Positions 1 through 64,000 of a stretch of DNA of 64,000 nt are shown piece after piece. The DNA is from Pempheris klunzingeri. Taxonomy: Eukaryota; Chordata; Actinopteri; Acropomatiformes; Pempheridae. The notes beneath the pieces were generated by a model. That model ran no database searches, was not told the DNA's origin, and saw only the letters and a program-made list of their open reading frames with translations. The translations under genes were made by a program, and so were the position numbers. The first letter of the stretch is position 1. Every line of letters begins with the position of its first letter. The stretch covers positions 3,245,908 to 3,309,907 of the forward strand of contig NC_092033.1 of NCBI RefSeq assembly GCF_042242105.1. Direction: 5' to 3'.

Positions 1-234
1 TTGAAAGTTTTTGAAAATGCTTCATTTAAACTGTTAAACATGTTTCAGGGTTCAAAGAATAACCACTTGTTTGACAATATACGCTGATCGCCATAGGTAG
101 AAGGGAATTATATAGATTTTAGTTTTTAATTTATTATAAAGGCTCCAAGAGTGTTGAAATGTTTTGTGCCTGAAAAGTGCTCCAGTTTTAAAAAAACCTG
201 CACAAACCCTGGTGACAAAATCTGGCAGCAAGTA

Positions 235-421
235 AATCCATGTAAAACCACATTTTGTACAGATGAAACAAATAACAGATTAATTAATGACTAAGCTAAG
301 CCAATCCTCTCCCAACTCTAGCTCCATACTTACACGAGACAGGTATTGATCCTCTCATCTACCTTTTTGGCAAAAAAGCGAAATAAGTGTTACTTCTAAA
401 ATGTCAAACTGTTCCTTTAAG
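235..421 (+). repeat. Dispersed teleost repeat, family R2, copy 1
   Basis: The stretch shares an ordered set of blocks with 3408-3640 and 13786-13900: 'TTTTGTACAGAT-AAACAAATAA', then 'CTAAGCTAAGCC', then 'GATC-TCTCATCTA', ending in 'AAGCGAAATAAG'. The same phrase order is familiar from repeats scattered through fish genomes. No ORF is present. The class (SINE or MITE) was not determined. Confidence 0.6.
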
Positions 422-901
422 ATAATCGCTAGTACTTTTTAGTGTGAGTTGATGTTTCAGCTGACACATTCAATGTATGCACACAAAAAAGGTCCCTCAC
501 ATGCTGCTCTATTACCCCTCCCACCCCCGTTAAAGCCACCTCCACCATCAATCCCCCGCCTGAGTGGAAATATCCTGCCTGATTTGTTTTGGGGATGTGA
601 AATAGATTACCATGTTGAGGTCTCTCCACATACATAAAAAAAAACCTCCAAGAGGCACAACCCCGACCTCAACAACCCCCCCACCAGCTCTCCCCTTTCT
701 CCACCCGATCTCCCCCCTTCCACACCCACATCCACCCATCCCCCCTTTCCCACAGACAGGCTCCATAACATTTCCCCTGGTTGGGATTTTTTTTTTTTTT
801 AACTGGAACCAAATGTGAGCTGTGCTGCTGAGGTCACCGTAGGGCAGGTGTGCAGCTAGGTGGACGTGCACTGCTTCAGGGCTTCAAATCCACCACCCCC
901 T

Positions 902-903
<2 letters not shown>

Positions 904-934
<31 letters not shown>
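904..934. repeat. (CA)n microsatellite
   Basis: Uninterrupted CA dinucleotide run of about 31 bases in the lrig3 intron. Confidence 0.97.
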
Positions 935-938
<4 letters not shown>

Positions 939-1837
939 CCTCAATCTCAATCAGCCATAACCAGGCATGCCGAGGAGGAAAATAACTGTTTGAAAGCATT
1001 AGAGCAGCTGAGGGATCAAAGGAGGCAATTTCTCTGGGAAATTCTTGGCTTTTAGTGATGTTCGGACTTGAACGCTGCATTTAGCTGTTTGGTGTGTTTT
1101 TCTCTCTCTCTCAAAAAAAAAAAGTCCATATTTTCTCTCACTTTGATAGTAGAAAATGTTTCACAACATTTACTTTCAAAGCATTAACGTCGATCAATAG
1201 GTTTTGGTGTCATTCCCTCAGGACCAAAAGCAGGACACTTTCTTTGTAGAGACTTTGAAGAAAAGGCACAGAGATCATGAGCCGGTCGCACCAGCTGTTC
1301 TCAACTTTAATTTAGTGTTGTGTAAATCTCCAGTTGGTAAATACTGATATTCTAACAAAACTAAGTTTAAAGTTTAGTGTTACTTATTTAGTTTTTTAAG
1401 TTTTTTTTCACAAATGGAGCCATACAATGCGTTAAATACCACAGATATTGGTGTATTTAACGATGGATGGAGGATCTGAGGCAACACTTCCTTTGAGGGT
1501 AACTCATATACATATTTGTATTGCATGTAGAGTATATTTATCCCCTCAAATGAAGTTGAAAATGCCGCACACATGTTATATTGTAGCGCTTCCTTGTAAA
1601 GCGTTTTTTCCTACACAACGCAGTGAAGCCAGTGCAGACTTCTAAAAGTGCCACAGAGGCCAGGAATGAACTTCCTGTGAGGCACAGAGCCGCTTTGAAT
1701 ATAATTTTAAAGTCTCAAACGTTTTCCCCCCTCACACGAAACGCAAAGCCACATAAACTTTTATTAACATCGCAAGTGCAGTTGTTTTCTGGGTGTGGAT
1801 TTTTTACAACGCGGTCTGTCTTTGTTTCTTCGGAAAG

Positions 1838-4800
1838 GGATCTCCAAAATAATGAAATCTCCTGGACCATTGAAGACATGAATGGGCCTTTCTCTGCTTT
1901 GGACAAGCTGAAAAAACTGTGAGTTCACGATCAACCTAACACCATTTTTCACCCTGAACTGTGTGACTTCGTGGACCTTGAACAAAGTAAACCCCGTGAG
2001 TAAAAAGTGAGGTTTGAAATTGATCAAACTTTTGTCATTTTCCCAGATTCCTACAGGGGAACCAGATCCGCTCGGTGACCAAGAAGTCTTTCTCCGGCCT
2101 GGACGCTCTGCAGCACCTGTGAGTCGGCCTCGTGTTTCACTGATTGTTTCCAAAAGCCCGAGCTGTAAACTAAGCAGGGTGAATCACACAGAGACACAGA
2201 GGCTGTTTGTTAGAGCAGAACACCCAAACTGTCTTCTCCCATTCCTCCACTTTGATGTGGAATCAGGAAAAAACTCTGCCATTAGTATCTTTACGTGTGT
2301 GCCAGACTATATCGATCACCGAGGCAAGTGTGTGTGTGTGAATGCCTGTGTGTGTGAGTGTACAACAGCTGCATTTGATTCTAATTAGAGTTTTTTCCCA
2401 GCCGTTGCCAGAGCTCAAAGCAGCCCATAGTTGGGCCTCTCTTGATTAACACAGCAAACTGCTGCCCAGACTTTTATTGTTCTGGAGCCCAGACCTTTTT
2501 CTTCTCTCGATTGAAGTTTTTGTAGCCTTCACTCTGTATGGCTGATGCTGGCAGAAAAACCTGCCATCTTGCTGCACACAAGCCCACCAGTCCTAATTTT
2601 CTTTTCACTTTTCTCCTCAGAGATTTGAGTAATAATGCCATCATGTCGGTCCAAGCGAACGCCTTCTCTCAGATGAAGAACCTGCAGGAGCTGTGAGTAT
2701 GATCGCGTCAAAGGGGGCAGCCTTAGTTAGTGCTTCAGTGTTGATTTGGGACAAAACACCAGGTGAAACTCATTATAGTCTGCTGGGAAAGTGCTGACTG
2801 CAATGTTAATAACAGGTTCACAGTTTCCTTTGTCTCCCTCCACTAAAAGTTAGTTTTCATTAAAAATGCAAGGGAATTTGTGAATATTCTCAAAATTATT
2901 GTGACTTAAAGGATCGTATGTTGTTTTAGTCTGTTAAATATTCCCATCAGTAAGCAAAGCAACGTTAAAAGGTCATATGAGGCCCATGAGCGTGAACTAA
3001 ACCACCCAGAGGTTTAGTTTGACGGACAATTTTAAGCCTCGAGTTTGGCATTTCGGCCGCTGCCATCTCTGTTTCAGAAGTGACATTCTGTCCTCAAAGA
3101 CTCAGATTGGTTGGGTTTAGGCATGACCCGCCTCTGATTGGTTAAGTCACATGCTAGTCCTGCTTTAAAGCAGACCCTACTTTATTATCTATTTTCCTCT
3201 AAATGGGACTGTAATTTACTAAATTAACATCAGACTATGTTAAAGAAGACGTGAAACTAGCGACTGAGACGCATTAGGAAAGATTGCTCAGAGACTTCCA
3301 CACAACTGGACTTCTTTTTGGAGTCAGTGGAGTCGCCCCCTGCTGGCCATTAGAAAGAATACAGGTTTATGGCTCACATGGTGCTTTAACTGTGGTGACT
3401 CTTGTTTTTACACTTTTTGTACAGATTAAACAAATAAGATTAGACGTGTGAATCAGTTAGAGGTGCAAGTAGACAGACTTTTTTAACCCATGGCCAAAGC
3501 CAGGCTAGCGGTTTTCCTCGTTTCCAAGCTCAGCTGATGGTCTGCTGGCTTCAGCTTCCAATTTACAGCATAGACATGAGAGTGCTATTGATCTCATCTC
3601 ATCTAACACTCAAAAGAATGAATATTTTCAGTCCATCTACCAACCAAAGTCTGTTTGTGATAATTAAAGTCAGTAAAATTATTGGTATCCTTACATCTTA
3701 CAGGTTAAAACTAACAAAAAAAACATTTACAGTGATATTTTTGCATTGTGAATGAAAACATTTTTGGTTTCTTCTCCCGTGGCAGGCGTCTTAACACCTC
3801 CAGCCTGCTGTGCGACTGCCAGCTGAAGTGGCTTCCCGTCTGGGTGGCAGAACAAACCTTCCTGCCCTGCGTCAATGCCAGCTGCGCCCACCCACAGATG
3901 CTGAAGGGCAGGAGCGTGTTCGCCGTCAGCCAGGAGGAGTTTGTGTGTGGTGAGTGATGCATTCACTTAGTATAACACCTTTACACACACACATACCGTA
4001 ATGCCTTAAAAACAGCCATTTATGCGTAGCAGGTTTTCCATTTACAAACTGACCCAGATTGTTCAATATTTTCCTCCCTGACTCCTGGACGAGGTAATGA
4101 GTCTCATGAAGGGACCATTATGGAAATTTACTAAGTTTTCAGCTTTCCTGGTTACTGTCAGAGAGAACTACTGGGGAAATGTATCAGTTCAGTTTTTCCC
4201 CTTTCAGAGCTTCATCTGCCAACAAAACGCCAAAAAAGCACCAAACGTCGAGAATTATTCCCAACATGAACACTTTCATATGGAAATTTTAAATCCATTT
4301 TCTTTTGGTTTCTAGATGACTTCCCAAAGCCTCAAATCACTGTGCAGCCGGAGACCCAGTCAGCCCTCAAAGGCAGCAACGTGACATTCGTCTGCTCGGC
4401 AGCCAGCTCCAGCGACTCGCCCATGACCTTCGCCTGGAAGAAAGACAATGAGGTCCTGAACGACGCCGAGATCCACAACCAGGCTCACCTGCGGGTGCAG
4501 GGTGGCGTGGGAGGTGAGACGGAGGTGACGGAGTATACGACCACCCTGCAGCTGCGTAACGTGGAGTTCTCCAGCGAGGGGAAGTACCAATGCGTCATCT
4601 CCAACCACTTTGGATCGTCCTATTCCACCAAAGCCAGGCTCACTGTCAACAGTAAGTTTGGAACGGGAGAAACCAGTTGTTTGGCTTATGTCTCCATCTA
4701 CAAGGTGCACACAATGTCTGTCAAAGTCTTAAACGATCAAAATGTAAGGTATTTCTCTCTTTCTCTCATTCCCAGTGCTCCCATCTTTCACCAAAATGCC

Positions 4801-6865
4801 AATGGACCTGAGCATCCGCGCAGGAGCAACAGCCAGGCTGGAATGCGCCGCCGTGGGTCACCCATCGCCTCAGATCGCCTGGCAGAAAGATGGAGGCACC
4901 GACTTCCCAGCCGCTCGCGAACGCCGTATGCACGTCATGCCGGAGGACGATGTGTTTTTCATAGTGGATGTCAAGACCGAGGACATCGGTGTTTACAGCT
5001 GCACGGCTCAGAACACAGCTGGAGCTATTTCTGCAAATGCTACGCTAACTGTTCTAGGTAAGAAGACCAGTATGAAGGATAGATGAACTCTGCACACTGA
5101 TGAGTCTCTCTAATGTTGGTTTGGTTCCTCGTCACACTAACCTATTCTTCTGCGGTGGTCCTTCTTACAGAAACGCCCTCCTTCCTACGGCCCCTCATGG
5201 ATCGCACCGTGGCAAAGGGTGAAACCGCCGTCCTCCAGTGCATAGCCGGCGGCAGCCCTCCCCCGAGGCTAAACTGGACCAAAGACGACAGCCCGCTGGT
5301 TGTGACCGAGCGCCACTTCTTCGCAGCTGCCAACCAGCTCCTCATCATCGTTGACGCTGCCGAGGCTGATGCGGGAAAGTACACCTGTGAGATGTCCAAC
5401 ACGCTGGGCACAGAAAGGGGCAACGTCCGCCTCGCAGTCCTACCGAATCCCAACTGCGACTCTGGAGTGCAGGGCGGCATGGGAGTCGGCGTCGTGGGTG
5501 GGGCAGGATCGGACGATGATGGGTGGACCACAGTGGGAATTGTCATCATAGCCGTGGTGTGCTGCGTGGTGGGCACATCGCTGGTTTGGGTGGTCATCAT
5601 CTACCACACCCGGCGACGCAGTGAGGACTGCAGCATCACTAACACAGGTTGGTTCATGACGGTGTTTCGTTTTCCATTTCATAAGTATCACTTATCCTCC
5701 AAGTACCTGAATCTCCTCTTCTTTCCTTGTGTACATTTAAAAATGGTAAAAAAGTGTATGATTTAACTGGCTGTCCTTGTGCTCCAGATGAGACCAACCT
5801 GCCTGCCGACATCCCCAGCTACCTGTCCTCCCAGGGAACGCTCGCTGACCGACAGGATGGCTACATCCCATCAGAGAGTGGCAGCAGCCATCAGTATATG
5901 GCTTCGTCAATTAGCGGCTTCTACCTGCAGCCAAAAGACATGAATGGTAAAACCCCTGCCCTTTCTCCTTTGTCCTGAATTTGAGTCCTTCTGCAGCAGC
6001 AAGTTTTTCTTATACGGTTCTGTTCCTTCACCCACACAGGTCTTTGTCAGCTGGACACAGGAAGTGAAGCAGACATGGAGGCAGCTATCGATCCTCTGCT
6101 CTGCCATTATCAAGGTCCGATCAGCTCACTGCTTCGCAGAGACAACATGTACTCCACTGACCCATCCGAGGTCTTCACGGGTCCGTACAGATTTTACTGT
6201 ACTGTCCAAATATTTCTTACATCTGGGTTTTGTCTCTCACTTTCTAAAGGAACTAATGATTTTAATTTTTCCACCCCTCAGGCTGTTCCATCGATCAAAG
6301 GCCGGTCTGCGTCGACTCCTACAGTGGCAGCCTGACCAGCCCGAAAAGGAGGGACTACTTCCTGTCAGAGCATTTTGACCTCTGCTCCTCTACTGTCCTG
6401 ATGCAGCTCCCCAACGCCAGTCTCCATCACGCTCCCTCCCACCAGCAGACTGACCGCCGACCATCCACGGAGGACGGAGAAGCCAACGACTATGGGAGAC
6501 CTCATGAGTGTCTTTCCCAATGCAACACCTTCATGGGTAGGTCTTAAGTTAATCAGTTGTCAGGACTTTTGCAGATTTTGCCTGTTAGCTGCTCTGACTT
6601 CTCTCACCTTTCTGGCTCAGGAACATTTGGGAAAGCTCCCTGGAGGCCTCACAAGGACCTGTACACGGGATTCGGCCCGCCGTCAGTGACGCATAATGGA
6701 ATTACTCTGCACGAGAATCCTTACGCCGCTCCGGACACCGATTCAGACCTTGAGGAGAACGGTCTCACCAAGGACTTGGCGTCAGAGCAGATCAGCGGCA
6801 TTTATGAACAGCCGTTTGACTGCAGCAGGACTGATCCCATCCCACAGCGCAGAACGAGCACTTAG
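1838..6865 (+). CDS. lrig3: LRIG3-like single-pass membrane protein, 3' part (11 exons)
   Basis: Exons: 1838-1918, 2047-2118, 2621-2692, 3786-3949, 4316-4651, 4776-5057, 5171-5647, 5788-5946, 6040-6180, 6282-6536, 6621-6865 (TAG stop). All have AG/GT borders and consistent phase. The first three are single leucine-rich repeats (two exactly 72 nt, all ending in a split CT|N Leu codon). The fourth is the cysteine-rich LRR cap (CDCQLKWLP). Three Ig domains follow: exons 5 and 6, and the first part of exon 7. Exon 7 also encodes the membrane helix ([11 protein letters not shown]...) and a basic stop-transfer. The tail contains [13 protein letters not shown], a stretch shared with vertebrate LRIGs. 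The family tunes receptor tyrosine kinase signalling at the plasma membrane. LRIG3 is preferred over LRIG1 and LRIG2 because of Ig1 similarity ([11 protein letters not shown]) and the atp23 neighbour. The N-terminal signal and most LRRs are off-window. Confidence 0.9.
3408..3640 (+). repeat. Dispersed teleost repeat, family R2, copy 2
   Basis: Lies in the lrig3 intron before the LRR-cap exon. It contains 'TTTGTACAGATTAAACAA', 'AAAGCCAGGCTAGCGGTTT', 'CAGCTGATGGTCTGCTGG' and 'TCATCTCATCTAACACTC', in the same order as the other R2 copies. It is the longest copy seen. Confidence 0.65.
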
Positions 6866-7214
6866 CCAAGTGACTCTTTTCTTTTTCATGAAGAGGACGA
6901 CCAAATAAATGAACATTTCTACCTCACTGAATGGACGCTTTTGCAATAAAGGACTCCTCAAATGTGCAACAAGTGAATGTAAAGGACAGTTTGATGTTCC
7001 TAGAGAAAAGTAAAAGGGAGCATATTAACAGCTTCAGTTAAATAATATAGATTATATACATTTTTTATATAAAGTTTATTATATTTTGTAAATTGTATAT
7101 AAACAGATTCCATTATTTTTGCTTACTTTTTGTGTATGAGTATTTTGCAGCCCTGCCTATTCAGTTATCCCAGCTTTGAATAAAGCAGTGTTTTGCACAT
7201 GTGTAAACAATAAA
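6866..7214 (+). terminator. lrig3: lrig3 3' UTR with several poly(A) signals
   Basis: AATAAA hexamers lie at 6904-6909, 6945-6950, 7179-7184 and 7209-7214 downstream of the TAG stop. The UTR is AU-rich around 7040-7110. The last two signals are the likeliest main ends. Actual cleavage sites cannot be read from sequence. Confidence 0.6.
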
Positions 7215-7760
7215 AAAAACACCTAAATGGGTGCTGCTACATTCACGACAAGCGCTGCAAGTCTTCCATGATGTGACTGTCTTTATCATGTAGGAGACGT
7301 ACGAGAGATTTACAGGACGTGGTTCTGGCGGTGGGTGTTGCACGCCGACCTTTTAGAGCTGAACCACAGACCGCCAAGGACGCCTCAGGTCTGTCATCAG
7401 TCAGCCCCCCCACCGAGAGAGAGACGCAGACGGAGAGGACGTTTAACTGTTTGGCATCAAAGCCTGGTTCCATGTGGGACTGGACAATATTTACAAATAT
7501 AAATCAACTTTCACCAGGACCATGTGGTAATGATACAATCTTTTGATATGGATCCAAACATTATCCAAATGAATGATTCCAAGATAAAGACTTATTCTGA
7601 GCATAATTGCCATTTTGTAATTTAACTAAATACTGGAAACTCTCCATAGTAATATCCTGACAATGGTAGTAACAATATAGTCTGTCCCTACTGTAGTTCA
7701 GTGGTCTTTAATAGACAGACTGTTGTGATGAGCCTCAGCTAGAGGACCAGGAGTGAGCTT

Positions 7761-8124
7761 TACTACTACTACTACTACTACTACTACTGATACCAGTACT
7801 AATGCTAATGATTGTACTATATTAGTACTATGGGGTCACCGTTTACCTCCACTACTACTGATTGAGTTCCTCTTATTATTGACAGCAAGTCATTTTGTAC
7901 TAAGACACAAATAATGCACACAAATTATGCTCATACACAATATTACTAGTATCACTGCTTAACTAGTTCTACCACTGTAACAAACATTACTGCAGTACTA
8001 ATTACTATGAAAGTACACACAGTTACTACACTGTTACTATAACATTACTGCTGTGACTCATAACGCTGTACTAGTTAAGTAAAACTATCCCTGCAACTGC
8101 TGCTACCACAAGTAGTAGTAGTAG
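7761..8124. repeat. (TAC)n / (GTA)n trinucleotide region
   Basis: A TAC run at 7761-7788 is followed by about 320 bp rich in ACT/AGT words. A GTA run at 8111-8124 is the reverse complement of the first, so the two ends form an inverted pair. Confidence 0.8.
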
Positions 8125-8144
8125 AGAGGTAGTAGTGGTTGCTG

Positions 8145-8345
8145 AGAGATAAGATAAGAGAAGATAAGCCTTCATTCATCCCACGTTGGGGAAATTTGCA
8201 AATTTGCAAATTTGCAGCAGCAAAGAACAAGAATAACAGGTGCCTATATAAGTAGAATATAATATAAATAGAATAAAAAAGCTCTGCAGTATATACAAAT
8301 ATAACAAAGAGTACTGTAGTAGAATGGATGAAGTACGAGTGGATA
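8145..8345. repeat. Fish retroelement-tail-like repeat
   Basis: 'GATAAGATAAGAG...AGCCTTCATTCATCCC' followed by 'GGGGAAATTTGCAAATTTGC' and an AT-rich AGAATATAATATAAATAG tail. This resembles the widely dispersed 'loaded tail' repeats of fish genomes. No coding remnant was seen, and the class is uncertain. Confidence 0.45.
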
Positions 8346-10680
8346 AGTACTAAAATGAGAACTAGTAGTAATACTAGTATTGATAGCAGTGGTTATAGTA
8401 ACAGTAGGTTCAACGGCAAAAATAAATATCAGTATAGGTTCAGATTTTTTCAGGCGTGCTCACATGCCTGTCGAAAGAGTTAGTCGTCAGATTCCTCCAG
8501 TTCACACTGGCCATGAAGTTATCACAACACGTGGAGGAGGTGAGCAGCACAATCTTTAGTCTTTCGACGCCTTTTGTGTAAAAGTTCGGCTGTTATGATG
8601 CTTCAGCAGTGTCAGTGGGCCATACTGGGTGGATATTTCCCTAAGTTACAGTCTTCTACAGCCAAATTCCTCCTCTTTGTGTTACTGTCTCTCCACAGAG
8701 GGAATTTTGTACCAAAAATACTAAACTTGTGAGTACTGCATTCAAATATATAAAAGAAATAACATACAGACTTGAAAAAATCCAACAACAAACAAACAAT
8801 ACTAGTAGCACAACTGGTACCTTTGCTACTATCTCAGCTAATGTTTATGCAGCCAACTATAATTCCCCACCGTGACCAACAACACTGCGGTAACCACTAT
8901 CATTAATAATCATTCCATTAAACCTGATGCTCATAATTAAATACTACTTAAGATAATTCTATGTAATTTATATTGAACCCACAAATTGCTGTTAGAACAG
9001 TATGGCATAATATAACTAACTCCAAACTAGACTCTCTCTGTTTGCTGGATGACTCACCCCCTCTGCCTCCCTCCCACCTCCATCCCCCCAGCCCTTCTCG
9101 CTCGGCGGTTTGTTGTTTCAGGCCTCTCCTCTTCAACATGAGGGAAAAAGGTGTGCTTGTGCACCAGGCTAGCTGTTGAAACTTGCACTTGGAAAGCGTC
9201 TTGCGGCTCCCTGCCTGCCACAGTGGAGTTGTGTTTACGAAATGGCAGATTCACGATGGTGGTGCCAGCAGTTTGGAGGGGATTTAGTCAGATCCCCTAT
9301 CCAGGGGCAGTTGGTTCAGCCTTGCGTTTAATCTGGCAGCATGCAAAGAAGTGGAGTGTAAAGTGGTAAAATGGACTTCTTTTTTTTTTTTTGCTATAAT
9401 CACAAACACCCTAAAAGTCTGTGTTTGGATTCTCACTCAGTTTGTGTATGGAAATGCTGATGATGAGATTTGCTTTCACAGGATGTGTTATTTCGCTGCC
9501 ATCCTTCTGGCTGACTAATGTTTAAGTACACCTGGCTGTTGGCTTGTGCTGGTTTCTATGCCTTTACCCCACTGTAAAGGAATGAGGGGGGTTTGTTGGA
9601 AGTCTTGCCAGTTCTTTGAGGAGGCTGCGATTAGGACAAGATGGTGGAGCCACACACATCCAAACACCTGGGAAACAGCTGCTGCTGATGCTGCTGGGGC
9701 AACATTCAAGGACCAGTCCACTTCTGGCTAACAGCCTTATCTCAGTGTGAAGTTGTGTCAGGTTAGAGGAGCAACTGTGCCTACAAACCTGATCCCCCAG
9801 GATGGATAAGTGGCGGCTTGTAGTGATAAATGATAAACTCAGTGGATTCCGATCCACTTCTCATTGAGTACAATGTGCTGATGTTTATAGGACTGACATC
9901 TTGTATTGTTTGGAAGTACATTTTCAAACCTTTGTGTGGGCAAAATGATGTATGAAGAGCTGGTGATCTATGTAAGTTGTCTATAAACAGATGTCAGACC
10001 AGAAGAGAAAGGGCAACTTTTAGTAGTTGTGGTCACAGTCCCACTGGAGCAGCGGCCCCCCCCTTTAAGGAAAAAGCCGCCTTAAAATACTTCAGCATCG
10101 CTATGACACACCTTTTGTCATCTAGTTTGGTGTATTTTCTTGGTCCTACTCAGCTAAATATGGAGGATTTGACATGACATCAGAACAATGGAAAAGGCTG
10201 ATCTGGGAGGTGCAGTTTCAGAGTTTTAATGTAAATCAGATGCTGCACAAGAGTTTGTAGTACAACTCTGGAAAGTTATGATTGTGCCAATTATTTTGTC
10301 TATGGTCACAATGATTGCATGGTAAACAGAAATACTGTTCATGCCACAAAGTATTCTAACGGGAATGCTTGCACGTATTTGATTGGCCACCGCAGCAACT
10401 TGCCAAGTGACTCTGGTGTTGTGGTCTGTCAAGATGAGCCAGGTTCAAAGCTACGTTCAGCTTGTTTGCTGGATGACATTCCTGTAGCGGAGACCTCTGT
10501 CTTCGCACCCTTGTTGCATTGTTAGTCTGGCCTCGTCCAAAGAATGAGGGGACTGAGAAGTCAGGATATGTCTGACAAAAGTTTTAACAAGCTGTAATCG
10601 ATTATTTTGGACACTTGGGGGCAATGCAACAAGCTGAACACACAACACTGACATAAAGCCCATTATTCACTCTCCTTTTA

Positions 10681-10860
10681 GCTCTGTTTTGGTCTCCACC
10701 AAGAAATATCTAGCTTGCTAGCTCCTAAATGCTTCACTATGCTCAGCTGCTAGTTGCTAACTTTGTCTGTTTAGTGAAACGGGTAGTGTACAGTGGGCTT
10801 TTAGAACATTTTTGCCTAAAACAGCTGCCTACTGAGGCCAAAAGCCATGAGAGCGAACCA
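10681..10860 (+). repeat. Dispersed repeat, family R1, copy 1
   Basis: Begins 'GCTCTGTTTTGGTCTCCACC', continues with 'AAATATCTAG', 'CTCCTAAATGCT', 'CAGCTGCTAGTTGCTAACTT', 'TGTCTGTT', then a less conserved arm with 'GGGTAGTGTACAGTG'. The same ordered words recur at 14057, 23314, 26891, 30567 and 48287. Confidence 0.65.
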
Positions 10861-12099
10861 AAACAGCTTAAAGACGCACTTTGTAAGATTTGGCCACCTG
10901 CTACAAATAACACACACATAGAACATGCTGCATATACAATTAAATTTAGAATAGAAGGGGATCTAGTATAAAATAAAATGAAAACAATACACAGAGTTTT
11001 ACAAATATAAACACCCGAATATACGCACCAAATGTGTACTACTACTTCTTCTTCTTCCCTCGTGTTGTATTGAGGTCGGACTCGATGCTACGGTGACTCA
11101 CTATCACCCCTGAGGAACAAAGTGAATACCACCTTACCAGACAGCACAGGCTGGAGCTAACTAGCTACCACGTGAATGCTTTAAACTAAAGTTCTGGTTA
11201 CAGTTGTACCTTGAAGTACTTGAAAAACTATGGGGTTGGATTATTAGTGAGTCAGACAAGACCAAAGGCTTCAGCGCTTCATGTCTCTTTCTACACCCAT
11301 ATACATACTGAATACAAGTTCCCACATGTTTTACGGGAGTAGTCAATAGACATCATGAAGGAAATCTCTGACTGGAGTAGAATTAGGCAGGGCAGGTTGA
11401 GGGGAAACAGATAAAGTGTTATATTTTATTACAAAATAACTCCTGGGTTGTGTTGAAAAACCCAAAATTGGTGACGTTAACCATGTAAGAGGATCTGATG
11501 TGGAGTTTTCCTTGAACTGCCTCAAGGTCAAGGTCACTTAATGGCAACTGTGGGAAGAAAGTTTCCTCCCTTTTCAGAGTTTAGCAGATGGTCTGGGGGA
11601 TTCAAACTCTTCTCAACAGTTTGTGATACCCTTTTTGTAGGAAAGGTTTTACACATGACTTAACTATGCATGTTACAATTAAGCGGGTGGATGTAATTCC
11701 CCTCAGAATGGTTTATTTACTCCTTAAAGAAAGTCTCTGAAATTGCCGCAACCAAAAAACAATTTGTGGCCTAACAAGCGACTGAGGCGTAGAGGGTTTC
11801 CACTTTTAAAAGACGCTGTGAATCCAGGAGACTCCTGCTGAGTCTGCAGCCAGCGACAACCTTCACATTTCCAGCCGGGGGGAGAAAGAAAACACCGGCC
11901 AGATTGCAGAATAATTTCCCCTCTTTGATTCTGCGTCCAGAGAAATGAGACAGGAAGTTGACGATTCCTCCAGACCACCAATGACTGGCAGACGACTGAT
12001 GGAGTTTGCCACCCCCTGGTCTCAGATCAGCGTCTGATCTCCATTCTCTGACCCCGGACTGTTCACGTTAGCAGTCAGACACTGATCTAAGTTCAGCTC

Positions 12100-12370
12100 C
12101 TCGGGCTATCTCTGCTCTCCGCACCCCAGAGACTGAGCCAAGAAAATGAATTTAGCATGCCACAGCCTTATCTCATTGCCAGACACTCTGAATTTTGTAG
12201 CTAATTTGCTTTCATTATTGCCAGATGTGGTGACATGCAGACAGATGTTTATTATATTAAATAGCTGAAGGCGACTCGCAGAAATTATTATTCCTCTGTT
12301 ATGAAGCTCAGGAAATCTGCTGGAGGATTGGTGTCTGACTTTTACAACCACTGAGCTCGTTTTAACATTC
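12100..12370. promoter_or_regulatory. Candidate conserved non-coding element
   Basis: A non-repetitive block with words such as TCATTATTGCCAGA, GCAGAAATTATTATTCCTCTG and TGGTGACATGCAGACAGATG. It stands out from the flanking sequence by even composition without simple repeats. This is judged by eye only, and conservation was not tested. Confidence 0.25.
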
Positions 12371-13785
12371 AATATGCTTCGTCAGTACTAGAACACAGAT
12401 TTTTTAAAAATGAGGTGACCCCAGCTTTTGGTATGTGAGGTCGCACTCGCTTTGGGTCAGACTGCCCAACTGTTGACAGACAAATCCAGCAAGATTTGTG
12501 TTGTGTTGCTTTCACGGGTGGTTTTCACTCTCCCTGGCTGATCTTTTGGGTTTTCCTCGTATGTGACAAAACATTTCGATCATTCACAGATTATCTTCAA
12601 GCATGGTGAGACTCCTCTGACCATATCGAATCACAGAAACAGCATTCGCTCAGTGCAAACACCAGCTGAAGCCAACTTCAGCTTGGAAACACTGAGCTGC
12701 AGAAATCCCACGGTCATATAATATGTTCACACGAGTTGCCATCAGTGTGAATCCCAGCACGGACTCCATAAAACCCCATCAGACCCCATCAGACCATCTC
12801 TTTTCAATCTCCAATCCAGCCACGGCTCTTTGTATGATTAAAAACATACACAAGGGCTTTGCATCTTGCAGATGTTGCCATAAATCACCGGTTGGCCCTG
12901 CCTCTGCAACTGGCTGCCTGACAAATGTTCCACAATAACTGTGGCCCCCACCCCACCCTTCCAGTAAAAGAGAAAAAAAGAAAAGGGGCAAAAGAGAAAG
13001 AAAAAAAAAGGCCTGGAATTTCTGCCCGGCTGCTTGTAACTCTTTCAGGACTATTGTAAAGTCTGAGCCATGTCAGCACAGGTGGAAACCTGAAGGGTCG
13101 TAAAGCCAGAAAGGAAAAAGAGCCTACTCACTCCAGGCTTTCTCTCTCCCAACAATGTCTTAAACTCCCCGCTGTCCCAGCCAACCCTCCACTGTGACTA
13201 ATTCCACACAAATCTAAGGAGCTAAATCAGTCAGGCTGTCTGTGCGCCTGTGGACAGCAGTAACCGACACCCCCACGCCTGTAAAAGACACAACCATAAT
13301 GGCTGATACGGAGACCAAGCTGTGAATCACAGTCTGTGAGGCACTGGAGAGAGATGCTGTCTGTAGGCACTTTCAAGCTCAACCCCCATCCTGCTACTTT
13401 AACAAGTTTCACACTGATACTAAGAGGAGCTTGAATCGCTAAGCTTAACTCCAATTTTCCTTTGTTTGCAGGTCGTATCAGCCTGAAAGATTGATTTGAG
13501 GAATGGATGACAAAGTTTGAGGCATGACAGTTTTGCTCTATATATATTAAAAGGAAAGCTTTCTGTGTCTAGAGTTTACACAGTCGAGCACTTTAAATGA
13601 CTTTAATACTTTATGAAACAAGCTTATTCACTTTGCTGAGACAAAGATTAGAAGATCACACCTCGTCTGTAGCTGTTGTTAGGTGTGAAGCTACAGCCAG
13701 GACATCATTAGTTGAAATCGGAAGGGAAACGTGCTTTAAAAAAAAAAAAAAAAACAACCTACCAGCATCTCACTAATTATCACAA

Positions 13786-13900
13786 GTGGTCATTTTAACA
13801 GTTTTGTTTTTGCACAAATTAAACATATGAGATATAACATCCCAATTAGCTGCCTTTGGAAAAGAGCCAGACTAGCTGTTTCTTTGTTTTTAGTCTTCAT
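13786..13900 (+). repeat. Dispersed teleost repeat, family R2, copy 3
   Basis: Contains 'TTTTTGCACAAATTAAACA', 'GATATAACATCCCAATTAGCT' in part, and 'AGAGCCAGACTAGCTGTTTC', in the order found in the other R2 copies. The 3' part is degraded. Confidence 0.5.
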
Positions 13901-14056
13901 AACTGTTTTATGCCTCTATTGTCAATTTTAAACTTTAAGTAAACACAACACTGACACCACCTTTTAAAGCTGATTGCTGCCTATTGAGACATTCAGCAGA
14001 TGTGGAGCAACATTAGCATTTATTCATCATATCATGTCATATTACTGGCCACCAGA

Positions 14057-14240
14057 TGCTCTGCTTTGGTCTCCACCAGCTCCTGAGGGAAATATCTGAC
14101 TCTAAATTCACCACCAGGTTAGCAAGCTAGAAGCAAACTTTGTCTGTGTGCCGTTCGGTGCTGAACAGGTAGTGTTACAGTGTGTTTACTGAAAACGGAG
14201 CAGGAAGCAGCCGCTGGGAATGACACTAATTAGAGCAGCG
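14057..14240 (+). repeat. Dispersed repeat, family R1, copy 2
   Basis: 'GCTCTGCTTTGGTCTCCACC' is followed by 'AGCTCCTGAGGGAAATATCT', 'GGTTAGCAAGCTAGA', 'AACTTTGTCTGTGTGC', 'ACAGGTAGTGTTACAGTG' and 'GGAGCAGGAAGCAGCCGCTGG'. This is the most complete copy in the window. Confidence 0.65.
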
Positions 14241-15914
14241 AGAGTGAAGCAGAACAGTAAAGTTAAAGGCTGTAAAAAGACGCAGAGCAGCACAGTCACA
14301 ATCAGTTGTTAATATGAAACCATAAGAGCAGCTTGAATGATCTTTGCTGTTGTCTAAACAACTGGATTTTACCCCGACAGTACATAAAGTGTGAACTCTG
14401 CTGAAATACAGATGTACCAGTGTGAACTCATCCGTCTGTGTTCCCAGTGTGAGTGCATTTTGAAGGGTAGGAGTAGGTGTGAGGGCTTGTGGTGATGAGA
14501 GTAGAGATTTATGAGCACACACACTGCCAACAAACCGCCACAGGCTAAGCTGTTTCCCTGCACCTGGGACACTTAGCCATTCTTTGTTTTACCTTTACAG
14601 CTTTACTTATTATCCTCATACTTATACTTATTTTCGGGAATGCATACTAACGCAGACCTGGCAGCAGGAACCACATATTCTAAATACCAAACAATCAAAT
14701 GCACTTTTGCTGAATATGTTTTTTCCCCTGAATGCAAACTAAATGTATTTTATTACAGGTCTGGGCCTAATAAAGGTCCAGAACTACCTACAAAGTTTGA
14801 TCAAAAACTTGGACAAGTCAAAATGTTTGTTTCCCTTCATACATTAGCTAATTTTAGAAAACCTGCCTATGGTTCCAGCATCAAACACCTCAGACGTAAT
14901 CCCAAACAAATTGCCAGTAAGAAGGTAATTGTTGTCAAGTCAAACTCTCGGCCTGGATGAGTTCAGGCTGGTGGAGCGTTGACCCCCGGGGATTTTTTTT
15001 ACAAGCCACAGGAGGAGAAAAATGAGGAAAGGTGACCTTACCAGTTTAGTTTAAACTCCAGGTGGTTTCCGCTCATCCTGTCAACACTATCTGACGCTCC
15101 AGCCTCGTTGCATTCCTTCAGCGTATGCACAGAGAGGTGTTGTAAGCCGGATGTAGGGTACACACTTCCAAAAACACTGTTACAGGTGCTGGATCCTAAA
15201 GCAAACACAAGGCAAAAATCAAACGAATCAGAAGAATCAAACAATTCTGCTCTTTAAAGTTCATTAAGCTTTGGTCTTTTACAATGTTATGTTCTTTTTT
15301 TTTGTTGTAGTAAAGGACAAAGGCCTTTTCTTGTTAAGTACACTTACCTTTATATGTTGCCTCTTTACTCCATTTCCCTCTCTTTTCTGGTGTTTGTCTC
15401 ATGGTTTGAAAATCCAGATGTTCCACTCAGCGCTGCCCCTAGAGGCCTGGAGCACTTCAGGTGTCGCAGCAGTTTGTTTTCAGGGTTCATGTGTTTTGGA
15501 CTTTCTATTGTTTCTGTATTCAGCATGTTTGCAGTTAATGTATTTGTTTAGGCTTTCTGCAACACAGTTTTTTTTATTTACAGAACGTTTTCATTTGTTT
15601 TGGATCTTCACATGTGTTTTTAAATCGTCTCTGAAGCTGCAGCACGTTTGTCCTGATGGAAATGTTTTGATCATTGTGGGGAAACTGCAGTGACAGCAAA
15701 TAGAGTATGTGAGTATAAATGTCACTGACAACAGCTGCAACACTGGAATATGTTAAGTAATTACTTGAAAATGTGAGAAAATGAATAAATTAATGATGAA
15801 TGAATTAAGCCCGTTTTAAAATGCAGCTTTCACAGCTGCCAGGCATGTAAAGTTTTAAATCCATTTTAAAACCAGTGTAAATAAAGCTATTGGACTCAGT
15901 CATCAGTCTCCACC

Positions 15915-15992
15915 TGACCTCTGACCTGTGGAGAATCAACACTTCAGACACTCAGAGGTCAAACACACTGGCACAGAGTGTGTGCTTGACCT
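15915..15992. promoter_or_regulatory. Cluster of AGGTCA nuclear-receptor half-sites with a perfect DR1
   Basis: On the minus strand 15915-15927 reads AGGTCA-G-AGGTCA, a perfect direct repeat spaced by one base, as bound by RXR heterodimers or HNF4-type receptors. Further half-sites lie at 15956-15961 (plus) and 15987-15992 (minus). Occupancy is unknown, and lrig3 and atp23 are both distant. Confidence 0.35.
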
Positions 15993-18142
15993 CTGACTGT
16001 GGGCCAAGAGACAGACAGCCCATACACATGTAAACGTGTTTTTATACACCTCTATTTAACCAAGAACGGCTTTTTGGACGCCAACATTGAGATGACAGAA
16101 ATTCCCATCAGCAAACATTTGATTTGATTTTTAAAGGTGGCTGTTTTTAGTGTAAAAAGTAGACAGAAAACCTCACAGAGCAGATGCAGCAGTCTTTATT
16201 TGGCATTAAAGTACATTATCTGAGCTTTTCTTAAAAGGCCTGACACATTATTTTAAATCTGAGTGTAAAGATGTAGCTTCTCTCACTGATGGAAATAGGA
16301 CAGGATTGCTTTTTTTCATTATTTCTGGAGCTCCTCTAATATTAGCCGCCCTCCCTGCCCGCCTCAAGCTCAAATCCAGTCTCAAAAAGGCGTGAGCGAT
16401 GCTGTCTCTGGGAATGATGGGAAAAGCCTTGTGCTGACAACGGGCAAACAAACACTAAAGGTTTTTAATTTCAGGCCGAGCCTGCTGTCGACAGCTCGAA
16501 CAAATGAAAGCAAAGGCAGGAATGAGAACGGGTGGGGGACGCAGAAGAGAAAGACTAACATGACACAGCGCCAATCGAGCCTCTTTCTTTAAAAAGAAGA
16601 AATATCTCCCCCCTTTTGTTGATGCCGAGAGCTCTTTGTAGAGACCTAATCTGATAACTGGGTGTGAGTGTTTTCACAGGTTAACCTCTCCACCATTTAC
16701 TGAGACTCTGAGCCGCCAAATGGTGTTTGTGAAACCTGCTGTGCTACACCGAGTCTCAGTAAGAGGAGTCACACTTCCAAACAAAAGTCTCATCTTGTAC
16801 TGATTATTGGCCCACATCTCAAATGGATTTTCAATAACTTCTCTGGAAGGAACGTTTGGACCGCGGCAGTTTATATGTTGGCTGGAATGTCACAGCAATT
16901 AACTCATACTTTCTTTATGTGTGCCAGTCATTAATGAGTACAATATGGCCACCATCCACCCCCCCCCACCTCACATGCGATGAATTCAATCTTGGCTTGA
17001 TGATTTGTGCTTTTTCCTCGTGTGGATCCAGGATTCAGGAGGGGGGGCGATTTAAACTCCAACAAAGCAGAGAGACAGAAATGAAAACAGTCATGTACAA
17101 AAGTAAAAGCATTTTTTGTGTTTATTAGCCATCAGAGAGCCAAAAGTTATTATACTTCTGCTTTTCCATGCTGGTGTCTGACAATCAAACCTCAGCACCG
17201 TCACACGCGGTGGATCCTGCGAGCGTGTTCTGGCAGGCAGTGTTGTGCAAACAGTGCTGCTTTTTAGAACAACTGAGCTGTAGAATATTTATTGTTTGCT
17301 TAAGGTTTGAGTGAGAAATTACAACATCAGTCGGCGGCATAGTAGGAGCAGCTCAGTGAAGGGTGGTGGGGGGATTTCCCATTTTCCCCCGCATTCCCAG
17401 CACCGTCTGAACCTGATCGACGCACAGATCTGTCCTGATAGTCTGCATGGAGCTTTGATGGATAGTTGAAGGAGCTGCTATTTTGAGCAATAGTTTTATT
17501 GGTCACTGTATTCCTGTCAGCGCGGTACAGCCTCTGAAACAGCAGGTAGACAGATCACGAAGCACTAAATCTCTTGAATGGGATCAGACTGATTAAGCAT
17601 CCACTCATTAAAGGGCTCATTTTGCAGGAAGTCATTTGGTCTCTATTGTTAATGCATGATGGAAGATATTAAACAATGTTAAATAAAGTTAAATCTGACT
17701 TTGAATCTAGACATTTTCAGATTAACAGGAAACAAAGAGTCCAAAACAGAAGGAGCTATGGTTCATTAGCTGTTTTGCACCATCACCATTTATTCAACCT
17801 TCCAGACTATAAACTGTGAACTGCTCCTCAAATGAGACGTAGTTTTCGGACTATTAGGCACGAGGTGGTGGCTTTAAATAAACCGCATGAACAAATCAAA
17901 CCGCTAATAATCAGAGTTTAGTCAGGTTACTTTGAAATGTGGACGTGCATGGCAGTTTTTGTAATCAGAGATATAATCCACTGGAATACATCACATGTAA
18001 TCTAATAGGATTACTTTTAGATTATTTCAAAATCAGACATTGACAATGTGTCACCTAATGATTAAAAAAAAAAAATGGATACAGCCTCCTGAGACTGACA
18101 AACACTGGCCAGCCTGTTAGCAGTCAGTTAGCAAGTCAGCTA

Positions 18143-18148
<6 letters not shown>

Positions 18149-18189
<41 letters not shown>
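18149..18189. repeat. (CA)n microsatellite
   Basis: About 20 uninterrupted CA units. Confidence 0.97.
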
Positions 18190-18191
<2 letters not shown>

Positions 18192-21100
18192 TTTTGGTTG
18201 TTGCATTCTGGCATTCACTATATTTTTTTGTTCACTTGATTGAAAAACAGTTTTAAAAAAGGCACAAAATAATAGAGAATCCAGACAGAGTGGAACCTCA
18301 TATCAAAGCAGAACATCACGGCTGATATTTAATAGTCCCATAGATCAGTCGAACTCTGCTGCAAAAAAGTGCTGAGAAATACAAAAATAATCCCTCACAG
18401 GCTTAATATGTCATGTGCTCGCGGCCCACCCAGAAGAGCGACTGTGGCCGTTTGTCTTTTTTCATAAGCTGTTTTATCATCTGCTTTGTTGCGCTGAAAA
18501 CGTACACACGTCCTCCCACACTGACTCAGCGGGCTCCAGATGGAAAACAGAGCCATCTTTCCCCCAGCGCGAGGACGGGCATCTTTGCACTCTTTTCATA
18601 ACAAAGATTTTAAAATGTTTTCCAGACTGGATGGCAGCAGCCGCTGTGTGGCGACTCCATCAGCGTCTTGGATAATGTCTTGGCACTGCCAGCTCAGTTT
18701 CTGAAACATAAATAAGGCTGTTCTGAGTGCTGCCTGGCAGGCAGGAGCTCTTGCTGGCCTCCTCCCTTGTCTTCTATGGTGCCCCCTCCCTTACTCAGGA
18801 CTGGGGGGACGTCCACAAGCTCTTGTTTGCTGCAAATAGGCGGATGTTGTGACGCTGTGGCTTCATTTAAAGTTTTTAAGCTGTCAGGCCTTATGGCCCT
18901 ATAATATTCCCGTGATATCCCTGTCCAGACGTTAAGAGTGTCTCCGGGGTGATAAAGGTGATTTATGGGGCCGTAAACTCCAATCACAGTAAAGCATTAA
19001 TGAAAAGGGTCATCTGCTATGTGTGTATAAAAGAGACGCTCAAAGTGAAATGAATAGTAATTTGAAGGGAGCTAAAGGAGGGCAGAAGGAGAAGTCTGAG
19101 TAAAAAGAAAGACTGAAAGTCAAGGTGTAAGTAGAACAGAGGGACAGAAAGAGAAGGAGGAGAGGGAGGCCTGCAGAGGCTATGTCTATCCTGGCCTGAA
19201 TTACTATCATTATTGTAATGACTCTGTAATGTTTTCTTTCCTGGACCAGTAATTGTTACCAAGCCCGCTGTTCAGAGGTGCAGGTGGACAAATTGCTGCC
19301 GAGAATTACTTTCCACGATAGCGAGGGGAACATAATCATTTCCACCATCCAGGCCTCAAACAGGACTTTTCTCTGTCTCAGTTGGACTGTTGGCCTTTTG
19401 CGGTTATTTTACTCACCAAACTACCATCAACAAAGCCACATCTTTAAGCACAAAACACAAGAAAAGGTCACATTTCACCGTCTCTTCACGCTGGCTGTGG
19501 GAACCATAATCTTCTTATTCTTCTCTGATGATTTACAAGCGGTGAATTCTCCTAAACTCCATTAGAGAATCATTAATGATCTTTTATTCAAGGGGACGTG
19601 GAAGAAATGTAGACTTGTCTTGGAAATCTGCCACTTTCCCCTTTCTGCAGCTCTCCACATGAGCCACAGTTGTGTTGTATCTGCATGTATTGACCCTTTT
19701 AAACTTCCACGGTCCATATAACCCATATGAACCCCCACCCACCACCACCTGCGGCAAACTGTCCATGACTCTTAAAACCAGCCACATGTTCTTTTAAGTC
19801 TGGGATTCCTCAGCGGTTTCATGACAAAGACTCACAGGACTGATTCAGAGAAGTTAGCTGATGGGAGAGGATTTTTTATTGTTAGGAGAGAATTTGACCT
19901 GTATTTCTTTATTTGATGTTTGAGAAAATGACATCTTATTATAATAATTAGTGAAATAATGAAAGAGAAGCAGTAAGGGGGCCTGCTTTGGGACAATTTT
20001 ACGGAAAATATCCATCATTTCTATTAATGTGTTGCACTTTTATTGTCCTCAATGTGCCGTGTCTACTTTACAACGTTGCTAGAGGGTTCCTACATTTCCC
20101 AGAATGCCTTTCAGCTAACAGCCCCCCCTACAGAACATGTCTGGACTTGTTGCACTGAACAGTTTCAGGAGGAGAAAATGATGACAGCTGCACTCCACAT
20201 ATGAGCAGAGCAGGATTTCTAAGTTGTTGTCACTCCTCCTCACTCAGGATTCCACCTGTCTTGTGGTTGCATTGTGTTTTAGTCTTTTTTTTTTTTTTTT
20301 TTTACGCTGCTGTTGTTGTACAAATTGGTCTCAGTGCTTCTGCGATGTGATTTGTCCTTGTGTGACTGATTCCAGTCTGTGCAAATTGTTGTGGTTTTGA
20401 AAGAAGCATTCAGTTTATTACTTTGAATGTCGATGCTTTAAACACTTTTAAACATTTTCTACCTCCGGCTGCTGGAAACTATCTGGGTATTACTTTGCTT
20501 GGCCGGTTATTAAAGGAGAATTACTTTACTTGCGTGATGTGTATTGAAATTGCAGACTGTGAGGATTCAAACCAGACTGATTTAAATAGTCCACAGTTAA
20601 ACAAAACCATAACATAACTCTAAATGTTTACTCATAGCAGACCAAAAAATGGACCAAGTGGGTGTGATGGCAAACTTTTCAGCAACTGACAAATTCACTC
20701 TGGACCAATATTAAGGTCGCAGTTATTGATTTATTCTGCTGCTTGGAGCAACAGAGCAAATCACCTTGTGAAGTCAGTATGGCAAACTTATAAGTAAACA
20801 GCCCATTTACACATCAAGCAACATTAGCATTCATTTGTAGCCAGACGAGCTCTTTAGCGGCTAAACGCCTCAGTATGTTCAGCCAACCCAGTCTGAGTCC
20901 AAGGGCGTCAAATACCGACACTTTGTCACCCCGTTTGGCGTCTGATACAGTCAGCTGAGCGTAATTAGGCACTAAAACTACTTGGTTTATACAAAGATGA
21001 TGGTTTTTGTGAAAATAACAAGTTTCACTGCTTTATTTATATTTACTGATATTAAATCGCCCTTCCAGCGTATAATTCACACTTTACTGTTTGAATGACA

Positions 21101-22934
21101 CGCTAAAGGGTTTCTTGTGCTTCCACATATGGCACCAAAGGGGCAGTATTTGATGCCTCTGCAATGAGAACAGGTTGGTTCACCAGCTAGTTGCTATCTT
21201 TGTCTGTCTGCTGTGTGGTTTATTAGAGCTTATTCACTTAAAACGAATACTGATGATAGCAGAACACAAAACAATGAGCTGAAAGATGCTAAAACTGGTG
21301 ATATTTCTCTTTTTATTGTCACATGAGCCACTGTCAGTGACAAGAATATTGATGAATGCCGCTTTAATCAGGTTTTTGTTCACAGCAGACCAAAAGTTTT
21401 GCTATTTTATCATCAACTGACACGTTATAGGGGCCTAAAAGTGATAAGAAAAGGCTCTTTACAGGATAAGTTATGTGAATATTTGTCTTTTGAAGGTTAC
21501 AGTACAAACCGTACCACAAAGGTACGTGGCCAACAGCTTTAGCAGAGAGGGTATTTCCCAGCTTGTCACATAGGGCTGTACATGGACACATAATGCAGCC
21601 TCGTCCAAGGTCTCGATTCAGAAACTCTTATGCTCTTGCTTGCTGCGTTCCATTAAAAGACAAATGTGACAGAAATGCTTTTTTTCCCCCCACCAGGGAC
21701 TTTCTTTTCAGTCCCAGATGGTCCTTCATTGAGTCCTTTAAAGTCCTTGCAGGCGAACATACATCAAAAGGCGAATTCCACATCTTTTGAAAGTGTTGTA
21801 ATTACCAGCGTGAAAGCAGCACATATGTGGCGCACACTGCATCAATCATACAGTAACACCTGATTTTAATCACCCCGCCATGGCTGCCGTGATCGTTTTG
21901 ACACCCACAACATGGCTCAGAGCTAAATGTCTGAAAGGGGAAAAGTGGGACGTTAAAAGCTAACTTTTTTTAAATTTTTCTTTCCAGAGAAAAGGCACAG
22001 CCACCAGCCCTCGTTGTTTTTATGAAATGAGGAAACACCCTCACATGAGTACATTGTTATAATTCTTTTCCCTCTAGTGAATTTGACAAATGAGCTCTGA
22101 CACCATAAAAAAACACGTCTTTATTCAACACCACAGTCCACAAATAAAAACACAAAAATTTAATTTTCTCAGTTTTGATGACAAAGGGGAGAAGCTCTGG
22201 GGGAGAAGTTCTACATTCTCAGACGTGACCACAATGAAATGGTATTCGACCACTGTAAACTGTGGTGTTTCTGCACTACACTTCCCAGAAATCACCTGTC
22301 AATCAGCAGCAGGGGGCAGGGCAGTGATTTCCTGTCGGGTCCTGAATCGGTGACACTCTTTTCTTTGTCTGTCTGATCATGGTGGCCACCACTGCTCATG
22401 TTTACTATCATGGGTGTATTCTATGACGGCACCACACCCATCCTTTATTTATTTATTCAGTTTCAATACTTTTACAGACACAAGCTTCATGAAAACCAGC
22501 TACTGAAGTGTAGGATGTCTGAAGTCCCTCAGTTTTAGAACAGTCTTTTCACTTCTAATGCCGAGGAGGTGTTTGATCAGTCTCTTCTTGAAGACACAAA
22601 CACGCCTCAGAGTTTTAAAACCGTGACTGTTACAGCTCTTGTTTGTGCCAACTACCTTCCTGTTGGCTCCCCACATGAATGGCATGAAAATAATTTCCTG
22701 CCGCAGCTATATCTCTTCAAAACCTTCTAATGTCTCCTCTACTGTAGTTCCTCGAATAAACGCTGGTCGTCAATTAAGAGCTGGGTCTCTCACAATGGCC
22801 ACACAAATAAATAAAAGCCATGTGCATGCCATCCAAGCATAATATAATTTTCAGCACTTTAATTTAAAAATAACAGTGTTAACATGCTATATTCAATACT
22901 TTGTTGTTCTTGATTACTAATTTTAAGTGTTATT

Positions 22935-23165
22935 ACCCACATTTATATACCTATTTATAACATAACATACCTATTTATATTTTTGTATATATTTTCTTAC
23001 ATATATTCTTTTTCTTTTGCACTATTCTGTATTTCTTTTGCACTATTCTGTATTTTGCACCTTCTGTTGTTTGCACTGTCCATGAAAGCTGCTGTTTCTC
23101 ATTTAAATTTCGTTGTGCTTCTTGCACAATGACAATAAAGGAATTCTGATTCTTCGGATTCTGAT
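22935..23165 (+). repeat. LINE 3'-tail-like repeat
   Basis: A tandem pair of 'TTTTGCACTATTCTGTATT' is followed by 'ATTTCGTTGTGCTTCTTGCA', 'CAATGACAATAAAGGAATTC' and the tail 'TGATTCTTCGGATTCTGATT'. This matches the style of fish LINE 3' ends, and a relative sits at 56095-56260. No ORF is present. Confidence 0.55.
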
Positions 23166-23313
23166 TTAATGTCCCAGCCAAACTGTAAATCTAGCTTTTG
23201 CAGTAATAACAGTATAATCCAGTAAGAAAAGGGGAGCAGATCAGAAAACAAGGAGGTTTCATACTAAAATATGACCAGATGTACCCATTTTGAGTCAAGC
23301 TTCCTTTTTCCTT

Positions 23314-23400
23314 TTTGCTCTGTTTTGGTCTCCACCATTTCTCTCTCTTTAGCTGCTAAATGCTCCACTCTGTTCACCAGCTAGATGCTAACTTTAACAT
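23314..23400 (+). repeat. Dispersed repeat, family R1, copy 3
   Basis: 'TGCTCTGTTTTGGTCTCCACC' without its first base, then 'TTTAGCTGCTAAATGCTCCA' and 'CACCAGCTAGATGCTAACTT'. The arm beyond is missing. Confidence 0.6.
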
Positions 23401-25276
23401 TTCTAAAGGGCCTCTCTTGGTAGTCAGACGGACGTGATGCTGGGGGTCGTTCACATGTGTTATTATGCAGCCCCGGCTTATTGTCTTTGGCCTTCGCCCA
23501 CCACAGTGTAAGTCACTAAGCCTCACCAGGCTGCATATGAGAGACATGTTTCTGGTCAGTGACTCATGCAGCATGCTGAACCATGTGAAACCACAGCTCT
23601 GTGCCCTTGTGTTGGTCTGCCAGGAGGCCTACAGTACTGTCGGAGCGTGCCTTACAAGCCGTTTCCATGCTCTCTCAGCGAGCAAACTTGCAAACAGCTG
23701 CGTTTTCCATCAGAAGTGGTTTCTAGATATGTGTTTTTTCCCCCAGTCTTCCTGAGGGGGGGAGTGACAGGATTGGGGGGGGGATTGGGGGAGACGGGGC
23801 TACAGATAGAAGTGAGATGTGCCTCGTACTCAGCGGTACGGTCCTTGCACACATTTATCAGCAACAAAGTCTTGAATCATGCAGACTAAGATGTAGTGGT
23901 GGTGGAGACAGCTTGAGGAGGGTCACCATGCCCTGTGGGGCAAAACCAATCACAGTGTTTTCTCAACTAATGAACTGTGAGATGAGTCACTTAAACTCAC
24001 ATTAAAGGAATTTCTTTTTAGTAAGAAATGTTTGGTCTTGTTCTGACTTCAGGTTCAGTCTCACATGTGTGCAACTTGGTTGACTTAATAGGGTATTTGA
24101 ACGGAGAAGACATAATTAATTCTACTGCACTGCCACACCTCCAGCATACTGTGTGTGTATTCACATTATATCACATGCACAAGTATGTAAAGGATCCGTG
24201 TACAGGATTTAATGTGTATTAACATTGTGATAGTGTTGTCAGTGCCTGGTGTTAAAGTTACAATTACATTTAAGTAAAGAATTGGATAAAGGTCAATGTG
24301 AAGTGCATTTTTTTACCCACAGGACTATTTGTGTGGAGCAGGAAGCAGCATCAGAGCGACCTCTAGTGGTTCCACATGCAAATCCAGTTTTTACCTAGAG
24401 AGGGGGAGTCTCTCCAAGCAGATCCTTTTTTTAGGCTAATTCGCATGTGAAAAATCTGCCGTGACAGATTCTGCATTTCACCACATTCAGTTTGTTTGGG
24501 ATGCCACAAAGCTTGTTGCTCAGGTTCAGGTTTTTGCAACCTGTCACTAATTGTAACCCTCAATTTTACGGACGGTTTCATGTGGAAAGTGACTAAAATA
24601 AATGTGTAAGTACAGTGCACCACCAGCTATGTTAAAAGGCTGCACTGTATTTGGAAATCCAGTTGTTCTGTAAAGACGTAGTCAACCTGGTCTCACATAT
24701 GGCTGCTATAAAGATCCCTCTGGAGGCGAAGCACCACAAGGCAGTGCCCTTGATTAATATGTGCCTTCTTTAGGGTTGGAGAGTGACTGCATTTAAGCGG
24801 AAAAGCATGGATGGCCCCACACCTGCAGTGTGGTTATGGGAACTGGCGTCCTGCCTTGTCTGCCTCTGAGAAATTAACCTGTGTGGTCAGAGGGAAGTCA
24901 AATAAATTCAGGTACATGTGGAAAACATTTATGCAGTTCCTGAAAAGTGAGAGTGAATTTTTAAAAAAATACATTTTCTGCACTATATATTTATAAATAT
25001 ATAACTTTTTTTTAATGCTGAGAGTTTCAATTCCAAAAACAATAAATATTATGTTAAAAAAGAAAATCTTTGTTTAAAGGCTTCTGCTGTTTTATTTCCA
25101 TTCATGCATTTTTGTGTGAAATAATAAAATCTTTCTTTGGTCACTTTTTAAGAAATGCATCCTTAAATAATGAAATCATTTGACTATAAGTCTACAAACC
25201 AGACAAACCAGAACCACAGCAGCATGTAGACAACTCTAACTGTACTTAACCACCGATAATGTCTCCTGATTTATCC

Positions 25277-25301
25277 GTGTGTGTGTGTGTGTGTGTGTGT
25301 G
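25277..25301. repeat. (GT)n microsatellite
   Basis: About 12 GT units. Confidence 0.95.
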
Positions 25302-25559
25302 CTGTATTTATGAAGACTTACAGAAACATGTTTTGTTGGTCTAAAACATTCTTGTGCATATTTGCAGTTGAAAATTTCAAGAGCCTGAGTGGCTCGTGTT
25401 TGCAAGCACTTTGCCATCAGTACAAAAAAAATCACTCCACTTTGATTCCTTTCTTTATTCAAGTCGCAGAAGTTCACTTGAAGATCAATGTGTTTCTCCT
25501 ACTTGACCATGTGAGATAACTAGAGTGTGTTCAGGTTATATTCTGAGTGTGTTTACTCT

Positions 25560-25900
25560 TTAATTGCCTGCCGGCTCCGGCAGTGAAAAGTGCCCGAGCC
25601 GGCAGCTGATCAATAGTCTCGGGTGCGATGTTAAAAGCAGGATAGTGGGCTGATTGTGCCTCACCCGGCGGTGACTAATGACTGTGATGTGCGGTGAAGA
25701 TACGGGGTCAGAGCCATCCTCACCCTTCGGAATAATGAACCCCATGCTGAGGTACAGCCGGCGCAGGTTAAATCAGGGAAATGATAATTAGACAGAAGGC
25801 TGCAAGAGCTCAAGATGTGCTCTTGGATTAAAAGTTCTGCTGTGATGATCTGTGGCGATGCCGTGACTTCAGTTTGTTCATGGAAATAACCCAAACACTC
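25560..25900. promoter_or_regulatory. Candidate conserved non-coding element with a perfect hairpin
   Basis: A GC-richer, non-repetitive block. CTGCCGGCTC at 25568-25577 pairs perfectly with GAGCCGGCAG at 25596-25605 across an 18-base loop. Downstream are GATAATTAGACAG and GTGACTAATGACTGTGATG. No coding frame is preserved. Conservation is a guess from appearance. Confidence 0.3.
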
Positions 25901-26890
25901 GCTGGGTCCCAGGACTCAAATATGGGTCGATCAAAATTTCCAACATCCCCACTGACCCCAGTGTTTTAAGTTACGTGACCTTTGCTTATAACCTCCTAAA
26001 AGAACCAGAATTACCCCAAAATATCTGTCGCCAAAGACCAAAGACAATCAGGTTTAGCCGACTCTTCACATCCATGTTGCTCAAGGACACCCTTGACCTT
26101 CCAGCTGCAGGACAGTAAGAGTCCACGGACAGTATCTCCGCTCTCTAGCCCACTCTGCTGTCCCAATTCTTACCCACTATTTCAGAAACAGCCAAATGTC
26201 AGCATAAAAGACGTCAATCCTGCCCTCAAACAGGTCCTCAGTGAAGACACGGTAATCCCTCCAGTTGTGGATGTTCAGGTTCAGCTGGTCCGCCTCTACC
26301 AGAGCTCAACCGTGACAAAGCCGCCAGATTGGAGGACAGTTATCTGGACTCACGACGCGGGAGACGATACGAGAGGTCAAACTAAATTGGCTCACCAGAG
26401 AGGGGAGTCGACCCTTCAGGCAATCTCCCGCTCCTCCCTTCAATGAATTGGAGGTCCCACTGGCCCCGAGAAGGCCGGCCGCGCCTCACAAATGGGGCAA
26501 ATAGGAGAATGAGGTGATCCGCCGACGTCCTTGGAGTTTTCGAAAGACAAAGAATCCAAAGGCAGGAGAGATGTGGGTCTGAGCTGGTTTCACAGGGTTG
26601 CAGGACTCTTCTCTGACCTCTTGGACTGTCAGTGAATGGTTAATACTTTAATGTTTTTCCTAGCAGCGGAATCAAGGATCTCACCTGCCTGATAATTGTT
26701 TAGTCAAATAACTTGATGGGTTTAGTTGAATAATTACAGACAGACAAAACATCTCCACTGAACCGTAAGACTGTTTTCTTCACTAACTGATATTTTTTAG
26801 CCTCTTTGAGCCCTTTATTGTGTTTTGACATCGGCTTTGCTGCAGCAGGCAGCTGTATTCAGAGAAACATCTCTCCTATTGTACAGTACC

Positions 26891-26925
26891 AGCCCAGTGG
26901 GTGGAGACCAAAACAGAGCCGAAGG
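26891..26925 (-). repeat. R1 fragment (reverse orientation)
   Basis: 'GGGTGGAGACCAAAACAGAGC' less one base is the reverse complement of the R1 head GCTCTGTTTTGGTCTCCACC. Confidence 0.5.
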
Positions 26926-27689
26926 TAGAGGGATGTGCCAAGTGGCTATAAACACATCTCCATATGAATACTGGTGTTTCTCCACGTCTGCTGGGTGAGT
27001 AAATAAGCTATTGTTAGCTAACACCTTTGCCATATCAACTTTACAGCATCGGGTTTCCATTTGTTGTGCTGCCCGTTCAGTTAATGCAGTTTTAAACGAT
27101 GCAAATAGGTTTCTTTATCATTTAGTTCACCAGGAAGACAAAGGTGTTAATCATGGATTGTGAGTTCCAGCACTATCTGCTAATTACCGGTGGTAGTTTT
27201 CTGCGAGGCTGAGAGGCACCGAAGTGTACCGAGGTTCATCAGACACAAATTCACAACACAACATGTGCAGATACTAGAATAATAACCACCAGACCCATTA
27301 ATTCTGTGTTGTACTCTGCTCTCTTTGCTCCAGTTTCATTCTGTTCAGGTTGTTGATCTGTAATTTCCTTCACTTCTGTTATCTCGGCTGCCTGTTTTCT
27401 ATCTGGTTTCATTTTTTTTGTCTTCCCTTCTGTTTGCATCTATAGTGTCTCTTCTGTTTTATTTGCTTCACAGTTTATTACTGTTCTTTTTTTTTTATTA
27501 TACTGTTGTGTCCTAAATCTGTTGACATACTGAGCTTTCCAGTCTACAGAGTTTCCTAAATTACTTTCAGCATGGCTTACTATACTTGTCAAGGTCACCA
27601 GAGGTGGCTGTTAGGATCTATTAATGAGCCGGTGGCTTTAGGGAGAGTTAATAAAAGAAAAACAGCCTGGCTCTTACCCCAGGACATTG

Positions 27690-27870
27690 TCCACCGGTTG
27701 TTATGTTAATAACATAGGCCTAATTAATACCATGCATATCATTAGCAAAATGAACATTCAAATGCCAGCATGCGTTAATTATCATTGTAGAAGTCATTTG
27801 CATTTCTGCAGTGAATGTTAACCGTCTGCCGGTGCTAATTTACTTGAACCTCTCTCATCTGAGCTGGAAA
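27690..27870. promoter_or_regulatory. Candidate conserved non-coding element
   Basis: Dense in homeodomain/POU-type words: GTTAATAAC, CCTAATTAATAC, ATGCATATCATTAGCA, GTTAATTATCATTG, ATTTGCATTTC (octamer-like) and GTGCTAATTTAC, with no simple repeats. This is the style of vertebrate developmental enhancers. Function and conservation are untested. Confidence 0.35.
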
Positions 27871-28116
27871 ATAAGAAAATGACACGTTGCACAGGGTTTA
27901 AGAGATAATGGAGAGAACATATATATTATATTACGACAGGTAGAGCAGCTTCGTAGTTTAATCTAATGGCTTCACTTTGTTTAACAATATTCACAGTCAC
28001 ATGACCTGATTGGTCTGCGTGTGTTTCCAAGATTTCATGTACATTTCTGTGTTTGCGTGTCCTGCAAAACCTGTACTTAATTCTTAAACAGGAAGTTTAG
28101 TAATGTCACGCTGATC

Positions 28117-28120
<4 letters not shown>

Positions 28121-28150
<30 letters not shown>
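28121..28150. repeat. (GT)n microsatellite
   Basis: 15 GT units. Confidence 0.97.
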
Positions 28151-28152
<2 letters not shown>

Positions 28153-28726
28153 CAGGGGGATTTCCTGATATAATCTCCAGTCCTTTCATTCCTATTAAGC
28201 GTCGTTCAGTGTGCCACAAATCCCTCGACTTCTTGTTGTTACTGAGACAGCGTGGGAAAGGCCACTTAAACAACACACCACCTCCCCCCCTCCTCTATTT
28301 CACTTTAACTGTCTGAAAACAAGGCGGCCACACACGACTGGACCGTCAGCGCAACAAAAGACCTGAAGCCTCATGATGTCTATATTTTGCTGCGATGTCA
28401 TTAAATGAATGAAACGTGCAAAACAAAGCTCTCTACACTAGTTTACTACTTTACTTTTAACTTGCAAAATAGTGAATTGAGTTAGTTAGTGCATCTTAAA
28501 TGAGAAAAAAAACAGTGTGTTTGGTTTTAAGAAGTGTTAACAGTGATGTCTGTGGAGGTGAGAACATGTTTGTTGGGAATTTAGCTCAACCAAACATTAA
28601 TTTATGTTGTAGACGGTCGTATTTGAGAGAATCACGCCACAAAGTCACATGAAGATGATCTCTGCCAACTTTAAACACCTCCTTAATTAATCCTCAACTT
28701 GCACACATTATTAATTAATATAAATG

Positions 28727-28748
28727 CACACACACACACACACACACA
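28727..28748. repeat. (CA)n microsatellite
   Basis: About 11 CA units. Confidence 0.95.
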
Positions 28749-29759
28749 GTTTCACACAGTGCTTCCCCGCTGGGGGAGTTAATTGTCAGGTTAGACATTT
28801 CGCCTCCAGAGAATTTGTGCTGTGAATTCTAATGATTTCAACTTTTTCAGAGTCGCCTGTTAACTACCTAATGAATTATATTATATCACACATGACCACA
28901 TTCACTGTATTATGGACAATGGATGCAATCTGTGTGCAGTAATTGATATAATATATATATAATGGACCGACATAGTAAAGTATAACTGAGAGAGATTCCT
29001 GCTTTTATCATGAAAAAGGGGGATATTGTGCCATTTTTCACATTTCTACACTCACATAGGTGCTAATTTGATACTTTGGTATAAACTGAGTTCTTCTGTT
29101 GCAAATTAATGATGTAAAAACCACTACAACTACTGCGGCGCTAATTCTGCCAGCACTTCTGCTAATAGCTCACTGTACGGTGTGTTGTTCCTGTTCTTCT
29201 TTTTCATGTTATCTTTAGTCTTCTTCTCCTTATTCTGACTATTTATCCTCCTACATTTGTGCTCATGAGAGCTGATAAAACAAGGTTCACGGCGGCCATC
29301 TTTAGACATGCTCTCTTGTCCTCAATCAGCTGAATATGATTGTTCTCCTCGGGCTAAAGAACAGGCGACCGCACTCAATATATTTTCTTTGTTCAAGTGT
29401 TTCCCCTGAGTGCTGGAGATGGGACAGAAAGACGACCATCTCGGCCAAAGGATGCCACGACAGCCGTTTTTTCCCCAGGTCTCTTCCCTGCTTCTTCCAG
29501 CCATGTCCATTTCGACATCATCCAAGACCTTGAGATGCAGGTTTTTCCCCTTAAGCTCATCACACCTCCTCCTGAAAAGACATATTGTGCAAAAACAAGC
29601 AGTCTTCTTCCTAAAACGAGGCCAGAAAAACCAGTATCTCAGTTCTTTTAACACTCACGGCTGAATAATTCAGCAGTCTCTCCTCATCAACGCCACCCCC
29701 GTGAAGAGCAGACACCTTAAAACTTCACAAAGGCAAGTGGGTGTCCTCGCACTTCATCG

Positions 29760-29970
29760 CCTCTCCACACTACAACTAAATCTGGCATTATTCTAATTAA
29801 TGAGACGAGTTCATTAGAGCTCTCTCGTGGGTTAATGTGTTGTCCTACAGCAGATTAGTGGAGGGATTTCAGTGTTGCTCGAGCATCCTAATTAGATCAC
29901 AGTGGGTGCTGCCTGCTTAAATAGATGGAATAATAGAAATCATCACTCTTCGCAGCAGTAACTTGATTAC
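29760..29970. promoter_or_regulatory. Candidate conserved non-coding element
   Basis: Contains ATTCTAATTAATGAGACGAG, TTCATTAGAGCTC, CATCCTAATTAGATCACAG and TAAATAGATGGAATAATAG, that is, spaced TAATTA/ATTAG cores in complex sequence without repeats. The call rests on appearance only. Confidence 0.35.
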
Positions 29971-30566
29971 TGCGTCTTATCTCCACTCATAAAAGACCCG
30001 ACACTCACCTGGAACAGGACTCAGTGAAATGGATTCAATTACATACATCAATAAAACAGTAACAGCACCTTCTTTCCAAGTTTAGATTGGACTTTCTCTC
30101 CTCTGACGATGAGGATTAGTGGCCAAAGCTGCCATCCAAAGGACCGACATGGTACTACAGCAGTGGATGAGCGATAGAGACTGAACTATCACTGCAGCTG
30201 GGGAATTGGTGATGTTGTGACATGAATGTTGCAGAGATATTTGTTGCTTTAACTATATCAAAACCACAATTCTTTGCTGGCACATATAATCTACTTTCTC
30301 ATTTAATTACCAGGCTGTTTCACTCTGAACTAATTAATATATTTGTATCAACGATGGATCAAATTACTCACTGTTTTAGCATCTTTCAGCTCATTTTTAG
30401 GTTTTATCACGTTCACTGTGTTTCCAAAGGCGGTGAGCTGCTGTTTTTAGCAAAGAAAAGCTCTAATAAACCAACTGTACAAAACCTTTTCAGCACCAAA
30501 TGGAAGATATTAGCAAGTAACTGGTGAAATTGGTGATGATTTAACAGCTGAAAAGCCAGAAATTTC

Positions 30567-30610
30567 ACTCAGGAGTTGGTGGAGACTAAAATGGAGCTAA
30601 AAAATAGACT
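30567..30610 (-). repeat. R1 fragment (reverse orientation)
   Basis: 'CAGGAGTTGGTGGAGACTAA' then 'AATGGAGCTAAA' is the reverse complement of the R1 head region (TTAG/GTCTCCACCAACTCCTG). Confidence 0.45.
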
Positions 30611-30872
30611 TAAAATCTTCATGTGGCCTGAAAAACTGTTTATTACTTTACACAGTAATTTTGGTTTTGTATATTTATTGATATTATAAACTATATTTTC
30701 TTTCTGTGATCTCATTAGTTTTGTCTTTTCTGTCTATGTCGCTCTTTTCTTCTGCATGATGTTAAAAAAATTAAGTTAATTACAAAAAAAAATACACAAA
30801 CTTGAACATAGTGGTTATTTCATCAGCTCTGATTTCATTGTTTGTAGACTGATTATACTTCTATGAGCCTTA

Positions 30873-30895
30873 TGTGTGTGTGTGTGTGTGTGTGT
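30873..30895. repeat. (TG)n microsatellite
   Basis: About 11 TG units. Confidence 0.93.
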
Positions 30896-31362
30896 ATGGG
30901 TTTGTTTCTTAAATCCTGGCTACGATCCTGGAGCACGAAATAAATCAAGCTTTTTTCTGCATGTCCATTGTATTTAATGTGTTTAGTAGCTGGCATTTGA
31001 TATGCTCATAATTGCAGAAGTAATTCTGTTGTGTTGTACGATTTCTTTATTAAGTCTATTTGGGTGAATGACATTGCACAAATCCAAGTATCGTTCCCTT
31101 CCTTTGTCGTCTTGTGTGTGTTTCACATTAATCCCACTGCCTCAACGCTGTTTTCATCATTTTCTCTATTAAGCTTCTGAAATTAACCGAATCTTCTTTT
31201 CCCGTCCCGCCCACTCGCCTTATTGTTCAAGCCCACGCTTATCTCCGGTTTTTGTAGTGATTTCTAAGAGGAGAGTGTTGAGATAAGTGGCATATTACAC
31301 TCCAACAGCAGACACACCAAGAGACTTTGTGATTATGATGCAGAGGGTGTTGTCTTTGAGAT

Positions 31363-31412
31363 AGGCAGTGGAGGAGGAGGGAGAGGGAGGGAGGGAGGGA
31401 GGAAGGAGGGAG
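31363..31412. repeat. Purine-only GGAGG/GGGA tract
   Basis: About 50 bases of A and G on the plus strand with only one pyrimidine near its start, made of GGA, GGGA and GGAA words. Confidence 0.85.
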
Positions 31413-31429
31413 GATTATGAGGCTAATTC

Positions 31430-31700
31430 CCTTATAACTTTTTCCCTCATTAATCTCCGAGGAGGCATACGAGATTCTTTAAATGCTAATGTCCAATAAA
31501 GATGTCAGCGGTGACATTTTACAGAGGCGGAGCAGATGTGAACAAAGTTGACCGTGTTGTTGTGGAAGAACTCGCTCGCTTTACTCATTTTACTTGTCTC
31601 ACATGTTAATTTGAGGAGCCCTCTCTCGGGATTAGACATGAATGCGTTATAATCAGCAATGCGCCTACTTATGCTTCTTTGGTGAGTCGTAAATTTAAGA
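31430..31700. promoter_or_regulatory. Candidate conserved non-coding element near atp23 3' end
   Basis: Complex sequence with CCTCATTAATCTCCGAGGAGG, TTTAAATGCTAATGTCCAATAAAG in parts, CACATGTTAATTTGAGG and GCGTTATAATCAGCAATGCG. No reading frame is preserved and no repeat is present. Appearance only. Confidence 0.3.
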
Positions 31701-31778
31701 GAGTCAAGGTCGAACGTGCCAGTCGCTCTTGTCCTCCTAAATAACTAACAGCACTTACTTTTTCCAGAGGAATCAAAC

Positions 31779-31784
31779 TTTAAT
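31779..31784 (-). terminator. atp23: Probable atp23 poly(A) signal (ATTAAA)
   Basis: The plus-strand TTTAAT reads ATTAAA on the gene strand, about 420 nt past the stop. No closer AATAAA was found. The variant hexamer is the second most used in vertebrates. Confidence 0.4.
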
Positions 31785-32202
31785 TCAAACACAAGTTGAA
31801 TCTGTTTAATTTAAGCACAATCAGCTCTATTTACAAGAAATTAGTGGAGGTCAATGTGGCAACAAAATAAGGACGATAGACAAGGAAGTTCTGGATTTCC
31901 TTAAAAGCACCCATAGATCTCCTAAAAACAAATCAACTAATACTCGACTTCCAGAGCAAAAGTCGAGTTATATAGAATTATTGTCCATAAATGTAGAAAA
32001 TGAAATGTACTGTCGCTGCTTCTTCTGCTTCCCTGTTCCAAGGACAAATCATTCTGTAAAAATCCCTTCTGAAGGGATAGAAATGTTATCGACAAGCTGG
32101 GATCCTGTTGAGGCTTTCGTGCCGACCACGGCCGCGGCGCTGCCAAGCTCTCGTCGGTGCCAGTCACAGCGCGTCTGGCAGCTAGACGAGGCCGTGACGA
32201 CA

Positions 32203-34236
32203 CTAGAGGTTTGAAGAATAACGATCTCTGTTCTCATAATCTCTGTAGGCGAATTTGGCCTCCTTCTTGCCGTGAGGGATTCGTCCAAACGGCTCGTGGT
32301 CGTTGAAACACGTGTCAAACACTTCATCCACTATTTTCTCCGCCTCCTTTCGGCTAATGTTCCTCACAGCTAGGATGGAGCGAAGGGCGCGGCCTCTGAC
32401 ACACTCCTGGCCAGAGAAAAGAAACAGCATGATCCAAGTGTTCGATTAGAGACACACGCCTGAAAACTGCCAGTGAAAGTTACAAACGTATCCCTGCGGA
32501 GATACCTGATGATGCTGCTTCAAGCCAAAGTTGAACCTGCTGACTTCGTTCATAAAGCGGCAGTCTCCACTGAGGTTAGCTGCCCGAATCTGAAATAATG
32601 ACGGCAAACAAAACCTTTACATCAGCAGGATAATGATACGAAACATGGGAAGCATCCAACAAAACATCCAAACATGCCGTCGCAGAAGATCATCACAACC
32701 AAGTCAACCTCAGGTCTCAATCAAACACTCACATCCTGTCAAACATATCAAATACTGAAAAAAGTCTGGTGATGCCCTGAATATTCTTTAGACCACCAAA
32801 CGTGTATCAGTCCGCTGAGGAGAATAGTCCCCGGGAAAATTCAGTATTTACTCCTGTTAAAGTAGCATTTGGTAAAAACTACAGTGCCCAGCTGTTTTTT
32901 AAGAAGGTACATATTCCTGACCTTCTTTTAAATATCTATATTTTCAGTAAGAACCAATGAGCCTTGTGCTTCAGGGCAGTTAATAATACTGCCGTATTAA
33001 GACGCATACAGAAAAAGACTCCAAAGAGCGGTGACAGTACACTTCTGCTGCCAATTCAGTCACAGAGAAAATTAGGTAAGTGGTCCAACCATGACACCAG
33101 AGAAACAGACTGAGCTGAACCACACAGTAACACACTGGGACTCACCTCGGAACAAGCCAGATGTCTGTAGTTGTTGAACCAGTCCACGTGGGCCCGACAG
33201 TGGTCAAAGGCGTGAATGAGCTCGTGTGTGACCACCCGGGTCATATGGGACTGCTGGTGGATGTTGTTCTGACACAAAACAATCTGCAAACAAGCGCATA
33301 AACTCATTTAACTCAGTAAACAGTCCCATTCTTCTAAGTCACCAGAACCTGCTCCATCCATCCTTTTCCTTCTTACTTGAGAGGAAGCTGCGTCGAAGCC
33401 ACCGCTGACCGTCCCGTCACAATCCTCGCAGGAGAAATGTCGGTCTGTGACCACTTTGCTGTGTGGAGGAGAAATGAAAGTGATCTTAGTGCAAAAGCAA
33501 AGCAGCTCCTGTTGTGGCTGTGAGGAGAACAGGCTGAACTGACAAATGGCACAGAAATATTTGGACAACTGGAGTATGAACTTTGTTGCATGTTTGTAGG
33601 TGATGCTTAAACATTAAAGGACACATTAAATTCTATTTGAGATTAACCTGCACAATCTAAAAAGCAGCATCAAGTCAATAAATACACTATTTCATCCATT
33701 CATTTGGTTCTTTACCTGCACTTTTACTTTAATTGACTACTTGAGTATACCAGTAATACTCAGAATAACAACAACAACAAGTAAACAGTGATAACTTTCT
33801 GTTTTTTTCCTAAATTACATACATACCATCCTGAACTTTTCATGGCACTGAGGAGGAGTTTGGCATAAGGACCTGAGAGAGGAAACCAGCAGGTTAGCAT
33901 TGACTGGAGCTCTGCTAGCTGACCGAGCTAACTGCTAACTGTTAAAAAGGTTAAAACGACAACATTTCACGAGTATTTAAATCACAAACACACTTGACAG
34001 AAGCCTGTTGGTCGGAGCAGATCTCCACTGTTCGCTGCAGAGGTGACATTTCATTTAAAAAGGCTAAATCTTTAGCTTGAGTACTCACTCGTGTCCATAG
34101 CGTACTTTAACATGAGCTGACACTTGTGGTTGAAAGTGAACAGCGACTCTGCGATGGATCCCTTTTTGACCTTCCCCTTGTTCCTCTCCGGGAATAAGTC
34201 ATATCCATACTCCTCCTCTTGTTTAGTCTGGTCCAT
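32203..34236 (-). CDS. atp23: ATP23 mitochondrial inner-membrane metalloprotease (XRCC6BP1), 6 exons
   Basis: Exons in coding order: 34236-34089, 33872-33827, 33458-33377, 33283-33146, 32589-32506, 32406-32203 (TAG). Together they encode 233 aa, close to human ATP23 (246). The ATG at 34236 is the first in frame. The zinc-protease site HELIH falls at about residues 112-116, inside [19 protein letters not shown]. The preceding CEDC and FDAASSQ, and the C-terminal [17 protein letters not shown] and ENRDRYSSN, match the family. ATP23 clips the Atp6 precursor and assists F1Fo assembly in yeast; the vertebrate protein was first described as a Ku70-binding protein. It is convergent with lrig3 and divergent from rpap3. 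The N-terminus is shorter than in human. All introns are GT-AG and all phases agree. Confidence 0.93.
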
Positions 34237-35308
34237 TGTGTGCAACGCTGTCTGCAATTTAGAAATGTTACCATAGGTTCACCCCGGCTGGTTAGCTACC
34301 GCTAGCTAGCAAGAGAGGTCATCGCTGTTGTGTGGGTCACGTGGTTGCTATATGTCAAAGGTAATCGATACGAATATTTAGTTGTAATTTAATAGACATC
34401 GCTCTTGTACGAAAAAAGTTCAGGTATATAATTTTCTTTACTGTAACACAAAAACAATCAAAAATCGGGTTAATTTTCAATGCAGTTTTGTTAGAGAGTT
34501 GTCTACTGCACAGATCGTCTATTCACAAAGGACAAGTAAGTCGTCCACTCCAAGCACGATTTGTGGCTCAAAACCAAATCTGAAAAGGGCAGTTCGCAGT
34601 GCAGTTACACTATGGCTGCCTTTTAAACTATTTTTAACACGGCAAAGCACATTTTGTTCAGGGATCATCATTCATGTGGACATGTTGTTTATATTCTGAA
34701 AATATTCTGTTTGTTGGTTTTGAAGGGGGGAGCTTCTTTCATTTTAAATCCGTAGGCTGTTCCAGGATCACACAAAAAATATTTATATCCATCATTCAAG
34801 AATAAAATCGCCACTTTAGTGATGTGTGGCTATTTATTATATCGATTGTTTACGAACATTTACAAAAGGACAGATGATGGGGAAAACATTTTTTTGGAAT
34901 AAGATGTCGGTTGTAATTTAGACGATCTTTGGTTACGCCCAACGTCAGTAGCGCAAAGGCTGCTGGTACTTGGCTGTCATGGCTGCGAACATAAACAGAA
35001 AGCTATGAATAGCGACACTTTTTGCTGTAGTATTTAGCCAAATTGACTGCAGCTACGTTTTAATTATAATTGTCAGCCGAAGAAAGAAGTGCCAGGTATT
35101 TTACAAAGTTCAAGTAGCCACAGAGTTACTTACATTTACTTAATTTTACTTTGTGTTTGGTATTTCTGCTAGCTAGCTGTTAGCCGCAAAGGCATGACAA
35201 CGTGATTCTCGTTTTCCTCTTGGCTGCAACACCAACTCCGAGACGACAACTACAGCAACAAGCGTTGAGAAATTGTCCAAAACAAATGTGTGTTTCACAG
35301 GGAGGAAC
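34237..35308. promoter_or_regulatory. Divergent atp23 / rpap3 promoter region with rpap3 5' UTR
   Basis: The start codons are 1,073 bp apart on opposite strands, so upstream control is probably shared. Likely rpap3 leader: exon sequence up to 35095 (CAG|gtattt donor), then an intron to the acceptor TTTCACAG ending at 35300, leaving GGAGGAAC before the ATG. A nine-codon upstream ORF with a fair start context (GTCATGG) runs 34979-35008 (ATG to TGA). No TATA box is evident near either start. Transcription start sites are inferred. Confidence 0.5.
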
Positions 35309-38300
35309 ATGTCCGGGGGAAACAAAGCCGTCGAGTTACAGCTTCAGATGCGGCAAAATGCGGAGGATATGCACACCTTCTTGAGGGAGCTGGAGAGCTG
35401 GGAGAGCGACATAAAGAAGAAGGATGCGGAGCTGAGCACGGGGGGGAATCAGGAGGTCCAGGTGTGTCTCTGCTGTAGACACCCATGCATCCCAGGAGCA
35501 GGTAATGTTCTGGATGATCTGCAGGTTTTCAGCCTGTCTGTTGTCTCTGTGTTGCAGAAGAAGCTCCCACCTGTGCGCAACAAAGACTACAAAACAAAGA
35601 TGAGGGAGAAGAAGAAGAGGAAGAAGGAGCAGACAGGCAACGGTGACTCAAAGGCTGCCGAGTCCAAGCAAGCCTCAAGGATAAAAGCTTACGATTATCG
35701 ATCATGGGACAAGTTTGACGCGGTGGGTAATGCTTTCTTATCAAATATACTCAAAGTGAGTGGGGAAGTCATGGAGTAGCTGACTTGAGGTGTTTGCTTC
35801 TGTGGTTGTAGGACAAGGCGCTGGCAGAGATGGATAAGGAGGAGAGTCCTGCAGAGTCAAATGAATCAGACTCTGAGGAAGCTGCAGTCGATCAGGATAA
35901 ATCGCTGACTGAGAAAGAAAAGGTAAATAATGTATCAGAAGTACTGCGAAGAAATAATGAGAGAGAGGGGAAAAATGACCTGTTCCTAAAGCAGATTATT
36001 CTTTTATTTTTAGGGTAACGGGTTCTTCAAAGATGGGAAGTACGAGGATGCCATTGAGTGTTACACCAGAGGGATGGCTGCAGATCCTTACAACCCTGTG
36101 CTTCCCACAAACCGAGCCACCACCTTCTTCAGACTCAAAAAGTAAACCACCCAGTGTAAAAGCGTACGCAGTCTTCCTGTGTTTGTAAAAAGGTTTTGTT
36201 CCCCTGCCAATCATCAAGACTTTGCTCTCCGCAGGTTTGCTGTGGCGGAGTCCGACTGCAACCTGGCGATAGCTCTGGACGGCAACTACTTCAAAGCGTA
36301 CGCACGAAGAGGAGCAGCACGGTTTGCGCTGCAGAAATATGAATCTGCATTAGAAGGTGAGAAAAGGATCAGATGATGTGTTTGATATGAACGCTGTGAG
36401 ATAACAACATGAATGTCTTTTAATAGATTATGAGATGGTCTTAAAGCTGGACCCGGGGAACGCAGAAGCGCAGAACGAAGTGACAAAAATCAAAGAGGTG
36501 AGTGTGAGAGGACCATGTCAGTGTTAACCTCACTTCTCAAGTCGTCTTCTCTTTAATTTCCTCCTTTATCCTGGTTCGTTTCAGACCCTCGGACCTCAGG
36601 CACCAGCTGTCCCGAGTGAAGCCACACAGCCGCAGGAGGCTCCCACAGTGGACCCGGAGCAGCAGAGAGTGATGGAGGAGCAGCAGAGACGGCAGGAGGC
36701 CGTCATGCAGAAAGACAGAGTAAGCTTTGCTGTGGTTTGCCGCTGATGCTGCAGAGTCTCAGCTGGACTCAGCTCACATGTCGGAGGCTGGTAAATAAAA
36801 AATGGACCCAAATGTCCGTGCGAAGAGTAATTTGAATGGTCTGTAGGCCAGTTTACACAGAGCCCTTTTTCATTTTAGCTTCATTTGTCCTGGTTAGAGA
36901 GAGTAAGGTGGCCTGCAAGGGCAACATTTGAGAACAGGAATAAAGAGTGAGGTTATTATTGTCTCCAAAAGTGAGAACCAGTAAAAATAAGCACTGTTAG
37001 ATATTCCAGCAATTATTCTTTTAATAGTTTAGTTAATAAATGAAGGCGTGTTTACTTGGAAATGCTTTTCCTGAGTGGTGATTTTGTCTGAACGTGCGTT
37101 TCAGGGAAATGCTTATTTCAAAGAGGGGAAGTACGAAGCGGCTGCCGAGTGTTACAGCAGAGGCATGGAGGCAGACAGCTTGAATGTCCTGCTGCCCGCC
37201 AACAGAGCCATGGCTTTCCTCAAGCTGGAGAAGTAAGCACAAAGGTTCATTTCTCCAGCAGTTTTTCCTCATGAAAACAGAAAAGATCTGTTACAAGCCC
37301 ATATTTGCTGCAGGTATAAGGAGGCAGAGGAGGACTGCACCAAAGCCATTTACCTGGACAGCACTTATTCCAAGGCTTTCGCCCGTCGCGCCACCGCCAG
37401 AGTGGCTTTGGGGAAACTGCAGGAGGCCAAACAAGGTCCTGTGTAGAACCACACTGTCCTCCAAAGACAAACTGCATGTCGTCTGTTTTCTCAATGTCAC
37501 TAAATTGGTCTTGTTCTAGTTTAAGCCAGTTCATGTGTGTGTGTGTGTGTGTGTGTGTTACAGATTTTCAAGAGGTGTTAAAACTGGAACCAGGGAACAA
37601 GCAGGCCCTGAATGAGCTCCAGAAACTCCAGGTTGTATGTTTCAAGATCCAACTAGTTCAAAGAGCAGTAAACATTAAAGGAGCAGTGTTAAGAATATAA
37701 AGAACAGCACTAATCAGGGGACTTGCTGCTGGTTTGGGTGACTTAGAGGATGTCTACTGTGTTTTAAGCTCCTCTGGCTATGAGAATCAATAGAAGTGTA
37801 AATGTTTGAATTCCAATCTAATGTACAGACGACTAACGTCAGACCTCCTTAGGTTTGATCTGCTGCAGGCGCCTCTTCTCTGTTCTTACTGTCATTGTGT
37901 TTGTGTTAGGACGTGGACTCCAGCGGCCGTCTTCAAACACCAGACGGCTCACAGAGAAGAACAGTCCAGCCAGTAGACAAACCAGCACACCTGAGGTCAA
38001 CTGTGAGTCGTTCATTTCTCCAGTCACACTTTTCCCTTTGAAGAAAATACTGTCTGTGCTTTTGGAAAGGCTGAGATTAGCCATCTGATGCTGAAAACAC
38101 TGATGTTATCTGACTGCAATGATACTAAAACTAGAAATAGTGGTTAAAATAATTTAATTTAATTGACTGAACATTTTCTTACATGCTTTAACGTCATTCT
38201 TCCACCAGGTGGCAAAATAGATTTCAATGTAGACTGAACATCTGGATTGTCCAACCTTTGTATTGTATTTCCTTTACTAGAATTTGATTAAATCAGTGAT

Positions 38301-39697
38301 CTCTTTTGATTAACAGTGTTATTTTGTTTAGATTTTTTGTTGGCTAATTCTGAACATATTCTGCTCTTCAGAAACCTCTCAGGCGGATTGATATTGAGGA
38401 GGTGAGCGGACAGGTGTCTGTGGCTGAGGTGGAGTCAGGTGGGAACGAGCCCTTCATCCAGGAGGCGGCGAGGAAGGCTGAGGACGAATCCTCTCCGCTG
38501 TCGACGTCACCGAGTGCCAAGATGATCAGGATCGAGGAGATGGCAGAAGCCCCCTCACACTCCTCTGACCGGTCAGTGTTACAAACTCTGTAAAGCTCTA
38601 AATGTTGCTCTGTGTTGTGGAACGTGATACCGAATATTTCCACTCAGTAACTGTGTGCTACGCTTCTGTTTCCCAGAGTCCCTGCTAGCAGACAGACTAA
38701 ACAGCCAGCGCAGCAGGAAGTTACTCATCCTCCCGAACCATCAGCCAAACCTCCCCCGCCAGAAACGGAGCTGCCTCCTCCACCCACCAACAGCTTCCAG
38801 CTGGAGGCCGACCTCCGCAAGATCCGACACCAGCCTGAAGTGATTTACAGATATCTGAGGGTGAGCCTGTCGCTCTCATTTACTGGTGACAAGACCATAT
38901 TTGGATGTTCAGACAGTATAATTATATGCTGTCAGCTCTGCATAGCAGTGGTTTTGGCATTGCCGACGTAAATATGCAGATTAAGCCAAACCAAGAGTGT
39001 TTATTGATCATTCTTTTATGATTTCATGCATTTTCTCAGCGCCACGTCAGCCCGGTCTCATCGCCACAGTTTCTCCACACATTTTAAATCACCAGCTTAA
39101 ATCTGAAGTCTTACATTTGTTTTTAAAAGCTACATTTAATGACTTTATTTCTGTGAGATGAATCACAGCACCTACAGTGAACTGGATGAACGCAACTGAC
39201 ATTTTGCATCGTTTTGTTCCTGCAGCAAATCCAGCCCGAGGCGTATGCAAACATTTTCCAAAACTCCCTTGAACCTGACATTCTCTACCAGATCCTGAGG
39301 ACGCTGCATGATTTCTATTTGAAGTGAGTAATAAAAGATGCTCTTGATATTAAAATAAAAAAAGGACCTGCAGTCTTGTGCTGTGCGTTAACATCGGTCT
39401 CGTGCAGGAATGAAGCCCCAGCCATCACACTGGAGGTCCTCCGGAGTCTAGCAGACGTGAGGCGCTTCGACATGGCCGTCATGTTCATGTCTTCCTCGGA
39501 GCAGAAAGGTAGAGTGTGTTTGATTTTGATGTGCTGTTGCAGATCACTCTCACCTCTTTTTCATTCTGTCCTACTCTTAATTGCTGCACTGCCTCTCTTC
39601 CCCCCCCACAGTGCTTAAAGAGCTGTTTGACTTCCTTCACCAAGCTGACCTTGAGGCATCGTCTGTCACGGCCTTACAGAAGAAATACGGCGTGTGA
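35309..39697 (+). CDS. rpap3: RNA polymerase II-associated protein 3 (TPR co-chaperone), 16 exons
   Basis: Exons: 35309-35461, 35558-35722, 35812-35922, 36014-36141, 36235-36356, 36427-36497, 36585-36719, 37105-37232, 37314-37435, 37564-37631, 37910-38002, 38372-38571, 38677-38860, 39226-39323, 39408-39508, 39612-39697 (TGA). They encode 654 aa (human 665). The start is supported by the family-like N-terminus MSGGNKAVELQLQMRQNAED. Two TPR blocks follow: residues about 144-250 (GNGFFKDGKYEDAIECYTRG) and 296-400 (GNAYFKEGKYEAAAECYSRG), each coded by three exons of matching length (128, 122, 71/68 nt). The C-terminal RPAP3 domain runs from about 535 to the end (NSFQLEADLRKI...RRFDMAVMFMS). RPAP3 is the HSP90-binding TPR core of the R2TP/PAQosome complex that assembles polymerases, PIKKs and snoRNPs. 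The donors after exons 9 (gtcctg) and 10 (gttgta, or gtatgt three bases on) are weak. Confidence 0.94.
37534..37559. repeat. (GT)n microsatellite in rpap3 intron 9
   Basis: About 13 GT units placed just before the exon 10 acceptor (TTACAG at 37558-37563). It therefore sits where the polypyrimidine tract would be. Confidence 0.95.
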
Positions 39698-40456
39698 TGT
39701 TCGGATTTAAGGCAAACCTGCAAGTTTCTATAGACTTTAAATTTCAACACACAGTTCTACAATGTTTTCAGAGCCAACTAAGCAGTATAGTGTATTCTAA
39801 TACTACTCAGTTCACTTTGATTAAATTGGACCGCTGTGTTTTGGCCCCTCACCTCTGGAAGTATCATCTTTATTTTTCTTCTTCTATTCATAACACTGCA
39901 TCTATGTAAAGTTGGAAGTTGGAAATTCACAAATTAGAGATCATTATTCTGACCTTTAGTGTATTTTAGTTTTAAAGCTACAAACTACAGTGTAGAATCC
40001 TGTTCCTTGTGCAACAGCCGATGTCATTATTGATTTTTTTTAAATGTGTAAATGCATATTTTTTACCATTTACTGCATTTACTTCATACATTTATGAGCC
40101 TGAAAAATATTTTCTTGAATATTTTGAGGAAGTGGGAGGATGCACATCCTCTGAGGAGCCGGGATAGAAGATATCTGACTCATGACATGGAGTCAGATAA
40201 TCACATCTCAGGATCAGCCTCAACCAGAGGGGATGTTCTGTCAGAGAGGAGTGTGAATTTCCAACTTTGCATTTTATCTTGAACGCAGCGTAGAGGTGTG
40301 GCTTGGTCTCTGTGAGTACTCTGCCCTGTTCTACTCTTAAACCTGCCAAATAAATCCTGACAGTGAGTTGGCTAAACCAGTTTAGACTGTAGAAAAATGC
40401 GAGAGTGATGGAGGTGTTCAGGTTGAGTCATAAGAGCTAACTGAACTATAAATAAA
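39698..40456 (+). terminator. rpap3: rpap3 3' UTR region with candidate poly(A) signals
   Basis: AATAAA hexamers occur at 40349-40354 and 40451-40456 on the plus strand. The region is AT-rich and has no other gene feature. Which signal is used, or whether one of them serves another transcript, cannot be told. Confidence 0.4.
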
Positions 40457-40812
40457 GGAGTATTTTGTAATTTGTGGGCTGTTGTGAAGTCATTACAGAT
40501 ACAGAATAGTTTATAACTCAGGACTGTAGTCTCAGGTGTGTCACATGGGTGATGGATTGGCACTGTGTGATCAAAGAAAGTATAGTAGGTCATTGTTTAT
40601 TAAGTATAATGGTGCATATTGTTTGGCAAGACAAATGGGAATACATCATGAAAGAAAATGAGATAAGCCTTGTGTAATTAACCACAAAATGTATTACTCA
40701 AAGACACAATCCATACGTCCTTTCTCTATACTTGTTTACTCTTGTTCAGAGTTACAAAGAGGTTGGAACCTGTCCCAGCATGCATTGTGTTAAAGCTAGG
40801 GAAACGCCCTAT

Positions 40813-41002
40813 TCAGGTCGCCAGTCCTTCACAGTCGGTACACAACGCTTGAGCAAATAAAGCCATACGTGTAGAAAATGCCAATAATAAAATGATTAAG
40901 AAACTACATCTTTGTGCTCCGCTGAGCGTTTGCAGATCAGGAGAATGTAGTTTGCACTGGACACAGTTCCTCCAGTGCCTCAACATCCACACCAGACAGG
41001 AT
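40813..41002 (-). other. Ambiguous terminal segment of CEACAM-like gene A
   Basis: After the last Ig exon (ends 41087, phase 1) the nearest good acceptor (CTGCAG|AT at 41002) gives only DPVWCGC before a TGA at 40980. A different frame of the same segment stays open to 40813 and contains the hydrophobic run CSFLIILLLAF, but no acceptor was found that enters it in the required phase. A GPI-type tail like that of gene B would be expected here. The cause could be a frameshift, an unseen exon, or a truly secreted product. Confidence 0.35.
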
Positions 41003-44000
41003 CTGCAGTGAGAGGCACAGAAGTAAGAGTTGGCACAGATACAAACTGAATGTCTAAACTCACTCAAACCTCCAACAGCAGCCTACCTGAGACACTCAGC
41101 GTCTCGTTGACTACCGCCGTCTTCCCAGTGAATGTGTTCTCAGCCTGGCAGCTAATGGCCTCTTCGGACACGTGGCGGTTCACAGTGATGTCGATCACGC
41201 TGCCCGTCATAGTCTGTCCGTACAGGGTCCACGTGAAGGTGCAGGAAGGCGTGCAGACAGCCGAGCACTTGAAGCTCGCTGCGACCCCGATTTCAAGAGC
41301 ATCTGGTCCTGAGATGGTTGCATCTGTTGGTCCGTCTGCAAGAGAAGAACCACAGATATAAGACAAAGGTGTTTTTGCTGAAGCAGACATGCAGTCACTC
41401 ATCGTATCATCTTACCAGGCACCACTACTGTCAACTCAGCTGTTTTCTTTTCCTTCGTCACAGAGTTAAAGGCCACGCAGGTGAGGATGGCCTCGTACGG
41501 AGGTGTTACAGCTGTGAAGAATATGGTGGCATTTGTAGCCAGGAGCTTGTCGAGGTAAAACCAGGTGATGGAGCAGACGGGGAAGCAGTCAGTCACACAC
41601 TGCAGCTCTGTTGTTGATCCAGGCTCAGTGATCATCTCCTCACCCACGGGCCCTTTGCCGGGTTTCACTATAAGCACCTCTTCAGGACCATCTGGGAGAT
41701 ATGAGACAGCTTTTTCTCAGTGCTCAGCTCTGACTGGATTGTCGGCACTTTCAGCTGCCAGAACCTTAAAAAAAATAGCTCAACATTTTGGGAAGAGTGA
41801 TACCAACCTCATACCTTAAAACATCACACAAACATTACTTGTTTTAAAGTGTACAATCTGATTTTGTAAGTGTTATGTGCTGGACTGATCTCTGGCCAGG
41901 AGCAGTGACTTCCTGGAGTCTAAGCTGACGACTTCATGGTGACAAAACTCCAGCAAGTGACTGCATCCGGCCACAAAGTACCAGTGGGAGGGGTTACCTG
42001 GGAGTGCAAGACGGTCTTTATAGGAAAAACAGACTGCTGTGGACTTCAGCACATGAGGTGACACGTTAGCTTTATTTTATGTCAGATGATATTTGCACTG
42101 GGTGTCAGCGGTCAGCAGATAGAAAGAAGATATTCTGTGTGTAATGTAAACTGCGTTTTATATTTGTGAGTCCACTTTTTGAGTATATTTGGATATCACT
42201 GCATAATGATTTTAATGAGTATATACTCACAGTTTACTTGCATCAGGTAGCCAATAGATATGATGGGAGTTCCAGCTTCGACTGCTGTTTCGTTGTTGAC
42301 TGTGTGGTTCCCACTTTCCAGCACCAAACACTGGAATAACCCTCCGTCCCCTTGGAAGAGGGGACTGAAGGTCACTGTGGTGTTTTCAGGGGAGAAAATC
42401 ACTCTTTCTGTTGGTAGTATTTGGCGTTTGTTCTTGAGCCATGTGATGGAGGCTGAGGCCTGAGGGCCGACACACTGCAGAGTGAAAGGCTTGTCTGCAA
42501 TCGGCAGGGCCTGAGAGGTGGGACGCACTGAGAACGGGTCTGTGCAGAGAGGATATTCAAAAGAATCAGTATATTGCATGTTTACTGTGGTCACAAGCCT
42601 CCTCACTATAACATATAACAAATACAAAATGTATTGACAAGCAGGCGGGAGCGCTATCACAGACTCACCAACAACAGTGAGGTTCTTAGTGGTGCTGATG
42701 GTGGCATGGGATGCAGTGTTCGTGGCCTCACAGGTCACAGGCTCAGTCTTGGAGTAGTCACTAACGGTGATCTCCAGCTCACTGGTGAACCTGGGTTTGG
42801 GAACCCCACGCAAGATGGGTATCTGGATTTTGCTGCCCTGGAAAGTCTTCCCCATGAACGTCCAGGTGAACAAACAGGACGGAGCACATTTGGCAGAGCA
42901 GGTGTACGTGTACTGTTCTCCCATCGCCACTGTGGTGTCACCAGTGATGGTAATGTCGGATAAACCTAAAGAAGAAAAACATTTAAATGTGTTGTGCTCA
43001 TTTTACAATAGGTGGATTTGCTGAGTTAATGTCATTCACAGATTCTCTGGTTGTATCTTTGAATGATACCCTAAATATTACTTAACATAGAAACATGGGT
43101 CTCTTCCAGATGATGTAACAATGCTCTATGTTTGTGTGTGATCAATAGTTTTAATTTGTGTCTGAGGAATCATGTTCTGTCTATAATTTCAGCATGGTGG
43201 ACGGATCCACTACAATACCCATGAGTCTTAGTCACCGTTACCCTCGAGAAGAGGCCTATCAGAGGTACAAATCAGAGTGGCAGCAAATTATAGTCATTAT
43301 AGTTGCTGAAATCACCTGTAATTATATGATATATAATATTAAAAAACATATATATAATTTAAAAAAAACAACAATGAATCTTGGTGATTTATTTTTCTTC
43401 CCAGAATGCACCTTGGGAGTCGTAGTTCTTGTCACAGGCTGGTACCTCTGACTTTTTATCAAAGAACCAGATATTTTCTAAAGTTCTTAATCTTATGTGC
43501 TGATGACTGATGAAGTTATTTTTGCTTCATGGAAATGAGGAGCGTCTGAAATAGCTCCTGTTAATTCTCACTTAAAGGTGATTTCTTTCACGTACTTGCC
43601 ACCAACAGTCTCAGAGTCTTGGAGATGAAGAGGTGTGAGACGGTGTCCTCAGCCTCACACATCAGAGTCTCAGCGGTGACGGTGCTACCAGGCGGTGTGA
43701 TTGAGATGGTGTTGCCTTTTGCGGTGCTGAACGTCTGCCCCTCCAAGACAACAGTCCAGGTGTAGCTGCAGGAGGGGTAGCAGTCCGCTGAGCAGGTGTA
43801 GTTGGATGCAGCACCGGTGGTCAGAAAGGCTGGACCGCTGATGTGTATATTAGATGGCCCCGCTGAGGAGTTGGAAATAGACTCAGTTAAAGGAATTACT
43901 CTTTAAAAAAAAACACAAGCTCAGATTGAAATGGTCGTTATTATGACCTGTCATTTGCAGGGTCTTGTGGGTGGTGACTGATACTCCTGTCGCAGGATTG

Positions 44001-44435
44001 ACTGCCGTGCAGGTCAGAGTTTGTGTTGGCTGCAGTTCCCCAAGCTTCAAGCTCAGCTCTGGGCCCACAGAGGTCACATTATCCCTGGTCCAGGTGAACT
44101 GGCATGCTGGGTAGCAGCTGGCTGAGCACTGGAAATGATACAGTACTCCCACAGTCACTATGTCAGCCCCACTGATCATCGCTGAAGACGGCCCGTCTGT
44201 GGTCGGAGGTAGAGCACATGGATAGACCTCTTTAAAATGCCAGTCATTTACTATATAAGTTATATGTATTGAACTAATATGGAAAAGTGAATGAAAACTA
44301 TTAATTACATGTGGAATGCACCTAAATTTACCGCGGACAAGGAGCTCGAGCGAGTGTGGCAGGTCAATAGATAGAGTGGGACTCAGCTCTGAATTAGTAG
44401 ACATTCATTGAAAGCTCAAAGAGACTACAGAGGTA

Positions 44436-44505
<70 letters not shown>

Positions 44506-47369
44506 AGAAACACAACCTCAGAGCTAGCAAGTAGCACCAGAGGACTCAGGGACACCAGTGTCTCTGGTCGATGCCACTTCGGTAGGTGAAAATGTACTAC
44601 TGTGTAACAGATTCACACTAACTGTCCACATCTTGAACATGTTGGACACCGCTCACAGCATACTCACAGTTTATTTGCATCTTGTAGCCGGCAGACTGGA
44701 TGGGGGTCCCCCCCTCCGACACCACACATTGATATAAACCGTCATCTGTCTGCATTAGGGGACTGAAGGTCAGCGTGATGTTGTCAGGGGAGAAGTACAC
44801 CCTGTCAGATGCTGGTACTGGGTGTTTGTTCTTGAGCCAGGTAATGGAGACTGGGTCCTGAGGGCCAACACACTCCAGACTGAAAATCCCACCAGCCAGT
44901 GGCAGGGCCTGAGAGGCGGGACGCACTGAGTAAGGGTCTGTGCAGAGAGGACAGTGAAAATACCCAAACGTGAACATGAAAGACATGATGGGATTAGTTT
45001 CATGCACTTGATACCAGTTTTTTGAATTCAGAAATGAGCAGAGAGCGACAGCGCAGACTGACCGATGACGGTGAGGTTCTTGGTGGCGCTGAGGGTGGCA
45101 TGGGATGCAGGGTTTGTTGCCTCACAGGTCAGAGGCTCAACTTTGGTGTAGTCACTAAAAGTGATGTGCAGATGACTGGCAAACTTTGGCTCTTCCCCCT
45201 GATGCAGGATGGGTATCTGGACTTCGTCACCCTTGAAAGTCTTCCCCATGTACTTCCAATTAAAGGTGCAGGGCGGGATGCATGAGACAAAGCACATGAA
45301 CGTGTACTGTTTTCCCATCGTCACTGTATTCTCCCCACTGATGCTGATGTCATTTACACCTAAAGGAGTTTGACATGAAGAAGCTTGAATGCAGTGTGCA
45401 ATTACAGGATCGTAGCATAGTGAATTTCCCTTCTTAGTCCAGGAATCTCTTGAGTGAGCTGTTTTAAAGACATCCTAAAATCTGACTTGGAATCCTGGTA
45501 CCAACCCGTAGTGGCCGAGATATCATCACATTTCACTACAGGGAGCTTCTGGGTGACTTTTGAAGCAATCTTACATTTGTGGTGGGACAGTAGATCCTCA
45601 GGATGTAATCAGAAGTGCTCACATGATATATTAAAACCTCAAATAAACACTGATAAACTACATAAATGCCACTAATTGTCTACAATAATATGACATGTAT
45701 CTATTTAATTTATTTCTGACTTGAAGTAGATGGCATGACACCATAGATGTTTTAATAATATCATCATCCATCCATGGATGACAACAAGCAGGAATCAAGC
45801 TGGTGAGGTGAACTGAACTTTTCATTTGTAAGAGGAGGACTGTGTTATTTCTGCACTCAAATCTTTATAAATCTAGACACACATCTAAACAATGTAATAT
45901 GCAATTAAACCAGTTACAGAGATGGAATTTGTATTTCTTCATGTATAATGTATCTCATCATGCATGACCAAACTGTAAGCACACATATCTCTCACACTGG
46001 ATTCCCAATGTGGCTGATTAATTCATGTTTGTGGCTTTTCCTTAAACGTACTGATTGCTATTTTTCACGAGAGGAGTGAGGAGTTACTTCACATACTTGC
46101 CACCCACAGGAACAGAGTGGTGGAGATGAAGAGGTGTGAGACGGTGTCCTCAGCCTCACAGATCAGACTCTCAGAGGCCACAGTACTGGTAGGCGGAGTG
46201 ACTGAGATGATGTTGCCTTTTGCGGTGCTGAACTTCTCCCTCTCCAAGACAACAGTCCAGGTGTAGCTGCAGGAGGGGTAGCAGTCCGCTGAGCAGGTGT
46301 AGTTGGATGCAGCGCCGGTGGTCAGAAAGGCTGGACCGCTGATCTGCACGTTGGAAGGCCCGGCTGCAAAGTTTAGATTTGGGTTTAGAAGTGCTGCTGA
46401 GGGAACACATGAATTCAAATTCACTGGTCGTTCATACCCGTCACTTGCAGCGTCTTATGGATAGAGAGGGACTTCCCCGTTGCAGGGTTGACCACTGTGC
46501 AGGTCAGGGTTTGTGTTGGCCTCACGTGCAGGATCTGCAGGCTCAGCTCAGGCCCCTGAGACGTCACATTACCCCTGGTCCAGCTGTACTCACAGTCTGG
46601 GTAGCAGTTAGACAAGCACTGGAAGCCATATGGGACTCCCACGGACACCACGTCAACCCCAGTGATCAACGCAGCGGTTGGTCCGTCTGCAGGATGAAGC
46701 AGAACAGATGAAACTTCAAAATGTTTTCCAATTAAAAAGAATATTTTAAATGAGGAAATCAAAGTCTATGAACGATGACTAAGACATCCAGCACAGTGTG
46801 AGAAAGACAGTTAGCTTTAATTCAGTTTTTTAACATTTGAAAACAGTGAGAATCAGAATCAAAAGGATCTTACATGGGTTTACCACTGCCCTTCCACCCT
46901 GCTCACTTTCACTGGCAGAAAAACCTTTGATATGAGAAAAAGAGAATTAGCTTTAACATTATTAATGTTCTGACAAGGCAAGTTTATTATATGGCATCAT
47001 TCAGAAACAAGGCAATCCAAAGTGCTTTACAGGGAAATGACAACACATTTAAAATGCATGTAAAAGACATTAAGAGCACAAAGCGAAGATAAGTAAATAA
47101 GTGGCTAAAAGTTGAAAAGAAATTACATTTAAAAGACAATCAGAAACAAACAAAACAGCAAGTGGATCAATAGTTACAGATTAGAGGAAAGTTATGTATG
47201 AAATTGCAGCAGAAATGCAGCAGATGAGCGATCAGGCCATCTGGAGCAGGTCTGGTGTATTTCTTCAGTCTAATAGAATAATTTAAGTGATGATGCAGGG
47301 CAGCCTCTTACCTGGCAGGCAGGTAAGCAGCAGCAGCAGCAGCAGCTGGCAAGCGGTGTGATGAACCAT
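40980..47369 (-). CDS. CEACAM-like protein with ten tandem Ig domains (gene A), 13 exons
   Basis: Exons in coding order: 47369-47312 (signal peptide, six-Leu core), 46924-46874 (17-aa linker), then Ig exons 46686-46438, 46363-46097, 45359-45063, 44937-44668, 44196-43948, 43862-43596, 42965-42669, 42539-42231, 41691-41416, 41335-41087, and a doubtful tail 41002-40980. Every junction is phase 1, typical of Ig exon shuffling. The model gives about 953 aa. Several domains open with YGP/AGP and read like CEACAM A/B-type domains (VSITWLKNKHPV, NPATG); no V-type N domain was seen. Eight domains carry C-x3-C-x-P-x-C-x3-W; exons 44937 and 42539 lack it. Exons 3-6 and 7-10 are a duplicated module. A cell-surface or secreted adhesion or recognition role is inferred from family resemblance only. 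Family name is moderately sure; exon structure is strong except at the C-terminus. Confidence 0.82.
41764..42064 (-). repeat. Dispersed teleost repeat, family R2, copy 4 (reverse, internally shortened)
   Basis: Between gene A exons 10 and 11. The minus strand reads 'GGTTGGTATCACTCTTCCCA' then 'AAATGTTGAGCTATTTTTT', the R2 tail phrase. Further along lies 'TTTGTGGCCGGATGCAGTCA', 'CTTGCTGGAGTTTTGTCACC' and 'GTCGTCAGCTTAGACTCCAG', familiar partners of this repeat in fish. A 63-codon open frame within it is not a gene. Confidence 0.5.
42966..43595 (-). other. Gene A intron 8, carrying a MITE-like insertion
   Basis: No coding exon was found in this intron. Its middle (43209-43426) has imperfect inverted ends; see the separate entry. 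An AT-rich patch (43320-43375) lies within it. Confidence 0.6.
43209..43426. mobile_element. MITE-like element with imperfect inverted ends
   Basis: The left end reads ACTACAATACCCATGAG. The right end, read on the minus strand, is ACTACGACTCCCAAGGTG. Both resemble the ACTACAACTCCCA-type termini of small non-autonomous fish DNA transposons. The length is about 218 bp with an AT-rich interior. No clear target-site duplication was made out. Confidence 0.4.
44435..44503. repeat. Compound (TG)n(AT)n microsatellite
   Basis: About eight TG units pass directly into about 26 AT units, in the intron between gene A exons 6 and 7. Confidence 0.97.
45360..46096 (-). other. Gene A intron 4
   Basis: About 740 bp of AT-rich sequence. 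Read on the gene strand, no Ig-type exon, decayed or intact, was recognised in it. Confidence 0.55.
46978..47200. repeat. SINE-like dispersed repeat in gene A intron 1
   Basis: Starts 'GGCAAGTTTATTATATGGCA' and continues 'GGCAATCCAAAGTGCTTTAC', a very common phrase of fish interspersed repeats. It is followed by an A-rich body with AAAAGACAATCAGAAAC. No ORF is present. Confidence 0.6.
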
Positions 47370-47405
47370 AGTGCTGTGGACAGTGAGAACCACTAACGAC
47401 ACACA

Positions 47406-47413
47406 CTCTTATA
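47406..47413 (-). promoter_or_regulatory. Possible TATA box of gene A
   Basis: The minus strand reads TATAAGAG, 36 bases upstream of the ATG at 47369. If it is used, the leader would be very short. Gene B has no comparable motif in the same place. Confidence 0.3.
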
Positions 47414-48286
47414 ATGCATATGGAGAAGGCCTTGCCCACTGTTATCGTTCACTCATACAAAACACAGACAACAAATGACCCAATGTTCTTGGCAAAGGAG
47501 TGCAACACGTCGTCGGTTATCAGCTGGGTTTATTCTCTGCAGAGGGTGTGCATACGTGTTCTGTGGTTTTGTCTTCTGTGGGTTGTGGTTGTTTCCTTTG
47601 TGTCTGCAGAGTTAATCCAGGTCAGATAATGTGGCTCCTTCTCGCTCTGTTTTTTTCATATCTGCCTGTGGTAGCAGATAGAATACAACTCCAGCTGTCT
47701 GCAAGATCTGATACGTGTTGCTATTTTCTTTGTGGTTCGGTTAATGTACCTTTTACCTTTTATGTATGTTGTCGCGGTGGGAAGTCAAAGCTGCACTACC
47801 TGTGATTTTGACGTATCAACAGTGTTCGTACAGTCTTGAACATCTGGGAAATGCTTTATTGTGACCGTTATGTTTTCAGTTTTAGGTGTATGCTTGAATT
47901 TGAATATATACTCAATGAAAAGTGCTTGATTTTCAACATAATCTGGTGTTTCATGCACACAATCACTCGTGTAAAGCAAGAATCTTTTAAGACTTAAAGT
48001 CATATTTGTTTGCAGTGTCCTGACGTCTTGCACCAGATAATAATCCTGATCACGACGTGCAATCAAAGTTATTATAAACAGCTGGTGAAATAAAAAGTAT
48101 ACACTGATTGTGGGTATTAATGAATTCTGCAAACTATTTTTTCACAATTAAATTTAAAGCAACAATCTAGATGTGATGACAAAGGCTTCAAGAATCTGGA
48201 AATGTTTAGTTTTTTTTTTTTTTTTTATCATTTTCTGTTGAAACAGGATTTTAAGACATATATGGAGAAATTATGCAAATTTTGCA

Positions 48287-48325
48287 AGTTTGGTCTCCAC
48301 CAACTCCTGAGAGAAAATATCTCAC
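48287..48325 (+). repeat. R1 fragment
   Basis: 'TTTGGTCTCCACCAACTCCT' followed by 'GAGAGAAAATATCT' matches the R1 head seen at 14066. Confidence 0.55.
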
Positions 48326-49119
48326 AGGATTATCAAAACATGATGGTTTCATGCATTAGATTCTTTTTGTGATGAGGCAGCTACCAAAGATTTGTTTTCT
48401 AGTGAAATACAGAACATTTCGGGTTATAAGTCGCCAAATATGCAAATAAGAATCTGTTAAGATTAACTTTTATTCAGATACTATTTTTAGGAAATAGAAA
48501 CTATTTGTTGTTGTTGTTATGAGTACTTATATTGTTCCTGTTCTTATTCTTATTGTTCTTATTTCTTACTTTTTTACTGTACATAGAGAGACTGACTACT
48601 AGAGATGATGACTGCCCATTGAAAGTCCATTTCCACGGACATGACGTGTGGTGTAGGCGGGGCAGAGCAGGGATTTCTTTACCTGCCACACAGTCTTTGT
48701 AGTGTCCTCATGTTTACCAGCTGTGTTTAATGAGGAGACCATTAAAGAGGGCTCGAGCTGTCTGCCAGTAATGGTTTGGTTACTGTCGCATCACATCCCC
48801 TTCAAAAGTAGTGCCGGAGATGCAGGTGTAAGTTAAACCAGAGGATTAAATCTCAGGTGTCCTTTTTAAAACCACAGCAAAAAGGAATACATGCCACAGT
48901 GAAGCACTTCTCATAAAGTATTTGTCAGGGGACTGATATGAACCCTGGGTGTGCCCTTTAAATACAAGATTACATCAAACATGTACCTGAAGTGTGAGGA
49001 AAACTGAACCGAGCTTCTATATGAGGAAGAAAGTGAAATATGTAGGATTGTGAAGAGGGTTATTTTCCACGCTCATAGTCGACTCTTTTTTGTATGAGTC
49101 ATGGGGATCTCGCCACTTC

Positions 49120-49430
49120 TCATGTATTAAAATACATCCATCCATTATCTACACCGCTTAACCTTCAGGGCTCCAGGAGCTGGAGCCAATCCCAGCTGAC
49201 TTCAGGCGAGAGGCGGAGTTCACCCTGGACTGGTCATCAGCCAAGTCACGCTCACACCTGCGGGTGATTTAGAGTCACCAACCAACCGAACCTGCATGTC
49301 TTTGGATTGTGGAGAAATCCCACATGCAAACTCCACTCAGAGAGACCACAGGTCCAAACCTGGATTTGAATTTGGAGCCTTCTTGCTGTGAGGCAGGTGT
49401 TAACCACCACACCACCATGCTGCCCTGTTG
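49120..49430 (+). repeat. Common fish interspersed repeat (transposon-derived)
   Basis: Ordered phrases familiar from many fish genomes: 'ATCCATCCATTATCTACACC', 'GGAGCTGGAGCCAATCCCAG', 'GGCGAGAGGCGGAGTTCACC', 'TTTAGAGTCACCAACCAACC', 'CCTGCATGTCTTTGGATTGT', 'CATGCAAACTCCACTCAGAG', ending 'CACCACACCACCATGCTGCC'. It is internally decayed, with no coding capacity. Confidence 0.8.
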
Positions 49431-50321
49431 AAGTTCAGGCCATTGAAAATACAGATCTCAGCGGTGCATCATCACCATCCAACCTGCAGGGGGAGCCAAG
49501 AGTGAATCTATACCATCACACCACTTTGATATCCTCACAAAGGAGCCTGTCTGGTTTAAATCCATTATGCACACCTTTTTTATCGCACTTTGTGGAGAGG
49601 AACTAACCACAGATTTATGATTTGCATTAGTTCATTGGGTTTATTTACCTTTGGTATATTCAAGCATCACCCCACCCAGAAACAACCTGAGGAGAAGTCT
49701 GACTGAAAACACCTGCCTGGGTGTTAATAATGAAACCACTTCTGACATACTAGATTTATTTACGGTTTCTTTGCATGTATGAGGTGATGTGTTTTGTATA
49801 TATTTAGAGTCCTGTCAAGTCATCAGTCCATTTTATTCATGTTTTAACATTATAACATTACATATGTATCAAAGATGAGGAATCTTCCAAATGTCCTCCT
49901 GTGGGAAAAACATTTTGTGAGCACATTTGCCCCCCCACCCTCCCCACATGATACTCCAGTGCTCCTCCATGTCTGTTACACAAAAGTGCAAACAGGGTTC
50001 AGCCCACTGTCAACACGTGACAAATGGAAAAGAATAATGTGTAGCGTGAGATCACAGGCACATGAGTCACTGATTCTCTGTAATCCAACAGGCTTTCTTC
50101 ATCACAGATTCACTCTCAGGACGTAGAAAGATCTGACAGAGGGACAAAGACGGGGAGACAAAGTTAGTTTTATGATGAAAAGATCAGGGTGTACCTGCTG
50201 TTACGGCTAAAATAACTGAAGAAATATGATAAAACAAACTACAAGTGAAGTAAAACCCATGACATTAAGAGTAGAATTTAAAGAGCAGCCTAATGCTACA
50301 GTAAGTAAGCCTCGCCTGGGA

Positions 50322-52912
50322 TCACAGTGTGAAGGCAGCACAAATGATGAAGGCCAGCAGCAGCACGGCTGAAGTCTCTTCAGGACGAGTGGACGGGTTG
50401 CGATCTGACCCTGAATGCCGCAAAAGGAAGCAAATGCAGGTCAGATAACAGCAGAATGTGTTAATACGATGTCAGACCAGTTTACGGCACCTACCTGATA
50501 TGTGCACAGTCTTAAAGGCCGTGACTGTCTTCCTCGAAACTGTGTTTTGTGCCTCGCACTTGAGAGTGACAGATTTAAGCGGATGGTCCACTGTCATCTC
50601 GATCACATTGCCCCTCACGGTCTGATTCTCCACAGACGACACAAAGCGACAAGAAGGGTGACATGCAGCGGTGCACACAAACTTATTCTTTTTTGCAATT
50701 TCTACTTCATCCGGGCCTTCGATCTGGACATCTGATGGGCCGGCTGAAGACAGACAGTGAGGATTAATATAAATAAGTTTACTGGAAAGGTGTTGGCCAC
50801 AGGTTAGAGATCTTTAACAAGCAACTCTGGTGAAACCTGACTCACATATCACAGATATGGTGCGAGTAGCATCGACAAACAGCCCAGATACAGGATTGGT
50901 TGCTTTGCAGATGAGGATTTTAGAGTTGTCCGTCTCCTGAGGAATGATAGAAACAACATTCCCCTGACCACTAATCCACGGGCCTTTATCTATCCTCCAT
51001 GTGTAGGTACAAGGTGGCCGACAATAAGCGTGGCAGCTGCAGGTGTGGCTCGCTGCTGGACTCATCAAATCAGGGCCTGTGATGGAAATGTTGGCCGGTC
51101 CAGCTAAGACAAGAAACATAAATGTCTGAGTCATTTGAAGGGAAAGCGCATATAATTCTAACAATATCTGCTCTAAAAACAAACAAAACAGCTGTCACTT
51201 TACCTAACACTTGCAGTTGCTTTGTTGCGGTGGCACTCAGCTGTTTATCATCACCTGCGACTGTGCAGGTGACTGTTAAGGCCTCCAACCAACTGTTGAC
51301 AGTGAAGGCCAGCACATTGCCCTGACCCTGGGCACTCTGTCCATCCAGTGACATAGAATAGGTGCATTTAGTGCAGTTGGAAATACACTCAATGCTGCTC
51401 GGCACGCCCACAGTTACGTAATCCGGACCGACAATCACGCACTCGATTTTCAGTCCTTCTGAAATTTTCAGCAGTCACAGTTCAGTTCAGCAAGCATACA
51501 GAGATATCACAGTGAAGTCTGTAGTCTCTATAATGATACAGATGGCACCTTTAATGCAGGTTTCATTGTTTATTTGAATGTGAAATCACTTACTGCTATC
51601 ACCGTCACCCGGTTCATGGTTTTCACCGTCTGTAGACAGTACAGGGTCTACACAGCCAATGAAAACATGTATCAGAAACAGTATCTGGTATGAAGCATTA
51701 CAGTTTGTGATCAGCCTTGGAAATACTGTGTTTACTGAACAACCCCAATTCAAGTCCTGCTTTTTTGAAAGCTTTCAATTCTGGGCCTTGAGTTGGGATT
51801 GTTTAATGAAAAACTACTATTTACAAGGTCAAGAATGAACTCTGCTGCTTTATTTTTAAGCTAATACAGGTTTAAGTTAACAAATCCATGTCCATAACAA
51901 CTGGACAACTTCTGTCTGCTGATGAAGTCAAAATCTATTAAGTAGGATGTCAAAAATCTAATAAATGGACATTTATATTGATTTATTTGATCAAATATGT
52001 TCTACTGAATAATCCAGCGAAGGTGGAAGAAGTTTCACATCCTTCAGTGTTACTTAAGCCAGGCTAAGTAGCTTTTAGCTTGGATTTATATAACGCCATG
52101 ACGCTTATTTATTGTATCATATATTTATGTAGTTTCGATTATGGCAGTTTTGGTCCTCCATAATATAATATAATATAATATAATGTAATGTAATGTAATG
52201 TAATATAATATAATATAATATAATATAATATAATATAATATAATATAATATAATGTAATATAATATAATATAATATAATATAGCAGTAAGTATTAGTCTT
52301 GTCACACCAATGTAAAAATACCATGTGAAAACGCAGCATTCAAATACTTCCTTAAGTGGCAACCATCATGTATGATGTCCCTTGTGATTTTGTAGTATAA
52401 ATTATATTATTTGACTTATTATTATTATATGATTTATTAAATAGCAGTTTACTGTTGTTGCTGGTTGAGGGGGAGCTAAGTGTAACTCCTTTATATAGTT
52501 TTATGTGGTTTAATCTAAAGCAGTGCTTCTTATTTTAATAAAATGTGTGTAAAACCTTCATCTGCAAAGTAACGAGCAGCTATAATGCTCAAATAATATG
52601 GAGTATATATAATATATGGAGGCATAAAGTAACTTCAAATGGAAAAAACGTAAGAAAAGTACAAATAGTTCATGAGCTATCACATTTATAACAGGTGCTA
52701 TAGACACAGTAAGTGAGTGTGAGTAGTAAAAACACAGTAAAGTCAGTGTGGCGACTCTCACACACTAAATTACAACTAAAATCTGACTCCACCACTGGTA
52801 TTTTTGTCCAAAGGAAAATCCTTGTTTTACCTGTCAGAAACAGAAGCAGCAACAAAAGTCTGCCGAGATTTGAGTGTCCTCCGTTTTGTTTAGATATGTA
52901 GGTATTATCCAT
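50322..52912 (-). CDS. CEACAM-like protein with three Ig domains and GPI-type tail (gene B), 6 exons
   Basis: Exons in coding order: 52912-52831 (N-terminus with hydrophobic run LLLLLLFLTG), 51647-51594 (18-aa acidic linker), Ig exons 51458-51204, 51103-50846, 50743-50495, and tail 50410-50322 (TGA). The model gives 328 aa, all phase-1 junctions, with the same plan as gene A. The tail reads SDRNPSTRPEETS followed by AVLLLAFIICAAFTL and a stop, with no cytoplasmic charges. This is the form of a GPI-anchor signal, so a GPI-linked surface protein is inferred. Domain 2 keeps C-x3-C-x-P-x-C-x3-W (CHAYCRPPCTYTW). Domain 1 (CISNCTKCTYSM) and domain 3 (CTAACHPSCRFVSS) have lost the Trp. The N-terminal run is preceded by about 17 polar residues, so a later Met or an uncleaved form is possible. 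Same strand as gene A, about 3 kb apart. Confidence 0.78.
51648..52830 (-). other. Gene B intron 1
   Basis: About 1.2 kb between the signal and linker exons. AT-rich, with a pentanucleotide array at 52161-52282. No further exon was recognised. Confidence 0.55.
52161..52282. repeat. (TAATA)n pentanucleotide array with TAATG variants
   Basis: About 24 tandem five-base units, mostly TAATA, with a block of TAATG units near 52181-52205 and another at 52250. The period is regular throughout. Confidence 0.95.
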
Positions 52913-53761
52913 TGTCCCATGAGAAGTGTACAGCCACCAGGATACAGACAACTGGCACTGCAGCAAGTCAGTCAACATCAGCAGGCAAACAGCTCTTATC
53001 AGGGAGAGCTGAGAAGAAGCATATCTACCTCCTTAGTCACTCAAATGTAAAATCCACATTGGCTATAAAAAGATTCGAACCCGTGTGACTTTCTGCAGAT
53101 TTTGTATATATTTACGTGAGTCATCTTTCCTGATGAGATGAGTGTGTGGAGAAGTTGGATGTTGAAAGAGTGGAGCATTACAGAGCAGCTGCGCTCCCTT
53201 CTTTGGGCTTCTGGCTTGAAGGTAGTTTATAGAGAGTGTTTTGGAGACTGTTAGGACGCTGTAGTGGTTTGGAGGCTGTCCCAAGCAGGGAAATGCCACA
53301 GGTCAGATTACTCTTAAAGGGAATATGTCACAAATAAGTAGGGTTTTATATCAGAAAATGCATGTATATGACAAAATGTACCATAATGCAGATACACCTA
53401 TTCAGAAATCTAAACATTATCCCTTTGTCTTGGCTCTGTGTGTCACTAACGTCATTACATGAGCTTAAATTGTTTGTGTGACCTGCAGTCATTAATATGA
53501 TGAGTGTGACAACATTATTCACTGCTGCATTCCCAGCATTCACCTTGATACTGTACAATAGGTGACCTCGCCCTTAGCTCCAGGGAAATGCGTCTATTAT
53601 CAGAATAAATGATCAAAATGCAAACAGAGAAGAAAAAAAAAACTACCTGCTTAATGGATAGACTGATTTCAAGGGAGCAGTTGCAGTTTGCATGAATATA
53701 AACATGTTGTGTATCACACTAAAATGACAGCTGAGCCTCTTCACAGTTGAGCAAAATCACA
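52913..53761. other. Intergenic, no feature seen
   Basis: The stretch between gene B and mapk12 holds no exon, repeat family or microsatellite that could be supported. The upstream region of gene B should lie at its lower end. Confidence 0.5.
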
Positions 53762-53767
53762 TTTATT
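53762..53767 (-). terminator. mapk12: Probable mapk12 poly(A) signal
   Basis: The plus-strand TTTATT reads AATAAA on the gene strand, 166 nt beyond the mapk12 stop. The short 3' UTR so defined contains the TG microsatellite at 53911-53929. Confidence 0.5.
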
Positions 53768-53910
53768 GAAAAGCAAGAACTTCAAAAAACTAACAACATC
53801 CATAACTTCTACATAAACACAAATAAATCAACAACTTAATAGTATTTTTGGGTGTGTACAGTATGTGTGAGCGGGTGCAATTTTGTGTGTAAGACTATGT
53901 TTGTGCAGAA

Positions 53911-53929
53911 GTGTGTGTGTGTGTGTGTG
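53911..53929. repeat. (GT)n microsatellite in mapk12 3' UTR
   Basis: About nine GT units, starting four bases past the mapk12 stop on the gene strand. Confidence 0.9.
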
Positions 53930-53932
53930 CTC

Positions 53933-58506
<4,574 letters not shown>

Positions 58507-58698
58507 TCCCTACCGGCTACACAAGGCTGAGGTCAGGATGTGGGTCCCGCTGCGCTCCGTGATCTCATGTGAACAAACCGAGTCTCTGCTTCTAAAACGC
58601 ACAAGACGCGCAGAGAAGAGTTTGGTGCTGCGCAAATTCCTCCAGATGCATCAGCAGACCACTGGAGAGCTTAGCGAGGGTCCCCAGCTACACCCCCC

Positions 58699-58699
<1 letters not shown>

Positions 58700-58756
<57 letters not shown>
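58700..58756. repeat. (CA)n microsatellite upstream of mapk12
   Basis: About 28 CA units, 194 bp upstream of the mapk12 start codon. Confidence 0.97.
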
Positions 58757-58757
<1 letters not shown>

Positions 58758-58840
58758 TGTTAGTCATAGTTCTTGGTCGCCCAGGGCAGTCTGTGGGTGT
58801 GTCTAACAGCCTCAAAACATCTGCCCACCCAAAGGTACAC

Positions 58841-59654
58841 TTTACTATACTATATACTATATACTATATACTAGTATACTAATATACTAATAAACTAATA
58901 TACTAGTATACTAAAATACTATATACTATATACTAATATACTAATATACTAATATACTATATACTAATATACTAAAATACTATATACTAATATACTAATA
59001 TACTAATATACTAATATACTAGTATACTAAAATACTATATACTATATACTAATATACTAATATACTAAAATACTATATACTATATACTAATATACTAATA
59101 TACTAATATACTATATACTAATATACTAAAATACTATATACTAGTATACTAATATACTAATATACTAATATACTAGTATACTAAAATACTATATACTATA
59201 TACTAATATACTAATATACTAAAATACTATATACTATATACTAATATACTAATATACTAAAATACTATATACTATATACTAGTATACTATACACTGTAGT
59301 ATATACTATACTATATACTAATATACTAGTATACTAAAATACTATATACTAATATACTAAAATACTATATACTATATACTAATATACTAGTATACTAAAA
59401 TACTATATACTAATATACTAATATACTAAAATACTATATACTATATACTAGTATACTATACACTGTAGTATATACTATACTACACTTTACTATGCTATAT
59501 ACTAATATATTAATATACTAATATACTATATACTATAAAGTATATAGTATATACTATATACTTTGCTATATACTATACTACACTTTACTATGCTATATCC
59601 TATCCTATACTATATTATAATATACTCTATACTATACTATACTACTACACTACA
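58841..59654. repeat. TATACTA-type satellite, about 0.8 kb
   Basis: Built from TATACTA, ATATACTAA and AAATACTATA words. Longer units such as 'ACTAAAATACTATATACT' recur many times, and a block near 59270-59310 (CACTGTAGTATATACTATAC) repeats at 59461-59480. A local palindrome lies near 59525-59570. No CG-containing or coding sequence is present. Confidence 0.93.
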
Positions 59655-60060
59655 TTCAACATGTCCCAATCCTGGTCCTGGCTTGGCTCTGCCCTGCATG
59701 TTTTAGATGTTTCCCTGCTCCAACACACCTGATTGGTTTGTTATCAGGCTTCTGCAGAGCATGACGTCGAACTGACCACGCAAATCCTGTGTGTTGGAGC
59801 AGGGAGACCAAAACTATGGGCATAGAGCCTGCAACTGAGTGCGGCTTCTGATGTTGGGCCACTGGCTTGCAGGTGTTATTCCCTTTTGTCCCAAAGGTGC
59901 TGGATGGGCTTGAGGTTCGGGCTCTGTAGGAATGTTCCAGTAATGTTCCTCCACACCAAACTGGGATAACTGTCCCTTTATGAAACTCACTGTTTTCTAA
60001 AATGCTGCCACAAAGGTGGAAATGCAAAAGTCCTTTAATTGGAATAAGGGAGCCTGAACT
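59655..60060 (-). mobile_element. DNA-transposon-like remnant (composite)
   Basis: Two familiar fish-repeat segments lie side by side: 'CCCTGCATGTTTTAGATGTT' with 'CCCTGCTCCAACACACCTGA' and 'TTATCAGGCTTCTGCAGAGC', then 'CCCAAAGGTGCTGGATGGGC' with 'TTGAGGTTCGGGCTCTGTAG' and 'CTCCACACCAAACTGGGATA'. A 163-codon minus-strand frame across them is not a recognisable transposase. The element class was not determined. Confidence 0.55.
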
Positions 60061-60170
60061 AAAACAGATGACAGTGACGTCCACATATTTATTCCATAGT
60101 GTATAAAACAAGTGATGGTGGCAGACAATACACAAGACAAGAAACATGTTGACAAACTGAAACGATGGTG

Positions 60171-62636
60171 TTTATTCTGTCAAAGCCCAGACTTGCCAAG
60201 CCACGTTACCCGTTGATGAATGACGAACTCATCTGAATCATTTAATAACTGAGTTGACATTCTGTTTACTGATTCGACACTCGTGGCTGCTGATGAGCCA
60301 CACGCCACCTCGTATTCGAAAGACACCTCTAACTTGTAACACACATACATACAGTATACGAATACATTCGATTAGCAGTTTGCTATTCAAATCCACCACA
60401 TGTACGACATCCATATAAGCACATTACACTTTAACATTCAGAGGCTCTAACACACTTTGACTGAGACAGACAACTTTTGACTCAATCGGACTGTAAATTC
60501 AACATTTTGCCTCCAGTGTTACTGGACAACTTGCACAAAAGGCTACATGTAGCTCTCCAGTGTGGACAATTACAGGGAAATAAAATAGTTTTCCTCAAAA
60601 ATGATTCCTAAAAGGTAAATGTTTTAGTTGTACACATTTTTCTTTGAGGTAGAAATAATCCCAGTGGCTGAGTTACATTTGAGGTTAAACCAGACTTTAA
60701 CCTTGCTAGCTAGTTTTAAGTCCAAGTTTGCTTGTAGCTCTTGAGCTAACCTAAAGAACTACTAGTGCTGCTACTTCACATCAGGGCAAACTAACCTAGA
60801 AAACCTTTATGTGCCTTAGACCTGCCAATAGTATCCAAATTAAGTGTAAAAACGCAGCTGCAGTGGTGTCAGATATAAACCTGATTTATTGGTAATCTGA
60901 TTTATTTACTTCTTTTTCTCTTGTTCATCTTCACGTTTTCTTTTAACACTGTAAATATCAATGAATTATCCCATTAACATCCCATCAAACATGATCAGAT
61001 CACCCAAGACTGGGGTGCTAGACTGTATTTCTCTAGCTAGAATCAGAGAAGTAGATTTCATAATGTCAGCGCTGTCTCCTTTTACCTCTTGACCTTCAGC
61101 ATTACACAGGAAAGCCTGTGACTCGTCAGCTCTGCACTCTGTGGTTTAACACAACCAGATTAATTCTACCTCAGCAAGAAGGTTGTAGAACTAAAACTCC
61201 AGTATGCTGCAAGATGAGTAACACAATGTCAGGGAGGAAGTCGGCCATTTGTTGTAATCATCTGCATACACTTTGAGCGCATGCAGCTTGTACAATCATT
61301 ACCTGTGAGGGCGTCCTTTAAGATGATTATGGTTATAGTAACGTTGCAATAAGCTATGAGCTGCAGCATTGCTAAAATAGCTACAATGGAGGTAAAAACA
61401 TCCCCAATACTTTTATACTGTGGTCATTAATGAGTGAATTACAATTTGGATTGTTTTCTGTGTAGCATTATGAAAACTGAAAACATGGAGATCATTAAAG
61501 AGCTCCTATGAGAATCCTCAGCTTGGAGTGTTTGACCAGTCAATATATTATCATCCAGCAGGGTTACACACCCTCTGGGAACTGTTGCTAACAGTTTACA
61601 AAATGCCCGTAATCTTAATTAATGTAAACACAAAACCAGGGCTGTAAAAGACACAGCAGAGAACTATGGAGACCTGATGGAGCGCGGCCAAAGCCAGCAG
61701 GTGATCAGAAATCAAGACGTCAGCTGAAACTGTATATGAGAAGCGAGGTCACTCTGTAAACACAGACCTGCAACACAGTCACTCTGTTCCAGCTTTGGCA
61801 TATATTAATTACTTTGCTAATTAATAGCACAGTTGGTGTTTACTATTCTGTAAGCAGGAGCAGATGATTTTCACTGTTTTTTGTTGTTTTTGTATTATTT
61901 CTTTCACCTTGCGGAAATGAAGAAGATAAAACAGGTTGAAAGTTGGTCACATTTCCTGGTGACGCCTCCCTCCGACCCTCAGGCTGGTTTTACAGCAGTG
62001 TGGCAGATGCCTTAAGCAGTCTTTATGGTTACAGTGCAGCACCAGTAATATTCTGTAATAATAAAATGCACAAAAATCATGCAGTAGTATGCAGGCTAAA
62101 TGCGAAGCTGACGTGACGTGGCATTGCTGCAGGCCTTTAAACATGAATTCCGTATATGAAAGCCGTGACTGCTTATGACATTTGTCACGATGAGGGACCA
62201 GACGGCACTCTGTCGTTGCTTTGGAAATCCTAGTGTGCATTTTTTTTCCTTCCTTCGATACTTTTCTATCAGTTCCGTTTAAGTTGCTCCCTCGTATGAA
62301 TCCTCACATCCTGTGCGATCCCTGACGTAGCCACATTGAGCGGTTCCTCATTTTACCCCCACCGAGCGGAAATCATAAGAGGAAGCAACTTTGTTGACTG
62401 GAAAGCTCCCTCTATAAGTTTCTGAAATACTCCCTGTGATTGCAATGTGTGCATCTGGCCCCGTGGAGACCTTGTTGCCCTGCTGCTCAAATAAACTCAT
62501 GACAGGCAATCGAACACAGTCGCACTGAGCAGAGGGAATGCAGAGTTTTCATCAGTCGGCTTGCCACAGTCCTTCTCCTGCTCGCTGAGTACGTGGTCCT
62601 TCTTCAGGTAATGTTCGAGGCAGAGCAGAAAGAGGC
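60171..62636 (-). other. mapk11: Probable long 3' UTR of mapk11
   Basis: Inference: the stretch downstream of the mapk11 stop is complex and free of repeats, microsatellites and coding exons. The plus-strand TTTATT at 60171-60176 gives an AATAAA on the gene strand just before the transposon debris. An earlier end is possible, and transcript data would decide. No gene was otherwise seen here. Confidence 0.35.
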
Positions 62637-63761
62637 TTACTGCTCCACCTGAAGGCTATCAGTCTTGCTGCCGGATGCTTTGAAGCTGCTCACCTCTTCG
62701 AATACCAACTCTATGCACATAAATGGGAGAGTATCATGGGAAAAGAAGACGTTAAAAGTGCTCATCATGGTTTGAACCACATAAAGAATATTTCAAACCT
62801 GCTTAAACTGTTTTATTGTCACAACAAAAGGTCATTTAAAATAAAAACCAATGAATCCTCACATTTTATTCTGTGCTACCATACTTGTGCTTGTTCAGCT
62901 TAGTGTACTGGTCTATCAGAGAAACTCAAAATTAGGAAGCAAACCAAGCATCCACCGTGACTCACATCAACTCAGGGCCTTTTCACAAACCATGAAACTC
63001 CCTGCTGAAATGAAGCGTAATCACATTCATGTTGTTATAGATGGCATTTCTAAATATCCATGCCCTAACACTTTGGTACGGTAGTCAGCATTCCTGCAAC
63101 AAACATACAAGCTTAAACTCATCGTTGCATAATCCTAAAAGTTAAAAGCCCTGCAGCTTCGTTTGTGCACTTTAAAAATTGTGTGTAAGAGGAAGTCGGA
63201 GCATTTATTTGACATAAACACACATTTATTTAATGCTGTGGATCTGTTTTGTTGCTGTTTCCCATCAAGAACAATAGTGGAAATGAGTATTTATTAAACC
63301 AAACATTGTGTTCCTTTCCTTTACCTTTCCATTCTTCTAGAGTTCGGTCTTTACTCTCCAGTGTTTGATCATAAGGCGGGGCCTCTGGCTCGTCGTCTGG
63401 GTCGTGGTACTGTGAGAAGTAGGGGTGGGACAGAGCCTCGCTGGCCGAGATCCTCCCATCACAGTCCAGAACCAGCATACGCTTCAATAGATCGACAGCT
63501 GACCACAGACAGAAGCCAACAGAGGGGTGAAGGAGGGCTGGGATATAACCCAAGGTGCCAAAACTGTATAACTGAATTTCTAATTTGCAATATAGAGAAA
63601 GCAACTTGAACTTTAGCAGCCTCTCGAAAGCTCTCAATTGAATTTAAGGAGCTGATAATCTAATCTGCGGTGCATCACCCACCTAGCGGATTTGCTCCTC
63701 TGAAGATCTTTTCCAGGTCCTGTTGGGGCATGAAGGGCAGAGACTGGATGTACTTCTGCGC
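62637..63761 (-). CDS. mapk11: Mitogen-activated protein kinase 11 (p38 beta), last three exons
   Basis: Partial. Exons in coding order: 63761-63683 (79 nt), 63498-63325 (174 nt), 62710-62637 (TAA). The first two match in size the corresponding mapk12 exons. They encode the C-lobe end: [19 protein letters not shown], then the [12 protein letters not shown] helix, [18 protein letters not shown] and TLEEWK. The small last exon encodes 24 codons ending LQVEQ. Assignment to MAPK11 rather than MAPK14 rests on [15 protein letters not shown] and a glutamine-ended, non-PDZ tail like human (SLEIEQ). The kinase itself, with ATP site and TGY loop, lies beyond 64000. p38 beta is a cytoplasmic/nuclear stress kinase activated by MKK3/6. 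Its 3' end points at mapk12, in the same orientation. Confidence 0.92.
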
Positions 63762-64000
63762 CTGCAAATACAGACCAGTATTTAACACATGGCATGTAAC
63801 AATGTGGATCACTTGGTGTCAGACGTTTAGTGATCAATCACTCCAACACTCACGCATATTGACTATACAATCAGCAGCCATGTCAGTGGGATGACTAATC
63901 AATTACAAGAGGTTGCTTTCGTCAGTAGAAGCAACACAATGAGTTCATAACGGATTTGTTTTCACATTTCGTTTAATCAAAATCGCTCTTCCCAGTCATC
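63762..64000 (-). other. mapk11: mapk11 intron (continues beyond the window)
   Basis: The next expected exon upstream, about 80 nt with a LDQL-type sequence, is not present. The stretch is therefore intron. Nothing else was seen. Confidence 0.6.

Follow-up and report, generated by a model that had tools for sequence, protein, structure and literature searches.

In domain 1 of VCAM-1, the ICAMs and MAdCAM, a second disulfide bond sits atop an I-set immunoglobulin (Ig) domain and connects a cysteine of the B-C loop with a cysteine of the F-G loop. The cysteine pair of the NILT domains is located after the tryptophan of the C strand. The B-C loop lies at the pole of an Ig domain which faces the preceding domain, and thiols that occur in pairs are as a rule oxidised in the secretory pathway. 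According to the available excerpts of PMC3022915, the teleost NILT proteins have Ig domains in which a CX3C cysteine pair is present in addition and may form a second disulfide. The excerpts of PMC4079198 describe two invariant cysteines for the IgC-like domain and at least one IgV-like domain as the criterion of the CEACAM family; CEACAM loci are marked by ATP1A3, GRIK5, PAFAH1B3, CNFN and others (excerpts of PMC8274849 and PMC3628338). The B-C loop spans both sheets (PMC12051499, in excerpt). A description of a B-C cysteine pair in CEACAM-type domains was not found in the literature searched, as represented by excerpts of PMC8274849, PMC3628338, PMC4079198, PMC13278318, PMC3022915, PMC3031540, PMC3664923 and PMC12051499; the main texts of PMC8274849, PMC3628338 and PMC13278318 do not contain the word cysteine.

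The window, i.e. the whole 64-kb stretch of DNA analysed here, contains a large gene on the minus strand which is predicted to encode a ten-Ig-domain CEACAM-like protein with a presumably extracellular role. The gene model extends from 47369 to about 40980 and comprises a predicted signal-peptide exon and ten Ig exons, which are of phase 1-1 and have consensus splice sites:

47312..47369, minus strand: predicted signal-peptide exon, MVHHTACQLLLLLLLTCLP, phase-1 donor
46438..46686, minus strand: Ig exon 3, motif CLSNCYPDCEYSW at 46580-46618
46097..46363, minus strand: Ig exon 4, motif CSADCYPSCSYTW at 46257-46295
45063..45359, minus strand: Ig exon 5, motif CFVSCIPPCTFNW at 45256-45294
44668..44937, minus strand: Ig exon 6, CEACAM A-like C2 domain (by inspection) without the extra cysteines; Pfam Ig_3, E 7.5e-9
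43948..44196, minus strand: Ig exon 7, motif CSASCYPACQFTW at 44090-44128
43596..43862, minus strand: Ig exon 8, motif CSADCYPSCSYTW at 43756-43794
42669..42965, minus strand: Ig exon 9, motif CSAKCAPSCLFTW at 42862-42900
42231..42539, minus strand: Ig exon 10, CEACAM A-like C2 domain (by inspection) without the extra cysteines
41416..41691, minus strand: Ig exon 11, motif CVTDCFPVCSITW at 41561-41599
41087..41335, minus strand: Ig exon 12, motif CSAVCTPSCTFTW at 41229-41267
40980..41002, minus strand: possible terminal coding exon (low confidence), DPVWCGC followed by a stop, pyrimidine-rich acceptor

The most pyrimidine-rich acceptor near the end of the gene leads to this short tail and, if the low-confidence terminal exon is used, the protein would be secreted; with an alternative acceptor at 41045, the tail would be hydrophobic. 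The gene models of the window did not reveal a cytoplasmic tail.

A six-frame scan of the window for the motif C-x3-C-x-P-x-C-x3-W gave nine exact C...C.P.C...W matches, eight of which, all on the minus strand, are those listed above. The initial annotation had placed the motif in exons 3, 4, 5, 7, 8, 9, 11 and 12 and had noted its absence from exons 6 and 10, which is borne out by the scan. The ninth match lies outside the range covered there and belongs to a second, smaller gene. This gene is located upstream in the direction of transcription, runs from 52912 to 50322 on the minus strand, and has three Ig exons, all of which carry the cysteine pair:

52831..52912, minus strand: predicted signal-peptide exon
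51204..51458, minus strand: Ig exon, shortened variant CISNCTKCTYSM, C-x3-C-x2-C-x3-M
50846..51103, minus strand: Ig exon, ninth exact motif CHAYCRPPCTYTW at 50997-51035
50495..50743, minus strand: Ig exon, CTAACHPSCRFVS, cysteine pair kept, core tryptophan lost
50322..50410, minus strand: terminal exon, GPI-anchor-like tail GSDRNPSTRPEETSAVLLLAFIICAAFTL followed by a stop, judged by eye and hydropathy only

In this gene (50322-52912), which is of the same lineage and possibly GPI-anchored, two of the three domains are without the C-strand tryptophan and yet have the extra cysteine pair. Block shuffling of the window (2-mer blocks) yielded a C...C.P.C...W match in none of 100 cases, which rules out a chance origin of the motif.

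The initial annotation described two additional cysteines and a proline between the B-strand cysteine and the C-strand tryptophan. The proline is an ordinary residue at canonical spacing: both the proline and the 13-residue spacing from B-strand cysteine to C-strand tryptophan are seen in two LRIG-type I-set exons of the same window, and human CEA has the same proline and spacing (CHAASNPPAQYSW). Since both are canonical, the two cysteines replace residues and nothing was inserted; the idea of an inserted motif is thereby ruled out. As read from the sequences, the motif is a CEACAM-B-like domain's loop in which cysteine has replaced Ser5 and Ala9; Pro7 and the spacing are inherited, and only these two residues are changed.

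The class of the domains was assessed by a profile search of the PDB, with a query profile built from the eleven window domains that carry the cysteine pair. The best match was human CEA (1e07_A, E 2.3e-24), followed by a DSCAM chain and then by CEACAM1 (4.6e-10) and other I-set proteins; with these matches to human CEA and CEACAM1, the domains are assigned to the C2 domains of the CEACAM kind. The loop of the human CEA B-type C2 domain, C-HAA-S-N-P-P-A-QYS-W, is in the same register, such that C5 falls on Ser and C9 on Ala or Pro. Among the matches listed by phmmer for one domain and two 35-residue pieces (3, 5 and 5), there was no PDB chain with the cysteine pair, and those listed in one of these searches were chance matches to armadillo repeats; in the profile search, 1084 sequences matched, of which 60 were listed and 5 compared residue by residue, so that a chain with the pair could escape. 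With Pfam, exon 11 is the only one of the eight motif exons to score above the curated cut-off (I-set, 27.0 vs 23.7), five are below it, and exons 4 and 8 gave no match; of the two non-motif exons, exon 6 passes the cut-off and exon 10 does not.

In none of the ten large-gene exons was a V-set match above the cut-off obtained with Pfam, and there is no Ig-like reading between the predicted leader exon and exon 3. A scan with an Ig signature, which recovered its single control (exon 6) and is so narrow that a degenerate V domain could escape, gave 0 matches in 46687-50345, 51459-53500 and 39700-41086; the one minus-strand open reading frame tried between the two genes had no Pfam match. The window also contains an Ig gene with an I-set match, which we take to be LRIG-like; the neighbours identified within the 64 kb are a Peptidase_M76 gene and RPAP3, and the locus looks different from that of CEACAM. 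Because no IgV domain was found and the locus looks different, we name the gene CEACAM-like and not CEACAM.

The size of the genome (646 Mb), together with the gene order and the CEACAM-like make-up, suggests that it belongs to a fish. In order to find relatives, this genome was searched with protein queries. Among the genome matches read, which include one (L008) of the fourteen C3 rows of one search, Cys-pair domains occur at two loci, namely the window and C8:18924890-18926539. Ordinary B-type domains are encoded elsewhere in the genome (C8, C16, C3, C7), for example CSAESTPAATYTW and CSAASIPPANFTW. Rows from outside the window were kept if they contained C.{5}P.{5}W or a Cys-pair loop and had at least 70 residues; due to this selection, the proline and the tryptophan are present in 17/17 comparison rows by construction. 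In these 17 ordinary B-type rows, some of which are near-copies, position 5 is Ser in 14 and Ala in 3 cases, and position 9 is Ala (11), Ser (3), Cys (1), Gln (1) or Pro (1). Altogether, 30 domains were tabulated: 13 have both cysteines, 16 have neither, and one has C9 only. The Cys-pair group (n = 13, median identity 29%) consists of the 11 window domains and two domains of L041 picked by their cysteines; its rows are related and the 13/13 occurrence of the pair holds by definition, so that neither this count nor its Fisher p is a test.

The CEACAM-like cluster of C8 contains, at L041:6890-8539, two Cys-pair domains and between them a stretch which by eye is A-like; in L041:8222-8539 the loop is two residues longer (CLPSCTLNVECTVKW). 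Two further CEACAM B-like domains have a single extra cysteine: L042:6570-6905 has C9 alone (CSADSRPNCVFHW), and L057 (C8:18882143-18882352), which is outside the table and the tree, has C5 alone (CTADCFPPANFSW). These are possibly half-steps or half-losses. The occurrence of each cysteine alone in the ordinary C8 cluster argues against a strict coupling of the two or suggests a stepwise origin. The domains of the window are, by sequence comparison, CEACAM-B-like C2 domains with two substitutions, that is, a variant within a CEACAM-like lineage; given this class and the presence of Cys-pair domains at two loci among the matches read, the designation as an undescribed Ig-domain subclass, which had been proposed initially, is too strong.

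A duplication of a four-domain block seems to underlie exons 3-6 and 7-10; the exon-by-exon identities are 63, 83, 59 and 63%. Where the two copies of this block meet, the intron separating exon 6 from exon 7 contains a long TG/TA simple repeat (about 44436-44503). The dS value of exons 4 and 8 is 0.18, far below the values of the other three duplicated pairs (0.78, 0.52 and 0.55), which suggests that exons 4 (46097-46363) and 8 (43596-43862) were later homogenised by exon-level gene conversion. On a tree computed after removal of the loop columns, 12 of the 13 Cys-pair domains group together with a support of 91/82, which is below the mark of 95; exon 11 is placed outside this group on a long branch. 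The Cys-pair trait requires 2 changes on the tree, compared with 10.0 in shuffles. The duplicated block and the tree rule out an independent origin of the eight copies. A single trait change was not obtained in any of 200 bootstrap trees (2-3 in the 5-95% range), yet a single Cys-pair clade is not rejected (AU p 0.254); a single origin of the pair is therefore possible, no more.

Apart from exons 6 and 10, all Ig exons of the two genes, 11 in number, keep both cysteines, whereas the proline is found in 10/11 and the tryptophan in 9/11. There are four cysteines in every one of the eight motif exons of the large gene, two each in exons 6 and 10, and five each in two domains of the small gene. 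The extra cysteines are separated by 2 (51204-51458), 3 or 5 (L041:8222-8539) residues; despite this variation, their registers are constant at B-Cys+4 and Trp-4. Exons 3/7 and 5/9 have kept the pair while neighbouring residues changed, and at the codons of the extra cysteines one and two synonymous TGC/TGT exchanges, respectively, are seen; in exons 4 and 8 the motif codons are identical. The cysteine pair is a real, repeated and retained trait, for which a disulfide is the likely reading.

Our main reading, to which we give a probability of roughly 60%, is a disulfide bond between C5 and C9 which would staple the B-C loop of these CEACAM-like B-type domains. At residues 5 and 9, where ordinary B-type domains mostly have Ser and Ala, the eight B-like C2 domains have acquired a cysteine pair, and C5 would bond C9 of the same domain in addition to the canonical B-F disulfide. 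The bond would fix the loop at the N-terminal pole, where it passes from sheet to sheet. In a tandem array this pole faces the preceding domain, and the staple would make the junction stiffer and shield a long rod, either secreted or at the surface. On balance, a bond inside the loop is favoured by the even cysteine counts, the constant registers and the retention of the pair between duplicates. Counting against it, each cysteine is found alone in a relative (C9 in L042, C5 in L057), and an extended loop between the sheets might place residues 5 and 9 too far apart to bond. The initial annotation had offered either an added disulfide or a metal- or ligand-binding knuckle in the B-C region; the former fits best the even counts in the large gene, the synonymous codon changes, the constant registers and the pair in 11/11 B-like exons, and the latter lacks a matching column of ligands.

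It is unlikely that the extra cysteines pair between domains or chains instead, linking neighbouring domains covalently or forming oligomers. A B-C loop which crosses the sheets at the pole facing the preceding domain would be well placed for such bonds, the cysteine counts of two small-gene domains are odd (5 and 5), the possible large-gene tail DPVWCGC adds two cysteines, and relatives with one cysteine alone exist. However, the count is even within every single motif domain of the large gene, and each extra cysteine keeps the register to its own strand while the loop length varies. The odd counts in the small gene and the cysteines of the tail leave room for bonds between domains or chains in addition to the staple within the loop.

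We consider it quite unlikely that the cysteines are a mere lineage marker without a structural role, spread by tandem duplication and exon gene conversion. The probable single duplication of exons 3-6 and 7-10, the conversion suggested by the low dS of exons 4 and 8, and the single-cysteine relatives would agree with such a history, but exons 3/7 and 5/9 keep the pair with synonymous codon changes while their neighbours change, and 11/11 B-like window exons keep both cysteines although the tryptophan was lost in two. A metal- or ligand-binding knuckle is most improbable: C-x-P-x-C is similar to a short chelating loop and recurs along the array, but there are two cysteines per site, no His, Asp or Glu column reaches 10/13 among the Cys-pair domains, and on a protein with a predicted signal peptide the paired thiols would be expected to oxidise; for want of a further conserved ligand column, the knuckle was dropped as a main reading.

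Should the intra-loop bond be real, these genes would offer a natural case of a CEACAM-type domain with its B-C loop closed by a second disulfide, which two domains of the window retain despite the loss of the core tryptophan, and would point to a way, open to testing, in which long Ig rods become stiff; the wider effect would be modest. The pair can moreover serve as a marker to trace one fish CEACAM-like lineage. A broader scenario, which we regard as doubtful, is a fish-specific family of CEACAM descent in which the V domain disappeared and which came to lie next to RPAP3; B domains with two bridges each would form a rigid, protease-resistant rod, secreted or GPI-anchored (e.g. a mucus or decoy protein), and the B-C staple would define a recognisable C2 subclass.

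Compared with known systems, the putative bond shares with the second disulfide of VCAM-1, ICAM and MAdCAM the involvement of the B-C loop. In contrast to these, no cysteine follows the F-strand cysteine within any of the 13 window domains, which rules out a BC-FG disulfide of that type. The NILT domains are V-type and are found on receptors with ITIMs (excerpts of PMC3022915), whereas the domains described here are C2; a NILT membership is ruled out, as the best profile match is C2, no V-set match above the cut-off was obtained and no cytoplasmic tail was found. Zebrafish CEACAMz1, according to the excerpts of PMC8274849, is likewise a large extracellular multi-Ig protein with one phase-1 exon per domain; it is GPI-anchored, as the product of the small gene may be. 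It differs in having an N-terminal V-like domain followed by ten alternating A/B domains and in its atp1a3/grik5 locus, as against RPAP3 as neighbour here. Closest are the B-type Ig-C2 domains of CEACAM (human CEA/CEACAM5, 1e07; CEACAM1, 9gh5), which are likewise short C2 domains with the B-strand cysteine, Pro7 and Trp13 in the same register; A-like domains, by inspection, are part of the array here too (exons 6 and 10). Unlike in CEACAM, the domain order of the large gene is not an alternation of A and B and no N-terminal IgV domain was found, and cysteines here occupy positions 5 and 9, which in the human B domains compared are Ser and Ala or Pro, respectively. The gene is probably related to CEACAM, and its feature is a new variation on a familiar fold, not a new kind of domain.
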